Shown here in pieces: positions 1-64,000 of a DNA stretch of 64,000 nt. Below the pieces are notes generated by a model. That model saw only the letters and a program-made list of their open reading frames with translations, made no database searches and was not told the origin of the DNA. This DNA comes from Alistipes sp. (GTDB lineage: Bacteria > Bacteroidota > Bacteroidia > Bacteroidales > Rikenellaceae): assembly GCA_017416915.1 (NCBI GenBank), contig JAFQAN010000002.1, positions 90,669 through 154,668 on the forward strand. Reading direction: 5' to 3'. The position numbers and the translations under genes are program-made. The stretch's first letter is position 1; each line of letters begins with the position of its first letter.

Positions 1-106
1 TGGTAACTACCGCGTTGCGCTTAAAGGTAATACCCGCTATGGTGAGGCGTATGCTATGGAGTTGCAGCCTCTCTCGGGCTATGGCTCAGGCGTTGCGAAC
101 AACTAA
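1..106 (+). CDS. C-terminal end of an IdeS-like secreted protease paralogue (5' truncated)
   Basis: The open frame enters from the left edge (first full codon at base 2) and ends with TAA at 104-106. Its last residues (RYGEAYAMELQPLSGYGSG) match the end of the 1007-residue IdeS-like protease encoded just downstream (RYGACYVVSLHPISGYGS), so this is most likely the tail of a tandem paralogue. No catalytic residue is inside the window, so activity cannot be judged. The two copies are 198 bp apart, with a 53-codon ORF between them. Confidence 0.8.
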   Translation, partial: GNYRVALKGNTRYGEAYAMELQPLSGYGSGVANN

Positions 107-123
107 TCAAGGATGCAAAAAAA

Positions 124-285
124 ATGAAGAATATGACAAATAATTCAGCATCTAAGTTTGGTGTTGTGGGTGTCGTACCATCGTACGATGCCCCTACATT
201 CAATATTTTGGATATCGAGGTAGAGTCGGGCTTTGATGTGAGCGGTGTTACCGCCCCCGACTTCGATAATGAGAACGAGTTATAA
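124..285 (+). CDS. Small acidic peptide, 53 residues, function unknown
   Basis: ATG at 124, TAA at 283-285. The product begins MKNMTNNSASKFGVVGVVPS and is rich in Asp and Glu towards its end (…DFDNENEL). It has no signal peptide or transmembrane segment. It starts 17 bp after the stop of the upstream protease paralogue and ends 19 bp before the next protease gene, on the same strand, so it is probably co-transcribed. Short acidic ORFs of this style (ending in D/E/N-rich residues plus Leu) occur near surface-protein genes in Bacteroidales, to my recollection. I recognise no named family. A role as chaperone, inhibitor or pro-peptide for the proteases is only a guess. Confidence 0.5.
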   Translation: MKNMTNNSASKFGVVGVVPSYDAPTFNILDIEVESGFDVSGVTAPDFDNENEL

Positions 286-304
286 ACAAAGGTAGTTGTA
301 AGGT

Positions 305-3300
305 ATGAAAAAGCTATTTTTTGCCATTGCATCTATGTTTGTTGCTATGGCTTGTGTTACGGATGGTGTGGAGGTCTCTACGCCTAAGTTGGACTTGGTG
401 CCTGTTGAGCTAAGTGTCGAGGATAGTGCGACACGTCTCGATGTCGATGGCAATGTGGTCAAGTGGGAGGTAGGCGATAAGATTAGCGTGATGTTTACGG
501 GCGCCTCTACCACTCAGTTTGTTACGTTTGAGATTACCGATGCTTCGCAGATTGTCAGCGATGGCAAGTGCGCTAAGTTTAGGGGTATGGTCCCTGCGGG
601 TAGCTACTCTCGCGCCGTTGCTCTCTATCCTGGTGTTGCTACGGGCAGCGACTCGCTTGCTGTGAATGAGCACGCCTCGCAGAATGTCTATATGGGAGGC
701 GTTGTTGATTACGCCGACAATTTGGTTGTTGCCGAGGGCAAGAGTGTTGTTGTAACGATGTCTCTTGCACACCATATGCACAAGATTGACTATAAGCTTA
801 CGGGCGATGTCAACTACAACAATATCGCTGTTGAGATGGTGGCAAGCTCTAATGACACGACGTTGGACCTTATACAGTTTGGTGGTTACGATATGTATAG
901 TGGCGAGTGGAGTAGTAAGGCTACTACCAAGTCGCACTTCTCGGGCATCATCGACCATAACTTTGCATCGGAGCCTGTTGCATCGTCTATGATTTTCCCC
1001 TTCGAGGCTACCAACGTAACGCTCCTCTTCAATGTCTATATCGACGGTAAGAAGCAGTATGCTATCGAGAAGGGTCCTATTTCGAGCTTCAAGATGTCGG
1101 CGGGCAAGAGTTCGACAATCAATCTCGCCCTCACCGAGGATAACAAGGTCAAGGAGGAGAGTTCATCGGGCAGCTCAGGTCCCACCATCAATAGCGACTT
1201 TAACCCCGACTACTATATCACTACGTTTATGTCGGGTGTTTCTGGTATCTCTGGGTCATATGGCATAGGTTTTCGTGCCTATGTTAATGGCTCATATGTC
1301 GATGTGCATATTCCAGCCACACATGCCACTACGTCATCTATCAATGAGGGAGATTATACGTGGACGAGTTCGTCGTGGTTTGGCTACAATTCGTTTGTTG
1401 ATTTTACAGTACGTAATGGTGCTGGTTTGTATGCTTTGGGATTGAAAAATACTACAACTCTAAAAGAGGGGCAAATGGTTGTATCTAAGGTGGATGGTAA
1501 ATATGTTATTGACATTACATTAACTGATACAAACTCTACAACAAAGAAGATACAGTATATCGGTGAGCTTAACGTGGAGAATGGCGGTTATGTGCCTACT
1601 GAGTCGGGTGGCTCGGGTGGCTCGGGTAGCGGCTCAGGCTCTTCGGATATCGAGCTTAACTCACTTACGGCGCAGGGTGTAGCGTCCAATGGCTGCTACT
1701 CGTTCGCGGGCGTTGATGCTAATGGCAATACCATCGACCTATACGTAAATACGCAGGGAGCTACGGTAAATACCATCTCTCGTGGTCTCTACGAGTTTAC
1801 AAATAGCACCTATGCCAATAACGAGGCTCTATTCTATGCCAATAACCTCACTATCAACGGCTCTGCGAAGAGTGGTGTTGTGTCGGGTATGATGCACGTT
1901 ACCTCGGCAAGCAGCAACAACGTAAACCTCAGCGTAAACCTTAACTTCGACGATGGCACGTCGCAGCGATATACCTTTGGTGGCGTTATAAGTAATGTTG
2001 CCGACAACAACCTCTACCTCATTGCCTCTAAGAGTTCGATTGAGGGTAGCGGCAACGACTACACCTACTTTACCGTAACGCAGGCTGGCGCCGATGTAAC
2101 ATCGCAGTGTACTATCTACATCAATGGTAGCGCTACGTATGATGCAACCTTCTCATCGACCACGCCTGGTACATATACCGTATATGCTCAAAAGGGTGGT
2201 GTTAAGTCAAACGAGCTTACTATTACGGTTGAGGAGTATGTAGTTCAGTCTATCACACTCACTGCAAGCAAGATAGAGTTGGTTGCCAATAGTGTTGATA
2301 GTGTAACCTTTACCGTTAAGCAGGGTAGCACCAACATCACGACAAGTGCCGAGATATATGTAAATGGTGTTCGTAACAATGGCTCGACCTTTACAGCAGC
2401 CTCGGCGGGTACATATAGCGTATATGCTATGTATCAGGGCGTGAAGTCTAATACCGTAACGCTTACGGCGACTGCTCCCGACCCCTCTAACTATGAGATA
2501 GTATTTGCCGAGGGCGTAACTCTCACCACTGGTTGGTACGATGTAAACAAGAAGGCAACAGGTCTCAATGGCGATATCAATATGTGTTGGGCAGCTGCCT
2601 CTTCAAATATCATTCAGTGGTGGCAGGATAGATATGTTGCTGCTGGCAATACACTCCCTTCGGGTGCGATAAGCGGTCCTGGTACAACCTCATATACGAA
2701 CTATGGTCCATACGAGCTTGAACTTATGAATATGTTCCTAACACAGTGGAATAATGAAAAGGGTGGTCATATGGAGCAGGCTATTCCTTGGTACTTTGAG
2801 GGCGTATTGAATGGTGGCGAGCTTGCATCATCAGGCTCGCAAGCATATCCTTTGACAGCGGGTGGCTATTTTTCAAGTGTGTGGAGTAGTATAACTCCAT
2901 ATATGTATAGAGGATATGATAGTAATGTCGGATATGCCACATGCTATAATAACTACTATATTTGGGGTAATGGCTCATCATATACTGGCACAGATAGGTT
3001 AAAGAAGTTCTCGGACCTTGTAGTAGAGGCGTTTGAACATGGTATGGCGGGTCTTACTATAAGTCTTTCTGCAACCCTCAGCTCCACGCACCACGCAACA
3101 ACCTTGTGGGGCTATGAGATTGACAAAACTACGGGTCTTCTTACGCGAGTATGGATTACCGACTCTGACGACTTGGAGGACGAGCCTAAGTCGCAGATAC
3201 TCAACGAGTACACCGTGTCGATTGGTACAGGTAATTCGCAGATTAAACTGTCGGGAGGCTCGCGATATGGTGCTTGTTATGTAGTGTCGCTACATCCTAT

Positions 3301-3328
3301 TTCGGGCTATGGCTCGGCAGACAACTAA
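305..3328 (+). CDS. Secreted IdeS/Mac-like cysteine protease lipoprotein with fimbrillin-like and Ig-like modules
   Basis: 1007 residues. The N-terminus is a lipoprotein signal (MKKLFFAIASMFVAMAC), so the protein is probably surface lipidated. Residues about 30-280 resemble fimbrillin/Mfa-like domains (SATRLDVDGNVVKWEVGDKI). Two Gly/Ser linkers (near 285-295 and 430-445) separate beta-rich repeats. Two bacterial Ig-like repeats follow (about 570-735), each ending in a TYxVYAxxxGVKSN motif. The last 270 residues match the streptococcal IgG endopeptidase IdeS fold family: GWYDVNKK, then NMCWAAASSNIIQWW (Cys761), then HHATTLWG (His930) and VWITDSDD (Asp953/Asp955). These align with IdeS Cys94, His262 and Asp284/286. 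The triad therefore looks intact. Substrate is unknown; IgG or another host glycoprotein is plausible for a gut bacterium but not shown. Confidence 0.85.
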   Translation: MKKLFFAIASMFVAMACVTDGVEVSTPKLDLVPVELSVEDSATRLDVDGNVVKWEVGDKISVMFTGASTTQFVTFEITDASQIVSDGKCAKFRGMVPAGSYSRAVALYPGVATGSDSLAVNEHASQNVYMGGVVDYADNLVVAEGKSVVVTMSLAHHMHKIDYKLTGDVNYNNIAVEMVASSNDTTLDLIQFGGYDMYSGEWSSKATTKSHFSGIIDHNFASEPVASSMIFPFEATNVTLLFNVYIDGKKQYAIEKGPISSFKMSAGKSSTINLALTEDNKVKEESSSGSSGPTINSDFNPDYYITTFMSGVSGISGSYGIGFRAYVNGSYVDVHIPATHATTSSINEGDYTWTSSSWFGYNSFVDFTVRNGAGLYALGLKNTTTLKEGQMVVSKVDGKYVIDITLTDTNSTTKKIQYIGELNVENGGYVPTESGGSGGSGSGSGSSDIELNSLTAQGVASNGCYSFAGVDANGNTIDLYVNTQGATVNTISRGLYEFTNSTYANNEALFYANNLTINGSAKSGVVSGMMHVTSASSNNVNLSVNLNFDDGTSQRYTFGGVISNVADNNLYLIASKSSIEGSGNDYTYFTVTQAGADVTSQCTIYINGSATYDATFSSTTPGTYTVYAQKGGVKSNELTITVEEYVVQSITLTASKIELVANSVDSVTFTVKQGSTNITTSAEIYVNGVRNNGSTFTAASAGTYSVYAMYQGVKSNTVTLTATAPDPSNYEIVFAEGVTLTTGWYDVNKKATGLNGDINMCWAAASSNIIQWWQDRYVAAGNTLPSGAISGPGTTSYTNYGPYELELMNMFLTQWNNEKGGHMEQAIPWYFEGVLNGGELASSGSQAYPLTAGGYFSSVWSSITPYMYRGYDSNVGYATCYNNYYIWGNGSSYTGTDRLKKFSDLVVEAFEHGMAGLTISLSATLSSTHHATTLWGYEIDKTTGLLTRVWITDSDDLEDEPKSQILNEYTVSIGTGNSQIKLSGGSRYGACYVVSLHPISGYGSADN

Positions 3329-3373
3329 TATTTAGTGTCGTAGGTTGCGACCTACTAACTATCTGCTAAGAGA

Positions 3374-3420
3374 TACCCCTCGGACGTGCTTTTGGGTGCG
3401 TTGCCGAGGGGTACTCTTTT
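3374..3420 (+). terminator. Intrinsic terminator after the IdeS-like gene
   Basis: Ten-base arms TACCCCTCGG (3374-3383) and CCGAGGGGTA (404-413 of the same line, 3404-3413) enclose a 20-base loop and are followed by CTCTTTTT. The sequence just after it (TTTTTGCGATGCGC…CCAAGCCG) resembles the right end of the 127-bp palindromic elements found elsewhere, so this may be a decayed relative. Confidence 0.75.
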
Positions 3421-3470
3421 TGCGATGCGCGGCTATCACTCCAAGCCGCCGCGCACGGGCTACGCGCAGC

Positions 3471-3695
3471 TGAGAACGTCTGAGAATGCCTGAGAACGAC
3501 TGTGTTTTTAGGGGTCTCGTAGTCTCGCAGTCTCGCGGTCCTGTGGTCCTGTGGTCCCGCAGTCCCGCAGTCTCGCAGTCCCGTAGTCCCGTTGGCGCGC
3601 CTCCCAGTCTTTCCCAGTTATTCCCAGCCGTTCTCAGTCTTTCTCAGCCAATTGCGCGCCTCTCAGCCGTTCTCAGCCAATCGCGCCTCTCAGCA
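3471..3695. repeat. Decamer/octamer/inverted-decamer satellite block A
   Basis: Three forward decamers of the TGAGAACGAC type (3471-3500) are followed by TGTGTTTTT, then ten tandem octamers of the GTCTCGCA/GTCCCGCA type (3514-3593), GGCGCGCC, and then degenerate inverted decamers (CCCAGTCTTT, TCTCAGCCGT and similar) to about 3695. The outer decamer arrays are reverse complements of each other. The block lies between two convergent genes. No convincing gene is present in it. Confidence 0.8.
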
Positions 3696-3700
3696 ACAAT

Positions 3701-3740
3701 AAAAAAATATCTGCACCCCAAAGGCTGGGATGCAGATATT
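3701..3740 (-). terminator. Intrinsic terminator for the minus-strand lipoprotein gene
   Basis: Perfect 10-bp arms AATATCTGCA (3706-3715) and TGCAGATATT (3731-3740). Read on the minus strand the hairpin is followed by a T run (A run 3701-3707 on the plus strand). Confidence 0.8.
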
Positions 3741-3758
3741 GTTTTACTGTGAGAGTTG

Positions 3759-4673
3759 TTACTCGATAATCTGACCAGTAGAGTCATTGTAGAGCGAATA
3801 GTCGCCCTCGAAGGTTACGTAGTGGCGACCGATACGAACGCCATTCTCAAAGTCGTAGAGCGTTACGAGCAACTCAAATTTGTTGCCCTCGACAATAAGC
3901 TTGCCATCCGAGAAATTCCAGCTCTCTGCAACACCACCATACTCATTCATGCGCTCATATACGCTGAAACCTCCCTCGATAACGGGACCCATACCTGTTG
4001 CTTGCCACTTAACCTCGTACTCGCCGTCGGGAACAGTGAGTGTGCCATCGTCGGGCTTGTTAGAGTACAAATCAACGGTGTAGTAGTAGGCATTGGGGGT
4101 ATTATGGGTAAACTTGCGGAACCAACCGTAGCCCTGCTCCTGCGCCCAATCACCACCGCTAAGCTCTCCATCTGTGAAGAAGAGGTAGTAGTTGTAGTCG
4201 GCGCCGTCGCGGTTGCCATAGTAGATACCGTGCAGCTTAGGTGCTACGACAGTCTCGTCAATCTCGCTGTTAGCCTTCTGATTAACCATCACCGTAAACG
4301 ACTCCTCGCCGCACGATGCCGTGATGTTGCACGAGCGCGAGAAATTGGTTTGGTTGCGCTTCACCGAGAACGTAATCTCGTTAGGAGTCTGGCTGTTGAT
4401 GTGGATAACCCATTGGTCATTCTCCTCCAAATCGGTTGTTACGACAATGTCGCTTGCCGAAGCACCCGTAATAGAGTAGCTAATAGTACCATTACCACCA
4501 TTAGCGCTAAATACCATAGCGCCCTCCGACAGTAGGGTTAGCTCAACCTCGTCGCCAGGTGTAGGGGTAGGCGTAGGTGTAGGGGTCGGGGTAGGCCCGT
4601 TGTTGTCAGGCGTGTTATCCTCGCAGCTTGCCAACATAAGACCCATTGCGAGTAAAAGAAAAAGTTTTCTCAT
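3759..4673 (-). CDS. Lipoprotein with a (PT)n linker and BACON-like domain
   Basis: 304 residues with a lipoprotein signal ending LMLASC. A Pro-Thr dipeptide repeat linker (about residues 26-39) tethers a beta-sandwich segment (about 45-135; FSANGGNGTISYSI … CNITASCGEESFTVMVNQKA). This segment has the look of a BACON domain, a Bacteroidota module often linked to glycan or mucin binding. The remaining 165 residues (Tyr/Gly/Asp-rich, ending DYSLYNDSTGQIIE) match no family I can name. It is probably an outer-surface protein of unknown ligand. Its own terminator lies just downstream, and it converges on the protease gene. Confidence 0.75.
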   Translation of the reverse strand: MRKLFLLLAMGLMLASCEDNTPDNNGPTPTPTPTPTPTPGDEVELTLLSEGAMVFSANGGNGTISYSITGASASDIVVTTDLEENDQWVIHINSQTPNEITFSVKRNQTNFSRSCNITASCGEESFTVMVNQKANSEIDETVVAPKLHGIYYGNRDGADYNYYLFFTDGELSGGDWAQEQGYGWFRKFTHNTPNAYYYTVDLYSNKPDDGTLTVPDGEYEVKWQATGMGPVIEGGFSVYERMNEYGGVAESWNFSDGKLIVEGNKFELLVTLYDFENGVRIGRHYVTFEGDYSLYNDSTGQIIE

Positions 4674-4708
4674 AGATGAATAATTATTAGTAGTTAAAAT
4701 TCTGTTTT

Positions 4709-5698
4709 TTAATGTTTGTATCTCTCTAAGAACGACCTGTTTACGATGACGCGCACCTCGCGGTGTAGCACCCTAAACTCTATGGGCGTTACGCCCAACC
4801 ACTCGCCATCGACCTCCAATGGTGTCTCGGGCGATGACTCGATGCGAATCTTGCGCCCTTGGGCGTGAAGCACGTGTCCGATAGAGTAGATGTCGCCATT
4901 GAACAACCTACGTATGCGGAATAGCACGTGCCACCAGTGCATCGGCTTAATCATCGTAATATCGAGCAGACCATCATCGGCAACAGCCGCAGGGAGCTGC
5001 TGCATACCACCACCGTTGTACTTACCGACACCGATAGCGATACTGAATAGCAGGTTGTTGTATATGAGTCGGTCATCAACCCATATCTTGACACCCGTAG
5101 ATTTGTACTTGAAGAACGAACGTATCATACACCATAGGTAGATACTTGCTCCCGAGCGCCCTTTGGTTTTCAGGTGCTGGTAGCCGCGGTTTACCACGGC
5201 GTCGAAGCCTACACCCGCCACGTTGGCCATATGGCGCGTCTGGCGGTATAGCGACTCCTCGTAATCGACCTCCGCGACATCCTGCAAGAAGGTGTAACCC
5301 TCCTTCAAGGCGCGTATAGCCTCCGAGTAGTGCGTGGGAATGCCGTACATACGTATCCAGTCGTTGCCCGTACCCACAGCGATAACGGCAATGGTAACGT
5401 CGGTGGGTGCCACGCTCTTCTGGATGAAGAGTCCGTTTACCACCTCGTGCAACGTGCCGTCGCCACCGACAACGATGATATGGCGATAGCCCATCTCCAC
5501 AGCCGACACCGTTAGCTCCGTGGCGTGGCACTTATGCTCCGTGAAGACCGCCTCGCAGGCTATGCCATTGTCGCGCAGTAGCTTCGAGATGAGGGGGTAA
5601 TCGTCCAAACCCTTGCCTGAGCCAGCAATGGGATTGACGATTACAAACCACTTAACGCCACTCTCAACGGTGGGCCTATCCAACGTCTGTTGCTTCAT
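4709..5698 (-). CDS. Diacylglycerol kinase-family lipid kinase (YegS/DagK-like)
   Basis: 329 residues. NPIAGSGKG (about 19-27) and VGGDGTLHEVVNGL (about 76-89) are the nucleotide-binding motifs of the DAGK catalytic domain; a C-terminal beta-sandwich follows, with DDGLLDITMI and PLEVDGEWLG. The family phosphorylates diacylglycerol, sphingoid or related lipids using ATP. The exact lipid cannot be read from sequence, although Bacteroidales do make sphingolipids. It lies 18 bp downstream of pepD on the same strand and may be co-transcribed with it. The start at 5698 puts the first motif at the usual distance. Confidence 0.9.
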   Translation of the reverse strand: MKQQTLDRPTVESGVKWFVIVNPIAGSGKGLDDYPLISKLLRDNGIACEAVFTEHKCHATELTVSAVEMGYRHIIVVGGDGTLHEVVNGLFIQKSVAPTDVTIAVIAVGTGNDWIRMYGIPTHYSEAIRALKEGYTFLQDVAEVDYEESLYRQTRHMANVAGVGFDAVVNRGYQHLKTKGRSGASIYLWCMIRSFFKYKSTGVKIWVDDRLIYNNLLFSIAIGVGKYNGGGMQQLPAAVADDGLLDITMIKPMHWWHVLFRIRRLFNGDIYSIGHVLHAQGRKIRIESSPETPLEVDGEWLGVTPIEFRVLHREVRVIVNRSFLERYKH

Positions 5699-5716
5699 CG
5701 CTCCGATGTTTGGTTA

Positions 5717-7177
5717 CTACTTCTTGGGAGCGTTACGCAGGGTGTTGAGCAGGAAGTCGTAGAACTTCTCTACCGAAGCAATCTCCACCTTCTCGTCGGG
5801 AGAGTGGGGGTAGCAGATGGTAGGACCAAACGAAATCATATCCATTCCAGGGTACTTAGCACCAATGATGCCGCACTCCAAACCTGCGTGAATAGCTGTT
5901 ACAGATGGCTTCTTGCCGTAGAGCTTCTCGTATGAAGCGAGCATAGTGTGCAGGATGGGCGACTGCATATTGGGGTTCCAGCCGCTGTACGAACCCGAAA
6001 GCTCAACATCGGCGCCTGCAAGCTCAAATACCGACGAGATAGCGCCTGCCAACTCGCCCTTCTCGGTATCTACCGACGAGCGCAACAGACACTGAATCTT
6101 GATTGTCGAGCCGTCCGACACCACGCGGGCAAGGTTTGTCGATGTCTGCACCAGACCCTCCATAGCCATCGACATACGCTGCACGCCGTTGGGGCAGCCG
6201 CAGATGGCGCGGATGAGCGAGTGTGAGGTGAGGTGCGGCATAATCTTCTCGGGGCAGGCAACCTCCTCGGCAAAAATCTGGATGTTGTCCTCGATACCCT
6301 CGAACTCCTTGATGATGACCTTCTCGAACGACTTGACGTTAGCCTCGAAGATAGACTTCTCTGCCTCGCGAACGACGATGACAGCCTGAGCCTCACGAGG
6401 TATAGCGTTGCGCAAGCCACCGCCATCAACCTCGGCAACCTCCAAGCCGTATGACTCGGTCTCCTGACGCAACAGGCGGAAAAGCACCTTGTTGGCGTTG
6501 GCACGCTGATAGCCAATCTGAATACCTGAGTGTCCACCCTTCAAGCCCTTTACCGTTACGCGGTAGGCGGCGAACTTGCCCTCCAAAGGCTGCTCCTTAT
6601 ACTTGAAAGTGATGTTTGCATCTAAACCACCAGCGCAGCCTACGTACAACTCGCCCTCGGTCTCCGAGTCGAGGTTGAGCAATATCTCGCCTTTGAGCAT
6701 ACCGCCCTGCAAGCCGAAAGCACCATCCATACCCGTCTCCTCGGTGGCGGTGAAGAGTGCCTCCAACGGACCGTGTACCAACTCGTCGTCCTCCAACGCC
6801 GCCATAGCAGCTGCTACGCCGATGCCGTTGTCAGCACCGAGAGTAGTGCCGTTTGCTGTAACCCACTCGCCGTCGATATATGCCTCGATGGGGTCGGTCT
6901 CAAAGTCGAAGACCTTGTCGTTGTTCTTCTGAGGCACCATATCGGTATGTGCCTGCAAGATGATACCCTTGCGGTCCTCCATACCAGGAGTTGCGGGCTT
7001 ATACACATAGACGTTCTGAGCCTCGTCAATCTTATGCTCTAAGCCAAGCTCCTCTGCCCACTTTACGATATATGCGCGAATGGCATCCTCCGAGTGTGAG
7101 GGGTGCGGAATGTTGCAAATCTCGGCAAAGTGCTTCCAAACCAGAGCTGGCTTCAATGCTTTTAAGTTCTTGTCCAT
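5717..7177 (-). CDS. pepD: Aminoacyl-histidine dipeptidase (beta-alanyl/Xaa-His dipeptidase, M20C)
   Basis: 486 residues, the normal length for PepD. Metal and catalytic motifs are in order: LQAHTDMVPQ (about 79-88), TLGADNGIGVA (about 115), ATEETGMDGA (about 146-155, general-base Glu), LNLDSETEGE (about 173), and the C-terminal HAGLECGIIGAKYPGMD with the final metal His in CYPHSPDEKVE. The enzyme is a cytosolic di-zinc peptidase that cleaves dipeptides, classically Xaa-His. It sits at the head of a short minus-strand run with the lipid kinase; 67 bp separate it from the phoH-like gene. Confidence 0.95.
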   Translation of the reverse strand: MDKNLKALKPALVWKHFAEICNIPHPSHSEDAIRAYIVKWAEELGLEHKIDEAQNVYVYKPATPGMEDRKGIILQAHTDMVPQKNNDKVFDFETDPIEAYIDGEWVTANGTTLGADNGIGVAAAMAALEDDELVHGPLEALFTATEETGMDGAFGLQGGMLKGEILLNLDSETEGELYVGCAGGLDANITFKYKEQPLEGKFAAYRVTVKGLKGGHSGIQIGYQRANANKVLFRLLRQETESYGLEVAEVDGGGLRNAIPREAQAVIVVREAEKSIFEANVKSFEKVIIKEFEGIEDNIQIFAEEVACPEKIMPHLTSHSLIRAICGCPNGVQRMSMAMEGLVQTSTNLARVVSDGSTIKIQCLLRSSVDTEKGELAGAISSVFELAGADVELSGSYSGWNPNMQSPILHTMLASYEKLYGKKPSVTAIHAGLECGIIGAKYPGMDMISFGPTICYPHSPDEKVEIASVEKFYDFLLNTLRNAPKK

Positions 7178-7244
7178 AATTTTTAAGGTTTTATTTAGTT
7201 GTTAATAAATTATTTACATTATTCATTGTTAGTGCGTTATCTGC

Positions 7245-8252
7245 TTAGTCGCACTCCGTATCTTTGACCTCCTTATTTCGCAGCCCGTTCTCCAACTCGG
7301 CGCGTCGCTCGAAGGCATCGACAATATACTTGACCAACTTGTGGCGTACGATGTCGCGCTTGTCGAACTCGACGATGCCTATGTCGTCGATGCCGCGCAG
7401 CGTATCCATCGCCTTCGTTAGACCGCTATCCGAGCGTCGTGGCAGGTCTATCTGTGTTACATCGCCCGTAACGATAAACTTGGCGTTGCGTCCCATACGC
7501 GTCAAGAACATCTTGATTTGCGATAGGGTGGTGTTCTGCGCCTCATCGAGGATGACGAAGGCGTTGTCCAACGTGCGCCCACGCATATACGCTAAGGGTG
7601 CTATCTGCACCGTACCCTCCTCGATATACTTCTGCAACTTGGCGGCGGGTATCATATCGTTTAGGGCGTCGTATAGCGGCTGCAAGTAGGGGTCGAGCTT
7701 CTCTTTGAGGTCGCCTGGCAGGAAGCCAAGCTTCTCGCCCGCCTCGACAGCAGGACGCGTAAGTATTATGCGGCGCACCTCTCGCTCTTTGAGCGCTCTG
7801 ACGGCAAGGGCTATGGCGGTGTATGTCTTACCCGAGCCAGCAGGACCTACGGCAAAGAGCAGGTCGCACCTCTCGGCGAGCTTTACTAAACGCTGTTGGT
7901 TTACCGTCCTGGCACGTATTATTGCGCCGTTGTTGCCATAGACGATGACATCCTTGTCGATGGCGGGTGGCTCGCTGCTAAGCTCCGCAAGGCTCGATGA
8001 GAATGCCTGCGACACCACCTCCGACGATATATGCCCATACTTTATGTAGTAATCGACCAATGCGTTCATCCTACGCTCAAAGGCGGCAACATCACTTCGT
8101 GCGCCCAGCGCCTTAATCTTGTCGCCACGTGCCACAATCTTAATCTTGGGGCATAGCTCACGCATCTGCTCCAAGTAGGCATTCTGTGCGCCGTATAGCT
8201 CTCGGGCATCTACCCCCTCTACAAGTATCTCCTTTACAATCTCCTCGCTCAT
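7245..8252 (-). CDS. PhoH family ATPase
   Basis: 335 residues. Walker A GPAGSGKTYTAIALA (about 137-151), the RPAVEAGEKLGFLPGDL signature, Walker B FVILDEAQN and VTGDVTQIDLP are all present. The N-terminal 100 residues carry the KH-like extension seen in YbeZ-type PhoH proteins. The family is RNA-associated, linked to ribosome and RNA metabolism together with YbeY. No ybeY lies next to it here. The beta-barrel gene is just upstream on the same strand (11-bp gap), so the two are likely co-transcribed. Confidence 0.93.
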   Translation of the reverse strand: MSEEIVKEILVEGVDARELYGAQNAYLEQMRELCPKIKIVARGDKIKALGARSDVAAFERRMNALVDYYIKYGHISSEVVSQAFSSSLAELSSEPPAIDKDVIVYGNNGAIIRARTVNQQRLVKLAERCDLLFAVGPAGSGKTYTAIALAVRALKEREVRRIILTRPAVEAGEKLGFLPGDLKEKLDPYLQPLYDALNDMIPAAKLQKYIEEGTVQIAPLAYMRGRTLDNAFVILDEAQNTTLSQIKMFLTRMGRNAKFIVTGDVTQIDLPRRSDSGLTKAMDTLRGIDDIGIVEFDKRDIVRHKLVKYIVDAFERRAELENGLRNKEVKDTECD

Positions 8253-8263
8253 AGCTCACTACC

Positions 8264-8908
8264 TTAAAAAAGTACAGAGAAACCTACCGTCAGACGATAG
8301 ACATTCGTGTTAAACTCTTCGCCAGGCTCGCCCTCCTTGCATCCAATCTGGTTGAGCGTAGCTTTGAGGGCGTGTACGTAGCGCGCTTCGAGCTGAAAGT
8401 GTCCGCCCATACATACCGCGATACCTCCCGCCACGTTCCAGGTGGGGCTTACGGGGCCGAACTCATACTTTTGGTCGTCAGCGCTATATTGCGCCTTGCT
8501 CATAACCGTAAACACGGGACCAGCGATGAAGCGTAGGCGCTGACCTGCCACACGCAACGATAGCAGTACGGGGATGTCTATTGTCGTGGTCTTAACCTTA
8601 TACTCGTTGTCGAGTGAGCTGCTTGCCGCAATTAACGAGCCTCGCTGGTAGGCGACCTCTGTCTCGATGGCGAAGTTACGACCAAAGACCACTCCCATAT
8701 CGAAGTGTCCGCCAAAGCCGATACGTGGCGATAGCTTGATGTCGCTGCTGCTAACATTGTGGATGCCCGTATATACAGCATCCAAGCCGATACCCATCTC
8801 CATACGTATCTTCTTCTCTGTCTTGTCGGCAAGATTCTGTGCCGACGCCGATAGGATGGTGCATCCAACTAATGCGATAAGCGCAACTATGTACTTTATA
8901 CTCTTCAT
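8264..8908 (-). CDS. Outer-membrane beta-barrel (porin-family) protein
   Basis: 214 residues with a cleavable signal (MKSIKYIVALIALVGCTILSASAQ), then alternating polar and aromatic beta-strands (FGGHFDMGVVFGRNFAIETEVAY, VPVLLSLRVAGQRLRFIAGPVF) and a C-terminal aromatic residue (TVGFSVLF). This fits the OmpX/PorT-like small beta-barrel group (outer membrane protein beta-barrel domain). The function is not assignable. It is the first gene of the phoH transcription unit, with a promoter about 50 bp upstream. Confidence 0.8.
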   Translation of the reverse strand: MKSIKYIVALIALVGCTILSASAQNLADKTEKKIRMEMGIGLDAVYTGIHNVSSSDIKLSPRIGFGGHFDMGVVFGRNFAIETEVAYQRGSLIAASSSLDNEYKVKTTTIDIPVLLSLRVAGQRLRFIAGPVFTVMSKAQYSADDQKYEFGPVSPTWNVAGGIAVCMGGHFQLEARYVHALKATLNQIGCKEGEPGEEFNTNVYRLTVGFSVLF

Positions 8909-8959
8909 ATTTACTCTTTCAAAACCGATAGTTCAACATACTATACGTCGAATATCTTT

Positions 8960-8991
8960 CAAAGGTACGGTTTTTTATAAAAAAAACCAAA
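8960..8991 (-). promoter_or_regulatory. Bacteroidota-type promoter for the beta-barrel/phoH unit
   Basis: Minus strand: TTTG (8988-8991), 20 bp, then TACCTTTG (8960-8967). This matches TTTG-N19/20-TAnnTTTG. Confidence 0.65.
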
Positions 8992-9039
8992 AATTGTGTT
9001 ATTTATTTTGTAAGGCTTTTTATTTTGGGTTTATTGACG

Positions 9040-9047
9040 TATCTTTG
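9040..9047 (+). promoter_or_regulatory. Promoter -7 element for der
   Basis: TATCTTTG matches TAnnTTTG and lies 95 bp before the der start. The -33 element is not clear. Confidence 0.5.
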
Positions 9048-9141
9048 TGGCGCATATGTAGTTCTAATAGTGGAGCAAACTGTGCGCTACTTGGCCGCTT
9101 GTCAAGACAAAACGTAACAAAACAATAAACAGGATATAACT

Positions 9142-10446
9142 ATGAGTTTAGTAGCTATTGTAGGTCGCCCCAATGTGGGTAAATCGACACTCTTCAACCG
9201 CCTTGTGGGTCAGCGTCAGGCAATCGTCGATGAGACGGCAGGTACGACGCGCGATCGCCACTATGGCAAAACCGACTGGAACGGCAAAGAGTTCTCGGTG
9301 ATTGATACTGGTGGTTACACCGTAAACTCGGAGGACATCTTTGAGGATGAGATACGCCGTCAGGTGATGCTTGCTATTGACGAGGCGGACCTCATACTCT
9401 TCCTTGTTGAGGTGCGCACAGGCATTACCGACCTCGATATGATGATGGCAGACATACTGCGTCGCTCGGGCAAGAAGGTGATGCTCGTATGCAACAAGGT
9501 CGATACCTACGACCTTATCTACTTCTCGCACGAGTTTCACGCCTTGGGTCTTGGCGAGCCTTTCTGCATCAGCTCGATGTCGGGTAGCGGCACAGGCGAT
9601 ATGATGGATGCCATCTTGGCAAACCTCCCAGAGGATACCACTGCCGAGTACGACGCCTCGTTGCCCCGCATCGCCATCGTGGGACGCCCCAACGTAGGTA
9701 AGTCGTCGATGACAAATGCCCTCTTGGGTCAGGAGCGCAACATCGTAACTAACGTGGCAGGTACCACGCGCGACTCGATACACACCCGCTACAATATGTA
9801 TGGTATGGACTTCTACCTCATCGACACGGCGGGTATGCGTAAGAAGGGTAAGGTTACAGAGGACCTCGAATTTTACTCTGTTATGCGCTCGATACGCGCC
9901 ATCGAGAACTCGGACGTATGCGTACTTATGCTCGACGCTGAGCAGGGCATCGAGTCGCAGGACCTCAATATCCACAACCTCATCGTGCGTAACCGCAAGG
10001 GCTGTGTTATAGTGGTCAATAAGTGGGACTTGGTGGAGAAGGATAGCAACACTATGAAGGTATGGCGCGAGTTCTTGGAGAAGAAGCTCGCTCCGTTTAG
10101 TGATATTCCGATTATCTTCACCTCGGTAATCAACAAGCAGCGTATCCTCGACGTGTTGCAGAACGCCATACGTGTATATCAGTCGCGTAAGCGCCGTATA
10201 TCGACATCCGAGCTTAACGACTTCTTCTTGCCGCTTATCGAGAACTATCCTCCCGCAGCGACAAAGGGCAAATATATCAAGATTAAGTATGTAACGCAGC
10301 TGCCCACCCCCACGCCGCAGTTTGCATTCTTTGTGAATTTGCCGCAGTATATCAAGGAGTCGTATCGTCGCTTCTTGGAGAACAAGTTGCGCGAGCAGTG
10401 GGACTTCTCGGGCGTGCCTATCCAAATATACTTCCGACAAAAGTAA
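9142..10446 (+). CDS. der: Ribosome-associated GTPase Der (EngA)
   Basis: 434 residues, typical for Der. There are two tandem G domains, the feature that defines the family: [16 protein letters not shown] (G1 at about 8-23) with CNKVDTYD, and [16 protein letters not shown] (about 178-193) with DTAGMRKKG and [11 protein letters not shown]. The C-terminal KH-like domain ends in PIQIYFRQK. It acts in late assembly of the 50S ribosomal subunit. It is monocistronic: it has its own promoter upstream and two palindromic elements directly downstream. Confidence 0.97.
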
Positions 10447-10461
10447 TTTTGCTCAGCTATG

Positions 10462-10587
10462 CTTGGTGTGATAAGGGGTCGATTGCGTCCCCTAACAAAA
10501 AATGCCGTCAATGGGACGTACGCGCAAGTACTACCCATCGACGGCATTTTTGCCGAGTGTAGCACTCGGCACCCTTCTGAAACCAAG
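10462..10587. repeat. 127-bp palindromic element, copy 1
   Basis: The left end CTTGGTGTGATAAGGGG (10462-10478) is mirrored by CCCTTCTGAAACCAAG at 10572-10587. The central hairpin has arms AATGCCGTC (10501-10509) and GACGGCATT (10540-10548) around the apex CGTACGCGCAAGTACT, and is followed by a T run. A second small hairpin (GCCGAGTG-TAG-CACTCGGC) is inserted in the right half. It starts 15 bp after the der stop and probably serves as its terminator. Confidence 0.8.
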
Positions 10588-10589
10588 CC

Positions 10590-10715
10590 CTTGTCGTGAT
10601 AGCGGCGCATCTGCGGCACCAAGCTCGTTCGTCTGAATGGGGATGTACGCCCAAGTACACCCCCATCCAGCCAAACTTCGACTTGGCACCACATCTGCAC
10701 CACTCTGACGCCAAG
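10590..10715. repeat. 127-bp palindromic element, copy 2 (tandem)
   Basis: The left end CTTGTCGTGATAGCGG begins 2 bp after copy 1. The right end …CTCTGACGCCAAG stops at 10715. The central hairpin has arms TGGGGATGTAC / GTACACCCCCA with loop GCCCAA; the apex TGTACGCCCAAGTAC matches the other copies. Confidence 0.8.
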
Positions 10716-10749
10716 CTGCCTCGCGCAGCCGCGCACAGCCTCGCACTGC

Positions 10750-10945
10750 TGAGAACGACTGAGAATGACTGAGAACGACTGAGAACGCCTGTGTTTTTCA
10801 AGGGTCTCATAGTCTCGTCGTCTCGTCGTCTCGCAGTCTCGTGGTCTCGCAGTCTCGCGGGCGCGATTCCCAGTCGTTCCCAGTCGTTCTCAGTCGTTCT
10901 CAGTCGTTCTCAGCCACTCGCGCGCCCCTCAGTCAATCGCGCACC
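10750..10945. repeat. Decamer/octamer/inverted-decamer satellite block B
   Basis: Four forward decamers TGAGAACGAC (10750-10789), TGTGTTTTT (10790-10798), seven octamers GTCTCGTC/GTCTCGCA (10804-10859), then GGGCGCG and about five inverted decamers CAGTCGTTCC/CAGTCGTTCT to about 10920, ending with CGCGCGCCCC. It is joined to copy 2 by CTGCCTCGCGCAGCC. It lies between convergent der and the 5'-nucleotidase gene. Confidence 0.85.
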
Positions 10946-11033
10946 GCCCGATTTAGCGGTAAGACGTCAGATACTCAGTTTGTAGCGGGCAACACCCGCA
11001 CATCCCTTAACTCTAAATTCTCTAATCTAACGA

Positions 11034-11951
11034 TTACTCGTTGGCGATACCCATCGGAATATGTACTGCTGGTACGTTGCGCAGATGGTCTAAGTGCGAC
11101 ATCTGGTCGTCAAAGAAGATGTGTGGTCGCATAATCTCCAACACTCTATCCTTAGATATGCCGCCGAGGAAGAAGGCCTCTGTAACCTCTACACCCCAAC
11201 TCTTCAACGTATTTACAACGCGCTCGTGGGCGGGTGCATTACGCGCCGTTACGATAGATATTTTTAGCCAACGATGATAGTCGGGGTTGGCTGCTATGCG
11301 TTGTGTTTCAAGCTTCTGTAAGTTTGATATTTTCATTAGCAGGTCTGCCAATGGTCCTGGGTCGAGAGGTCGGCGTGTGGCGGCTTCGTGTTTATGAAAT
11401 GCCGAGAGTCCCTGCTCCTTATATATCTTCTCGCTCTCGTCGTCGGCGATAACACCGTCGAAGTCGAAGGCGATACGTAGCTCATTATCGCTCACATCAT
11501 CCATAACCTCGCTGTCGAGTACTCTGCCCGCGGCGTAGCCCGCATCGCAGGCACGGCGTACATCGCGCTCCGAAGCGGAGAGAAATAGCGACGCATTGAA
11601 CGCGGGCAAGTACTTATATGGCGACTCGCCCGAGAAGAACGAGGCGCGTGTAATATCCAAGCCGTAGTGTTCGATGGTGCGGAACACCCTCAACCCCGTC
11701 TCGGGAGAGTTACGCGATAGTAGCACAACCTCTACGGGCTGCTCGTCGGCGAATATCTCGTTAAAACTCAACAATCGCTTTACAAAGGGGAAGGCAACGC
11801 CCTTACTTAGAGGTACATCTATGTTCTGCTCCTGGTAGCGGCGGTACTCTGCTAAGCCGCACTCATTATATATTTTGTCCGACTCCGAGAGGTCGAAGAG
11901 CGCCGACGACGATACGGCGACGACAAGTTTATTTTCGATAGGAAATGCCAT
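11034..11951 (-). CDS. Cytosolic 5'-nucleotidase family protein
   Basis: 305 residues. The AFPIENKLVVAVSSSALFDL start and the aspartate-rich FDFDGVIADDESEKIY motif (about 167-182) are those of the 5'-nucleotidase family related to eukaryotic cytosolic 5'-nucleotidase I (HAD-like). It is expected to dephosphorylate nucleoside monophosphates, but substrate choice is not readable. A later VTARNAPAHERVVNTLKSWG and IFFDDQMSHL supply the remaining HAD motifs. It is a single gene with a TATCTTTG promoter (minus strand, 11970-11977) 19 bp upstream of the ATG, and it converges on der. Confidence 0.85.
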   Translation of the reverse strand: MAFPIENKLVVAVSSSALFDLSESDKIYNECGLAEYRRYQEQNIDVPLSKGVAFPFVKRLLSFNEIFADEQPVEVVLLSRNSPETGLRVFRTIEHYGLDITRASFFSGESPYKYLPAFNASLFLSASERDVRRACDAGYAAGRVLDSEVMDDVSDNELRIAFDFDGVIADDESEKIYKEQGLSAFHKHEAATRRPLDPGPLADLLMKISNLQKLETQRIAANPDYHRWLKISIVTARNAPAHERVVNTLKSWGVEVTEAFFLGGISKDRVLEIMRPHIFFDDQMSHLDHLRNVPAVHIPMGIANE

Positions 11952-11969
11952 ATTGTAAATTCTTTAATG

Positions 11970-11977
11970 CAAAGATA
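11970..11977 (-). promoter_or_regulatory. Promoter -7 element for the 5'-nucleotidase gene
   Basis: Minus strand TATCTTTG, with a TTG about 21 bp upstream (12001-11999). Confidence 0.55.
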
Positions 11978-12020
11978 CGAAAAAAAATACTTATACGACA
12001 ATCGTCGCATAAGTATTTCG

Positions 12021-12094
12021 TGGTTGAGCTACCGAGATTCGAACTCAGAATAACAGAACCAAAATCTGCTGTGTTACCGTTACACCATAGCTCA
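12021..12094 (-). tRNA. tRNA-Gln (anticodon TTG)
   Basis: On the minus strand the acceptor arms TGAGCTA and TAGCTCA pair over 7 bp and CCA is encoded. The anticodon arm GCAGA-TTTTGGT-TCTGT places TTG at the anticodon. The T arm contains GTTCGAATC. The length is 74 nt including CCA. A promoter lies about 20 bp upstream. Confidence 0.93.
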
Positions 12095-12114
12095 ATCGTT
12101 GCTCGTAAGCGACG

Positions 12115-12145
12115 CAAAGATAGTGTAAAGTTTTCAAACTACAAA
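12115..12145 (-). promoter_or_regulatory. Promoter of the tRNA-Gln gene
   Basis: Minus strand: TTTG (12142-12145), 19 bp, TATCTTTG (12115-12122). Near-perfect consensus. Confidence 0.7.
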
Positions 12146-12177
12146 ATTTGTCGGCTATAAATATTACCAAATCGTCA

Positions 12178-13059
12178 TTACACTCTGTGGTATCTGTTTG
12201 GTGTGCAGCCCTCCAAGCGTTTGAACATACGTGTAAGGTGGTGCGGGTACTTGAAGCCGAGGCGGTACGCCACTTCGCTCACGGAGAACTTGCCGCTCGT
12301 AAGCAGCATCTTAGCCTCGTCGATGATGCGTCGCTGGATATACTCCTGTGCCGACCGTCCCGTCTGCCTCTTCACTAAGTCGCCGAAGTAGTTGGGCGAG
12401 AGGTTTAGCTGGTTGGCACACCAAGCCACCGTAGGTATTGAGCGCTTCGCAGACCTCTCCGAGAGGTGGTTGTTGAGCAGCCTTTCGAGACGTACTATGA
12501 GACTTTGATTTTGCTTATCGGTGGCGGATGTCTGTCGCTCGAAGTAGCGCATACATAGACACAATATAACCGAAATTCCCGATATGACGATATTGTGGGT
12601 GTGAGAGTCTATCTCGTGCAACTCGTCATATAGGCTCTGCATATAGTTGTTTATGGCGTTAAATTCCGCAGAGTTTATATACAGCGACTTGTGCGCATCG
12701 AAGAACGGGAAAACCGATATGTAGTGTTCCAAGACGGTCTTCTTGATTATGTCGGGATGAAATAGCAACAACCAGCCATCAATGTCGCTCTCTACGTTGG
12801 AACGACAGCTGCACGTATGACCTGGCGCAACAAACCTCAGTGTAGCCTTAACCTCATCTGTATCGCTTTGATGTTGTGCATTGTCGGCCCTATTTGAGAT
12901 GTTGCATAAGATGCCATAGACTCCGAAATATAGCGGAATAATCGGTATGTTTTTGAGTTCCGAAAGTTTGACAACACTTATCAAAGGGTGTTGTTGCTTG
13001 ATGCTCAGATGCTCGTTACAATTACCGATGCTGTCTAACCTGAAAACCCCATTACTCAT
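12178..13059 (-). CDS. AraC/XylS-family transcriptional regulator
   Basis: 293 residues. The C-terminal 100 residues hold the two helix-turn-helix motifs of AraC proteins (VAWCANQLNLSPNYFGDLVK … FSVSEVAYRLGFKYPHHLTR, ending GCTPNRYHRV). The N-terminal half (about 1-185) is a cupin-like sensor typical of Bacteroidota AraC proteins that respond to stress or small metabolites; no ligand can be named. It is monocistronic, with no obvious target gene beside it on the same strand; the nearest divergent unit is the candidate small RNA at 13225-13338, which makes that RNA a possible target. Its A/T content is somewhat higher than in neighbouring housekeeping genes. Confidence 0.9.
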   Translation of the reverse strand: MSNGVFRLDSIGNCNEHLSIKQQHPLISVVKLSELKNIPIIPLYFGVYGILCNISNRADNAQHQSDTDEVKATLRFVAPGHTCSCRSNVESDIDGWLLLFHPDIIKKTVLEHYISVFPFFDAHKSLYINSAEFNAINNYMQSLYDELHEIDSHTHNIVISGISVILCLCMRYFERQTSATDKQNQSLIVRLERLLNNHLSERSAKRSIPTVAWCANQLNLSPNYFGDLVKRQTGRSAQEYIQRRIIDEAKMLLTSGKFSVSEVAYRLGFKYPHHLTRMFKRLEGCTPNRYHRV

Positions 13060-13188
13060 AACCCAAATTCTCGATTTTGTGAATATTTTACTACACTCAT
13101 TATACTATATACCACTGCGTAGAGATAGGTGATATAGAGAATTGTCGCCAATCAGTAAAATTGGTAATTAATTCCGTTACCTATCTAT

Positions 13189-13218
13189 TTTGTTGTGCCG
13201 CAGTGCGTATTAATTTTG
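13189..13218 (+). promoter_or_regulatory. Promoter pointing into the AraC-thioesterase gap
   Basis: TTTG (13189-13192), 18 bp, TAATTTTG (13211-13218). No ORF follows it on the plus strand; a terminator hairpin does, about 110 bp on. Confidence 0.5.
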
Positions 13219-13224
13219 CCCCGA

Positions 13225-13338
13225 AATATTAGACATGTGTGCTGGTGGACAATGTCTGTTGCTAATTGGGGTTAATGAGGCTTTCATTTGGGTATTTGAT
13301 TGGCAATGGATTGGGGGGATCCACCAGCATCTTTTTTT
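13225..13338 (+). ncRNA. Candidate small RNA of about 113 nt
   Basis: A plus-strand promoter at 13189-13218 is followed about 15 nt later by TGCTGGTGGA (13240-13249). Its exact reverse complement TCCACCAGCA (13320-13329) is followed at once by TCTTTTTTT. The transcript would therefore be closed by a 10-bp stem formed between its two ends and finish at an intrinsic terminator. The 70-nt interior is G/T-rich and has no ORF of note. Flanking genes are both on the minus strand, so this is not their leader or terminator. I see no match to SRP, 6S or tmRNA signatures. Confidence 0.45.
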
Positions 13339-13365
13339 GTATCGTAACGACCTTCTTATTAAAAA

Positions 13366-13737
13366 CTATAACTTCGATAGGAACTTCTCGCGGTTTACCA
13401 CGTAGCGCGTATGTTCGCCTTCGCCGATAAGCGTCTCGCCCTCGTAAGCCTTAACCGAGAAGGTCAGCTTGCGACCATCAATTGCTGTTAGCTCCGCAAT
13501 AGCGAGAACGTGCGCACCCACTTTTGAGGGTTTGAGGTGCGAGGTTGCTATATGTGCGCCCACGGTGGTCTGGTCGTCGTCAATCTTTGTAGCTACTGCT
13601 AACATTGCGGCATTCTCCATAAGTGCCACCATTGCGGGGGTTGCAAGAACTGCCATATCGCCCGAGCCGATAAACTCGGCGGTATTGCTCTCAGTAACCT
13701 GCATAATGGTACTATGCTGTAATCCTATCTCTAACAT
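13366..13737 (-). CDS. Hot-dog thioesterase (FlK/PaaI-like)
   Basis: 123 residues in a single hot-dog domain. GSGDMAVLATPAMVALMENAA and VGAHIATSHLKPSKVG carry Thr, Glu and His in the spacing of the fluoroacetyl-CoA thioesterase-like group. It should hydrolyse a small acyl-CoA; the substrate is unknown. It is a single gene, starting 32 bp downstream of a TATCTTTG promoter (minus strand, 13770-13777), and divergent from the DUF4294 gene. Confidence 0.85.
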   Translation of the reverse strand: MLEIGLQHSTIMQVTESNTAEFIGSGDMAVLATPAMVALMENAAMLAVATKIDDDQTTVGAHIATSHLKPSKVGAHVLAIAELTAIDGRKLTFSVKAYEGETLIGEGEHTRYVVNREKFLSKL

Positions 13738-13769
13738 ATAAGGTGTTGTTTTATTGGGTAATATTTATG

Positions 13770-13777
13770 CAAAGATA
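13770..13777 (-). promoter_or_regulatory. Promoter -7 element for the thioesterase gene
   Basis: Minus strand TATCTTTG, back to back with the plus-strand promoter at 13822. Confidence 0.55.
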
Positions 13778-13821
13778 AAAAAAATATCCGTACCGCACAA
13801 CCTAAACAGATATTTATTCGT

Positions 13822-13829
13822 TATATTTG
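13822..13829 (+). promoter_or_regulatory. Promoter -7 element for the DUF4294 gene
   Basis: TATATTTG. Transcription should begin near 13835, which excludes a start at the in-frame TTG 13827 and fixes the ATG at 13842. Confidence 0.55.
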
Positions 13830-13841
13830 TGCAACCGAACA

Positions 13842-14438
13842 ATGAAACCGCTACGTTACATATCGCCACTTTTTATACTGCTTGTCCTCTTTACACCCCT
13901 TAATGCAGATGCTCAGGCGCGCAGAACACGTGTGCGTGGAGCTACGTCGGCACGTTGGGAGGTGGATAGTAGTGGCGACTCTACGCTGCACGTTACGCTT
14001 ATGCAGGTAAACATCTACCATCGTATGCGCGACATAAGGCAGTACCAGAAGATGGTAAAGGCGGTTAAAAAGGTATATCCGTTGGCTTTGGAGGCGTCGA
14101 GGCGTATGGCAAAGGTGGATGTCGAGCTTGACGAGCTACGTCGTCGCGACCGCAAGAGATATACTGCCGAGATGGAGGAGGCGATAAAGAAGGAGATAAC
14201 GCCGATGCTCTGGAAGATGACACGCTACGAGGGTAAGATACTTCTAAAACTTATCGACCGCGAGACAGACCATACCGTATTCTCGATACTTAAAACCTAT
14301 CGTAGTGGCTTCACGGCAGGCTTCTATCAGACCATTGCGCGCCTATTTGGTAACAACCTAAAACTACAATACGACCCCGAGGGCGAGGATGCTATGCTCG
14401 AACAGATTGTCCTCTATTATAAGGCGGGGCTACTATAA
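13842..14438 (+). CDS. DUF4294 family exported protein
   Basis: 198 residues from the ATG at 13842, with a signal peptide (MKPLRYISPLFILLVLFTPLNADAQ). A helical, charged body follows (YQKMVKAVKKVYPLALEA … RRRDRKRYTAEMEEAIKKE), ending in ILKTYRSGFTAGFYQTIARLFGNNLKL and DPEGEDAMLEQIV. This is the DUF4294 pattern, a Bacteroidota family of unknown role, probably periplasmic. The 5' leader is only about 7 nt. It stands alone before the thiamine locus. Confidence 0.85.
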   Translation: MKPLRYISPLFILLVLFTPLNADAQARRTRVRGATSARWEVDSSGDSTLHVTLMQVNIYHRMRDIRQYQKMVKAVKKVYPLALEASRRMAKVDVELDELRRRDRKRYTAEMEEAIKKEITPMLWKMTRYEGKILLKLIDRETDHTVFSILKTYRSGFTAGFYQTIARLFGNNLKLQYDPEGEDAMLEQIVLYYKAGLL

Positions 14439-14525
14439 GAGGTGGGGTAGTGGCTCTCGTAGCGCAATTTTAGGGCCTCTCTTAGTCAAGCGTCCGTTCA
14501 GCTACTAATTTTTTGAACTTTCCGC

Positions 14526-14556
14526 ATTGCAGAACGATTTTATTTTCGTACCTTTG
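14526..14556 (+). promoter_or_regulatory. Promoter of the thiamine uptake operon
   Basis: TTGC (14526-14529), 19 bp, TACCTTTG (14549-14556), about 10 nt before the riboswitch. Confidence 0.65.
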
Positions 14557-14564
14557 CGTCAGTT

Positions 14565-14650
14565 ATAGGGGTGCTGACAGCGTTGCTGTTGGCTGAGATT
14601 ATACCCATTGTACTGGATACGGGTAATGCTGATACCAGGATTGGACATAT
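14565..14650 (+). promoter_or_regulatory. TPP (thiamine pyrophosphate) riboswitch
   Basis: The conserved THI-box parts occur in order: AGGGGTGCTGAC (from 14567), GGCTGAGATTATACCC (14591-14606), CTGGATACGGGTAATGCTG and ACCAGGATTGGA. The variable P3 arm is ACAGCGTTGCTGT. A downstream GACCCCTTTT (14659-14668) could pair with the AGGGGT of the aptamer, giving a simple on/off switch before the receptor start at 14689. TPP binding is expected to repress the two genes below. Confidence 0.92.
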
Positions 14651-14688
14651 CTTAAAAGACCCCTTTTCAACTTAAAAAATATTAAAGT

Positions 14689-16947
14689 ATGAAAAGGTTT
14701 TTTTGTTTTCTTGCACTCTTAGGCGCTCTGCCCGAGGTGCTATCTGCCCAAGAGAGGCAGATGCTTCTTGACACAACACGTGTTTATGAGATGGATGTTG
14801 TTGAGGTAATGACCACCGCTGCAACAGCCGCCCACCCTGTCGGTTACGACGATTTGTCGCGTGCCGATATTATCCGTAGCAGCTATGGCAACGACCTACC
14901 CTCGGCGCTTGCGCTCACCCCATCTATGGTTGCCACCAACGAGACGGGTATCGGCATTGGTGCTACGTCGATACGTCTGCGTGGCACGGATGCTACACGT
15001 ATCAACGTAACAATCAACGGCGTACCTCTCAACAACCCCGACTCGCACTCGGTATATTGGTACGATACGCCCGACCTTATATCGTCGGTTGGCAGTGTGC
15101 AGGTGCAGCGTGGCGCAGGTCTCTCAACAAACGGCACAGGAGCGTTTGGCGGCTCGGTGGCGATGACTACCGATGCTTTGGAGACGGAGTTTGGTGGCTC
15201 GGCGTCGCTCTCATACGGCTCTTTCAACACCAACAAGCAGGCGTTGCAGCTCTCCTCGGGACTTATGCGCGACCACTGGGTTGTCGATGCGCGCCTCACG
15301 CATATTGGCTCCGACGGCTATATTGACCGTGGCTCGACAGACCTTAAATCGTATATGGCGCAGGCGGGCTATTATGGTGCTAATACCAAGGTTAAGCTGC
15401 TGTCGTTCGGTGGCGTGGCTAAGACATACCTTACATATAATGGTGTGTCGCGTGAGGATATGGAGCTATATGGTCGTCGCTACCACACTTCGGGGCAGTA
15501 CGTAACCTCGTCGGGCGAGTTTGTCCTTGCCGATGGTACGCACGTTGCCTACCACGACGACGAGACAGATAACTATCTTCAAATCAACAATCAGCTCGTT
15601 GTAAACCATCGTTTTAACAATCAGTGGCAACTCAACGCTACGCTCTTCTATACCTATGGCTACGGCTATTATAACCAATATAAGGACGATGCGTGGCTGG
15701 CGGGATATACCAACCTCAATACCGATGATGCTCAGGCCGACCTTATACGTCGTAAGGTTATGCGTAACCACCTCGGCGGACTTAATGCCGCAGCGACATA
15801 CAATGTTGATAACCTTGACCTTACGTTTGGTGGCTCGTGGAGCTACTACACCTGTCCCCACTGGGGCGAAGTGAGCTGGGTCGATGGCGTGTCGGCTGTT
15901 GATGGTCGCTGGTACGATAACGACGTGGCAAAGCAGGATGCCAACATCTTCGCACGTGCAAATTGGAAGGTGTTTGAGGGCGACCGTGGCAATGCACTGC
16001 GTCTGTTTGCCGACTTGCAGTACCGTTTCGTCCACTACGAGGCGTGGGGTACCAACGACAACGCTATATGGGCAGACGACGGCTCGGTGTCGATGCAACC
16101 CATTGATGTCGATAAGCGTTACAACTTCTTCAACCCTCGCCTCGGCATCAACTATACGCACCGCAACCATAAGTTGTATGCCTCGTTTGCCGTGGCTCAC
16201 CGCGAGCCTACGCGCTCCGACTTTACCGACAGACATATGTTCTCGGCAGATGATAGCTACCCCGTAGCTGAGCGTCTGTACGATACGGAGGTGGGCTATA
16301 CCTTCACAAATAAGCACGTCTCGGTGGGTGTAAACCTATATTATATGTACTACCGCAACCAGCTTGTGGCTACGGGTATGGTAAACGATGGCGACGACGC
16401 TCTAAATGTCAATGTCGATAGAAGTTACCGCCGTGGTGTAGAGCTTATGGTGGCGTGGAATACGACAAGGTGGCTCACGCTCTCGGCAAATGCTACGCTC
16501 TCGCAAAACCGCATCTGCGACTATGTCGATATGCTCAAAGATAGCCCCACCTATGGTCAGACGCTTGGAGATATGACCATCTCGTATTCGCCCTCGGTGA
16601 TGGGGTCGCTATTTGCCGACTTCCATATCAAGGGCTTCAACGCCGTATGGCATACGCAGTATGTCGGTAAGCAGTACTTCACAAATAACCAGACGGAGGC
16701 TCTGTCGCTCGATGCCTACTGCGTTACAAACCTCGATTTGAGCTATACGCTCACTCCCAAGCAGCGTATGGGACGTCGCCTCAGCTCGGTGCGTTTCGGT
16801 GTAACGATAAACAACCTCTTCTCGACGCTCTATGAGTCGAATGGCTACGGTTACTCGTATATGTGGGATGGCGAGCGCTACGACGATGCTTTTTACTTCC
16901 CGCAAGCACCTATCAACTGCTTGGCAAATGTAACGCTAAACTTCTAA
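14689..16947 (+). CDS. TonB-dependent outer-membrane receptor for thiamine
   Basis: 752 residues. A signal peptide (MKRFFCFLALLGALPEVLSA) is followed by the plug domain (PSALALTPSMVATNETGIGI, SIRLRGTDATRINVTINGVP, GSVQVQRGAGLSTNGTGAFGG, about 60-180) and a 22-strand-size barrel that ends in the aromatic LANVTLNF. There is no N-terminal carboxypeptidase-like domain, unlike SusC. Thiamine (or a phosphate ester) as substrate is inferred from the TPP riboswitch directly upstream and the PnuC-family gene 22 bp downstream, an arrangement known in Bacteroides. Confidence 0.92.
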   Translation: MKRFFCFLALLGALPEVLSAQERQMLLDTTRVYEMDVVEVMTTAATAAHPVGYDDLSRADIIRSSYGNDLPSALALTPSMVATNETGIGIGATSIRLRGTDATRINVTINGVPLNNPDSHSVYWYDTPDLISSVGSVQVQRGAGLSTNGTGAFGGSVAMTTDALETEFGGSASLSYGSFNTNKQALQLSSGLMRDHWVVDARLTHIGSDGYIDRGSTDLKSYMAQAGYYGANTKVKLLSFGGVAKTYLTYNGVSREDMELYGRRYHTSGQYVTSSGEFVLADGTHVAYHDDETDNYLQINNQLVVNHRFNNQWQLNATLFYTYGYGYYNQYKDDAWLAGYTNLNTDDAQADLIRRKVMRNHLGGLNAAATYNVDNLDLTFGGSWSYYTCPHWGEVSWVDGVSAVDGRWYDNDVAKQDANIFARANWKVFEGDRGNALRLFADLQYRFVHYEAWGTNDNAIWADDGSVSMQPIDVDKRYNFFNPRLGINYTHRNHKLYASFAVAHREPTRSDFTDRHMFSADDSYPVAERLYDTEVGYTFTNKHVSVGVNLYYMYYRNQLVATGMVNDGDDALNVNVDRSYRRGVELMVAWNTTRWLTLSANATLSQNRICDYVDMLKDSPTYGQTLGDMTISYSPSVMGSLFADFHIKGFNAVWHTQYVGKQYFTNNQTEALSLDAYCVTNLDLSYTLTPKQRMGRRLSSVRFGVTINNLFSTLYESNGYGYSYMWDGERYDDAFYFPQAPINCLANVTLNF

Positions 16948-16969
16948 ATTGTAAAAACTCAACGACGCT

Positions 16970-17536
16970 ATGGACTTGGCTCTTGCCCTGCAAATTATAG
17001 GCACTACACTCGGTCTTGTATATCTATGGTTGGAGTATAAGGCGAATATATGGGTGTGGGTTATCGGCGCTATTATGCCGTTGGTACACGGTGTGTTATA
17101 CCTCACTAAGGGCATCTATGCCGATGCGGCGATGCAGCTCTACTATGTCGCTGCGGGGGTCTATGGTCTTATGGTATGGCGTCGCAAGCCTAAGAGTAGC
17201 GATGATGGCAAGATACGCCATACGCCTGCGAACTGGATAGGGTGGCTTGTTGCGGTCTATGCGGTGCTACACGTAGTGCTATATCTGTTGCTTACCGAGT
17301 TTACCGACAGCCGTGTGCCATTTTTTGACTCTATGTCAACGGCACTCAGCATTACGGCTATGTGGATGCTCTCGCGCAAGCTTGTCGAGCAGTGGCTCGT
17401 ATGGCTTGTTGTGGATATGATAAGCGTTGGTCTCTATCTCTATAAGGGCATACCGCTTACGGCGTTGCTATACACCATTTACTGCATATTAGCTGTTGTG
17501 GGGTATATACGCTGGCACAAACAGAGCTTGGTGTGA
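16970..17536 (+). CDS. pnuT: PnuC-family thiamine transporter (PnuT)
   Basis: 188 residues, about seven membrane segments. LALQIIGTTLGLVYLWLEYK and the WxxG/GLYLYKGIPLTALLYTIYCIL end are PnuC-family signatures. PnuC proteins move a vitamin by facilitated diffusion, trapped by later phosphorylation. The riboswitch-controlled operon argues for thiamine rather than nicotinamide riboside. A thiamine pyrophosphokinase often follows in Bacteroides but is absent here. The final codons and the TGA stop (17534-17536) lie inside the left end of a palindromic element, so the element has set the C-terminus. Confidence 0.88.
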   Translation: MDLALALQIIGTTLGLVYLWLEYKANIWVWVIGAIMPLVHGVLYLTKGIYADAAMQLYYVAAGVYGLMVWRRKPKSSDDGKIRHTPANWIGWLVAVYAVLHVVLYLLLTEFTDSRVPFFDSMSTALSITAMWMLSRKLVEQWLVWLVVDMISVGLYLYKGIPLTALLYTIYCILAVVGYIRWHKQSLV

Positions 17537-17653
17537 TAAGGGGCAATCTGCGGCACATCCCAAAAAGTAAAGCACCACGGGCTGTACGTTTTAGTACTAT
17601 CCCGTGGTGCTTTCTTTTGCGATGCACCACATCTTACCCCTTCTCCCACCAAG
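17527..17653. repeat. 127-bp palindromic element, copy 3
   Basis: Ends CTTGGTGTGATAAGGGG (17527) and CCCCTTCTCCCACCAAG (…17653). The central hairpin AGCACCACGGG (17571-17581) / CCCGTGGTGCT (17601-17611) encloses the apex CTGTACGTTTTAGTACTAT, then TTCTTTT. The left end overlaps the last three codons of pnuT and supplies its stop. It likely acts as the terminator. Confidence 0.85.
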
Positions 17654-17674
17654 CTGCCTCGCACAGCCTCGCAC

Positions 17675-17915
17675 GACTGGGAATGACTGAGAACGCCTGA
17701 GAACGCCTGTGTTTTTCAGGGATTACGAGACTTCGAGACTTCGGGACTACGGGATATTGCGGGCGATGCCCGTGTTTTTTGCAGTCTCGTGTTCTCGTGT
17801 TCTCGTGTTCTCGTGTTCTCGTCGTCTCGCGGTCTTGTGGCGCGCTACCCAGTCGTTCACAGTCTTTCTCAGTCATTCTCAGGTATTCTCAGCTAATTGC
17901 GCGCTGCACAGCCGT
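17675..17915. repeat. Decamer/octamer/inverted-decamer satellite block C
   Basis: Linker CTGCCTCGCACAGCCTCGCA, three or four decamers (GGGAATGAC, TGAGAACGCC ×2), TGTGTTTTT, a diverged stretch with a CGGGCGATGCCCG hairpin, octamers GTCTCGTG/TTCTCGTG (17783-17838), then inverted decamers (CAGTCGTTCA, CAGTCTTTCT, CAGTCATTCT) to about 17900 and the end CTAATTGCGCGC. It is flanked by convergent genes. Confidence 0.8.
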
Positions 17916-18024
17916 CAAATTGGTCGTTAAACGCTATGCCGAGACGAACACCTACATTAAAGCCGCCAACAAAATCTTTGATAGTACCTCTGCCAAAGCC
18001 GAGTACCAATATTAATGTTTATAA

Positions 18025-18396
18025 CTATTCGTCAAATTCGATAACCGTACCCTCGGCGTAGCAAGTCATCTTCTGATAGAAGACGTAGAACAACGAGGTC
18101 GATTGCTTTACGGTTACGTTTACCAACGCCTGTGAGCCAGTGAGGTTAGCCTTCTTTGTGAGTTCTGCTACCGCATTGTTGCGCAGAGCCTTTTTGCTCA
18201 AACCGCCGATGCCGAGTACGTATGTGGCCTCTACCTCTGCCGATACGGTCTTAACAACGTGGAAGTTCTTCTTCGAAAGAACGACGTTTGTCTGGTTTAC
18301 ATTGGTGTTTGATGTGAGGTTTTGGCTGATTCCGCAACTGGTGAATAGTAGGGTAGCTGCTACGAACATAACAACCAAAGACAGAGATTTTTTCAT
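18025..18396 (-). CDS. Small lipoprotein of the DUF6567 type
   Basis: 123 residues. The lipobox is LLFTSC (Cys at about 21). The mature part (NVVLSKKNFHVVKTVSAEVE, YVLGIGGLSKKALRNNAVAELTKKANLTGSQALVNVTVKQS, MTCYAEGTVIEF) has the GIGGL…A…EL…AN…GSQALVN pattern of the small TRL/DUF6567 lipoprotein group. The function is unknown; it is probably periplasmic or attached to the inner face of the outer membrane. It is monocistronic and convergent with pnuT. Confidence 0.75.
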   Translation of the reverse strand: MKKSLSLVVMFVAATLLFTSCGISQNLTSNTNVNQTNVVLSKKNFHVVKTVSAEVEATYVLGIGGLSKKALRNNAVAELTKKANLTGSQALVNVTVKQSTSLFYVFYQKMTCYAEGTVIEFDE

Positions 18397-19017
18397 AACG
18401 AAAAAAGTTTTGGTTAGCGTCTCAACTCCTGTACGCTGTATTATTAAAACAGAAAGTGTGGAGTCGTTTTTCGTTTATCAGTATGAAGGTTGTGGAAAGA
18501 CCTGTGCAAAATAAACGTTACAATACCCCACACTTGGATAGTATGGGATGTATGCACAAGAACAGTGCATAGCCACATAACTATACCAAAGATGAGTGTT
18601 GTCCGTTCTGTCCATTTGCACTTGAAAACTTCCACATTTTCATACTCGGACAAAAGCGAAAAAACACTTTCGATATGTCTGCTATTTGAGTAATAGCACT
18701 ACAAAATTAAACAATTTTTCCGAAACGGACAACATCTGAGGGGGTATTGTTCAGAATTTTAAGGAATATTTTTATAATAAAAAAATAGTTTTTCCTCACA
18801 AACGCAAAAAAAAACTGCTATTTGCCGCTTGCAACTCCCCCTCTTCGCTATCTGCGCACTCCAATAATCAATATCTGTGTAGTATATATTACTCTGAAAA
18901 TCAAGTTGTAAAAGTTTTGTTGCTAAAAACATTGATATTTTATACAAAATATTCCAAATTTATCTATATATTTGTATTCGAAAGTATTTGTAGAACAAAA
19001 CAATTGGACAGATTAAA
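18397..19017. other. AT-rich intergenic region, divergent promoters
   Basis: About 620 bp, clearly richer in A/T than the genes around it. A minus-strand TAATTTTG (18703-18710) and a plus-strand TATATTTG (18967-18974, before the large lipoprotein) are candidate promoter elements. Short open frames here show no coding character. I see no stable hairpin with a T run and no known riboswitch. Confidence 0.5.
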
Positions 19018-21711
19018 ATGAAAAAGTTACTCTATTTATTGCTTTTTTCGCTTTTTGCACTCTCTTGCGAGACAGATAAGCAAGTAAATAACACTCTGCC
19101 CGATAGGGTTGAGATTACTGCCGACTCGAAGAGTATCGAGAATGACGGCTATGAGGGCGACCTCCCGTTGTGGGGTGTCGGCATAGGTGGCTCGTACTAC
19201 ACCGAGTACTCATTCGAGGTGGGTGATCAGGTACGTATCCTCTCTGATGGTGGTGTCGATGTTGTTATGACCGCCACGGCGTCGGGTAAGACGGGTATCA
19301 AGTTCGAGGGCGACTTCAAGCCACTGCTTGCGACGGATACCTACTACGCTCTCTATCCCGCTACGTTGGATATGGTTGATGGCAAGGTCATAGTTGATGT
19401 CGATAAGCTCAATCAGGATGGTACGGCAAGCCATGCGGCGGTGCTTGCAGCTATGAGTGAGAATGTTACGGGCGACAAGATTCACTTCGACTTTAAGCCT
19501 ATCAACGTAATACTTCACGTCGGCATTGATAATGGCGGTGTTATGATGCAGAAGGCTACATTTGATATACATCCCAATAACTACACGGGCTACTACTACG
19601 ACATCCGCACGGGCGAGAGTACCCCTATCGTGGAGAGCGGCAGTGAGGCTACGCCTCTGCAATTTACGATGGCGCCAGGTATCAAGGAGGAGTTTTTTAT
19701 CTCGTTGCCTCCCTATAAGCGCTCCGAGGGTGATTTAGTGGCTATGAAGGTTGAGGGCGTTGATGGCAGCTCGGCAGTCAAGAAGTTCGATATGAATGAG
19801 CTAAAAGCGGGCTACTCCTACACCACCATCGTCAATTGGCAGAAGCATGCGTTGTATGGCATATTCCCGCAAGGTGTCGGAGCATCCTATATCGACTCGT
19901 ATGTGGTATCGGATCACTTGGAGGAGATTCGCTGTTTAATCGTCCCCGAAGGTTATGAGGCGCTCACCGCCTTGGAGATTTTTGAGCATGGCGAGGCTGT
20001 AAATGGCGGCTCTGCGTCTGAGCGCATTTCGAAGCACAAATTCGAAGAGCTGACCGAGGATACAACCTATGTGATACTTGCCGCAGGACGCTACACTAAC
20101 GACGAGGGCGAGAAGTGTTACCTCTCGGCAAAGTCGGAGCCTATAACTACCGTGGCGCTCGACTCGTACGTCACTGTTAATCTTTTCAGCTACTCTCGCA
20201 CAGCTCACGCATATATCTATGGCTATGGTTATAACTACAAGACTGACGAGATGCACGCTCTGCTCTCGACAGATGATACGCTTACCGACGCCAAGGCGAT
20301 ATACGATGCGGGCGAGAAGATAATTTGGTCCTATAACAACCATAGTATAGATCCTTACTACGTCTCATACGTAGCGGAGTACGAGAAGTTGGTGCCTTCG
20401 ACAAAATATACTCTCTACGCCGTTGGTAATAAGGGTGGCTATTATCAGATGGAGAAGGTTTCGTTTGTAACCTCAGCTTTGGAGATAAATGCCAGGGTGC
20501 TGAAGGTTACCGAGGACTATATCTGGTGTCGTGCCGACCATACGGGTTACGACGAGATACGCTTCTACTTCTCCGAGGACCCCAACCTTACCGATGCAAA
20601 GGCGATTTTTGATATGGGCGAGGTCGCCAATAGCACTAAGAGCGGGTCGAATGGTGTATATCTCCAAACGCACTATCTTATGGGAGACTACATCCAAGAG
20701 ATGAAATATAACACCACCTATACCATCTATACCGTAGGTAAATACAACGATGGCGATAGCTACGGTCTTGCCTCTACGGAGGTTACCACTACGGGTTGCG
20801 ACCCGAAGGTTGTCTGCGGCGCACGTTCGAGCTACACCTTCTACAAGAATCATAACTTCGGTGTAGCAAACGAGATGCACACTGCTGCAATTGCGCTGGG
20901 CGCGTATGTCGAGGGTCCCAATGGTTCTGGCGCGCCTACCTATGCCTACTCTACGTACGAGGGAATTTGGGATAAAGACATCGTCTCGGCTGGAGTTGAG
21001 GTCTATACTCCTGGTACGTCGGACGTTATAAATGTGCCTCTACCCTTTGCCGATGGTTATATCGGAGCCAATTCGGGTGCCTATATTGGATATGAAGAGA
21101 TAGATTTGGGAACGTATGCCGCAAGAGCCTATATCTTGGTTGATGACGGCACTATGATATACTCTGATGAGATTATCTTGCACGTTACGGGTGTCCCCTA
21201 TGACACGGAGAATGGTGCTTGCCACGGTTTCTATACGACAGATAGCATCAATTGGTTGGATATGTACACCGATGAGCAACACAAATTCTACTGGGAGGAG
21301 TGCAACAATGGCGATAAGTCGGGTGTTGTTGCGTGGATGGGACACGATGGCGTAACGTTGCAGTCTAACTTGAAGGCGCCACGTTGGCCTCAGATACTAT
21401 CGCACAAGTTCTACATCCCTGAGCCATTCTACGTGCAGGGTTATATGAAGGCTTTACAGGCATCGGGCATAGACCCCGTTACGGTATCGTTGTCGCAATC
21501 AACCGAGATGGGTGGCGACTACGAGGTCAATGGCGAGCAGGAGCAGATGGTGGCTCTCGACCTCTATTTCCTCAAAACGAGGTCGGCTACTTCGAAACCC
21601 GTAAAGATGACAGATGAATATCCGTGTTTCCAGATTGAGCATGAATCGGCACTTCCGCTTCCTACCACATGTATCGAGAGGTTGAAGATTGAGTATTGCG
21701 AGGCACCGTGA
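19018..21711 (+). CDS. Large surface lipoprotein with fimbrillin-like N-terminus and beta-sandwich repeats
   Basis: 897 residues. Lipobox LFALSC (Cys17). Residues about 30-280 look fimbrillin-like (GDQVRILSDGG, YYALYPATLDMVDGKVIV, MAPGIKEEFFISLPP, ELKAGYSYTTIVNW). The next stretch holds at least three fibronectin III-like repeats marked by LTxxTTYxIYxxGKY-type strands (at about 345, 455 and 570: EELTEDTTYVILAAGRYTN, KLVPSTKYTLYAVGNKGG, EMKYNTTYTIYTVGKYND). The C-terminal 250 residues are not recognised. It is probably an adhesin or surface protein. The TGA stop falls in the left end of a palindromic element. Confidence 0.75.
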   Translation: MKKLLYLLLFSLFALSCETDKQVNNTLPDRVEITADSKSIENDGYEGDLPLWGVGIGGSYYTEYSFEVGDQVRILSDGGVDVVMTATASGKTGIKFEGDFKPLLATDTYYALYPATLDMVDGKVIVDVDKLNQDGTASHAAVLAAMSENVTGDKIHFDFKPINVILHVGIDNGGVMMQKATFDIHPNNYTGYYYDIRTGESTPIVESGSEATPLQFTMAPGIKEEFFISLPPYKRSEGDLVAMKVEGVDGSSAVKKFDMNELKAGYSYTTIVNWQKHALYGIFPQGVGASYIDSYVVSDHLEEIRCLIVPEGYEALTALEIFEHGEAVNGGSASERISKHKFEELTEDTTYVILAAGRYTNDEGEKCYLSAKSEPITTVALDSYVTVNLFSYSRTAHAYIYGYGYNYKTDEMHALLSTDDTLTDAKAIYDAGEKIIWSYNNHSIDPYYVSYVAEYEKLVPSTKYTLYAVGNKGGYYQMEKVSFVTSALEINARVLKVTEDYIWCRADHTGYDEIRFYFSEDPNLTDAKAIFDMGEVANSTKSGSNGVYLQTHYLMGDYIQEMKYNTTYTIYTVGKYNDGDSYGLASTEVTTTGCDPKVVCGARSSYTFYKNHNFGVANEMHTAAIALGAYVEGPNGSGAPTYAYSTYEGIWDKDIVSAGVEVYTPGTSDVINVPLPFADGYIGANSGAYIGYEEIDLGTYAARAYILVDDGTMIYSDEIILHVTGVPYDTENGACHGFYTTDSINWLDMYTDEQHKFYWEECNNGDKSGVVAWMGHDGVTLQSNLKAPRWPQILSHKFYIPEPFYVQGYMKALQASGIDPVTVSLSQSTEMGGDYEVNGEQEQMVALDLYFLKTRSATSKPVKMTDEYPCFQIEHESALPLPTTCIERLKIEYCEAP

Positions 21712-21825
21712 TAAGAGCGCATCAGCGCCGCCTCAATCATTGGGCTGGATGGAATGTACGCACAGTACTATCCATCCAGCCCAATCTCTTTATCGGCGAC
21801 ACTGCTACACCACTCTGACACCAAG
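21705..21825. repeat. 127-bp palindromic element, copy 4 (left end decayed)
   Basis: Right end CACTCTGACACCAAG (to 21825). Central hairpin GGCTGGATGG (21743-21752) / CCATCCAGCC (21772-21781) with apex ATGTACGCACAGTACTAT. The left end (CACCGTGATAAGAGCGCATC) keeps only GTGATAAG and overlaps the stop codon of the lipoprotein gene, so the exact boundary is uncertain. Confidence 0.7.
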
Positions 21826-21826
21826 C

Positions 21827-21954
21827 AATTTTTGTGATAAGGGGTCATCTGCGGCACTACCCTCATCTGCCTGAATGGGGATGTACGCCCAAGTACACCC
21901 CCATCCAGTCAGCCTTCGGGATAGCGCCACATCTAACCCCTTCTGACAAAAATT
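21827..21954. repeat. 127-bp palindromic element, copy 5 (alternative ends)
   Basis: Here the terminal arms are AATTTTTGTGATAAGGGG (21827-21844) and CCCCTTCTGACAAAAATT (21937-21954). The usual CTTGGTGT/ACACCAAG pair is thus replaced on both sides by AATTTTTGT/ACAAAAATT, keeping pairing. The apex is ATGTACGCCCAAGTACAC with arms TGGGG/CCCCA. A remnant of the satellite block (GCCCAGCCGTTCTCAGC) follows at about 21990-22006. Confidence 0.8.
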
Positions 21955-22009
21955 CATCTCGCTTAGGAGCGTCGTGATAGCGCACTGCCCAGCCGTTCTC
22001 AGCTCTCTT

Positions 22010-23203
22010 TCAATCGTCAGAGCCGAGGATGCGGCTACGGCGGTAGCTTAGAAGCGTAACGAGGGCGAGAAGCAGCGTAACGATGCCGTTGAAGATAAAG
22101 CCAAACGATGGCGACGCCTTATCGAAGAGCTTGCCGACAGCCTCGATAATGAAGGGCGCAACGAGTATTGCAAGGTAGTTTACCGCCATCGTTATCGAGA
22201 GCGCGAGGGTTGCAAGGCGTGGTGGCGAGTTTGTCGCCGCCTTATCGTAAATTATGGGCTGCATAACACCATATCCTACGCCCGTCATCGCTGCGCCAAG
22301 GATGAGTGTGAGGACGTTATGGCGGTTGAGCGACATAACAAGCAGCCCTACGCCCATAATCACCAGCGCCCACAGATTGACCCTCTTTGAGAAGATGCGC
22401 ACAATGCTGTTAAGCACGAAGCCTGGTGCCATTATCGCGAGGAAGAATATCGAGATTATAATACCCGCAACGGAGCTGTCCATACCATCACGTTCGACAA
22501 GAAACGAGGTGTTGAACGTAACAATCAGCGAGAGGTAGGTGATGGCAAAGTAGAATAGCATAAGCCCAAAGATAATACCACGGTTGATTGTCGTCTGCCT
22601 ATTCTGTGCGCCTTCGGGAGGCTCGGGCTGCGGGTGGGTATTGCGCAGGGCGGGGAGCAGTAGGAGTGTCGCCAGCGGAAAGAGATAGACCACAAAGGCC
22701 AAGTGCCACTCTATATCTGCCAACCAGCCGCTAAGTGCCGTGGCGAGTACCAGCGTAAGGTTGTTTATCGCCGAGCTAATGCCGAGCTGTTTGACGCGGT
22801 AGTCGCCCGTGAAGTAATCGACGATAAGTCCCGTTGAGAGGGGTATAACCATACCCGCACCGATGCCCATAATGCCGCCAATGGCGATAAGCCAGACAAT
22901 ATCGCGTGTCAGCATACACCCCACGCCGCTAAGAAAGAATATCGTCGTGCCGATACCAAGCAGTCGTAGTTTATTGCCCCTCACGGAGCGCTGTCCCGTA
23001 AGCAGCATCACGGGGATTATCATCAGCGACGGCAGCGATTCGAGCATCTCTATTTCGAGCTCTCCTGCGTGTGGAAATATGTGGTCCAATTCGCCCATTA
23101 TTGGCGAAATGGCAAGACCTGGGAGCGACACTATCGCCGAGACAGACCATATAGCCACTACGGCGGCAAGCCCCAGCGACCCTTTACCTGTTGTGATTGT
23201 CAT
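22010..23203 (-). CDS. Major facilitator superfamily (MFS) transporter
   Basis: 397 residues, about 12 hydrophobic segments. The first half has IGGIMGIGAGMVIPLSTGLIVDYF and a RxxxLGISSAINN loop, as in drug/metabolite MFS carriers (DHA1-like). A charged cytoplasmic loop (RNTHPQPEPPEGAQNRQT, about 195-212) separates the halves. Substrate is not identifiable. It is a single gene whose 3' end faces the large lipoprotein gene. Confidence 0.88.
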   Translation of the reverse strand: MTITTGKGSLGLAAVVAIWSVSAIVSLPGLAISPIMGELDHIFPHAGELEIEMLESLPSLMIIPVMLLTGQRSVRGNKLRLLGIGTTIFFLSGVGCMLTRDIVWLIAIGGIMGIGAGMVIPLSTGLIVDYFTGDYRVKQLGISSAINNLTLVLATALSGWLADIEWHLAFVVYLFPLATLLLLPALRNTHPQPEPPEGAQNRQTTINRGIIFGLMLFYFAITYLSLIVTFNTSFLVERDGMDSSVAGIIISIFFLAIMAPGFVLNSIVRIFSKRVNLWALVIMGVGLLVMSLNRHNVLTLILGAAMTGVGYGVMQPIIYDKAATNSPPRLATLALSITMAVNYLAILVAPFIIEAVGKLFDKASPSFGFIFNGIVTLLLALVTLLSYRRSRILGSDD

Positions 23204-23360
23204 AATTGCCTCTTTTGTTTGGCGCTATTACAACCACCATACCAACCTACGCCCGCGCGCGTATGCCTATTTATAAAGATGGACCACTTATAATAGAGAT
23301 GGGCCACGGCACGCTCTTAGGCGGCTCGTAGCCCATCACTCTGTATCTGTTATCGTCAGT

Positions 23361-24806
23361 TTACTCCTTCACGCAGCGTACGGGGAGCGCATTGGCACGG
23401 TGCATAGGGTAGTGTGCATCAAAGCCATTCCACGTGCGCGTTGTAGAGTTGAGGTTGAAGTACATCGCAACAGCGTCGTTGCCCTCGGTCGTCGTTGTCC
23501 AATAGTAGCCCGACCAAGGCACAGGACGCACAGGGTTGGTATTCACAATGTCGAGACGACCATCGAGGTAGTTGCGACGACCTGCTGCCGAGAAGAAGTA
23601 TGCGTTGCCCGTGGCGGTATCCTCTAAGTGCCAGCCATACATACCCTGAGCCTCCTGCCAGTTGATGGCGTCGTCCGTGGCCGATATTGTCAGCGTCGAG
23701 TATATCGAGCTGTCGGGGATGCGCCAACCTGCGGGGCAGGGGTCATTCTCGCTCTTGTGGCTCTCGCTCCACAGCGTATTGTCGTGTTCGGCGTATAGCC
23801 AGTCGTAGTCGTTGTCAGGGTTACCCTTGATGATGGCTACGGGGTTTGCGGTACTCCAAGCAAGTGTACCCGTCGTAGCTGATGATGTCTCGTATTGCAA
23901 CGCTACGCGCTCGTCCTCAATGTCGTACATCGCGTCATCCTCGTTGCCCGCGAAGTCCCACGAGAAGGGTCCTACAAGAGGTGTCTTGTTGCCCCACTGG
24001 TAGTACATACCATACGAGTTGAATATCTTGTCGCCATCCCTCTCGCCATTGCTGTTGCAGTCGGCACCGAGGTTGAGGTTCATGAGCGTCTTGCCATTGA
24101 GCGTGATAACCTCAGTGGTGGGGTCGCTGTTGGTTACCCAGATGTGCCAGCTCCAAATAAGCTCGCCCTCGGCATTACGAGCGCCAATGAGGGCGTTGCC
24201 CGCATATACCTCGTTTAGCTCCTCGTCGTCATCGTTTAGAGCCATCTCCAAGTAGAATGACGCCTTGCCATCGCGCAAATCTAAATACTTGATAAGGTCT
24301 CTTTTTGTCTGCCAAAGTATCTCGATACTCTCGGTTGCGAGTGGTGTCGAGCTGCCTCCTACGTAGGGGTTGAAGAGGTAGCGTGTCTTGGGCTTTGATG
24401 CTATGTAGCAGTTTGCAGGCGACTGCGTGAAGTCCACGTCGTTGTTTTGGAGTATTGCAACAAAGATTGTAACCTTTCTGGTGTTACCCGTCGGCGTGTA
24501 TCCCGTGAGGACCATATCGCCGTCTATCATCTCCTCGTCGTCGAACGATGTGGGCGCCGTCACGGTGATAGTACCTTCGTAGAGGTTGATATCATTGACT
24601 ACCCAGCCTTTGGGTATGGATGTTACCTCAATAGAGGCGATGTTCGAGCTGTCGAAGTTCGTCGTGCCACTCTCGCCAGGCATCCTTACCAAGATGCTCT
24701 CCGAGGGTACAGCAAACGAGCTTGTCTCGCTCTTCTCGCACGAGGTGGCAAGAGCCATTAGAACGAGGCTCATAAGTAGCGTTACGTTACGCAGTGTCTG
24801 TCTCAT
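23361..24806 (-). CDS. Lipoprotein with a C-terminal 'major paralogous' (FISUMP-like) domain
   Basis: 481 residues from the ATG at 24806, where a lipoprotein signal begins (MRQTLRNVTLLMSLVLMALA, lipobox LATSC). An upstream in-frame ATG would add 15 residues before the signal and is rejected. The N-terminal half is beta-rich (BACON or fimbrillin-like). The C-terminal 230 residues carry MYYQWGNKTPL, NDPCPAGWRIPD, GYYWTTTTEGNDAVAMYF and the final ALPVRCVKE. These are hallmarks of the Fibrobacter succinogenes major paralogous domain found in many Bacteroidota surface and fimbrial proteins. It is the last gene of a unit with the SPOR-like gene 25 bp upstream. Confidence 0.75.
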   Translation of the reverse strand: MRQTLRNVTLLMSLVLMALATSCEKSETSSFAVPSESILVRMPGESGTTNFDSSNIASIEVTSIPKGWVVNDINLYEGTITVTAPTSFDDEEMIDGDMVLTGYTPTGNTRKVTIFVAILQNNDVDFTQSPANCYIASKPKTRYLFNPYVGGSSTPLATESIEILWQTKRDLIKYLDLRDGKASFYLEMALNDDDEELNEVYAGNALIGARNAEGELIWSWHIWVTNSDPTTEVITLNGKTLMNLNLGADCNSNGERDGDKIFNSYGMYYQWGNKTPLVGPFSWDFAGNEDDAMYDIEDERVALQYETSSATTGTLAWSTANPVAIIKGNPDNDYDWLYAEHDNTLWSESHKSENDPCPAGWRIPDSSIYSTLTISATDDAINWQEAQGMYGWHLEDTATGNAYFFSAAGRRNYLDGRLDIVNTNPVRPVPWSGYYWTTTTEGNDAVAMYFNLNSTTRTWNGFDAHYPMHRANALPVRCVKE

Positions 24807-24831
24807 ATAGTAATTTTCGTTTTTTGACGGT

Positions 24832-26493
24832 TTAGTTAAGCTCCAATTCACTTATTGTTACGGTGCAGTCGGGGTATGCCTCGCTAAGTACCGTGAGCAG
24901 CAGGTCGGCATCGGCGCGCGATGTGAACGTACCCACCATAAACCTACCTCCGATGCGCGAGATGCTCTTCTTGGGTGCTGTCTGCTCTATGATGCTGCGC
25001 ATCTGGTCGCTTATCGCATCGGTCTCGATATGCACCACGTAGCGCTGTCCCACAATGGGGCTATCACCCTCGTTGCCCTCGTCGCTACTCTCTAAAAGTG
25101 TGATATTCTTCATTTCGCTATCTGCCCAACGGCATACCTCGGGGGCTTTGAAGCCCTTGTCGAGGAGGAACTGCTGAGCCTCGTCAGCCTCACGGCGTGT
25201 AGCAAAGCCTCCTGCGTAGTAGCAATACACCTCCTCCTCGCTGTCGTAGTCGATGTATAGGGGCTGCACACCCTTAAAGAGTGTCATCGGCTGCTTCGAG
25301 CGGAACTTGCCGAGCAGTATGCGGTATATCGTCCCCTTCTCATAAACTTTGAGCGCTGGTAACGGGTTTGAGGCATTGTAGAAGTTTGTGCGACCGATAG
25401 TTATGGGGCTGTAATCGAGGAATAGGCGCTTCTCCAACTCCAACGGCTCCAAGCGGTACTCTATGTGCGGTAGGTTGTCGAGTGCTGCACTGAGCGAGTC
25501 GGCGGCCTCCATAAGTCCCATCTCTCGGGCGAAGTCGCGTTCGTATGATAGCAGCGTTGAACGACCTATGGCGTAGTGCATAAGGGCGTCAGAAGAGTAT
25601 ATGCCATCATTCGAGCTACACTCCATCTGCATCGAGGTAAAGTCCGCCGACGAGCTATCCAGCAGGTCGTATTTATGCTCGGTCTCTAAGATGTAGTTGT
25701 AGGCGAAATACTTGCTATCGAGCGTATGGTTCCACAATCTGTCAATCTTTGACGATAGCTCCTCCATACGCTGTGATAGCTCCCCGAAGCTGTCGTATAG
25801 GGTGTTGGCGCTATTCTCGTCAGAGGTGGCGCGGTAGTCTCGTGCAGTTGCTAACGCCTTGCTGTGCAGCTCCTTGTACTGCTCGGCAAGCGACGTTAAG
25901 TCTCTCTGGTTTTGCTCGGAGCGGCGCAATTCGGCAATGTCCTCAGCTGAGAGCGCCGTGAAGCACTCGTTGTCGATAAGGTTGCGGTAGGTTATGCGCT
26001 GCGGTATCTCCTCCACGACGCTGCCCGACAGCGTATCGGTGGCGGTATTAGCAACGTCGATATTCTGCCCTATGTCGGTCTGCACGGTATCGGCCTCAGC
26101 AATATCCTCGGTTGAGGGCGTGGGCGCTGTAAGCTGTGCGAGTACCCACTCCTGCTCGATGTTGTTTATGCGGCTGGTAATAGCACCACGACGTGTACGT
26201 ATGTCGAATATCTGCTGCTCCAAGTCGATGATGTATGAGTCGAAGCGGTCAATCTCCTCACTGCTCAGCGTTGCAGTGTCGCGCATTGCTGAGTACTCGC
26301 TGCGAGCCGCGCTGATGAGGTGGCTAATAGAGTCCTCTTCTACTCTGAGCTCCTCGTTTTGCGTAATTAGCGACATATACTCTCTATTTGCCGACAGCTC
26401 CTTGATGGGTTGTTGGCTATGGGTTGCAGCTATCGTGCTTGCCGAGAGCGTGGCAAGCAGAAGAGATGCTATTATGAAAAATCGTCTATTCAT
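24832..26493 (-). CDS. Exported coiled-coil protein with C-terminal SPOR-like repeats
   Basis: 553 residues. A signal peptide (MNRRFFIIASLLLATLSAST) is followed by long charged helices (about 25-330; NEELRVEEDSISHLI, RFDSYIIDLEQQIFDIRTRR) that suggest a coiled coil. The C-terminal 170 residues hold two repeats of SPOR-like shape: YRILLGKFRSKQP … YAGGFATRREADEAQQFLLDKG and RYVVHIETDAI … RFMVGTFTSRADADLLLTVLSEAYPDCTVT. SPOR domains bind denuded peptidoglycan at division sites, so a cell-envelope role is likely. It sits 14 bp downstream of trkH on the same strand. Confidence 0.7.
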   Translation of the reverse strand: MNRRFFIIASLLLATLSASTIAATHSQQPIKELSANREYMSLITQNEELRVEEDSISHLISAARSEYSAMRDTATLSSEEIDRFDSYIIDLEQQIFDIRTRRGAITSRINNIEQEWVLAQLTAPTPSTEDIAEADTVQTDIGQNIDVANTATDTLSGSVVEEIPQRITYRNLIDNECFTALSAEDIAELRRSEQNQRDLTSLAEQYKELHSKALATARDYRATSDENSANTLYDSFGELSQRMEELSSKIDRLWNHTLDSKYFAYNYILETEHKYDLLDSSSADFTSMQMECSSNDGIYSSDALMHYAIGRSTLLSYERDFAREMGLMEAADSLSAALDNLPHIEYRLEPLELEKRLFLDYSPITIGRTNFYNASNPLPALKVYEKGTIYRILLGKFRSKQPMTLFKGVQPLYIDYDSEEEVYCYYAGGFATRREADEAQQFLLDKGFKAPEVCRWADSEMKNITLLESSDEGNEGDSPIVGQRYVVHIETDAISDQMRSIIEQTAPKKSISRIGGRFMVGTFTSRADADLLLTVLSEAYPDCTVTISELELN

Positions 26494-26507
26494 TGTCTCT
26501 TATCAAA

Positions 26508-27953
26508 CTATCTCCACGAACGGATAAAGAAGAGTTGTATAAATCCAAAAATCTCCAAACGTCCTACCAACATAAGCAACGAGGCGTTTAGTTTAAGTAT
26601 CGCTGGTAGCTCCGAGTAGTTGTCCATAGAGCCTACCTCGCCGAAGCCTGGACCTACGTTGCTGATGCAGGCTATGGCCGCCGAGAAGCCTGTGAGTAGG
26701 TCGCAGCCAAACATTGCGTTGATGATGGTGCCTATGAGGACTAACATCACGTATGCCACCAAAAATGTCATCACGATACTCTGCGTACCGTCGTCGCGTA
26801 CCACACCGTCAATCTTTGTGCTTATGACGGCGTTGGGGTGCTGCTGTTGTTTTACGCGGTTGCGTACAACCTTGGCGGCAATCACCATTCTATCCACCTT
26901 GATACCACCCGATGTTGAGCCTGCACATCCGCACACCACCGAGCAGAACATAAGTAGCACTATGGCAAACGGTGTCCAGAGGTTGGCATCTGCCGTGGCA
27001 TATCCCGAGGTGGTGGTGTAGCTGACCACCTGGAAGGTAGAGTGTCGCATCGCCTCGCTCAACGAGTCGTAAATATCGTTGCTGTATAGCGATATTGCTA
27101 TGGCAACACTCACAATGAGCATCATCCCTATATACGTACGAACGATCTCCGAGCGGAAAATATTGTTTCGCTTGCCAAGAAGGGTTGCATATAGTACGCC
27201 AAAGTGGATACCCGACAGCGTCATAGCTATCATAAGTATTGCCTCGATTGTTGCGCTGTCGAAGAAGGCTATCGAGCTGTTTTTGGTGCTGAAACCGCAC
27301 GTGCCACACGCCGACATAGCGTGTGTTATGGCGTCAAACCAGCACATACCAGCATATTTTAGTGCAATGGTCGTGATAAGCGTCAAGCCCACATAGACCA
27401 ATACAAGGATGCGGATGATAACCTTCGAGCGATAGTGGAAGTTATCCTTTGCAATTGTCGAAAGCTCCACGTTTGAGAGCATATGGCGGCTACGACCAAT
27501 AGATGGCAGGATGACCAGCGCAAACATAACTACGCCGATACCACCTATCCAGCACGATACCGAGCGCCAGAAGAGCAGTCCTCGCGGCAGAAACTCGATG
27601 TCGTTGAGGATAGAGGCGCCCGTGGTCGTAAAGCCCGATACACTCTCAAACCACGCATTTATCGCCGAGAACTCGCCACCCCATATAAGATAGGGAAACA
27701 TACCTACGATACACGCCACAAGCCACGAGCCTACGACGATGCCGTATCCCTCTTTGGTCTTAATCTCGGTAACTTTTTCGATGAATATCAGGGGAAAGAG
27801 ACCCAGTAGTGCGGTGAGAAATGCCGACAGCAGCAAGGGGTAGTATGCCGAGTCGTAGTCGTTGATAAGCGATACGAATGCCGATGCGAGCATAAATGCT
27901 GCAATGAATTGTAGCACCATACCGATATATCGTATGACAACCTGTATTCTCAT
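26508..27953 (-). CDS. trkH: Potassium uptake membrane subunit TrkH
   Basis: 481 residues, about 10 or more membrane spans with the pore-loop repeats of the Trk/Ktr family (SVSGFTTTGASIL, SACGTCGFSTKNSS, TSGYATADANLW, ISNVGPGFGEVG). It is the K+-conducting subunit of a Trk system and normally works with the cytosolic NAD/ATP-binding ring protein TrkA, which is not adjacent here. It is flanked upstream by a membrane sensor lacking an output domain, 15 bp away on the same strand. Confidence 0.93.
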   Translation of the reverse strand: MRIQVVIRYIGMVLQFIAAFMLASAFVSLINDYDSAYYPLLLSAFLTALLGLFPLIFIEKVTEIKTKEGYGIVVGSWLVACIVGMFPYLIWGGEFSAINAWFESVSGFTTTGASILNDIEFLPRGLLFWRSVSCWIGGIGVVMFALVILPSIGRSRHMLSNVELSTIAKDNFHYRSKVIIRILVLVYVGLTLITTIALKYAGMCWFDAITHAMSACGTCGFSTKNSSIAFFDSATIEAILMIAMTLSGIHFGVLYATLLGKRNNIFRSEIVRTYIGMMLIVSVAIAISLYSNDIYDSLSEAMRHSTFQVVSYTTTSGYATADANLWTPFAIVLLMFCSVVCGCAGSTSGGIKVDRMVIAAKVVRNRVKQQQHPNAVISTKIDGVVRDDGTQSIVMTFLVAYVMLVLIGTIINAMFGCDLLTGFSAAIACISNVGPGFGEVGSMDNYSELPAILKLNASLLMLVGRLEIFGFIQLFFIRSWR

Positions 27954-27968
27954 CGTCCGAGGCCTATG

Positions 27969-28799
27969 TTATTTGAACTTAGCTATAAGTTGTGCAATGC
28001 GGTCGCGTAGTGTCGCTAACTCGTCGCGCGAGGGGATGCTCTCGTCGAAGGGCATCTTGTAGGTGAGGAAGTCGCCAAGGCTACGGTTGATGCGCAGAAT
28101 TGGGTTGATGAAGTAGCCCTTCATAAAGAAGTAGAGCAACAACACGATAACCAGCATCACAACCAGTGATATGAACACGGGTGTTACGGCGCGTCGAGCC
28201 GTGTTACTCAGACGGTTTACCTCGGGGCCGAGTGTGCTGTTCGTACCAGTCATATACTTGCGTATCTGTTGCGATACGTTCAGATACTCGGTCTTGTACT
28301 CGTCGGCATACCACGTCTGGGTGTTGAGTACCGAGATGGTGTCGCGCTCCGACTCTTCGAGCAGGTATAGGTGTACTCGCTTATCGAGAAAGTCCTTTGC
28401 AAGCGAGTTTATGCGGTTAGTGTGAATTATTAGCGAGTCGGTTGCTGCGGGGTTGTCCGTGTTGAGCATACGCTGACGTGCCGCCTCGGTGGTCTTCGAT
28501 AGGTGCGATATAGAGTGGTTACAACTTATGCGATGTCCCTCGCTCTCGTCGCCCAATACCGCCATATAAATCATTGCGTCGTTCTGCTCGTTGAGCGCCG
28601 AGATCATCTCGCCTGCAAGATCGACGTTGGTCTTGCTCGCCGTAAGAATCTCCTCGGTGTCGTGGCTTACGCGCTCCAACTCGAAGAGCGACATCGCTCC
28701 CGAGACGATGAGCAACAGAATGATACTCATAAACGCCGTACGCATACGACGTGATATGGTGTTAATTTGAAGATGGTTGCGTAATTTCTGTAAAAACAT
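27969..28799 (-). CDS. Two-TM sensor protein with four-helix-bundle periplasmic domain and HAMP, no output domain
   Basis: 276 residues. TM1 (about 22-40) is followed by a helical periplasmic domain (about 45-200) similar to chemoreceptor four-helix bundles, then TM2 (about 205-227) and a HAMP-like segment (INPILRINRSLGDFLTYKMP … LATLRDRIAQLIAKF). The chain then stops: there is no methyl-accepting, kinase or cyclase domain. This architecture usually precedes a histidine kinase, so the protein either is truncated or signals through a partner. It is the first gene of the unit with trkH; a regulatory link to K+ uptake is inferred from position only. Confidence 0.7.
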   Translation of the reverse strand: MFLQKLRNHLQINTISRRMRTAFMSIILLLIVSGAMSLFELERVSHDTEEILTASKTNVDLAGEMISALNEQNDAMIYMAVLGDESEGHRISCNHSISHLSKTTEAARQRMLNTDNPAATDSLIIHTNRINSLAKDFLDKRVHLYLLEESERDTISVLNTQTWYADEYKTEYLNVSQQIRKYMTGTNSTLGPEVNRLSNTARRAVTPVFISLVVMLVIVLLLYFFMKGYFINPILRINRSLGDFLTYKMPFDESIPSRDELATLRDRIAQLIAKFK

Positions 28800-28829
28800 A
28801 CCTCTTTCGAGCTAAATGATACAATGCGA

Positions 28830-28861
28830 CAAAAGTAATACTTTTGTGTGAATTATCCAAC
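28830..28861 (-). promoter_or_regulatory. Promoter of the sensor-trkH unit
   Basis: Minus strand: GTTG (28861-28858), 20 bp, TACTTTTG (28830-28837). It overlaps the 3' end of mtaB. Confidence 0.55.
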
Positions 28862-30151
28862 TATTTCGCAGCTAATGTCGCCATTTGCATCAATCGAGCC
28901 GAGTTTTACACGACAAATCGTATTAATTTTTGAGGTTTGGTAGGATGCTGCTACACGTAGGTAGTTGTCCGTGTAGCCATACATCAGACCGTTGCGGTCG
29001 GTACTCTCGAATAGCACCTCACGCTCCGTGCCTAAGAATTTGGTGGCAAAGGCGTTATGTAGCCTACTGCATAGCTCTTCGAGGCGTGCTACACGCGCTG
29101 TCGATATGCTCGATTGGACCTTGTTGGGCATCGCTACGGCGGGTGTCCCAGGTCGCTCCGAGAATGGGAAGATGTGGATGAACGAAGCCTCGACCTGCTC
29201 CAATAGACGATAGGTCTCCATAAACTCCTCTTCGCCCTCGCCAGGGAAGCCTACGATAACGTCGATGCCTATGAAGGCGTCGGGCATAAGACTACGTATC
29301 TTGGCTATGCGGTCGCGGTAGCGCTCGGCAGTGTAGCGACGACGCATAAGTCCGAGGATGCGTGTGGAGCCGCTTTGTAGTGGGATGTGGAAGTGGGGCT
29401 GAAAGCGAGGTGAGGCGGCGCAAAACTCTATAATCTCGTCAGTTATAAGGTTTGGCTCGATACTCGATATGCGGTAGCGGTCTATGCCCTTTACGCGGTC
29501 CAAAGCTTTGAGTAGGTCGATGAATTTCTCGCCTGTTGTGCGTCCGAAATCTCCCGTATTTACTCCCGTGATGACAATCTCGCGCTGACCTGCTGCTGCA
29601 ATCTCCTCGGCCTCGGCAACAATCTCCGCAATGGGGATGTTGCGGCTTGCGCCTCGGGCATAATGTATGGTGCAGTAGGCACACTTGTAGTCGCAGCCGT
29701 CCTGCACTTTGAGAAACGAACGTGTGCGGTCGGCAGAGGAGTAGGCGGCAAAGAAGCGCGTAAGCTCATCCACGGAGCAGCTATATACCTCCGTTTTGCC
29801 GCGTTCTTGAAGCTCTACTACTCGTTGATATAAGTCGCCTTTATGGTTGTTGCTCAATACAATATCCACGCCATCAATGGCGGCTATTTCGTCGGGTTTA
29901 AGCTGTGCGTAACACCCCGTTACGGCGATTATGGCATTGGGGTTGCGACGGTGTATTTTGCGTATTATGTTGCGGCATTTCTTGTCGGCATGCTCGGTTA
30001 CCGAGCAGCTGTTTATCACCGCCACGTCGGTAGCCTCCGATGGCTCAACACGGCGGTATCCGCCACGCTCGAACTGTCGCGCTAAGGTCGATGATTCCGA
30101 GAAGTTGAGCTTGCAGCCCAACGTATGAAAACTTACACGCTTTTGGCTCAT
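28853..30151 (-). CDS. mtaB: tRNA (t6A37-C2) methylthiotransferase MtaB
   Basis: 432 residues. The auxiliary [4Fe-4S] cysteines are in HTLGCKLNFSE, NSCSVTEHAD and TGCYAQL. The radical-SAM cluster is DGCDYKCAYCTIHYARG (about 151-167). A TRAM-like end (ESTDRNGLMYGYTDNYLRVA) closes the protein. The N-terminal HTLGCKLN and length place it in the MtaB (YqeV) group, which makes ms2t6A37 in ANN-decoding tRNAs, rather than MiaB, encoded at 61675. It is monocistronic. Confidence 0.93.
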   Translation of the reverse strand: MSQKRVSFHTLGCKLNFSESSTLARQFERGGYRRVEPSEATDVAVINSCSVTEHADKKCRNIIRKIHRRNPNAIIAVTGCYAQLKPDEIAAIDGVDIVLSNNHKGDLYQRVVELQERGKTEVYSCSVDELTRFFAAYSSADRTRSFLKVQDGCDYKCAYCTIHYARGASRNIPIAEIVAEAEEIAAAGQREIVITGVNTGDFGRTTGEKFIDLLKALDRVKGIDRYRISSIEPNLITDEIIEFCAASPRFQPHFHIPLQSGSTRILGLMRRRYTAERYRDRIAKIRSLMPDAFIGIDVIVGFPGEGEEEFMETYRLLEQVEASFIHIFPFSERPGTPAVAMPNKVQSSISTARVARLEELCSRLHNAFATKFLGTEREVLFESTDRNGLMYGYTDNYLRVAASYQTSKINTICRVKLGSIDANGDISCEIVG

Positions 30152-30288
30152 TGTTGCGTTGTTTGTATTGCGAGGGTGGGGCTATGTTTAGAGCTTTGAG
30201 GTATCTCGTTAAGGTACTCTTGCTCGGTAGTCGTACCACCCAAAATTGCCTAAATATTCACTTTTCGCTTGCGAAGTTACAAAAACTT

Positions 30289-30320
30289 TTTGTTCAATCG
30301 CGAAAAAAGAAGTAAATTTG
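30289..30320 (+). promoter_or_regulatory. Promoter of the metal permease-lptFG-fmt unit
   Basis: TTTG (30289-30292), 20 bp, TAAATTTG (30313-30320): full consensus, 40 bp before the GTG start. Confidence 0.7.
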
Positions 30321-30360
30321 CGCACTTAATATTTTATATTAACCACAAAATAGAGTAGCC

Positions 30361-31191
30361 GTGTTTTCGCTCTTTGATGACATACTGAGTTACGACTTTC
30401 TCGTAAATGCGCTCTATGCCTGCATCTTGTCGGGTATAACGTGCGGTGTAGTAGGTAGTTATATCGTGGCACGGCGTATGGTCTTCCTTAGTGGTGGTAT
30501 CACACACGCCTCGTTCGGAGGCTTGGGTATGGCACTCTATGCGGGTGTTAGCCCCGTTGTTGGTGCGCTCGGTTTTGCGGCGCTGGCGTCGGTCGGCATC
30601 GAGTACGCATCGCGTCGCGGACGTATGCGCGAAGACTCGGTGGTGGGCATCATCTGGTCGGTAGGTATGGCTCTTGGAGCCTTGTTTATGTCGTTGCGCC
30701 CAGGCTATGCGACAGATTTGACGAGCTATCTTTTCGGAAATATACTGCTTGTAACCGACGACGACATACTCTACCTCGCGCTGCTTACGCTATTTGTCGT
30801 GGTGGGCGCTGTGGCTATGCTCAGACGTTTGATGTATGTTGTCTTCGACGAGGAGTATGCTCGTAGTCAGGGTGTTGCTACATCGGCGATGTGCTACATT
30901 ATGGCAGTTGTTGTCGCCGTTACGGTCGTGCTATCTATAAAGGTTATGGGTATCGTGCTGCTGCTGTCGCTGCTTACCATACCCACGGTTATCGCCAATA
31001 GCTTTACCAAGGACTATCGTCGTATTGCCATCGCCTCAGCTCTAATTGGCGTTGTGGGCAATATTTCGGGCTTCGTCCTTAGCTACGAATACAACCTTCC
31101 GACGGGTAGTTGCATAATATTTATGCTGACCTTTGCGCTAATTTGTGTAAAACTTTTAACTTTGTGCCGTAATAGGAGCGTCAGTCGATGA
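30361..31191 (+). CDS. Metal (Zn/Mn/Fe) ABC transporter permease, ZnuB/TroC family
   Basis: 276 residues with eight or so membrane spans and an apparent GTG start placed 40 bp after the promoter. GSYIVARRMVFLSGGITHASFGGLG and VKVMGIVLLLSLLTIPTVIAN-like strands are ABC-3 family signatures. The matching ATPase and solute-binding protein genes are not in the window. The metal cannot be told from sequence. It overlaps the LptF/G-type gene by 4 bp (ATGA), which implies translational coupling. Confidence 0.9.
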   Translation: MFSLFDDILSYDFLVNALYACILSGITCGVVGSYIVARRMVFLSGGITHASFGGLGMALYAGVSPVVGALGFAALASVGIEYASRRGRMREDSVVGIIWSVGMALGALFMSLRPGYATDLTSYLFGNILLVTDDDILYLALLTLFVVVGAVAMLRRLMYVVFDEEYARSQGVATSAMCYIMAVVVAVTVVLSIKVMGIVLLLSLLTIPTVIANSFTKDYRRIAIASALIGVVGNISGFVLSYEYNLPTGSCIIFMLTFALICVKLLTLCRNRSVSR

Positions 31192-32675
31192 AAAAGATAC
31201 ATAAACTTGTTCTCAAAGCCTACTTAGGTCCTCTCGTTGCGACCTTCTTCATCGTGCAGTTTGTGCTGATGATGAACTTCGTGTGGCGTTATATCGACGA
31301 GCTTACGGGTAAGGGTCTCGACGTAGGCACTATTGTCGAGCTGTTTGCCTGTGCCACGGCAAATATGATTCCGTTGGGTCTGCCTTTGGCTATGCTCCTT
31401 TCGTCGATTATGGCGTTGGGTAACCTCGGCGAGAGCTACGAGCTACTTGCTATGAAGTCGGCGGGTATGTCGCTCCCGCGTATTCTCAGTCCACTTATTG
31501 TGTTGGTGTCGCTTATCTCGGTCGGCGGTTTCTTTATCTCGAACAACCTCGTGCCGTGGGCAAATCAGCGAATGTACGATATTATGTTCGACATACGTGA
31601 GCAGCGTCAAGAGATTAGCTTTAAGGATGGTATGTTCTTCAACGGACTGCCCAATATGAGTATCCGTGTAACGCATCAAGACCCTGAGACGAAGCTGCTT
31701 ACCGACGTGCTTATGTTCGATACACGCGCCGAAAATGGCGATATGACCACAACCATCGCCGACTCGGGATATATACGTATGTCCGACGATAAGAGCTTCT
31801 TGTACCTCACGCTCTACAACGGTCAAACCTACGAGCATACGCGAAGTACGCAGTGGTACGACCACAACACAATGCGTGAGCATAAGTTCGACCGTCAGGA
31901 CGGCTCATTCCCCATCGAGAAGGTTACGCCGCGTGAGGGTGATATGTCGCGCGAGTTCAGTGAGTCGCAGACCCGAAATATGAACGAGTTGGAGGAGTTG
32001 ATGGACTCGCTACACATCCTCATCGACCGCAGTACGCTCGCCTCGTATGCACCGCTGCTCAAAGAGCAGATTTTTGCGCGCGATACCACCATACTGCCTA
32101 ACGATAGCATTACGATTGACCGTTCGGGCTTCCGTGTGGTCAATGCCGCCGACTCGATGCGCCACCTCTCTACACGTGAGTTGGCAAAGGTCTATTCAAG
32201 TGCCGCAAATACGGCTCGTGCCTCGCGTGGTGCCTATACCTTCGATGAACACTCGTCGAAGATTGCCATCACGCAGCTCTACCGCTCCGAGAATGAGTGG
32301 CACCGCAAGCTGACGTTGCCCATTTCGATTCTCATCTTCTTTATGATTGGTGCGCCGTTGGGAGCTATCATCCGCAAGGGTGGTTTCGGTACGCCCATCG
32401 TTATCTCGGTCATCTTCTTTGTCATCTACTACATCATCAGTGTTACGGGCGAGAAGATGTCGAAGGAGGGTACGTGGGATGCGCTGTACGGTATGTGGCT
32501 GCCGATAGCTATCCTCACGCCCGTCGCAATATACCTTACAATCAAGGCCACCAACGACTCGTCGCTGCTCGATACCGATTGGTATGACGGACGTATCCGT
32601 AAGTTGCGCCGTAAGGTGTCTAAGCGTCTGGGCAAGCTGTTTAAGCGTAAAAAGAGAACTAAAATTGCAAAGTGA
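31188..32675 (+). CDS. LptF/LptG-family permease (YjgP/YjgQ)
   Basis: 495 residues. Three N-terminal membrane spans (from about 15; YLGPLVATFFIVQFVLMM, PLGLPLAMLLSSIMALGNLGESYELLAMKSAG) are followed by a periplasmic beta-jellyroll (about 130-360) and three C-terminal spans (LPISILIFFMIGAPLGAIIRKGGFG …). This is the transmembrane component of the LptB2FG machine that extracts LPS to the Lpt bridge; Bacteroidota often encode a single long member. The basic tail (KRLGKLFKRKKRTKIAK) is cytoplasmic. Its stop overlaps the fmt start (TGATG). Confidence 0.9.
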   Translation: MKKIHKLVLKAYLGPLVATFFIVQFVLMMNFVWRYIDELTGKGLDVGTIVELFACATANMIPLGLPLAMLLSSIMALGNLGESYELLAMKSAGMSLPRILSPLIVLVSLISVGGFFISNNLVPWANQRMYDIMFDIREQRQEISFKDGMFFNGLPNMSIRVTHQDPETKLLTDVLMFDTRAENGDMTTTIADSGYIRMSDDKSFLYLTLYNGQTYEHTRSTQWYDHNTMREHKFDRQDGSFPIEKVTPREGDMSREFSESQTRNMNELEELMDSLHILIDRSTLASYAPLLKEQIFARDTTILPNDSITIDRSGFRVVNAADSMRHLSTRELAKVYSSAANTARASRGAYTFDEHSSKIAITQLYRSENEWHRKLTLPISILIFFMIGAPLGAIIRKGGFGTPIVISVIFFVIYYIISVTGEKMSKEGTWDALYGMWLPIAILTPVAIYLTIKATNDSSLLDTDWYDGRIRKLRRKVSKRLGKLFKRKKRTKIAK

Positions 32676-33643
32676 TGAACGCCAAAGATTTACGTATAGT
32701 ATTTATGGGTACGCCCGAGTTTGCATCGACCTCGCTACGGCGTTTGGTTGATGAGGGCTACAACATAGTGGCTGTGGTAACAACTCCCGATAAGCCCGCA
32801 GGTCGCGGACAGAAGATGCACCTTAGCGATGTTAAGCTCACGGCCCTCGATCTTGGTCTTACGCTGTTGCAGCCCGAGAAGCTACGCGACGAGGAGTTTC
32901 TCGCGGCGTTACGTGCATTGCAGCCCGACTTGGGTATTGTCATAGCCTTTCGTATGTTGCCCGAGGTGGTGTGGGCTATGCCGCGTTTGGGTACCTTCAA
33001 CCTACACGCCTCACTGCTCCCTGAGTACCGTGGTGCAGCACCCATAAATTGGGCTATCATCAATGGCGAGACCCGCACGGGTGTTACCACCTTCCTGCTT
33101 AACCACGAGATTGATAAAGGCGCTATTATCGAGCAGGAGGCGGTGGATATTCTCGCTGAGGATAATATCGGTACGCTCTACGATAAGCTGATGAATATAG
33201 GCTCCGAGTTGGTTGTACGTACCGTTGAGAAGGTCGCATCGGGTGGTTATGCCACCATTGAGCAGATGCATATCGACGAGGCTACGTTGAAGCCTGCCCC
33301 CAAGATTTTCAAGGATGACTGCAAGGTCGATTGGTCGCGCTCGGGAAGAGATATTGTAAACCTCGTTCGCGGTCTTGCGCCCTATCCTGCGGCGTGGACG
33401 CCTATCTATCGCGAGGGCGAGGAGTGCGGCTCTATAAAGCTCTTCGGTGTGCGCTTTGAGGCGGATAACAAGACGGGCAGTGTTGGCGAAGTGGTAACCG
33501 ATATGCGCACCTACTTGGGTGTTCGTTGCTACGATGGCGTTATCTATCTTGATGATTTGCAGCTTGCAGGCAAGCGCCGTATGGCAATCAAGGAGCTATT
33601 GCTCGGCTGGCGCGATGTAAACGTAGTCGAGTTCGTTAAGTAG
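32675..33643 (+). CDS. fmt: Methionyl-tRNA formyltransferase
   Basis: 322 residues from the ATG at 32675, which shares TGATG with the upstream stop; a GTG one codon earlier is possible. FMGTPEFASTSLRRL, TTPDKPAGRGQKM, the catalytic NLHASLLPEYRGAAPINWAI and TGVTTFLLNHEIDKGAII are the family motifs, with Asn, His and Asp in place. It formylates initiator Met-tRNA using 10-formyl-THF. It ends at a strong bidirectional terminator. Confidence 0.96.
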   Translation: MNAKDLRIVFMGTPEFASTSLRRLVDEGYNIVAVVTTPDKPAGRGQKMHLSDVKLTALDLGLTLLQPEKLRDEEFLAALRALQPDLGIVIAFRMLPEVVWAMPRLGTFNLHASLLPEYRGAAPINWAIINGETRTGVTTFLLNHEIDKGAIIEQEAVDILAEDNIGTLYDKLMNIGSELVVRTVEKVASGGYATIEQMHIDEATLKPAPKIFKDDCKVDWSRSGRDIVNLVRGLAPYPAAWTPIYREGEECGSIKLFGVRFEADNKTGSVGEVVTDMRTYLGVRCYDGVIYLDDLQLAGKRRMAIKELLLGWRDVNVVEFVK

Positions 33644-33651
33644 GGTAGAAT

Positions 33652-33686
33652 AAGGAGGTGGCTAAAAGTTAATTAGCCACCTCCTT
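33652..33686. terminator. Bidirectional intrinsic terminator between fmt and a lipoprotein gene
   Basis: Perfect 13-bp arms AAGGAGGTGGCTA (33652-33664) and TAGCCACCTCCTT (33674-33686) with T runs on the plus side. It serves two convergent genes. Unlike five other convergent junctions in the window, no palindromic element is present. Confidence 0.85.
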
Positions 33687-33702
33687 TTCCGTTTTGGATT
33701 GA

Positions 33703-34104
33703 TTACTGCTGTCTAATCTCGATAGTGTCCTCTGCCATAAAGCTGATTACCTTTATGCGTGCTACACGTTCGTACCCTGTGTCGTTGGGTGCTACGGTAA
33801 TCTCTACTTTCGAGTCCCAAACGGGAAGAGCTCGTGTGGTGTCATAGTCCACCTTGTTTATGGTAATCCATCCCTCTGCGGGATAGAGGTCGCCTGTCTG
33901 TGAATCTGTTGTCCAGCGGTCGCCCTTATTGTAGAGTATAACAACATCGTCAATGCCTGTCGAATTTACATCTATTGTCATCACGCCACCCTCCGTAGGT
34001 GCCACGATGCTCTCCAAGTCGATGTTTACCTCGGGTACATCCATCGGTCCCTCGCAGGCTGCCATTGTGGCTGCAACTGCAAATAAAATAGATAATCGTT
34101 TCAT
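33703..34104 (-). CDS. Small BACON-like lipoprotein
   Basis: 133 residues. Lipobox TMAAC (Cys16). The mature part is one beta-sandwich (VAPTEGGVMTIDVNSTGIDDVVI … GWITINKVDYDTTRALPVWDSKVEITVAPNDTGYERVARIKVIS … DTIEIRQQ), which is the usual BACON layout including the final I-x-I-x-Q. Function unknown, presumably surface-exposed. It is co-directional with the next lipoprotein gene 23 bp upstream; the two probably form one unit. Confidence 0.75.
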   Translation of the reverse strand: MKRLSILFAVAATMAACEGPMDVPEVNIDLESIVAPTEGGVMTIDVNSTGIDDVVILYNKGDRWTTDSQTGDLYPAEGWITINKVDYDTTRALPVWDSKVEITVAPNDTGYERVARIKVISFMAEDTIEIRQQ

Positions 34105-34127
34105 ACGTCTATAATGTTTAATTGGTT

Positions 34128-34592
34128 TTACGCTATTTTAGGTATCTGTCGCTTGCCCGTGAAGCGCCACGTCTGCGTAGCTGTGGTTATGTCGAGCGAC
34201 ATTGTATCGGCTGTGATAACAGCGTTTACGCCAAGTGCTGTACTCTCTTCGACTATCGGACCGTTGTACTCTATGCGCATCGCTACATCCTCGTCTTGAA
34301 GCGCAACCGTGCCATTATCAACTCTGCCACTCAATGTTGTGAGCCAAATCTGCTCGTTGGGCATCTGAATATGTAGCTCATAGCTGCCGTCGTAGGGGAT
34401 ATACTCCCAGGCGATAGTGGTATCCGAAATCTGCGTATTCTCGTCTTTAATCAGCGTACCTTCATAGACTGCTCCCTGCTCCCACTTGTCGTTGTCGTCG
34501 CCACCAATGATGATGGGCTCCTCGTTGTTGTCGCACGATGCAGCCACTGCCGCAAAGAGCGCTACGATAAAAATGTCTCTTAGATGTCTCAT
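34128..34592 (-). CDS. Small lipoprotein, unknown family
   Basis: 154 residues. Lipobox VAASC (Cys about 20), then an acidic tether (DNNEEPIIIGGDDND) and a beta-rich body (GAVYEGTLIKDENTQIS … GSYELHIQMPNEQIWLTTLSGRVDNGTVALQDEDVAMRIEYNGP … TATQTWRFTGKRQI). It resembles no family I can name with confidence. It is the first gene of the unit with the BACON-like gene and has a TAACTTTG promoter element 57 bp upstream. Confidence 0.7.
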   Translation of the reverse strand: MRHLRDIFIVALFAAVAASCDNNEEPIIIGGDDNDKWEQGAVYEGTLIKDENTQISDTTIAWEYIPYDGSYELHIQMPNEQIWLTTLSGRVDNGTVALQDEDVAMRIEYNGPIVEESTALGVNAVITADTMSLDITTATQTWRFTGKRQIPKIA

Positions 34593-34852
34593 CTTACTAC
34601 TTATTTATTATATCTGTTTAACCTGCGCGTTTTTTCGTTTCGCTACTGCAAAGTTAGACTATAAGAGCGGCTTAAAACAAATTTATCGTCGGCTAATTTT
34701 TCAGCAATAGCTGTATAACTCGTTGATAATCAGTATGCTGAAAACTTAAAATCGGGTAGATTTTCAACACGTTGATTATCAGAGAGTTACAACGATGATT
34801 TTGGATGGTTTGTGAAAAACGATGTAACCGACTGATTATTAGTTGTATAATG
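34593..34852. other. AT-rich gap with promoter and a short direct repeat
   Basis: It contains the minus-strand -7 element TAACTTTG (34649-34656) for the lipoprotein unit, and two imperfect copies of AACNCGTTGATWATCAG at 34717-34733 and 34766-34782. No ORF of coding character. Confidence 0.5.
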
Positions 34853-34892
34853 TAAAAAAATAATGGGCTGACCCGATATTTCGGGTCAGCCC
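34853..34892 (-). terminator. Intrinsic terminator of the 104-residue lipoprotein gene
   Basis: Perfect 12-bp arms GGGCTGACCCGA (34865-34876) and TCGGGTCAGCCC (34881-34892) with loop TATT. A T run follows on the minus strand (A run 34854-34860 on the plus strand). It may also end the pyr operon message if transcription reads through. Confidence 0.85.
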
Positions 34893-34913
34893 ACCTATTC
34901 TTAGCGTTACAAT

Positions 34914-35228
34914 TTACTCTAAATTGACACCGAGTTCATAAGCGTACATAAAAATCGTGTTTACCTTATTCGGATTTGCCATACCATATCTTAGACCAGC
35001 ATTGTAGTTCTCGTCCAACTCCGATGCAGAGAGGCCATTCTCCCACTTCGTAAAGTCGTTGGCGCGATCTCTAAACTTCTTGGCATCTCTATCGACAGCA
35101 GCCTCGTAAAGCTCGTCGAAATACCACTCGCAGCAATCTTCCGTCGAATAGAAGGTTTCGTGAATCCAAGTACAAGATGTAAGTGCGATAGATGCGCACA
35201 GAGCCATAAGCATAAAAATCTTCTTCAT
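34914..35228 (-). CDS. Small lipoprotein downstream of the pyr operon
   Basis: 104 residues. Lipobox ALTSC (Cys19). The mature part is helical and charged, with a CC pair (STEDCCEWYFDELYEAAVDR … DFTKWENGLSASELDENYNAGLRYGM). I recognise no family. It lies 80 bp after pyrB on the same strand with only a weak hairpin (CAAACG/CGTTTG) in between, so it may be partly co-transcribed with the pyr operon. There is no evidence for a role in nucleotide metabolism. Confidence 0.65.
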   Translation of the reverse strand: MKKIFMLMALCASIALTSCTWIHETFYSTEDCCEWYFDELYEAAVDRDAKKFRDRANDFTKWENGLSASELDENYNAGLRYGMANPNKVNTIFMYAYELGVNLE

Positions 35229-35308
35229 AGTCGTCTGGTTTTAGTTTATATTTGTTACGAAGTTACAAATTATTTGTCAATTTATCAAACGTTATCGCTC
35301 GTTTGGCG

Positions 35309-36397
35309 TTACTCAGCCTTCGATTCGCAATATACACAACGTACTACGCCTGGCTCGAACTGCGACTCCTCGAAACGTGGACGTACAGGTTCGAGGTTAG
35401 ATATGCAGACGGGGTTGGGACACTTGCAGCCAGCAATGGCGCGACCGTCGGCCTGCGCAAACTTTCGTTCGGGGTCGTTCTGCCACTCCAAGAGTTTGAG
35501 GATAAGAGCCATACGTACAAACTTGCCATTCTCCACCTGACGGAAGTATGCGGCGCGCGGGTCGCTATCCACGTCGATAGCAATCTCATTTACGCGGGGT
35601 AGCGGGTGTAGCACTGCCATACGCTGCTTGGCGCCCTGCATCTTATTCGCGTCGAGGATAAAGCAGTCTTTAACACGCTCATACTCCGCAAGGTCGGTAA
35701 AGCGCTCCTGCTGTACGCGTGTCATATAGAGAATGTCGATGTCGCCGATAACGCTCTCTATGTCGTTCGCCTCGCGGTACTCCACGCCATAGCGGTCGCA
35801 TACATCGCGCTTGATGTAGTCGGGCAGAGCCAACTCAGGGGGCGAGATAAGCACAAACTTGGTATTTTGGTAGCGCGTCATCGCCTTGATAAGCGAGTGA
35901 ACTGTGCGACCATACTTTAAGTCGCCCACAAAGCCTATGGTGAGGTTGTTGAGCGTACCCAACTCACGCTTGATGGTGAGCAGGTCGGTCATCGTCTGCG
36001 TAGGGTGGCTGTGGCTACCATCGCCCGCGTTGATAATAGGTGTGCGCGACACCTCTGTTGCGGCGAGGGGTGCGCCCTCGACCTTGTGTCGCATGGCGAT
36101 AATATCTGCGAAGCAGTTGATGACGCGCACGGTATCCTGCACGGTCTCTCCCTTCGATACCGACGATGAGCGGGCATCGGCAAAGCCTATCACGTTGCCG
36201 CCAAGCTCCATCATCGCCGATGTGAAGCTCAGGCGTGTACGGGTACTCGGCTCGTAAAAGAGCGTCGCGAGTTTCTTGCCACGGCACACCTCGCTATACT
36301 GTTCACGGTTGGCGATAATATCTTCTGCCAATGCTATAATCTCGGCAATCTCCTGTACCGAGAGGTCTGTGGGGTCAATCAAATGCTTCATATTCAA
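35309..36397 (-). CDS. pyrB: Aspartate carbamoyltransferase with fused PyrI-type zinc ribbon
   Basis: 362 residues. Residues 1-305 are a complete catalytic chain: [12 protein letters not shown] (51-62, carbamoyl phosphate), [13 protein letters not shown] (the 80s loop Lys), HPTQTMTD (131-138) and HPLPRVNEI (264-272). The last 40 residues ([13 protein letters not shown] … RCVYC; Cys326, 331, 354, 357) copy the zinc domain of the E. coli regulatory chain PyrI (Cys109, 114, 138, 141), including the CISxxEPV motif. The nucleotide-binding allosteric domain of PyrI is absent. It catalyses carbamoyl aspartate formation and is last in the pyr operon. Loss of CTP/ATP control is inferred. Confidence 0.95.
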
Positions 36398-36465
36398 AAT
36401 GTTGTATTGCTTTATTTGGCTATCGACGGCACGTTATACTCTCTGTCGTCCTCTCTAATGGTTCA

Positions 36466-37095
36466 CTACTTAATCCAGCTCTCGTCCGAGGGGTTGCTGC
36501 GGAAGCGCAATATACGCTCCTTATCCTCAGCCTTGATATAGCCCTCCTCGGCAGCTACCTCTACCAGAGCGTCCAAGTTCGAGAGCGAGTAGTTCTTAGC
36601 ATCGGCGGCAGCCAAGCGGTCCAAGCCCTTCTGCATACCGTAGGTGAAGATGCTCACGATGCCGAGTACGTCAGCACCCGCAGCGCGCAGTGCCTCGACA
36701 ACCTCGATGCAGCTGCCTGCCGTTGAGATAAGGTCCTCGACAACTACAACCTTCTGTCCCTTCTCCAACTTACCCTCAATCTGGTTACCGCGACCGTGGT
36801 CCTTAGAACCCGAGCGCACGTAGCCCATAGGCAGGTTAAGGATTGTTGCGGTGATGGCGGCGTGGGCGATACCCGCAGTCGATGTTCCCATAAGCACCTC
36901 TACCTCGGGGTAGTGCTTGCGGATAAGCTCCGCCAAGCCCTCCTCAACGTGGTTGCGCACCTCGGGAGCGGTCAGCGTGAGACGGTTATCGCAGTAGATG
37001 GGGCTCTTTATGCCACTTGCCCACGTGAAGGGCTGCTCGGGACGTAAAAATACTGCACCAATCGACAAAAGGTCTTTTGCTATCTTCTTTTCCAT
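36466..37095 (-). CDS. pyrE: Orotate phosphoribosyltransferase
   Basis: 209 residues. The PRPP-binding motif [21 protein letters not shown] (about 116-136) and GMGTST-like strand [14 protein letters not shown] are present, with the [11 protein letters not shown] flexible loop. It adds ribose-5-phosphate to orotate to give OMP. It lies between pyrF (56 bp upstream) and pyrB (68 bp downstream). Confidence 0.95.
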
Positions 37096-37151
37096 AATAT
37101 CTTCTTTATTAGATGTTTATACTTTGTTTAGTGGTTGTCTATCTTGGATGA

Positions 37152-37856
37152 TTACTCCTCTGCGACAAACTCTCTCAGGCAACGCTCGTATGCCGCTACG
37201 GGGTCATCGGCAGCGGTGATGGGACGACCTACGACGATAAAGTCAGAGCCAATCTCGCGAGCCTTGGCAGGGGTTGTTACACGTACTTGGTCGCCTACCT
37301 CTCCATCGGCAAAGCGAACACCAGGCGTAATTGTCATAAACTCCGTGCCGCACGCCTTCTTAACCATTGCGGCCTCCAATGGCGAGCATACTACGCCGTC
37401 CAAGCCTGCAAGCTTCGTATTCTCGGCATACTTTACGATAGTGTCGTTAATCGAGGCGTTAATCAACAGCTCCTTCTGCATACGCTCCTCCGAGGTGGAG
37501 GTGAGCTGCGTAACGGCAATAAGCAATGGGCGTGTGCCATCCTCGCGTGTGAGGCCCTCGATGGCGGCGCGCATCATATCTACGGTGCCCGCAGCGTGTA
37601 CGTTGGTCATATCGACATCCAAGTTGCGGAGTACCGACATTGCCTTTTTTACGGTGTTGGGGATGTCGTGGAGTTTGAGGTCGAGGAAGATGCGATGACC
37701 ACGTGCCTTGATGGTGCGCACAATCTCGGGACCCTCGGCATAGAATAGCTCCATACCAATCTTCACAAAGGGCTTGCGACCAGTGAACTTATCCAAAAAG
37801 TTGAGTGTCTGCTCCTTGCTGCTAAAATCGCAGGCGATAATTACATCTCGTTTCAT
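37152..37856 (-). CDS. pyrF: Orotidine 5'-phosphate decarboxylase
   Basis: 234 residues. Catalytic [16 protein letters not shown] (about 58-73) with the Asp-Lys-Asp core, [13 protein letters not shown], and [22 protein letters not shown] phosphate-binding end. It converts OMP to UMP. It lies 15 bp after pyrD in the operon. Confidence 0.95.
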
Positions 37857-37871
37857 TCGTAGTTATAGGTT

Positions 37872-38792
37872 TTATTTTACTATTCCGATTATATCTCTGA
37901 GGCGCTCGATGCCAAGACGCTCCATCTCTTGGAGTAGCGCCTCGACAATTAGCTTTGAGGCGTAGGGGTTGCGCAGGTTGGCTGCACCCACCTGTACAGC
38001 AGTAGCTCCCGCCATCATCATCTCGATAACGTCTGACGCCGAGCTTACGCCGCCGCAGCCCATAACGGGAATTTGGCAGGCGTTAGCCACCTGATATACC
38101 ATACGTACCGCTACGGGGAATACTGCATCGCCCGAGAAGCCGCCCATCTTGTTGGCGATGACGGGCTTACGACGCATAGTGTCGATACGCATACCCAGTA
38201 GCGTGTTAATCAGGCAGATGCCGTCGGCTCCTGCATCCTCGCAGGCTCGTGCTATGGCAACGATGTCCGTAACGTTGGGGCTGAGCTTGATGAATACGGG
38301 TTTTGTCGTTACGCTCTTTACGCGGCGTGTTACCTCGGCTGCCGACTCGGGCTGTGTGCCGAAGCTCATACCTCCGTTGTGAACATTGGGGCAAGAGACA
38401 TTAACCTCGATAATCTCGACCTGCTCCTCCTTGTCAATCTTCGCACAGCACTCCTCATACTCCTCCAACGAGAAGCCGCTGATATTGGCGATGATAGGCT
38501 TGTGAAATATCGTGCGAAGGTGGGGTAGCTCCTCGCTAATCACGGCGTCGATGCCTGGGTTTTGCAGACCTACAGAGTTAATCATACCTGCCGAACACTC
38601 GGCGATACGTGGCGTAGGGTTGCCAAAACGTGCCTCACGCGTCGTACCCTTGAACGATATTGCGCCCAAGCAGTCGAGGTCGTAGTACTCCGCAAACTCT
38701 CTACCAAAGCCAAAGGTGCCGCTTGCAGGAATTACGGGGTTGTCGAGCTTGACACCGCACAACTCGACAGATGTATCGTAGTGAGTTACCAT
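37872..38792 (-). CDS. pyrD: Dihydroorotate dehydrogenase, class 1B catalytic subunit
   Basis: 306 residues. NPVIPASGTFGFG, GLQNPGID, EVNVSCPNVHNGG (active-site Cys) and MGCGGVSSASD are DHOD-1B signatures. FMN-dependent oxidation of dihydroorotate to orotate passes electrons to the PyrK partner and NAD+. The start overlaps the end of pyrK by 7 bp, so the two subunits are translationally coupled. Confidence 0.95.
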   Translation of the reverse strand: MVTHYDTSVELCGVKLDNPVIPASGTFGFGREFAEYYDLDCLGAISFKGTTREARFGNPTPRIAECSAGMINSVGLQNPGIDAVISEELPHLRTIFHKPIIANISGFSLEEYEECCAKIDKEEQVEIIEVNVSCPNVHNGGMSFGTQPESAAEVTRRVKSVTTKPVFIKLSPNVTDIVAIARACEDAGADGICLINTLLGMRIDTMRRKPVIANKMGGFSGDAVFPVAVRMVYQVANACQIPVMGCGGVSSASDVIEMMMAGATAVQVGAANLRNPYASKLIVEALLQEMERLGIERLRDIIGIVK

Positions 38793-39526
38793 ATTATCTC
38801 TTCGCGTTTAAGTACAGGTCCATCCTTGCAAATACGTTTGTTGCCATACTTGGTCTTGCACGAGCAACCCATACAAGCGCCAAAGCCACATCCCATACGC
38901 TCCTCGAAGCTGAACTCTGCATCTACGGTAGTTGCGTCGTAGAGCGCTTTGAGCATTGGTAGTGGTCCGCACGTGTAGAGGTAGTCGAACGTGAGAGCCT
39001 TCTCGCGTATTACATCCGTTACGAAGCCCTTGACACCCATCGAGCCGTCTGCCGTCGAGCAATATACCTCGACGCCAAGCTCGCGGAACTCGTCGTAGTA
39101 GAATAGCTCCGACTCGGTGTTGAAGCCCATAACGACCGTCGGGCGCTTACCCTCGGCAAGGAGTCGCTTGCAGAGGTTATACATCGGCGGCACACCTACA
39201 CCGCCACCTACGAGCAGCGGGCGTTGTGCGTTGTTGTCGGTCGAGAAGCCGTTACCCAAGCCTGTTAGGATGTCGAGTGTCATACCCTCGCACATCTTCG
39301 CCATCTGCTCCGTGCCGCGCCCCACTACCTTATATATAATAGTAATAGTCTGCTCGTCGTAGTCGGCGACCGATATAGGTCGGCGTAGAAACTTGCCCTC
39401 CAACTCGATGTTGATGAACTGCCCCGAACGGGTGATGTATTGCGTATCGCCCTCCAACACCATACGATATACCGTAGGTGTCAGAGGCGCGTTACTAACG
39501 ATTTTGTATATTCCCTGTTTATACAT
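38786..39526 (-). CDS. pyrK: Dihydroorotate dehydrogenase electron-transfer subunit
   Basis: 246 residues of ferredoxin-reductase type: FAD-binding RPISVAD (about 51-57), NAD-binding GGGVGVPPMYNLCKRL (about 107-122), and the C-terminal [2Fe-2S] cysteines in GCGFGACMGCSCKTKYGNKRIC. It passes electrons from PyrD to NAD+. Its ATG shares TAATG with the carB stop. Confidence 0.95.
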   Translation of the reverse strand: MYKQGIYKIVSNAPLTPTVYRMVLEGDTQYITRSGQFINIELEGKFLRRPISVADYDEQTITIIYKVVGRGTEQMAKMCEGMTLDILTGLGNGFSTDNNAQRPLLVGGGVGVPPMYNLCKRLLAEGKRPTVVMGFNTESELFYYDEFRELGVEVYCSTADGSMGVKGFVTDVIREKALTFDYLYTCGPLPMLKALYDATTVDAEFSFEERMGCGFGACMGCSCKTKYGNKRICKDGPVLKREEIIW

Positions 39527-42500
39527 TATTCTGCATCAATGGTCGATACACCGAGTGTTATCTCCTCTAATACGTCGAGTAGAACGCTTACGGTCTCCAA
39601 CGCCGTAAATATTGTTACGTTGTTCTCCACGGCGCAACGACGAATGTCGTAGCCGTCGAGACGTGCGCTGTGCTGGTTAATATCGATAGTGTTGATAACA
39701 TAGTTTACGTGTCCCTTGCGTAGCGACTCGAAAATCTCGGTCGAGCCTTCGCTGAGCTTCTTTAAGCAGCGTGTGCGTATGCCGTTCTCGCGTAGATACT
39801 TAGTCGTACCACCCGTAGCCTCGATGTTGAAGCCAAGCTCATAGAAACGACGGATAAGCGGCAGTGCGCGTGGCTTGTCGGCATCGGCTATCGAGACGAA
39901 TATCGTACCGTAGTTGGCGATAGTCATTCCCGACGACTGCAACGACTTATAGAGCGCGCGACGCAACGACGAGTCGTAGCCGATAGCCTCACCCGTAGAT
40001 TTCATCTCGGGCGAGAGGTACGAATCGACGCCGCGAATCTTAGCGAACGAGAAGGCGGGGGTCTTCACATACCAACGCTTCTTCTCCTCGGCCGTGGTCG
40101 AGGTTACGCCCTGCTCACGCAGCGATTTGCCGAGCATTACGTTTGTGGCTATCTTCGCCATCGGCACACCTGTCGATTTCGAGAGGAAAGGCACGGTACG
40201 CGACGAACGGGGATTTACCTCGATGACATATACCATATCGTTGCTGTCGGCGATAAACTGTATATTGTAAAGACCGACGATGCCAATCTCCTTACCTAAG
40301 CGGATGGTGTAGTCGATGATGGTGTCCTTAACCTTCTGGCTCACGCTGAACGTGGGATATACGCTTATCGAGTCGCCAGAGTGAATACCCGTGCGCTCCA
40401 CATGCTCCATGATGCCAGGGATGAATACATCCTTGCCGTCGCAGATGGCATCCACCTCCAACTCCTTACCCATAATGTACTTATCGACCAAAACGGGCTG
40501 GTCCTCGTTAATCTCTACGGCATTTTTGAGGTAGTGGCGCAACGCCTCCTCGTTCGATACAATCTGCATTGCACGACCGCCAAGCACGTAGCTCGGACGC
40601 ACCAATACGGGGTAGCCGATGCGCTCGGCAGCAGCCACGCCGCGCTCAATCTCGGTAATTGCCTCAGCCTCGGGCTGCGGGATGCCTACACGACGCATAA
40701 TAGCCTCGAAGCACTTTCTGTCCTCGGCGTTGTTGATAGCATCAATGCCCGTACCTATAATCTTTACGCCCAAGTCCGAGAGGGGCTTGGCAAGGTTGAT
40801 AGCCGTCTGACCGCCCAGCGATACAACTACTCCCGTAGGCTTCTCCAACTCGATGACATTCATCACATCCTCGACCGTCAGAGGCTCGAAGTAGAGCTTG
40901 TCGCTTATCGAGTAGTCGGTAGATACCGTCTCGGGGTTGTTGTTGATGATGATAGCCTCGTAGCCCGCCTCGCGGATAGACCAGATGGCGTGTACGGTAG
41001 AGTAGTCGAACTCGACGCCCTGTCCGATACGGATAGGACCCGAGCCGAGTACCACAATTTTCTTGCGGTCGCTAACTATCGACTCATTCTCCTGCTCGTA
41101 TGTAGAGTAGAGGTAGGGTATCTTCGACTCGAACTCTGCGGCGCACGTGTCAATCATCTTATATACGGGGAAGATGTTGTTTTGGCGGCGGAGTAGGAAT
41201 ATCTCCGATTCGCTCATCGACCAGCACTGACCGATAAACTTGTCGCTAAGACCCATACGCTTTGCCTCGGCAAGAACCTCGATGTTGCCAACATTCTGAC
41301 GAACAGAACACTCCATCTCGACGATGTTCTTAATCTTTTCGAGGAAGAAGAGGTCAATTTTGGTGTTGTCATAGACGTGCAGCAAATCAACGCCACGACG
41401 TATCAGCTCGGCAATGGCGTAAAGACGGTCGTCTGTACCCTTGCGGATGTATGCGATGATGCCCTCTACGGACATCGTGTCGAACTTCTTGTGGTAGATG
41501 TGGCATACGCCAGTTTCGAGCGAGCGCACCGCCTTCAATAGACCCTCCTCGAAGGTGCGACCTACGCTCATCACCTCGCCCGTAGCCTTCATCTGCGTTC
41601 CTAACTCGTTTGATGCGTCGCTGAACTTGTCGAAGGGGAAGCGTGCCACCTTTGTTACGATGTAGTCCAGTGCAGGCTCGAAGCTTGCAGGCGTATTGGC
41701 GATACGTATCTCGTCGAGGGTCATACCTATCGCCACCTTTGCCGTAACGCGGGCGATGGGGTAGGCACTTGCCTTTGAGGCGAGAGCCGACGAGCGGCTA
41801 ACGCGGGGATTAACCTCTATGATGTAGTACTTGAACGATAGGGGGTCGAGCGCGAACTGCACGTTGCAGCCACCCTCGATTTTTAGCGCACGGATAAGTT
41901 TTAGGGCGCTTGTTCTGAGCATCTGATACTCCTTGTTGGCAAGCGTCTGACTCGGTGCCACTACGATAGAGTCGCCCGTATGGATACCTACGGGATCAAC
42001 ATTCTCCATCGAGCAGATAGCTATCGCCGTGTCGTTCTTATCGCGCATAACCTCAAACTCAATCTCCTTGTAGCCCTTTATGCTCTTTTCGACAAGCACC
42101 TGATGTATGGGCGATAGTGCTAATGCGTTGCGCATAACGTCGCGCAACTCCTCCTCGTTGTCGGCAAAACCGCCACCCGTGCCACCGAGTGTGAAGGCGG
42201 GGCGTAATACTACGGGGTAGCCGATGTCGTTTGCCGCCTCGACACCCTCCTCAATAGAGCTGGTGATGTGCGAGGGGATGACAGGCTCGCCGATGCGCAG
42301 ACACAGCTCCTTGAAAAGCTCGCGGTCCTCTGCCTCCTCGATAGAGGTGAACGACGTGCCGAGAATCTCAACGCCGCACTCCTCCAAGATACCCTTCTTG
42401 GCGAGCTGCACGGCGAGGTTTAGACCTGTCTGACCACCCAAGCCTGGAACGATAGCATCGGGGCGCTCGTAGCGGATAATCTTCGCCACGTACTCCAACG

Positions 42501-42708
42501 TGAGAGGCTCCATATATATCTTGTCGGCAATATGCGTGTCGGTCATAATTGTTGCAGGGTTTGAGTTTACCAAGATAACCTGATAACCCTCCTCTTTGAG
42601 TGCAAGACACGCCTGCGTACCTGCATAGTCGAACTCGGCTGCCTGACCAATGACGATAGGTCCCGAGCCGATAACCATTACTTTCTTTATATCTGTTCTC
42701 TTAGGCAT
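39526..42708 (-). CDS. carB: Carbamoyl-phosphate synthase large subunit
   Basis: 1060 residues with two ATP-grasp halves (first about 1-545, second about 546-930; [20 protein letters not shown] and [20 protein letters not shown] mark the repeats). A C-terminal MGS-like domain (about 935-1060; [37 protein letters not shown]) follows. It makes carbamoyl phosphate from bicarbonate, two ATP and ammonia. The ammonia normally tunnels from CarA. It overlaps carA by 8 bp. Confidence 0.97.
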
Positions 42709-43789
42709 TTTTCTGCTCCTCCATCAGTTTAATGAATTTATCGAAAAGTGATGCGCTCTCTGCATCTGCCGAGCTGTCGGGCTGGTATTGTACCGAGAAT
42801 ACCTTGTCCGCAACCGATTCCATACCAGCGATGGTGTTATCTAAGATGTTGCGATGTGTAACCGTCAGCGGTGTGCCGCTTAGCGATGCCTCATCGACGG
42901 TGTAGGTGTGGTTGTGCGTTACAATGTCAATCTTGCCATTGTCGAGACATCTTACGGGGTGGTTAGCGCCGCGGTGTCCAAACTTCATCTTCACGTTCTT
43001 TGCGCCGTAGCTTAGGGCGATAAGCTGATGACCCAAATCTACGCCGAAGATAGGCAGCTTGCCACGTAGTGCCTTAACCGTGTTGCTCACGCACTCTACA
43101 TCGGCGGGGTTGCCAGGACCGTTCGAGAGGAAGATACCGTCGGGGTTGAATGCCAAAATCTCCTCGGGTGTCGAGTTGAAGGGTACGATTGTTACGTTGC
43201 AGCCCTTAGCGTTGAGCTGGCGTATGAAGCTGTGCTTGATGCCGCAGTCGATGGCAACCACGTCCCACTTGTGGTTGGGTGTACGCGAGAACCAGCGCTT
43301 CTTGCAGCTTATGCTTGCCACCTGGTCGTGTGCCTCCTGCTTCTCTTTGATGAGCTTCATCGCCTCGTCGTGTGGCATATCGAAATCTACAATTGCCGCC
43401 TTCTGAACGCCCTCGTTGCGGAGGATGCGTGTAATCATACGGGTATCGACACCTGCAATACCAGGGATGTCAAGCTCCTCGAATGTCTCGTTTAGGGTCT
43501 TTGTGTAGCGGAAGTTGCTTGGCGAGTCGCAACACTCTCTTACAACCATACCGCCCATCGAAGGATACTTACTTTCGTAGTCTTCGTCGGTAATGCCGTA
43601 GTTGCCCATAAGCGGGTAGGTCATCACCACAATCTGATCGGTGTACGTCGGGTCAGAGATAATCTCCTGGTAGCCTACCATCGAGGTATTGAACACCAAC
43701 TCGCATACCGCCACGCGGTTCGAGCCGAAGCCATATCCAGAAAATTCCTTGCCGTTTTCGAGTACAAGTTTTTTGGTAAAAGGTTTCAT
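42701..43789 (-). CDS. carA: Carbamoyl-phosphate synthase small subunit with a lost glutaminase triad
   Basis: 362 residues, well aligned to E. coli CarA end to end ([60 protein letters not shown]). The class I glutaminase triad is gone: the nucleophile motif GICLGHQ reads GVDLGHQ (Asp251 for Cys269), and QGHPEAS reads QYQPDSS (Gln336 for His353, Asp338 for Glu355). The codons (GAT, CAG, GAC) are unambiguous in the sequence. The remaining scaffold is intact, so the subunit is probably kept for structure or for ammonia-dependent CarB. It lies between pyrC and carB. Confidence 0.95.
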
Positions 43790-43815
43790 CTAATCTCTGT
43801 TATTTATTATTTTGT

Positions 43816-45105
43816 CTATTTGTCGTTGGTTGTAAGGGCGTCATAGACTACCTCGCCGCGGTGTATTGTCATCGCCACGTCGCCGCACATCTGGCGACCG
43901 TCGAACATCGACACCTTGCCCATCGAGAAGAACTTGTCGCTATCGACCCTCCACTCTCGTCTTGTGTCGAGCAACACCACATCGGCCCTCGCCCCTGGCT
44001 CCAAGCCGCCCTCGATGCGGAATACGCGACGGGGATTGATGCTCATAAGCTCCATGAGGCGGTCGAGCGTTATTATGCCCTTGCCCACGAGGTGTGTGTT
44101 GAGTGCCGCGAAGGCTGTCTCTAAGCCTACGATGCCCATCGCACTACGCTCCAAACCGCGCGACTTCTCCTCGACGGTGTGTGGTGCGTGGTCGGTGGCG
44201 ATGAGGTCGATTGTGCCATCCTTGATACCCTCGATAAGGGCGTCGCGGTCCTCTGCCGAGCGTAGCGGCGGGTTCATCTTCCAGCGAGCATCCTCTTCGA
44301 GGTCCATATCCGTAAATATTAGGTAGTGAGGACCCGTCTCGCAGGTAACCTTCACGCCGCGGGCCTTAGCCTCACGAATCAGCTGAACGCTCTCTTTGGT
44401 CGATATGTGGCATACGTGGTAGCGGCATCCCGTCTTTTCGGCAAGCTCGATGTCGCGCTTAATCTGCCCCCACTCGCTCTCCGAGCAGATGCCTCGGTGG
44501 TTGTGTAGTCGGGCATACTCGCCATCGTGGATGTAGCCACCACGAAGTAGCTCCTCGTCCTCGCAGTGTGCCGCAATTATGGCGTCATACTTCACCGCCT
44601 CCTGCATAGCTTGCTCCATCATCTGGCTCTGCTGTACGCCGCTACCGTCGTCCGAGAAGGCGCATACCTTGTCGTGCAGAGCTGCAAAATCTACCAGCTC
44701 CTTGCCCATACGCTTGATTGTTATTGCGGCGTAGGGTAGCACCTCAATTCGGGCATCCGTATCGATTATCTGCTGCTCCTTGGCGAGTGTTTCGACGCTG
44801 TCGGGTACGGGGTTGAGGTTGGGCATAGCACACACCGTAGAGTATCCTCCACGTGCTGCGGCAAGGCTGCCTGTGGCAATACGCTCCTTGTAGCCAAAGC
44901 CTGGCTCGCGAAGGTGGACGTGAACATCAACAAAGGCGGGGGCCGCGATTAAGCCCTCTGCCTCGATGACCTTGTCGTCGGGGTTGGGGGCTATTCGAGA
45001 GGCTATCTCAGCGATGCGTCCGTCGGTTATGGCGATGTCGCCTACGCCTCTGTAATCTGAGCCGTGAATGGTGGCTCGGCTAATGATTATTCGTTGTGTT
45101 GCCAT
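43816..45105 (-). CDS. pyrC: Dihydroorotase, class I
   Basis: 429 residues. Metal-binding VDVHVHLREPGFGYKE (about 59-74), IIAAHCEDEELL, YHVCHISTKESVQL and LIATDHAPHTVEEK supply the amidohydrolase His/Asp ligands. It closes carbamoyl aspartate to dihydroorotate. It is the first structural gene of the pyr operon. Its ATG lies only 6 bp after the T run of the leader terminator, so every functional message must first escape attenuation. Confidence 0.96.
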   Translation of the reverse strand: MATQRIIISRATIHGSDYRGVGDIAITDGRIAEIASRIAPNPDDKVIEAEGLIAAPAFVDVHVHLREPGFGYKERIATGSLAAARGGYSTVCAMPNLNPVPDSVETLAKEQQIIDTDARIEVLPYAAITIKRMGKELVDFAALHDKVCAFSDDGSGVQQSQMMEQAMQEAVKYDAIIAAHCEDEELLRGGYIHDGEYARLHNHRGICSESEWGQIKRDIELAEKTGCRYHVCHISTKESVQLIREAKARGVKVTCETGPHYLIFTDMDLEEDARWKMNPPLRSAEDRDALIEGIKDGTIDLIATDHAPHTVEEKSRGLERSAMGIVGLETAFAALNTHLVGKGIITLDRLMELMSINPRRVFRIEGGLEPGARADVVLLDTRREWRVDSDKFFSMGKVSMFDGRQMCGDVAMTIHRGEVVYDALTTNDK

Positions 45106-45110
45106 ATATC

Positions 45111-45137
45111 AAAAAACAGGCGGCCCAAAAGCCGCCT
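45111..45137 (-). terminator. pyr operon attenuator (intrinsic terminator before pyrC)
   Basis: Minus strand: AGGCGGC (45137-45131), loop TTTTGG, GCCGCCT (45124-45118), G, then TTTTTT (45116-45111). The leader ORF stops 4 nt before the hairpin, so a terminating or stalled ribosome would cover its 5' arm. Confidence 0.85.
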
Positions 45138-45140
45138 AAA

Positions 45141-45245
45141 TCATATAAAAACAATGACACCGTTAGAGCAAAAACGTCGAGTATTAGCCGATGCAAAAAG
45201 GCATTGAGGCGTGAAGCCCGACTCTATGTTTTGCTGGTGTGTCAT
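45141..45245 (-). CDS. Putative pyr operon leader peptide, 34 residues
   Basis: The ATG at 45245 lies about 15 nt after the predicted transcription start, and the TGA (45143-45141) is just before the attenuator. The peptide starts MTHQQNIESGF and ends CSNGVIVFI. The last third of the mRNA contains two U5 runs (in CGTTTTTGC and ATTGTTTTTATATGA), the sort of UTP-demanding stretch where polymerase pauses in E. coli pyrBI. No PyrR gene or PyrR-binding loop is seen. Translation is not proven; the peptide itself is probably without function beyond coupling. Confidence 0.6.
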   Translation of the reverse strand: MTHQQNIESGFTPQCLFASANTRRFCSNGVIVFI

Positions 45246-45264
45246 AATCTCGATTAAATTTGTG

Positions 45265-45296
45265 CAAAGGTAAGTATTTTTTGGCAACCTTACAAC
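45265..45296 (-). promoter_or_regulatory. pyr operon promoter
   Basis: Minus strand: GTTG (45296-45293), 20 bp, TACCTTTG (45272-45265). Transcription should begin near 45260. Confidence 0.7.
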
Positions 45297-45374
45297 TATT
45301 TTTTGCAACTTTTCGTGCAATTTTTACGTTTTTGATAAATGTTAAAAAAAAGTTGAAAAAAGTCGTACGCGCGC

Positions 45375-45405
45375 TTTTATAAGTCTAAAATTAATCTTAT
45401 CTTTG
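45375..45405 (+). promoter_or_regulatory. pur operon promoter
   Basis: TTTT (45375-45378), 19 bp, TATCTTTG (45398-45405). The -33 part is weak. Transcription should begin at about 45410, which is the ATG of the leader ORF. Confidence 0.55.
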
Positions 45406-45409
45406 CGCT

Positions 45410-45589
45410 ATGAATTCTCTAAACCGACAGCACGTATTCAGCCGCTCGCCACACTTTGTTGGCAGTGGATGTTGTGAGGCTATGGCTCGCCAATGCCGAA
45501 GCGTGGTGGACTATATGCACCTATCGAAGATGCGATGTGCCGAAATCGTATCTCCTTTGTCGGGACAGAGTGGCGCAGTATGGGGCTAA
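45410..45589 (+). CDS. Putative pur operon leader ORF, 59 residues
   Basis: The ATG at 45410 falls on the expected transcription start, so the message would be leaderless, or translation could begin at the in-frame ATG 45482. The TAA is at 45587-45589, immediately before the terminator hairpin. The peptide begins MNSLNRQHVFSRSPHFVGS and includes a CC pair; no residue is strongly over-represented. It resembles no protein I know. Its importance is the position: promoter, ORF, terminator, purE. An untranslated structured leader is the alternative. Confidence 0.35.
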   Translation: MNSLNRQHVFSRSPHFVGSGCCEAMARQCRSVVDYMHLSKMRCAEIVSPLSGQSGAVWG

Positions 45590-45630
45590 GACCGCTTGCA
45601 CTTTTGGGGTGTATGCGGTCATTTGTTTTT
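45590..45630 (+). terminator. pur operon attenuator upstream of purE
   Basis: GACCGC (45590-45595) pairs with GCGGTC (45615-45620). After one T/T mismatch TGCAC (45597-45601) pairs with GTGTA (45609-45613, one G-U). ATTTGTTTTT (45621-45630) follows. It sits 115 bp before purE with no second promoter visible between, so purine genes need read-through. Confidence 0.65.
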
Positions 45631-45744
45631 CATTAAGTGCGCAGTAAGCCGTGTGCGGCGTTGATGTGTGTCGAATTTAGAACGTGGTGCTGTGCATCGG
45701 CAAAGGTTAAGAGTGAGACGAAAATAGTATAAAAACAAAACATT

Positions 45745-46212
45745 ATGAAAGTAGCAGTTATTATGGGTTCGACCAGCGACTGGGATGTTATGAAGGCCGC
45801 TATCGAGACACTTGAAGAGTTGGGTATCGAGTACGAGAAGCGAGTTATCTCGGCACACCGCACACCCCATCTTATGTTTGAGTATGCCACCACGGCGCGC
45901 GAGCGTGGTATCGGCGCTATCATCGCTGGTGCGGGTGGCGCAGCCCACGTGGCGGGTGTTACGGCGGCTCTTACTACCGTGCCTGTTATCGGAGTGCCTA
46001 TCAAGACCTCGGCGCTTGGCGGTATGGACTCTTTGCTTTCGATTGTTCAGATGCCTGGTGGTATCCCCGTATCGACGACCGCTATCAACGGTGCGAAGAA
46101 CGCTGCGCTTATAGCAGCCTCGATATTTGCTCTTACCGACAAGGCTCTCGAAGAGCGTCTTATCGCCTTCCGCAAGGCGCAGACCGAGAAGGTGCTGCAA
46201 GCCGAGTTGTAG
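45745..46212 (+). CDS. purE: N5-carboxyaminoimidazole ribonucleotide mutase (PurE)
   Basis: 155 residues. IMGSTSDWDVM (about 7-17), VISAHRTPHLMFEYA, IAGAGGAAHVAGVTAALTTVPVIGVPI and SIVQMPGGIPVSTTAI are the PurE core. It interconverts N5-CAIR and CAIR. A class I PurE normally needs PurK to make N5-CAIR; no purK is present in this operon or window, so PurK is encoded elsewhere or a PurK-independent route is used. First gene of the purine operon. Confidence 0.95.
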   Translation: MKVAVIMGSTSDWDVMKAAIETLEELGIEYEKRVISAHRTPHLMFEYATTARERGIGAIIAGAGGAAHVAGVTAALTTVPVIGVPIKTSALGGMDSLLSIVQMPGGIPVSTTAINGAKNAALIAASIFALTDKALEERLIAFRKAQTEKVLQAEL

Positions 46213-46277
46213 TCGGTATTAGGCAACAATCAATTAACCCCAAAAAACTAATGCAATAGAACGATAATTCGGATAAT

Positions 46278-49200
46278 ATGAAGAATCGCCGCATATTTGT
46301 TGAAAAATATCCTCGCTTCCAAGTCGAGGCAGATACGCTTCTTAGGGAGCTTAATACAAACCTGGGCCTAAACATTAAGAAGCTGCGTTATATCAACGTT
46401 TATGACCTCTTTGGCTTCTCGGATGAGTTGCTTGAAAAGAGCCGTTATAGCGTCTTTGGCGAGGTGGTAACCGACTTGGTGTCGGACGAGTGCGACTTCG
46501 AGGGCTGCCCCTCGTTGGCTGTCGAATACCTCCCTGGTCAGTTCGACCAACGTGCAGCATCGGCTGTCGATTGTGTCCACCTTATCGACCCTAAGGCTGA
46601 GGTGCGCATCAAGTCGTCGCGTCTGCTTATCTTTGATAAGTCGCTTACCGATGCCGAGTTGGCACGTATCGAAAAGTACTATATCAACACCGTCGAGTCG
46701 CGCAAGAAGAATCTCGATATTTTATCCGACGCCGAGAGCGCAGAGGTTAAGCCTGTTCCCGTGTTGGAGGGTTTTCGAGAGATGACCGAGGAGCAACTTG
46801 CCCCCTACTGTAAGCAGAACGGTCTGGCGATGAATGGCGACGACCTTCGAGAGGTGGTAAACTACTTCCGTACGGAGGGTCGCGACCCCTTCGAGACGGA
46901 GCTACGTATCTTGGATACCTATTGGAGCGACCACTGTCGCCACACCACCTTCACTACCGAAATCGAGGAGATTACCCTCGACGAATCGTTCTTGAAGGAG
47001 GAGTTGGAGTCGTCGTTGGAGCTTATGCACAACATCCGCACGGAGCTGGGTCGTCAGCAGAAGAGCCTATGCCTTATGGAGCTTGCAACCATCGGTGCGC
47101 GCTACTTGCGTAAGGTGGGTAAGCTCGACGATATGGAGCAGTCGGAGGAGAATAACGCTTGCAGCATCTTTGTAAATGTGGATGTTGATGGCGAGATGCA
47201 GCGTTGGTTGTTGCAGTTCAAGAACGAGACACATAATCACCCCACCGAGATTGAGCCTTTTGGCGGTGCCTCTACCTGTTTGGGTGGAGCTATCCGCGAC
47301 CCGCTGTCGGGACGTAGCTACGTCTATCAGGCGATGCGTGTAACGGGTGCTGGGGATATTTATAAGAGTGTTGATGAGACGTTGGAGGGTAAGCTCCCCC
47401 AGCGTATCATCTCTACGAAGGCTGCGGCAGGCTATTCGAGCTACGGCAATCAGATAGGTCTTGCCACTACGCACGTTCGCGAGATCTTCCACCCCAACTA
47501 TGTGGCGAAGCGTATGGAGGTAGGTGCTGTTGTTGGCGCCGTTAAGGCTGACAATGTGCGCCGTGAGAGTCCTACGCCTGGCGATGTGGTGCTGTTGCTT
47601 GGCGGTCGTACGGGTCGTGATGGTGTTGGTGGTGCTACTGGCTCATCGAAGGAGCATACGCTGACATCGTTGGAGAAGTGTAGCTCGGAGGTGCAGAAGG
47701 GTAACGCTCCCGAGGAGCGCAAGCTCTCGCGTCTGTTCCGCAGAGGCGATGTTACACGCCTTATCAAGAAGTCGAACGACTTTGGCGCAGGTGGTGTGAG
47801 TGTGGCTATCGGCGAGCTTACCGACGGCTTGGATATATACCTTGATAGAGTGCCTACCAAGTATAACGGACTGAACTCTACGGAGCTTGCCATCAGTGAG
47901 TCGCAGGAGCGTATGGCTGTTGTTGTCGAGCGTGGCGATATGGAGCGTTTCGTAGAGCTGTGTGGCGAGGAGAATGTCGAGGTTACGTATGTTGCCGACG
48001 TTACTGATACACGCCGTATGCGTATGTTCTCGGGCGATAAGCTCGTTGTGGATTTGTCGCGCGATTTTATCGACTCGGCAGGTGCAAAGCACTATACGAA
48101 GATATGTCTTGGCGCTGTCGAGCATAAAAATCCGTTCGAGCGCAAGGTTGAGGGTGCAAGTGTCGAGGAGCGTATGAAGCGTAACCTTGCCGACGACAAC
48201 GTGGTGTCGCAGAAGGGTCTTATCGAGATGTTTGACTCGACAATCGGTGCCTCTACCGTGCTTATGCCTTTTGGTGGTAAGACACAGTGTACCGAGACCC
48301 AGGTGTCGGTGCAGAAGCTCCCTGTGGGCAATGCCTATACCAATACAGCAAGTGTTATGGCGTTCGGCTATAACCCCTACATCGCTACGTGGAGTCCCTA
48401 CCACGGTGCCGCCTATGCCGTTGTTGAGGCGTGTGCGAAGGTGGTAGCATCGGGCGCTCGCTACGATAAGATGCGCTTCTCATATCAGGAGTATTTCGAG
48501 CGTATGACCGACGCCCGTTCGTGGGGTAAGCCTATGTCGGCACTGCTCGGCGCGTTAAAGATGCAGGTGGCACTCGGTCTGCCCTCAATCGGTGGTAAGG
48601 ACTCGATGAGCGGCACGTTCCGCGATATTGACGTTCCGCCTATGCTTATGGCATTTGGTATCACGACTGTCGATGCTCGTACGGTCATCAGCCCCGAGTT
48701 TAAGACGGCTAATAATAATATATATGTAATACGCCATACTCCCGAGGCCAACTATATGCCTTCGGTAGAGTCTTTGAAGCGTAACTTCGACTTCGTGTCG
48801 CAGAAGATTGCCGAGGGCGACATTGTCTCTGCCTATGCAGTAGGCTTTGGAGGTGTTGGCGAGGCTGTCTCGAAGATGGCGTTCGGTAATATGGTAGGTG
48901 CGGAGCTTACGTGCGACGAGCAGATGCTCTACAACTACTCGTATGGCTCTATCGTTGTTGAGAGCCGCCGTACGCTCAACTTCCCAGCTGCCGAGCTTAT
49001 CGGTAGGACTTCGGAGGAGGAGACAATCACCGTTGCGGGCGTTGCTCTCTCGCTCGACGAGCTGCTTAAAGCCAATACGGAGCGCTTTACGCAGGTATAT
49101 GCCGATAGGGGTGCTGCTGGTACTACTACCCGCCTAAGTGAGGGTGCTGAGCGCAAGGTGGAGTATCGTGGCGAGAAGGTCGATAAGGTGCGAGTATATA

Positions 49201-49982
49201 TACCAGTCTTCCCTGGTACGAACTGCGACTATGATACGGCACGTGCCTTCGAGAGGGCTGGTGCCGAGGTTGAGGTGTCGGTATTCCGTAACCTCACAAG
49301 CGAGGATGTCTTCGACTCTATCGCGCAGATGAAGTCGTGCATCGAGCGTTGCCATATTATGGCGCTCAGTGGTGGCTTCTCGGCGGGCGACGAGCCAGAC
49401 GGTAGTGGTAAGTTTATCGCCAACGTGCTGAATAACAAGGATGTTGCCGATGCTATCCACGCGCTGTTGGACCGTGGCGGTCTGATGCTCGGTATCTGTA
49501 ACGGCTTCCAGGCGTTGGTTAAGTCGGGTCTGTTGCCCTATGGTCGCTTGGGTAAGGTTACCAAGTCATCGCCTACGCTCTTCCGCAACGATATTAATCG
49601 TCATATCTCGCAGATTGTCTCTACGCGTGTGGGTACTACGGCGTCGCCGTGGCTCTCGTCGTTCGAGGTTGGCGACCTGCACTCTATCGCTGTCAGCCAC
49701 GGTGAGGGTAAGTTTGTGGTTAGCGACGAGCTTGCCGACGAGCTGTTTAGCAATGGTCAGGTGGCATTCCAGTATGTCGATGCGGAGGGTTGCCCCACAA
49801 CCGATTCGCCCTACAACCCCAACGGTTCGAGCTTCGCCATCGAGGGTATTATCGACCCCAGCGGACAGATTTTGGGTAAGATGGGACATACGGAGCGTTA
49901 TGAGCGCGATTTGATGAAGAATATCCACGGCAACAAGATACAGGATATCTTCTCGAACGCCGTTCGTTACTTCCGCCGCTAA
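46278..49982 (+). CDS. purL: Phosphoribosylformylglycinamidine synthase, large single-chain type
   Basis: 1234 residues, the fused form with N-terminal PurS-like segment, two AIRS-like halves (QFKNETHNHPTEIEPFGGAS at about 310; GFGGVGEAVSKMAFG) and a C-terminal class I glutaminase (about 975-1234). The glutaminase keeps its nucleophile in GLMLGICNGFQALVKSG and the His in AVSHGEGKFV. It turns FGAR into FGAM using glutamine and ATP. Note the contrast with CarA in the divergent operon, whose glutaminase triad is lost. Confidence 0.97.
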   Translation: MKNRRIFVEKYPRFQVEADTLLRELNTNLGLNIKKLRYINVYDLFGFSDELLEKSRYSVFGEVVTDLVSDECDFEGCPSLAVEYLPGQFDQRAASAVDCVHLIDPKAEVRIKSSRLLIFDKSLTDAELARIEKYYINTVESRKKNLDILSDAESAEVKPVPVLEGFREMTEEQLAPYCKQNGLAMNGDDLREVVNYFRTEGRDPFETELRILDTYWSDHCRHTTFTTEIEEITLDESFLKEELESSLELMHNIRTELGRQQKSLCLMELATIGARYLRKVGKLDDMEQSEENNACSIFVNVDVDGEMQRWLLQFKNETHNHPTEIEPFGGASTCLGGAIRDPLSGRSYVYQAMRVTGAGDIYKSVDETLEGKLPQRIISTKAAAGYSSYGNQIGLATTHVREIFHPNYVAKRMEVGAVVGAVKADNVRRESPTPGDVVLLLGGRTGRDGVGGATGSSKEHTLTSLEKCSSEVQKGNAPEERKLSRLFRRGDVTRLIKKSNDFGAGGVSVAIGELTDGLDIYLDRVPTKYNGLNSTELAISESQERMAVVVERGDMERFVELCGEENVEVTYVADVTDTRRMRMFSGDKLVVDLSRDFIDSAGAKHYTKICLGAVEHKNPFERKVEGASVEERMKRNLADDNVVSQKGLIEMFDSTIGASTVLMPFGGKTQCTETQVSVQKLPVGNAYTNTASVMAFGYNPYIATWSPYHGAAYAVVEACAKVVASGARYDKMRFSYQEYFERMTDARSWGKPMSALLGALKMQVALGLPSIGGKDSMSGTFRDIDVPPMLMAFGITTVDARTVISPEFKTANNNIYVIRHTPEANYMPSVESLKRNFDFVSQKIAEGDIVSAYAVGFGGVGEAVSKMAFGNMVGAELTCDEQMLYNYSYGSIVVESRRTLNFPAAELIGRTSEEETITVAGVALSLDELLKANTERFTQVYADRGAAGTTTRLSEGAERKVEYRGEKVDKVRVYIPVFPGTNCDYDTARAFERAGAEVEVSVFRNLTSEDVFDSIAQMKSCIERCHIMALSGGFSAGDEPDGSGKFIANVLNNKDVADAIHALLDRGGLMLGICNGFQALVKSGLLPYGRLGKVTKSSPTLFRNDINRHISQIVSTRVGTTASPWLSSFEVGDLHSIAVSHGEGKFVVSDELADELFSNGQVAFQYVDAEGCPTTDSPYNPNGSSFAIEGIIDPSGQILGKMGHTERYERDLMKNIHGNKIQDIFSNAVRYFRR

Positions 49983-50009
49983 GTTGAAACATAGCATAAA
50001 CGATTAACT

Positions 50010-50729
50010 ATGAAGCATCTTGAACTGCTGCACGAGGGTAAGAGCAAACAGATATACGCTTGTGATAAGCCAAACTGTATCGTCGTTCGCTTTAAGGACG
50101 ATGCCACAGCATTTTATAATATCAAACGAGCCAAGATTGAGAATAAGGGCGAGATGAACTGCTCTATATCGTCGATGGTCCTCGACTACTTGAACCGCAA
50201 TGGTGTGGCAACACACTTCGTTGAGCGTCTCGGCTCAAACGACCAGCTGTGTCGTAAGGTCGAGACTATCGCCTTGGAGGTTATCGTGCGTAACGTCATC
50301 GCTGGCTCTATGGCAAAGCGCTTGGGCTTGGAGGAGGGTATTGTACCCGAGAATACGATTTTCGATATATGTCTGCATTCCGAGCTTTTGGGTGATCCGC
50401 TTATCAACGACCACCACGCCGTGGCTCTGGGTATTGCTACCTATGAGGAGTTGGCAACCATCTACGAGCTGTCGGCAAAGATTAACTCTCTGTTAGTGGC
50501 ACTCTATAAGCAGGCGGGCATCACGCTTGTCGATTTTAAGATTGAGTTTGGTCGCGATGCAGATGGTCGCATCACGCTTGTCGATGAGCTTACGCCCGAT
50601 ACCTGCCGTCTATGGGATACGGCTACGGGTGAGCGTCTCGACAAGGATCGCTTCCGTCGTGATTTGGGCCGCGTGAGAGAGACCTACGAGGAGGTTGCTA
50701 AGCGACTGAGTAACGTACTTAACAAGTAA
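50010..50729 (+). CDS. purC: SAICAR synthetase
   Basis: 239 residues. EGKSKQIYA (about 9-17), VVRFKDDATAF, EVIVRNVIAGSMAKRLGLEEG and IDEFTPD-like LVDELTPDTCRLWD are family motifs. It joins CAIR and aspartate with ATP. It lies 27 bp after purL and 6 bp before purF. Confidence 0.96.
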   Translation: MKHLELLHEGKSKQIYACDKPNCIVVRFKDDATAFYNIKRAKIENKGEMNCSISSMVLDYLNRNGVATHFVERLGSNDQLCRKVETIALEVIVRNVIAGSMAKRLGLEEGIVPENTIFDICLHSELLGDPLINDHHAVALGIATYEELATIYELSAKINSLLVALYKQAGITLVDFKIEFGRDADGRITLVDELTPDTCRLWDTATGERLDKDRFRRDLGRVRETYEEVAKRLSNVLNK

Positions 50730-50735
50730 AGAGTT

Positions 50736-52133
50736 ATGCTAAAAGATTCATTGGATATATATGGCGACGACCTGCACGAGGAGTGCGGCGTGTTCGGTAT
50801 TTTTGGTGTTGATGATGCCCCCAATCTCGCCTATTACGGTCTTCACGCCTTGCAGCATCGCGGTCAGGAGGCCTGCGGTATCTCGGCGGTAGATGACGAG
50901 GGCAAGATTAATACGGTCAAGGGCGAGGGCTTGGTTACCGAGGTCTTCAACAAGCAGAAGCTCTCTAAGCTCTCGGGACGTATTGCTATCGGTCATGTGC
51001 GCTACTCGACAACGGGTGGCGGTGGTGCGAACAATGCTCAGCCCTTCTCATTCAACCACCACACGGGCGACTTTGCGTTGGCACACAACGGTAATCTGGT
51101 AAATAGCAAGGAGCTTGCTCGTTACTTGGAGGTGCGAGGTAGCCTCTTTCACTCGTCGTCAGATAGTGAGCTTTTGGCGCATCTTATCAAGAAGGAGAAG
51201 AGCGAGACGCACCGTATCGACAACATTATAGAGGCTCTTAATATGTTGGAGGGTGCATTTGCCTTCCTCATTATGACCAAGAACCGTATCTACGCTTGTC
51301 GCGATAAGCACGGTCTGCGTCCATTGGCAATCGGTAAGCTCGGCGATGGCTATGTGGTAAGTAGCGAAACCTGCGCTTTGGACATTGTCGGCGCGGAGTA
51401 TATTCGCGATATTGAGCCAGGCGAGATTGTTACCATCGACCACCACGGCATACGTAGCAACCACTACTCGATGTATAAGCGTCATCTGATGTGTGCTATG
51501 GAGTATATCTACTTTGCCCGCCCCGATAGCGATATTGAGGGCTGCAACGTACATAGCTTCCGTAAGCTCTCGGGACGTTATCTCTACGAGCAGTCGCCCA
51601 TCAAGGCTGATGTGGTTATCGGTGTCCCCGATTCGAGCATCAGTGCCGCTATCGGCTATTCGGAGGCGAGTGGCATTCCCTACGAGATGGGTCTCATTAA
51701 GAATAAGTATATTGCCCGTACGTTTATTCAGCCCTCGCAGGAGATGCGCGAGAAGGGTGTACGTATGAAGCTCTCGGCGGTGCGCTCGTTGGTTAAGGAT
51801 AAGTCGGTGGTACTCATCGACGACTCTATTGTGCGAGGTACTACGTCGCTGCGCATTGTACGTCTGTTGAAGGAGGCGGGAGCGCGAGAGGTACACGTAC
51901 GTATCGCCTCGCCTGCAATCACCAACCCTTGCTTCTACGGTATTGATATGAGTACTCGCGATGAGCTGCTGTGCGCACGTATGAGCAAGGAGGAGGCGTG
52001 TCGCGCTATCGAGGCAGACTCGTTGGAGTTCCTCTCGGAGGAGTCGTTGTTGAAGTCGGGTAACCGTTCGGAGCTGTGTATGGCGTGTTTCAACGGCTGT
52101 TACCCCACGTCGTTGTATCAGAATAAGAGATAA
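50736..52133 (+). CDS. purF: Amidophosphoribosyltransferase
   Basis: 465 residues. A short propeptide ([16 protein letters not shown]) precedes the N-terminal nucleophile Cys of CGVFGIFG, as in propeptide-bearing PurF proteins. The glutaminase part ([27 protein letters not shown]) and PRPP-binding [18 protein letters not shown] (about 355-372) follow. C-terminal Cys residues ([16 protein letters not shown]) fit a [4Fe-4S] form like that of Bacillus. First committed step of IMP synthesis. Confidence 0.96.
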
Positions 52134-52156
52134 TTAATAAAAAAACATATAGATTT

Positions 52157-53185
52157 ATGGCAAAGAGTTACGAAGAGGCAGGTGTAAACCTCGAAGCTGG
52201 TTACGAAGTAGTGAGACGCATCAAATCGCACGTGGCATCGACCAAGCGTCGCGGCTCGATGGGCAACATCGGCGCTTTTGGCGGTATGTTTAACCTCGCT
52301 GAGCTTAATATCAAGGAGCCAGTGTTGGTAAGTGGTACGGATGGCGTTGGTACGAAGCTAAAACTCGCCTTCGATATGGATAAGCACGATACTATCGGTA
52401 TTGATGCTGTGGCAATGTGTGTCAATGATGTGTTGGCGCAGGGTGCCGAGCCTCTGGTATTTTTGGATTATGTGGCTGTTGGACATAATGAGCCTGCAAA
52501 GGTTGAGGCTATCGTTGCGGGTGTTGCCGAGGGCTGCCGTCAGGCGGGTTGTGCCTTGGTAGGTGGCGAGACTGCCGAGATGCCAGGTATGTATGGCAAT
52601 GGCGAGTACGACATCGCGGGCTTCACGGTAGGTGTTGTCGAGCGCTCGAAGCTTATCGACGCTGGCGAGCGTGTTAAGGTTGGCGACGTGCTGGTGGGCA
52701 TTGCGTCGAGTGGTGTTCACTCTAACGGTTTTAGCCTTGTGCGTAAGGTTGTTAGCGACAATGGCTTGAAGCTCGACCAGGAGTACGACCTTATCGAGGG
52801 TCGTAAGCTCGGCGAGGTGCTTCTTACGCCTACTCGCATCTACGTAAAGCAGGTGTTGAAGGTTATCGCCGAGTGCGACGTTCACGGCATCAGCCATATC
52901 ACGGGTGGCGGCTTCGACGAGAACATCCCTCGTATCCTCAAAGAGGGTCAGGGTGTCGAGATTAAGGAGGGCTCGTGGGAGATACTCCCCATCTTCCGTC
53001 TGTTGGAGCATTATGGTGGCATCAAGCACCGCGAGATGTTCAACATCTTCAATATGGGTGTCGGTATGGTCATCGCACTCGACCAGAAGGATGCTGCTAA
53101 GGCTATCGCACTGTTGGAGGCCGAGGGCGAGCGCGCATCGGTTATCGGCAAGGTTGTCGAGGGCGAGGGTGTAACCATCATCTAA
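52157..53185 (+). CDS. purM: Phosphoribosylformylglycinamidine cyclo-ligase
   Basis: 342 residues. [20 protein letters not shown]-binding [17 protein letters not shown] (about 58-74), [14 protein letters not shown] and [17 protein letters not shown] are PurM signatures. It closes FGAM to AIR. It lies 23 bp after purF and 12 bp before purN. Confidence 0.96.
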
Positions 53186-53197
53186 CATTTCGATAGG

Positions 53198-53776
53198 ATG
53201 AAGCAGCGAACAAGATTAGCGGTCTTTGCAAGCGGTAGTGGTAGCAACTACGAGGCTATTGTCGAGGCGTGTCGTGATGGACGCATTGATGCCGATGTTG
53301 TGTTGTTGGTATCGGATAAGCCTGGCGCAAAGGTGTTGGAGCGTGCCAAGCGTTACGGTACGGAGTGCTTTGCGTTCAATCCCAAGGATTACGAGTCGCG
53401 CGAGGCGTACGAGACGGTGTTGGCTACGATGCTTGATGAGCGTGAGGTCGATTATGTCTGCTTAGCGGGCTATATGCGCATCGTGGGTAAGGTGTTGTTG
53501 AGCCGCTATGAACAGCGCATCGTAAATATTCACCCCTCGTTGTTGCCCTCGTTTAAGGGAGCGCACGCTATTGAGGATGCAGTGGAGTATGGCGTGAAGA
53601 TTTTTGGTGCTACAACACACTTCGTTGATGAGACTCTCGACGGAGGACGTATTATCGACCAGGGGGCTATCGTCTATGAGGGTAGCGATGTGGAGGAGTT
53701 GCGCGGATTGATTCACACCATCGAACATAAACTTTACGTTAAGACTATTAACAAACTGATAAACAAGAAGTATTAA
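53198..53776 (+). CDS. purN: Phosphoribosylglycinamide formyltransferase (folate-dependent)
   Basis: 192 residues. FASGSGSNYEAIVEA (about 10-24), LAGYMRIV, catalytic NIHPSLLPSFKGAHAIEDA (Asn and His) and THFVDETLDGGRII (Asp) are all in place. It uses 10-formyl-THF, which FolD of the same operon can supply. It lies 3 bp before purH. Confidence 0.96.
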   Translation: MKQRTRLAVFASGSGSNYEAIVEACRDGRIDADVVLLVSDKPGAKVLERAKRYGTECFAFNPKDYESREAYETVLATMLDEREVDYVCLAGYMRIVGKVLLSRYEQRIVNIHPSLLPSFKGAHAIEDAVEYGVKIFGATTHFVDETLDGGRIIDQGAIVYEGSDVEELRGLIHTIEHKLYVKTINKLINKKY

Positions 53777-53779
53777 TAT

Positions 53780-55309
53780 ATGAGAGCATTAGTAAGCGTT
53801 AGCGATAAGTGTGGCGTTGTGGAGTTCGCTCAGAACTTGCGACGTCTCGGCTGGGAGATTATTGCCACGGGCGGCACAATGAAGCTACTCCAAGAGAGCG
53901 GTGTCGAGGTTATCAACATCAGCGATGTTACGGGCTTCCCCGAAATATGCGACGGTCGTGTCAAGACCCTCCATCCCAAGGTGCATGGCGGTCTGTTGGC
54001 ACGTCGTGATGACGAGAGCCACCTGCAAGCCCTTCGCGATAACGGTATTGAGTTTATTGATATGGTATGCGTCAATCTCTACCCCTTCCGTCAGACCATT
54101 GCAAAGGAGGGTGTTACGATGGAGGATGCTATCGAGAATATTGATATTGGCGGACCTTCGATGTTGCGCTCAGCAGCCAAGAACTATCGCGACGTAACCG
54201 TTGTTTGCGATCCTCAGGACTATCAGCGTATCATAGCCGAGATAGAGCAGTCGGGTAATACGACGCTCGAAACACGTTTGCAGCTCTCGGCAAAGGCATA
54301 TACCCACACGGCGGAGTACGATATGTGTATTGCTACGTATATGCGCGATAAGGCGGCTCTGAACGAGAAGCTGTTTGCGTCGTTCGACTTGGTGCAGACG
54401 TTGCGCTATGGCGAGAACCCCCATCAGTCGGCTAAGTTCTATCGTTCGGCAGACGAAGTTCCCTACTCGTTGGCTACGGCAAAGCAGCTCAATGGCAAGG
54501 AGCTATCGTACAACAATATTCAGGATGCCAACGCAGCGTTGAACATCGTCCGCGAGTTTTCGGAGCCTTTCTGTGTAGGCTTGAAGCATATGAACCCCTG
54601 TGGCGCCGCTATCGGCAAGGATGTCAAGGAGGCGTGGCAGAAGGCATACGAGGCAGATACGGTGAGCATCTTCGGAGGCATCGTTGCGGTAAACCGTGAG
54701 CTTACGGCAGAGGTTGCGGAGCTTATGAAGCCCATCTTCTTGGAGATTATTATGGCTCCCTCGTTCTCTGAGGAGGCTCTGGCGATACTCTCTACGAAGA
54801 AGAATTTGCGTCTGTTGCAGGTCGATATGTCGTCATCGTCGAATGGTCAGATGCAGTATGTTACGGTAAATGGCGGCGTGTTGGTGCAGGCCCTCGACAC
54901 CGATACTCTTACGGTTGAGGAGTCGATGTGCGTTACTGAGCGTAAGCCCTCGGCGGCGGAGCTGTCGGATATGAACTTCGGTTGGCGTATCGTTAAGCAC
55001 GTTAAGTCGAACGCTATCGTTGTGGTAAAGGATGGACATACCGTAGGTGTTGGTGCAGGTCAGATGAATCGTGTTGGCTCGGCAGAGATAGCCTTGAAGC
55101 AGGCCGCCGCAGCGGGATTTACGGAGAACCTCACTCTCGCCTCGGACGGCTTCTTCCCCTTTGATGATACCGTTACACTTGCCCAGAAGTATGGCGTTAC
55201 GGCGCTCGTGCAGCCTGGTGGCAGTGTGCGTGATGAGGACTCGGTGAAGCGAGCCAACGAGTTTGGTATGACAATGACGATGACGGGTATGCGCCACTTC
55301 AAGCATTAG
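53780..55309 (+). CDS. purH: Bifunctional AICAR formyltransferase/IMP cyclohydrolase
   Basis: 509 residues. The N-terminal MGS-like cyclohydrolase domain (LVSVSDKCGVVEFAQNL, ATGGTMKLLQ, DGRVKTLHPKVHGGLLARRD; about 1-195) is followed by the formyltransferase domain (LRYGENPHQSAKFY, LKHMNPCGAAIG, KSNAIVVVKDGHTVGVGAGQMNRV). It completes IMP. It starts 4 bp after the purN stop. Confidence 0.96.
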   Translation: MRALVSVSDKCGVVEFAQNLRRLGWEIIATGGTMKLLQESGVEVINISDVTGFPEICDGRVKTLHPKVHGGLLARRDDESHLQALRDNGIEFIDMVCVNLYPFRQTIAKEGVTMEDAIENIDIGGPSMLRSAAKNYRDVTVVCDPQDYQRIIAEIEQSGNTTLETRLQLSAKAYTHTAEYDMCIATYMRDKAALNEKLFASFDLVQTLRYGENPHQSAKFYRSADEVPYSLATAKQLNGKELSYNNIQDANAALNIVREFSEPFCVGLKHMNPCGAAIGKDVKEAWQKAYEADTVSIFGGIVAVNRELTAEVAELMKPIFLEIIMAPSFSEEALAILSTKKNLRLLQVDMSSSSNGQMQYVTVNGGVLVQALDTDTLTVEESMCVTERKPSAAELSDMNFGWRIVKHVKSNAIVVVKDGHTVGVGAGQMNRVGSAEIALKQAAAAGFTENLTLASDGFFPFDDTVTLAQKYGVTALVQPGGSVRDEDSVKRANEFGMTMTMTGMRHFKH

Positions 55310-55360
55310 TGGTGGGGTAGTTATCGGAAGGTGAAGACGTATTAAATAATAATTAGGTGT

Positions 55361-56605
55361 ATGAAAGTTTTGGTTATAGGCTCGGGTGGTCGCTGCCACG
55401 CTATTGTCGAGGCATTGTCGCGTTCGCCACGTGCCGAGAAGATATATTGCGCCCCAGGTAACGCAGGTATCGCCTCGTTGGCGGAGTGTGTAGCTATCAA
55501 GGATACGGCTGTCGAGGAGCTTGTGGCATTTGCTAAGAGCAACGACATCGGTCTTACGGTTGTAGGCCCCGAGGCGTCGTTGGCAGTAGGCGTTGTCGAT
55601 AGATTCCGCGAGGAGGGCTTGCGCATCTTTGGTCCTACGAAGGCTGCAACGGAGATTGAGTCGAGCAAGGATTTTGCCAAGCGTCTTATGAAGAAGTACG
55701 ACGTCCCCACGGCAGATTATGCTACGTTCAGCGACTTCGAGGAGGCTATGGCGTATGTACGTCGTGGCACGCTGCCTACGGTACTCAAATACGACGGCTT
55801 GGCGGCAGGCAAGGGTGTTGTCATCGCTGAGACGATGGAGGAGGCAGAGGCAACGCTGCGTGATATGCTTCTCGATACCAAGTTTGGCGAGGGCAGGGTA
55901 GTTATCGAGGAGTTCCTTACCGGAGAGGAGTTCTCGCTGATGTGCTTTGTTGCTGGCAATAAGATATGCCCGATGCCTGTGGCTCAGGACCATAAGCGCG
56001 CCTACGATAATGACGAAGGCCCTAATACGGGAGGTATGGGCGCATATACGTCGCTCCCCTTCATCACTGCTGAGGACCACGCCTACGCGATGCAGAATAT
56101 TATGCAACGTGTCGCCGATGCTATGGTCGCGGAGGGTACTCCCTTTACGGGTGTGCTATACGGCGGTTTGATGAAGACCCCGCAGGGTATTAAGGTTATC
56201 GAGTTTAACGCCCGCTTTGGCGACCCCGAGACAGAGGTGGTGCTGCCACGCTTGAAGAGTGACGCTGTGGAGCTGTTCTCGGCAGTTGCGGAGGGTAAGC
56301 AGCCTGTTGCAGAGTGGTCGGAGGAGGCTACTTTGGGCATTGTCCTCGCGTCGAAGGGCTATCCAGGCAGCTACGATAAGGGTGCCGTGATACGTGGCAC
56401 GGAGAACGTCGAGTCTAAGATATACCATATGGGTACGGCGCGTAAGGATGGCGAGTTGGTTACTGCTGGCGGTCGAGTGATGATTGTCGTGGCGTCGGCA
56501 AAGACGCTTGCCGAGGCTCAGCGTAAGGCACAGCAGGATGTCGAGCGTATCGAGTGTGATAATCTTTTCCATCGTACCGATATTGGCAATAAGGCGTTCA
56601 AATAG
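55361..56605 (+). CDS. purD: Phosphoribosylamine-glycine ligase (GARS)
   Basis: 414 residues, ATP-grasp fold. VVGPEASLAVGVVDRF, KYDGLAAGKGVVIA (about 144-157), NTGGMGAYTSLP and VIEFNARFGDPETEVVLPRL are as expected. The usual N-terminal GSGGREHA reads GSGGRCHA (Cys for Glu at position 11), an oddity in an otherwise normal protein. It lies 51 bp after purH. Confidence 0.95.
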   Translation: MKVLVIGSGGRCHAIVEALSRSPRAEKIYCAPGNAGIASLAECVAIKDTAVEELVAFAKSNDIGLTVVGPEASLAVGVVDRFREEGLRIFGPTKAATEIESSKDFAKRLMKKYDVPTADYATFSDFEEAMAYVRRGTLPTVLKYDGLAAGKGVVIAETMEEAEATLRDMLLDTKFGEGRVVIEEFLTGEEFSLMCFVAGNKICPMPVAQDHKRAYDNDEGPNTGGMGAYTSLPFITAEDHAYAMQNIMQRVADAMVAEGTPFTGVLYGGLMKTPQGIKVIEFNARFGDPETEVVLPRLKSDAVELFSAVAEGKQPVAEWSEEATLGIVLASKGYPGSYDKGAVIRGTENVESKIYHMGTARKDGELVTAGGRVMIVVASAKTLAEAQRKAQQDVERIECDNLFHRTDIGNKAFK

Positions 56606-56644
56606 TTGCGATATAAACAATAAACGACGAAATAATAGTAGTGT

Positions 56645-57499
56645 ATGGAAATAAACGGAAGAGAGATTTCTAAATCCATAAAGGCAAAATTGGCAGAGAA
56701 GGTTGCCACCTTCCCTGAAAAGTATGGCTCGACACCCAACCTGGTTGTCATCCTCGTCGGCGAGGACCCAGGTAGCGTATCCTATGTTACGGGCAAGGCG
56801 AAGACTGCAACCGAGATTGGTATTCGTAATACGACCATACGCCGTGATGAGAACATCTCGGAGGAGGAGCTGCTTGCACTTATCGACGAACTCAACCACG
56901 ACGACGACGTTGATGGTATCTTGGTGCAGTTGCCTCTGCCGAAGCATATCGACGAGGATAAGGTTATCGCCGCCATCTCGCCCGATAAGGATGTGGACGC
57001 CTTCCACCCCTATAACGTAGCTCGACTATGGCTCAAACAACCCTGCTCGCTGCCCTGCACACCTAAGGGTATCATTAAGTTGTTGAAGAGCCACAATGTG
57101 CTTATCGAGGGACAAGAGGCCGTTGTTGTCGGACGAAGCAATATCGTGGGTCTGCCTGTTGCAAAGCTCCTCTTGGATAACAATGCGACGGTTACTGTGG
57201 CACACTCGCGCACCAAGAATCTCGCCGAGATTACCCGACGTGCCGACATCTTGGTAGTGGCAATAGGCAAGGAGCGATACATCAAGGCAGATATGATTAA
57301 GCCTGGCGCTGTGGTTATAGATGTCGGCGTAAATCGCGATAGTCGCAATGGTAAGCTCTGTGGAGATGTCGATTTTGAGGCTGCATCAAAGGTGGCTTCA
57401 CATATCACACCTGTTCCAGGAGGTGTTGGTCCGATGACTATTACCTGCCTTATGGAGAATACTATTGATAGCTTTGTGCGTAAGATGGAGCGTAAGTAA
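56645..57499 (+). CDS. folD: Methylenetetrahydrofolate dehydrogenase/cyclohydrolase
   Basis: 284 residues. SYVTGKAKTATEIGI (catalytic Lys, about 50-64), GILVQLPLPKHID, VVVGRSNIVGLPVAKLL (NADP site) and HITPVPGGVGPMTITCL are FolD motifs. It makes 10-formyl-THF, the one-carbon donor for PurN and PurH, which explains its place between purD and purB. Confidence 0.96.
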   Translation: MEINGREISKSIKAKLAEKVATFPEKYGSTPNLVVILVGEDPGSVSYVTGKAKTATEIGIRNTTIRRDENISEEELLALIDELNHDDDVDGILVQLPLPKHIDEDKVIAAISPDKDVDAFHPYNVARLWLKQPCSLPCTPKGIIKLLKSHNVLIEGQEAVVVGRSNIVGLPVAKLLLDNNATVTVAHSRTKNLAEITRRADILVVAIGKERYIKADMIKPGAVVIDVGVNRDSRNGKLCGDVDFEAASKVASHITPVPGGVGPMTITCLMENTIDSFVRKMERK

Positions 57500-57523
57500 T
57501 TAATAACCTAAAATACATAACTT

Positions 57524-58816
57524 ATGATTGAAAGATACAGCAGAGAGATAATGCGTAAGGTCTGGACCGAGCAGAATAAGTTTGACGCATACCTCAAAGT
57601 GGAGATTCTTGCATCGGAGGCTTGGAGCCAGCTTGGCGTAGTGCCTAAGGAGGATGTGGCAAAGTTGTGGAAGAGCGCGTCGTTCGACATCAATCGCATC
57701 TACGAGATTGAGCAGCAGACACGCCACGACATCGTAGCCTTTACCCGTGCCGTGAGCGAGACGTTGGGAGATGAGCGTAAGTGGGTACACTACGGTTTGA
57801 CAAGCACCGACGTTGTTGATACGGCGAATGGCTACCTGCTCAAACAGGCAAACGCCGTGCTTATCGACGACTTGGAGCAGATGCTCGAAGTGTTGCGCCG
57901 TCGTGCCATCGAGTTCAAGGATACGCCCTGCATCGGTCGTACCCACGGCATCCACGCCGACATCACCTGCTTCGGTTTGAAGTGGGCGTTGTGGTACGAG
58001 GAGATGAAGCGTAACCTCACACGTTTTGTTGCGGCATCTCGTGCTGTCGAGGTGGGTAAGATTAGCGGTGCTGTGGGTAACTTTGCAAATATCCCGCCCT
58101 TTATTCAGGACTACGTATGCGAGAAGCTCGGCATCGAGAGCGCAAATATCTCGACGCAGGTTATCCAGCGCGACCGCCACGCCTACTATATGGCTACGCT
58201 TGCTGTTATCGCGTCGAGCATCGAGCAGATGGCGATGGAGATTCGTAACTTGCAGCGTACCGAGGTACACGAAGTTGAGGAGTCGTTTGGCAAGGGACAG
58301 AAGGGGTCGAGCGCTATGCCTCACAAGCGTAACCCCATTTCGAGTGAGAATATGTGTGGCTGTGCGCGTGTTATGCGTGGCTATATGGCGGCATTTTACG
58401 AGAATGTGGCACTGTGGCACGAGCGCGACATCTCGCACTCTTCAACCGAGCGTATCATCTTGCCCGATGCTACAATGTTGCTCGACTATATGCTGACACG
58501 CTTCCGTGGCATCCTCGAAAACCTTGTTGTGTTTAAGGATGTTATGATGGAGAATATCTATCGCACACGTAAGGTAATCTTCGCGCAGCGCGTGATGAAT
58601 GCCCTTATCGACAAAGGTTTCTCGCGCGAGAAGGCATACGATACCGTGCAGCCTGTGGCTATGCGCGCTATGAGCGAGCGTGCCGACTATCAGGAGCTAC
58701 TTGCCCAGACCCCCGAGGTTATGGCGGTACTCTCACGCGAGGAGCTTGATTCGTGCTTCACGTTGGAGTACTATTTGAAGAATGTTGATTTCATATTTGA
58801 TCGCGTCGGCATTTAG
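57524..58816 (+). CDS. purB: Adenylosuccinate lyase
   Basis: 430 residues of the fumarase/aspartase superfamily. Signature [17 protein letters not shown] (about 263-279), [10 protein letters not shown] (catalytic His region) and [16 protein letters not shown] (second His). It acts twice, on SAICAR and on adenylosuccinate. Last gene of the purine operon; its TAG (58814-58816) touches the first base of a palindromic element that probably terminates the operon. Confidence 0.96.
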
Positions 58817-58945
58817 CTTGGCGTGATAAGGGTACATCTGTGTCCTATCCCCAAAAGTAGAGTACCGTGGGCTGTACGTTTTAGTACTATCCCACGGTAC
58901 TCTACTTTTGCGATAGAACACATCTGTAACCCTTCTGACACCAAG
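58817..58945. repeat. 127-bp palindromic element, copy 6
   Basis: Ends CTTGGCGTGATAAGGG (58817) and CCCTTCTGACACCAAG (to 58945). The central hairpin AGTACCGTGGG (58861-58871) / CCCACGGTACT (58891-58901) with apex CTGTACGTTTTAGTACTAT is nearly the pnuT copy, but CACC…GGTG in its stem is changed to TACCG…CGGTA on both arms. T-rich CTACTTTTG follows. It starts at the base after the purB stop. Confidence 0.85.
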
Positions 58946-58965
58946 CTGCCTCGCACTGCCACGCA

Positions 58966-59232
58966 CGACTGAGAACGACTGAGAACGACTGAGAATGACT
59001 GAGAATGACTGTGTTTCTGCGGTTGCGGATAACGCACCTGACTATTCTCAGCCTTTCTCAGCCTTTCTCAGCCTTTCTCAGTCTTTCTCAGTTTTTCTCA
59101 GTCTTTCTTAGTCTTTCTCAGTTTTTCTCAGTCTTTCTCAGTCTTTCTTAGTCGTCCCGTCGTCCCGTCGTCTCGTCGTCCCGTCGTCTCGTTGTCTCGT
59201 CGTCCCGTTGTCCCGTCATCCTGTCGTCCCGA
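58966..59232. repeat. Satellite block D (decamers, inverted decamers, then octamers)
   Basis: Five forward decamers (TGAGAACGAC/TGAGAATGAC, about 58969-59009) and TGTGTTTCT are followed by a spacer, then about a dozen inverted decamers (TCTCAGCCTT, TCTCAGTCTT; about 59045-59149) and ten octamers (GTCGTCCC, GTCGTCTC; about 59151-59230). Here the octamers follow the inverted decamers, unlike blocks A-C, and the decamer run is the longest. It is flanked by convergent purB and gtrA-like genes. Confidence 0.85.
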
Positions 59233-59244
59233 TCCTTTTCGCGC

Positions 59245-59622
59245 TTACTTCTCCCTTTTCAGCACGTAGCGCACCATCAAAAAGTTTATCGGGAACGATA
59301 CGGTATATACCACTGGCGTTACAATTACGTCGGGAAGTGCCACAAGGCGGCATAGCGTGAAGCCGCCCAACTGTATGAGATAATAGACGCCCGAGCTAAT
59401 AGCAAAGCCCACGGCACGACGTACCGTAGGCTTGGTATGAAATGTTACGTAGTTCGATAGCGTGAAGTTGATAATCATCCACGAGGCGTAGCCCAAAGTG
59501 TAGGCAACGGCGTGTGGAATGATGTTGCACAGTAGCAGATATACGATGTTGTGGGCGATAAACGACACTGCACCCACCACCACAAACTTCAAAAATTCGT
59601 GCGTACTCCTACCACTTGTCAT
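59245..59622 (-). CDS. GtrA-family membrane protein
   Basis: 125 residues, four hydrophobic spans. FLKFVVVGAVSFIAHNIVYLLL at the N-terminus and NFTLSNYVTFH in the middle are GtrA-domain marks. GtrA-type proteins help move undecaprenyl-linked sugars across the inner membrane or take part in cell-wall polysaccharide assembly. No glycosyltransferase sits beside it. It starts 3 bp after plsY on the same strand. Confidence 0.88.
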   Translation of the reverse strand: MTSGRSTHEFLKFVVVGAVSFIAHNIVYLLLCNIIPHAVAYTLGYASWMIINFTLSNYVTFHTKPTVRRAVGFAISSGVYYLIQLGGFTLCRLVALPDVIVTPVVYTVSFPINFLMVRYVLKREK

Positions 59623-59625
59623 ACC

Positions 59626-60315
59626 TTACTCTTGCTTCTCGGGTGGCAACCATAGGTAAATCTTCGACTCGGTGCCATCTCTCAGTCGCTTGATATTTTT
59701 GCGGTGTGTCCATACAAGCATAATGGCGACAACCCACGAGAAGACGATGAACGGAACACTCATATACGGAGAACTTGCGTCGTAGGTCATCGTCGAGAAT
59801 ATAAGCACGAGGATAGGGTAGCAGCAGCCAGCGACCATCGACGCCAACGACACATAGTGCCAAATAGCAAATACTAAGGCCCAGATACCAAAGCAGATAA
59901 GCACCAGCGGCGGGTAAATGCCCGTACCTGCACCAAGCAGCGTGGCAACGCCCTTGCCGCCCTTGAAGCCCGCAAATATCGGGAACACGTGTCCGAGGAC
60001 TACGGCGATGGTGGCGATGATGCGAAGGTTGATGAGCCACGCATCGTTGATAGAGTCGTCGAAACGCATTATTGCGGTGAGCATTACCGCACCGAAGCCC
60101 TTGAAGTAGTCTATAATAAATACAGGTATAGCTGCTCGTTTACCGAGTACGCGCAACATATTTGTTGTGCCAGCATTCTTCGAGCCGTGTTCGCGAATAT
60201 CTATGCCATAATATTTCTTACCAATCCATACGGCGCTTGGTATCGAGCCAAGCAGATACGCTATTAGTACCAACGTGATGGCACAATAGTATGTAAGTAC
60301 TCCCCACTCTTGCAT
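59626..60315 (-). CDS. plsY: Acyl-phosphate:glycerol-3-phosphate acyltransferase
   Basis: 229 residues, about five membrane spans. LLGSIPSAVWIGKKYYGIDIREHGSKNAGTTN-type motif 1 (SIPSAVWIG, HGSKNAGTTN), GHVFPIFAGFKGGKGVAT (motif 2) and a third motif near the C-terminus are PlsY features. It makes lysophosphatidate, the first step in phospholipid synthesis. First gene of a unit with the GtrA-type gene; promoter TATCTTTG at 60379-60386 (minus). Confidence 0.94.
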   Translation of the reverse strand: MQEWGVLTYYCAITLVLIAYLLGSIPSAVWIGKKYYGIDIREHGSKNAGTTNMLRVLGKRAAIPVFIIDYFKGFGAVMLTAIMRFDDSINDAWLINLRIIATIAVVLGHVFPIFAGFKGGKGVATLLGAGTGIYPPLVLICFGIWALVFAIWHYVSLASMVAGCCYPILVLIFSTMTYDASSPYMSVPFIVFSWVVAIMLVWTHRKNIKRLRDGTESKIYLWLPPEKQE

Positions 60316-60378
60316 AATTAGTTTGTATTAGGTTAATAGTCAGCGTATAAAGCCATACACCGAGTATATAGGTTAATA

Positions 60379-60408
60379 CAAAGATACAAAAAAAATGTCA
60401 ATTTCAAA
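60379..60408 (-). promoter_or_regulatory. plsY promoter
   Basis: Minus strand: TTTG (60405-60408), 18 bp, TATCTTTG (60379-60386). Confidence 0.6.
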
Positions 60409-60470
60409 ATTTTAAGTAAATACTCTTGTGCAGCCTCTTGTTGAAACATACGAAAAAATAGCTCGTATGG

Positions 60471-60501
60471 TTGGTTTTTACCAAAAAAATATATACCTTT
60501 G
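60471..60501 (+). promoter_or_regulatory. Promoter of the YitT-family gene
   Basis: TTG (60471-60473), 20 bp, TACCTTTG (60494-60501), about 40 bp before the ATG. Confidence 0.65.
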
Positions 60502-60540
60502 ATATATTAAAATGAATAAAACCTAAAAAACTGAATTTTT

Positions 60541-61548
60541 ATGCAGCTAAAACTCAACCCGAGCGCCATTAAGGACTCTGTTACCGATCTGCGTTGGTGG
60601 TCGTCAATGGGACAGATTGTCTTAGGATGTCTGTTGGTGGCTATCGCCTTTGTGATATTCATTAACCCTTACGACATGGTTCCTGGTGGTGTCTATGGTC
60701 TCGCGCTCGTACTGCACAACCTATTCCCCTCGATACAGGTGGGTACTTTTGGTTATATGTTCGATGTGCCGTTGATTCTCACCGCGTTGCTTATCTTTGG
60801 TGGTAAGTTTGGCGGTCGCACAATCTTTGCATCGTTCGTTACCCCGGGTCTTATGAACCTGCTCGACTACTTGGTATATCCTAATCAGGCAGCTATTGAG
60901 GCTCTCGACCCGACGCTTTTGCTTAATGGATATGTCGATTTGAGCTCTCACCTGATGCTTGCAGCTATCATCGGTGGCTGTTTCAGTGGTGTAGGTGTAG
61001 GTTTGGTTATCCGCAACAACGCTGCTACGGGCGGTACGGATATTACGGGTATGCTTCTGCATAAGTTCGCTAAGATGAAGTTTGCAAATGGCGTGTTGCT
61101 CTCTGACGCTTTCGTCGTTCTTTGCGGTCTGATTGTTATCGGCTTTGGCGTAGGTCTGCCCGATGGTAAGGAGGGTCAGGGTCTGCTGCTCTCGCTCTAC
61201 TCGGCGGTATGTATCTTCGTAAATGCCAAGATCTTGGGCTATACTATCGACGGTGCGTCGCGCGATAAGTTGCTATACATCATCTGCGACCAGCACTCGG
61301 AGGCTATGCGTGAGTATATCCTCCACGAGCTTAACCGCGGCGGTACCTATATCAAGGCGCAGGGTCTCTATACACGCAACGACAAGGAGATGATATTCCT
61401 GGTAGTAAACCGCAAGGAGGTACGCAACGTACAGCACAAGATTAAGGAGTTTGACCCTCGTGCCTTTGTGGTTGTTACCGACGCTTACGACACCTTTGGC
61501 GAGGGCTTCAAGCCCTTCCCACAGGAGGATGGTATGCCCACCGAATAG
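60541..61548 (+). CDS. YitT-family membrane protein (DUF161/DUF2179)
   Basis: 335 residues. Five or six membrane spans (about 25-235; INPYDMVPGGVYGLALVLHNL, GVGVGLVIRNNAATGGTDITGMLLHK) are followed by a soluble C-terminal DUF2179 domain (about 240-325; YIICDQHSEAMREYILHELNRGGTYIKAQG … FVVVTDAYDTFGEGF). YitT proteins are widespread; their transported or sensed molecule is unknown. Monocistronic, with its own promoter. Confidence 0.88.
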   Translation: MQLKLNPSAIKDSVTDLRWWSSMGQIVLGCLLVAIAFVIFINPYDMVPGGVYGLALVLHNLFPSIQVGTFGYMFDVPLILTALLIFGGKFGGRTIFASFVTPGLMNLLDYLVYPNQAAIEALDPTLLLNGYVDLSSHLMLAAIIGGCFSGVGVGLVIRNNAATGGTDITGMLLHKFAKMKFANGVLLSDAFVVLCGLIVIGFGVGLPDGKEGQGLLLSLYSAVCIFVNAKILGYTIDGASRDKLLYIICDQHSEAMREYILHELNRGGTYIKAQGLYTRNDKEMIFLVVNRKEVRNVQHKIKEFDPRAFVVVTDAYDTFGEGFKPFPQEDGMPTE

Positions 61549-61615
61549 AGAGAATGATACCAACAGGCGGGCTTAGGTGTCGCTGTTGGCTCATTATAAA
61601 TATTAACGATTTGAT

Positions 61616-61650
61616 GGTATCGCTACGGAGCAGTTGCACCGTGGCGGTAT
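61616..61650 (+). other. Hairpin in the miaB 5' region
   Basis: TATCGCTACGG (61618-61628) pairs with CCGTGGCGGTA (61639-61649) over 11 bp (two G-U pairs) around a 10-nt loop, 25 bp before the miaB start. There is no T run, so it is not a terminator. It may affect miaB translation or mark mRNA processing. Confidence 0.45.
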
Positions 61651-61674
61651 TGTCGGTTATAAAAGGCTTCTATT

Positions 61675-63027
61675 ATGACAAATATATCTGTAAATGGTTT
61701 GCGCCCCTTGACTGGTAGCGGTCGCAAGCTCTATATCGAGACCTACGGTTGCCAGATGAATGTTGGCGACTCGGAGATTGTTGTCTCTATTATGCAAGAG
61801 GAGGGGTATCGCTATACCGACTCGTTGGAGGAGGCAGATGTAGTGTTAATCAACACCTGCTCTATCCGCGATAATGCCGAGCAGCGCATCTGGGGACGTC
61901 TGAGTGAGATGCGTCGTATGCGCAAGCAGAAGCCGTCGCTCATTATTGGCATTATCGGCTGTATGGCGGAGCGCCTCAAAGAGAAACTTACCGAGGGTGG
62001 CTCGGGTGTCGATATTGTTGCAGGCCCCGATGCCTATCGTGATTTGCCGCGCCTTGTGCGTGAGGTGGACAACGGGCAGAAGGGTGTCAATGTCGAGCTA
62101 TCGAAGGAGGAGACCTATGCCGAGATTGCCCCTGTGCGCCTCGATAGGAATGGCGTGAGCGCATTTATTGCTATTATGCGTGGTTGCAACAACTACTGTT
62201 CGTATTGTGTCGTGCCTTATACTCGCGGCATCGAGCGTAGCCGTCCTGCCGATACCATTGTCGAGGAGGCTCGTACGCTCTTTGCAAATGGTTACCGCGA
62301 GGTTACACTATTGGGTCAAAATGTAAACTCGTACCGCACGGGCGATGTTGATTTTCCAGAGCTGTTGAAGCGTGTGGCAGATATATCGCCTCTGTTGCGT
62401 GTGCGCTTTGCTACGTCGCACCCCAAAGACATCAGCGATAAGCTGCTCGAAACAATGGCTGCTACGCCAAACATCTGTCGCGCCATACATCTCCCTGCGC
62501 AGTCAGGCTCTACCGAGATGCTGAAACGTATGAACCGTAAATATACGCGTGAGTGGTACTTGGAACGTGTGGCGGCGATACGACGTCTGATGCCCGATTG
62601 TGCCATCACCACCGACCTTATTGCGGGCTTTGCACACGAGACCGAGGAGGAGCATCAGCAGACGTTGTCGCTTATGCGCGAGGTGCAGTACGACTTCGCC
62701 TATATGTTTAAGTATTCGGAGCGCCCTGGCACCTTTGCACAGCGCAACCTTGGCGACGACATCCCCGAGGATGTCAAGACACGCCGTCTTACCGAGATTA
62801 TCGACCTGCAAAATCAACTCTCGGAGCAGAGCAACAAGCGCGATGTAGGTAAGGAGTTCGAGATATTAGTGGAGTGTACGTCGAAGCGTAGCGAGGAGCA
62901 GCTATCGGGTCGTACATCGCAAAATAAGATGGTCGTCTTTGACCGTGGCAACCATAAGGTTGGCGACTATGTGAAGGTACGCATCACTGGCTGCTCGTCA
63001 GCAACTCTCTTCGGCGAAGAGATTTAG
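61675..63027 (+). CDS. miaB: tRNA (i6A37-C2) methylthiotransferase MiaB
   Basis: 450 residues. [25 protein letters not shown] and [11 protein letters not shown] hold the auxiliary-cluster cysteines. [22 protein letters not shown] (about 165-186) is the radical-SAM motif. A C-terminal TRAM domain ([20 protein letters not shown] … [20 protein letters not shown]) follows. It makes ms2i6A37 in UNN-decoding tRNAs. It and MtaB (28853) are the two methylthiotransferases of the window. Confidence 0.96.
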
Positions 63028-63126
63028 GCTATCGAGGTCGGGCTACATACTTAGGCTCAGAGTGAGATAATAGGAGCAGTTTAGTCTGCTATATATAGTT
63101 TACGACCGTTAGTAGGGTAGCATAAA

Positions 63127-63164
63127 AAAGTACCGCTTTCCGTAAGGAGAGCGGTACTCTGTTT
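63127..63164. terminator. Bidirectional intrinsic terminator between miaB and a lipoprotein gene
   Basis: Arms AGTACCGCT (63129-63137) and AGCGGTACT (63150-63158) with T-rich CTGTTTT on the plus side and an A run on the left (T run on the minus strand). Confidence 0.85.
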
Positions 63165-63184
63165 TAGCCTATGGCTACAACCTA

Positions 63185-64000
63185 TTAGAGGTTGCCATAA
63201 GCTGTTGAAGTTGAAGCGTCTATGCTTGCCGTAGCGTTCATAGTGCCATCCGATACAACCTCGTTGTCGTTAGCCTTGAAGAATACCACGCCATACTTCA
63301 ACGTGCCTTCACCCTTGTATGAACGAAGCAACTTAGATGCAGCGCCAGCGGTACCAAGATATACCGAGTTGCTGCTAAGCGTGATACCGCCATTAGCGTT
63401 ATCCGTAGCTACCCACTCAGTGGCCGTATCCGTAAGACCGAGCTTGCGGTTTGTAGCAGCCTCAGACGAGTACAAGTACTGATTCTCATTAACAAACTTG
63501 ATGTAGTAGGTGTTTGCCTTGCCATCAACTGCGATAAGCTCTATTTCTGACTTCTCGTAGCTTGTTGTAATAGATGGGTCCTTAGTCAGTTCACCATCAA
63601 CGAATGAGTAGTTGTCGGTGTAGAGGTCTGTTGATACGCCCGTACATACGTGATAGGGGTACGACGACCAATCAGAGTCGTTGTACTCTGTTAGGTAACC
63701 AGCCATAAAGTAAGTACCAGCTGATAGGTTAGCAACCTTGCTAATCATCGTGTAAGTACCTGTACCAGGCTCAGGCTCAGGCTCGGGTTCTGGCTCAGGC
63801 TCAGTAGCAGTAAAGCGCTCGCCAGTCAAGCCTGCAAAGTCGCCTGCCTGAGCGAAGATAATCTGCATAGCACCATTGTTGATAGAAGAGATACCCTTGA
63901 TAGTACCAGAGCCTTGTGCTACGGTCTCAGCACCATAAGATGCGTACTTCGACGAGAATACAACGAACTTGTTGCCCTCGGCATCCTCGATGTTGATAGA
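63185..64000 (-). CDS. Partial surface protein with OB-like (DUF5689-type) segment, (EP)n linker and C-terminal domain
   Basis: The frame is open through the right edge, so the start is outside the window; 271 codons are seen. The entering segment (SINIEDAEGNKFVVFSSKYA … SGTIKGISSINNGAMQIIFA) looks like the end of an OB-fold DUF5689-type domain found in Bacteroidota surface lipoproteins. A Glu-Pro repeat linker (about 25 residues) joins it to a beta-rich domain (YTMISKVANLSAGTYFMAGYL … YGVVFFKANDNEVVSDGTM). Function unknown. The EP repeats are encoded by a slippage-prone GAGCCT/GAACCC-type hexamer run at 63765-63803. Confidence 0.75.
   Translation of the reverse strand, partial: SINIEDAEGNKFVVFSSKYASYGAETVAQGSGTIKGISSINNGAMQIIFAQAGDFAGLTGERFTATEPEPEPEPEPEPGTGTYTMISKVANLSAGTYFMAGYLTEYNDSDWSSYPYHVCTGVSTDLYTDNYSFVDGELTKDPSITTSYEKSEIELIAVDGKANTYYIKFVNENQYLYSSEAATNRKLGLTDTATEWVATDNANGGITLSSNSVYLGTAGAASKLLRSYKGEGTLKYGVVFFKANDNEVVSDGTMNATASIDASTSTAYGNL

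Follow-up and report, generated by a model that had tools for sequence, protein, structure and literature searches.

Recurrent loss of the carbamoyl phosphate synthetase glutaminase site in Alistipes and its relatives suggests pyrimidine synthesis from free ammonia

With its glutamine channelling, carbamoyl phosphate synthetase (CPS) is a textbook example of an enzyme that shields ammonia in a tunnel; a G359F change in E. coli, attributed to Thoden et al. 2002, reportedly opens an ammonia escape route. The excerpt of one review that we drew on classes bacterial CPS as glutamine-dependent (PMC6022934), and a passage of another review states that the E. coli enzyme requires ammonia at very high concentrations, which probably have no physiological relevance (PMC6245113). 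In mitochondrial CPS I, human CPS1 has Ser294 in place of the nucleophilic Cys and uses free ammonia; its Gln318 blocks the old tunnel at Gly293, an ammonia-tunnel position, and ammonia is thought to reach the same gate otherwise, according to the sections of PMC4655335 consulted. Among the matches listed in a search of open-licence full text, which is weak evidence of absence, there was no report of a bacterial CarA lacking its catalytic triad or of a loss of carA with carB kept.

The window is a stretch of 64,000 nucleotides from an Alistipes sp. assembly (GCA_017416915.1, contig JAFQAN010000002.1, positions 90,669 to 154,668). It holds a complete pyrimidine operon on its minus strand, in the order pyrC, carA, carB, pyrK, pyrD, pyrF, pyrE, pyrB, and the genes used in this study are the following:

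43816..45105, minus strand: pyrC, dihydroorotase, the operon gene upstream of carA
42701..43789, minus strand: carA, CPS small subunit with a dead glutaminase site, 362 aa
39526..42708, minus strand: carB, CPS large subunit, intact, 1060 aa, with an 8-base overlap with carA
38786..39526, minus strand: pyrK, dihydroorotate dehydrogenase electron-transfer subunit (top model 246 bits, below its own cut-off of 314)
37872..38792, minus strand: pyrD, dihydroorotate dehydrogenase
37152..37856, minus strand: pyrF, orotidine-5'-phosphate decarboxylase
36466..37095, minus strand: pyrE, orotate phosphoribosyltransferase
35309..36397, minus strand: pyrB, aspartate carbamoyltransferase, with a C-terminal piece resembling the end of PyrI
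46278..49982, plus strand: purL, an amidotransferase with its Cys and His kept, a control for general decay

In a profile search, the window's CarA scored 410 bits against TIGR01368 (cut-off 307) and matched PF00988 and PF00117, each across almost its whole length. It thus combines homology over both domains with an adjacent carB, as expected of a CPS small subunit, and lacks the Cys-His-Glu triad by which CPS II is defined (D251, Q336, and D338). The protein is ~63-66% identical to clostridial CarA versus 36-39% to the CarA of other Bacteroidales, which suggests that the operon is of clostridial origin. Elsewhere in the operon, residues 324-360 of PyrB match the C-terminal end of the aspartate carbamoyltransferase regulatory chain model TIGR00240, and no separate PyrI was noticed.

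The initial annotation had proposed that Asp251, Gln336, and Asp338 stand where E. coli CarA has Cys269, His353, and Glu355. Alignments to two E. coli references, CarA from the PDB and CarA from the MG1655 record, agree with that assignment, as do the codons themselves (E. coli numbering for the residues replaced):

43037..43039, minus strand: codon 251, GAT, Asp in place of the nucleophile Cys269 (alignment to E. coli CarA)
42782..42784, minus strand: codon 336, CAG, encoding Gln where E. coli CarA has His353 (alignment)
42776..42778, minus strand: codon 338, GAC, encoding Asp where E. coli CarA has Glu355 (alignment)
42965..42967, minus strand: codon 275, Ala where E. coli CarA has Gly293 of the ammonia tunnel (alignment)
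42755..42775, minus strand: codons 339-345, a loop corresponding roughly to E. coli 356-362, without Gly359 (alignment and model)

Beyond the triad, the alignment shows S47T and the loss of Gly359 together with its loop. The change of Gly293 to Ala is found in the window's CarA and most of its clade; it is not diagnostic of the loss, because 14 of 86 intact rows also have Ala. The predicted fold of the window's CarA is confident (pLDDT 88.5), with residues 339-343, in the Gly359 loop, below 50; the model of an intact sister, L140, is almost identical in its elements, and no segment of it falls below 50. Alignment and model together therefore describe the state known from CPS I, in which the nucleophile is replaced and the glutaminase domain is retained. 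A sequencing error is excluded as the source of the loss, since the 30 closest named relatives (L034-L063) all lack the Cys: D/Q/D is present in 25 of them, and the remaining five carry G/Q/D, D/Q/A, D/Q/S, or G/H/N. In the CarA tree, 30 of the 36 rows of the window's clade are DQD, and GQD, DQA, GHN, and a gap also occur in the clade.

A second, intact carA/carB pair, which had been named as one observation that would overturn this interpretation, was searched for in the window's own genome (1.97 Mb, 92.8% complete). The PF00117 search returned three matches, namely the window's CarA, GuaA, and PyrG, and so no second CarA was found in this 92.8% complete assembly; it has one CarB, and carbamate kinase had no match. 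Nor was a second CarA found in five other genomes of the window's clade (G142, G004, G161, G111, and G086). Carbamate kinase was also rejected as another source of carbamoyl phosphate more widely: 0 of the 19 genomes searched for it exceeded the cut-off, and 2 weak partial matches were seen. The initial annotation had further held that PurL keeps its Cys and His and that CarA is not a case of general decay. Both statements hold: PurL retains Cys1074 and His1141, and GuaA and PyrG of the same genome retain their Cys and HPE motifs, which rules out a general loss of amidotransferases in this genome. Judged from these motifs, the loss is specific to CarA among the amidotransferases checked there.

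The alignment of CarA across Bacteroidales that had been proposed as a check placed the loss, among the sequences read, within one group. Outside the genus, the triad is C/H/E in 50 of the 50 CarA sequences read (30 best and 20 low-ranked matches; a match was present in 156 of the 295 genomes searched), and inside the genus it was lost repeatedly. Among loci chosen by likeness to the window's CarA, the next 50 after the window's clade (L064-L113) are likewise C/H/E in 50 of 50; rows labelled C/H/E in our CarA alignment are intact by definition. The genus set comprised 180 genomes of relatives labelled Alistipes or Rikenellaceae, 161 of them with a CarA match, which was a single match in 154. 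Operon CarA was read in 121 of these 161, as best matches plus hand-picked genomes and not as a random draw: 82 lacked the Cys and 39 had Cys-His-Glu (38 plus G176, counted as intact with one CarA fragment unreadable and its readable CarA C/H/E). The Cys is replaced in the 82 genomes by D, G, S, A, N, or E. By lineage, the triads are D/Q/D in the window's clade and, elsewhere, S/H/E, S/Y/E, A/H/E, G/H/E, G/N/E, E/N/E, N/H/E, S/N/E, and G/D or G/E with a loop change. A D/Q/D label listed beside G174 and G201 in the GuaA reading was disregarded, as it most likely stems from isolate names resembling genome handles (SIG174, RGIG2011).

Several genomes depart from this pattern in other ways. Four (G166, G172, G201, and G202; L218-L222, L310) carry, besides a G/H/E operon CarA, a second and distantly related CarAB whose triad is intact, and these four keep a full-length GuaA. 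G149 (L224/L309; 8% contamination) has a CarA of native Bacteroidales type that reads G/I/E at the triad and is followed or preceded by an intact CarB; it may stem from a different organism in the bin, and it is a possible further loss. In several relatives (e.g., G017, G025, G106, G131, G139, and G155), carA ends with TAG in frame with carB, giving a joint frame of ~1420-1435 codons with a single stop inside.

To count origins, we placed the Cys label on three trees. The CarA tree (141 rows, with active-site columns left out) needs 5 changes, and 5 are forced by well-supported branches. The CarB tree (118 rows, including the carA-less lineage described below) needs 7 changes, 6 of them forced; L184 falls outside its CarA clade in this tree, and the one extra change it causes was not counted. 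A tree of guaB, a separate locus, in 28 genomes needs 5 changes, 4 of them forced. The change counts themselves have no direction, and the changes are read as losses because the outgroup rows are intact. Read in this way, the trees point to about five origins of CarA Cys loss by substitution and, with one deletion, to about six lineages that lost the CPS glutaminase.

The deletion is found in four genomes (G090, G031, G148, and G151), in which no carA lies between pyrC and carB and carB is intact. Their operon order is pyrC-carB-pyrK-pyrD-pyrF-pyrE-pyrB, with pyrB cut by the end of the stretch in G031, and none of the four operons has any other same-strand frame of at least 90 codons between pyrC and carB. 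The genus search gave no CarA match in any of the four, and PF00988 had no match in G090, the most complete of the carA-less genomes (92%). Their CarB is 1062 aa long and ~77% identical to the window's CarB, and has a median dN/dS of 0.036; an MGS-like C-terminal domain is present in a carA-less CarB. A conserved CarB without CarA is hard to explain except through the use of ammonia or a partner in trans. In total, 19 of the 180 genus genomes had no CarA match, and 12 of the 19 had a match to a CarB domain. Other candidates for carA deletion were rejected: in G108, G110, G095, and G018, the CarB is a distant, stand-alone protein (~40% identity) and not the operon CarB, in G173, G178, and G179 the contig breaks off at this place, and G117 has a partial CarB match. 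The distant stand-alone CarB (L291-L294, L302-L308), which has no adjoining CarA and occurs in genomes without a CarA match, is also present in other Bacteroidales families; the L307 stretch is a short contig.

The genes that remain are working genes. By a simple count method applied to pairs with dS of 0.1-1.2, median dN/dS of CarA is 0.07-0.16 in the lost clades versus 0.18 in intact genomes, and that of CarB is 0.036-0.064 in the lost clades (0.045-0.064 where it stands beside a CarA) versus 0.118 in intact genomes. By this measure, both subunits in the lost clades are under purifying selection. In CarA, 29 active-site and tunnel positions besides the triad were compared. Sixteen of them show no variation across the 86 intact rows, yet 11 of these 16 vary in the 87 triad-lost rows (47, 202, 292, 294, 295, 311, 312, 351, 359, 360, and 362). 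The CarB gate (C232, A251, and A314) and E25, E217, R306, and S307 are unchanged in every lost row read, the window's clade included, and A251 is C in one intact row. Elsewhere, CarB has changed repeatedly. Of the 721 columns that intact rows conserve, 24 are altered in at least two of the five lost clades against 7.8 expected under random placement, and 11 changed in at least three against 0.27 expected, with the single lineage L159 excluded and with a null that ignores rate differences between columns. Seventeen of the 24 recurrent columns lie at E. coli positions 250-360 or 525-556 (background 115/721; hypergeometric p 1.3e-9). Counted by clade, these stretches take up 66 of the 124 changes in the lost clades versus 5 of 53 in eight intact control sub-clades; the stretches were chosen after the changes were seen. 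CarA contacts the carboxyphosphate and oligomerisation domains of CarB, as stated in a portion of a review (PMC6245113), and these two domains hold nearly all of the recurrent stretches. That the exact recurrent residues face CarA is what we infer from these domain contacts, with the stretches picked post hoc.

A second glutamine amidotransferase of nucleotide synthesis shows a parallel change. We read 68 GuaA sequences of two kinds. Long GuaA (~509 aa) has the Cys and HPE in 32 of 32, and short GuaA (431 aa) has, in 36 of 36, an N-terminal remnant with neither the Cys motif nor HPE; all five synthetase motifs checked are present in the short form. According to an excerpt of a review (PMC10526850), the synthetase part of GMP synthetases does not depend on the glutaminase part for its activity and is able to take up external ammonia in vitro. 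Short and long GuaA have a median identity of 48%, the short form has a median identity of 90% within itself, and it makes up one clade in the GuaA tree, which means that its spread was repeated and not its origin. GuaA kind needs 5 changes on the guaB tree, and guaB adjoins short GuaA in 15 of 15 genomes checked. Short GuaA thus looks like a foreign guaA that spread horizontally and replaced the native gene several times. Its loci (L316, L317, L318, and L330-L362) belong to five lineages, and five of the six lost lineages have it, the carA-less one included and the window's excepted.

GuaA kind was assigned mostly by frame length in 146 genomes among the matches listed, with the contig-cut G105, G106, G154, and G192 omitted; 43 of the 146 had no CarA sequence, and 103 were classed for both CarA and GuaA. 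Among the matches listed, short GuaA occurs in 0 of 33 intact genomes, 36 of 36 other lost genomes, 3 of 3 carA-less genomes, 0 of 27 genomes of the window's clade, and 0 of the 4 that carry an additional, intact CarAB, and no short GuaA was found beside an intact CarA in the 103 genomes; these counts are not independent, as the genomes are related. When CarA loss is set against GuaA kind, well-supported branches give five independent pairs, of which an average of 4.9 agree in direction (sign test p 0.0625); on the guaB tree, where power is weak, 3 of 4 pairs agree (p 0.25). The window's clade keeps a full GuaA (27 of 27, among the matches listed), so the purine signal does not cover it and loss in CarA can occur without loss in GuaA. 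One member of this clade, G086 (98% complete), has no GuaA match among the matches listed. In the carA-less G090, G031, and G148, the glutaminase domain search found no PyrG-type domain, and PyrG may be shortened or missing there.

Nitrogen supply was surveyed in the same genus set. The initial annotation had linked the loss to an ammonia-rich gut; that link rests on the hindgut labels of relatives and on the absence of AmtB. Of the named members of the window's clade (L034-L063), 27 are isolates labelled ruminant caecum, colon, or rectum, and 3 carry no site. AmtB was not found in 175 of the 180 genus genomes, intact and lost alike; it was rejected as a cause or correlate of the loss, since its absence is common to intact genomes and so marks the genus, and it fits ammonia-rich surroundings all the same. 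A glutamine synthetase family match is present in 161 of 180 genomes, the window's own included, so glutamine shortage is unlikely as a general cause. Nine of the 19 genomes without this match belong to the window's clade and are 63-90% complete. In that clade, glutamine synthetase thus has no match in 9 of 36 genomes, most of the others have ~500-590 codons, and the window's genome has 730.

The reading that we judge very probable is that this CarAB is an ammonia-dependent carbamoyl phosphate synthetase feeding pyrimidine synthesis. Because the glutaminase site was lost repeatedly and the whole subunit was deleted in some relatives, bacteria of the lost lineages probably build their pyrimidines from free ammonia. 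Genomic evidence (triad loss, no second CarA, and recurrence) thus supports what the initial annotation had put forward, namely that the glutaminase is lost, that the enzyme depends on free ammonia, and that decay is not general. The comparison also extends that annotation: the loss is recurrent, carA was deleted once, and GuaA is also affected in five lineages. CarA would be kept as a structural or regulatory partner of CarB, like the dead glutaminase domain of CPS I. Free NH3, taken as plentiful in the hindgut, would get in either at the altered Gly359 loop or along a side path of the kind thought to operate in human CPS1. The NH3 would then pass the unchanged CarB gate (Cys232/Ala251/Ala314) and attack carboxyphosphate. 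The recurrent CarB changes at 253-357 and 528-555 (E. coli numbering) may adapt the CarA-facing side or ammonia entry, and in one lineage CarB may eventually have become able to do without CarA. The payoff would be one glutamine, and hence one ATP, saved per carbamoyl phosphate. The main doubt concerns the ammonia affinity of CarAB, since E. coli CPS uses ammonia poorly.

Among other explanations, the one to which we give most weight, improbable as it is, has another glutaminase or asparaginase supplying ammonia in trans, docked on CarB or raising the local ammonia, so that the enzyme would remain indirectly fed by glutamine. The glutamine synthetase match in most lost lineages suits such a supply. 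The four carA-less operons, with the gene set otherwise the same, offer no extra frame of at least 90 codons between pyrC and carB as a candidate partner, a CPS-specific partner would not explain why GuaA changed in the same direction, and the corresponding question for NAD synthetase was settled in favour of free ammonia, according to the part of PMC3376133 consulted. We regard as very improbable that carbamoyl phosphate synthesis is no longer needed, with pyrimidines salvaged and carA on its way out. The deletion of carA in one lineage and the 19 of 180 genomes without a CarA match, some through incompleteness, would be expected of such decay; against it, CarA frames are open with median dN/dS of 0.07-0.16, CarB in the lost clades is more constrained (0.036-0.064) than in intact genomes (0.118), and the carA-less operons keep the other pyr genes.

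The two remaining accounts are extremely improbable in our view, and equally so. Asp251, Gln336, and Asp338 could form a new hydrolase or a binding site, as the good conservation of DQD (30 of 36 rows of the window's clade in the tree) might hint; yet in other lineages the nucleophile is replaced by G, S, A, N, or E and its two partner residues differ, the clade itself contains GQD, DQA, GHN, and a gap, and carA is dispensable in one lineage. Alternatively, an intact carA could lie in the unassembled 7% of the 92.8% complete genome, given that a second CarAB, its triad intact, is present in four genomes from a different lost sub-clade, or the carA described here could be a contaminant. However, no second CarA was found in G142, G004, G161, G111, and G086, the match is single in 154 of 161 CarA-bearing genus genomes, and the gene lies inside a 64 kb window and belongs to a clade seen in 30 named assemblies.

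With ammonia-dependent CarAB as the preferred reading, we hold with moderate confidence to a broader one, in which gut lineages of one genus converged on glutamine-independent nucleotide synthesis. The CPS glutaminase would have been lost about six times, once by deletion of carA; a GuaA with a truncated, Cys-less glutaminase half would have reached five of the six by horizontal spread and taken the place of the native guaA beside guaB; and CTP synthase may be following in the carA-less lineage, so that ammonia-rich hindguts would be dismantling the amidotransferase step. The repeated loss of the glutaminase, and once of the whole subunit, provides natural replicates of the transition from CPS II to CPS I, and sister pairs such as the intact L140 and the window can show which changes allow the use of outside ammonia. 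If the reading is true, it links a core biosynthetic enzyme with the ammonia of the gut, and the response of these commensals to diet and to urease activity could be affected.

The closest known systems bracket the enzyme on two sides. Like mitochondrial CPS I (human CPS1, PDB 5dot), to which it is homologous over the whole small subunit, it keeps a dead glutaminase as a folded domain. Unlike CPS I, it consists of two bacterial subunits encoded by separate carA and carB and serves pyrimidines, and it has lost all three triad residues, with the tunnel position Gly293 only Ala and not blocked by Gln. With E. coli CarAB (CPS II) it shares the subunits, the operon role, homology over both domains, and the unchanged CarB gate, whereas the residues that define glutamine hydrolysis are lost. 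Three other systems resemble it in part. The small CPS of Methanobrevibacter smithii, also a gut microbe, is described in an excerpt of PMC6022934 as two synthetase units with no glutaminase; it differs in being built from a 41 kDa unit that functions as a dimer and in not being a CarAB deprived of its partner. Single-domain ammonia-dependent NAD synthetases belong to a family likewise split between glutamine and ammonia use, but their use of ammonia is judged ancestral in the portion of PMC3376133 consulted, and Alistipes CarA would represent a repeated later loss. For CarAB of Blochmannia vafer, use of free ammonia has also been suggested; glutamine synthetase is missing there, and the consulted passages of PMC3017870 do not mention a loss of the CarA site. 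On balance, the best reading of these parallels is that the Alistipes CPS works like mitochondrial CPS I without being a member of that family.
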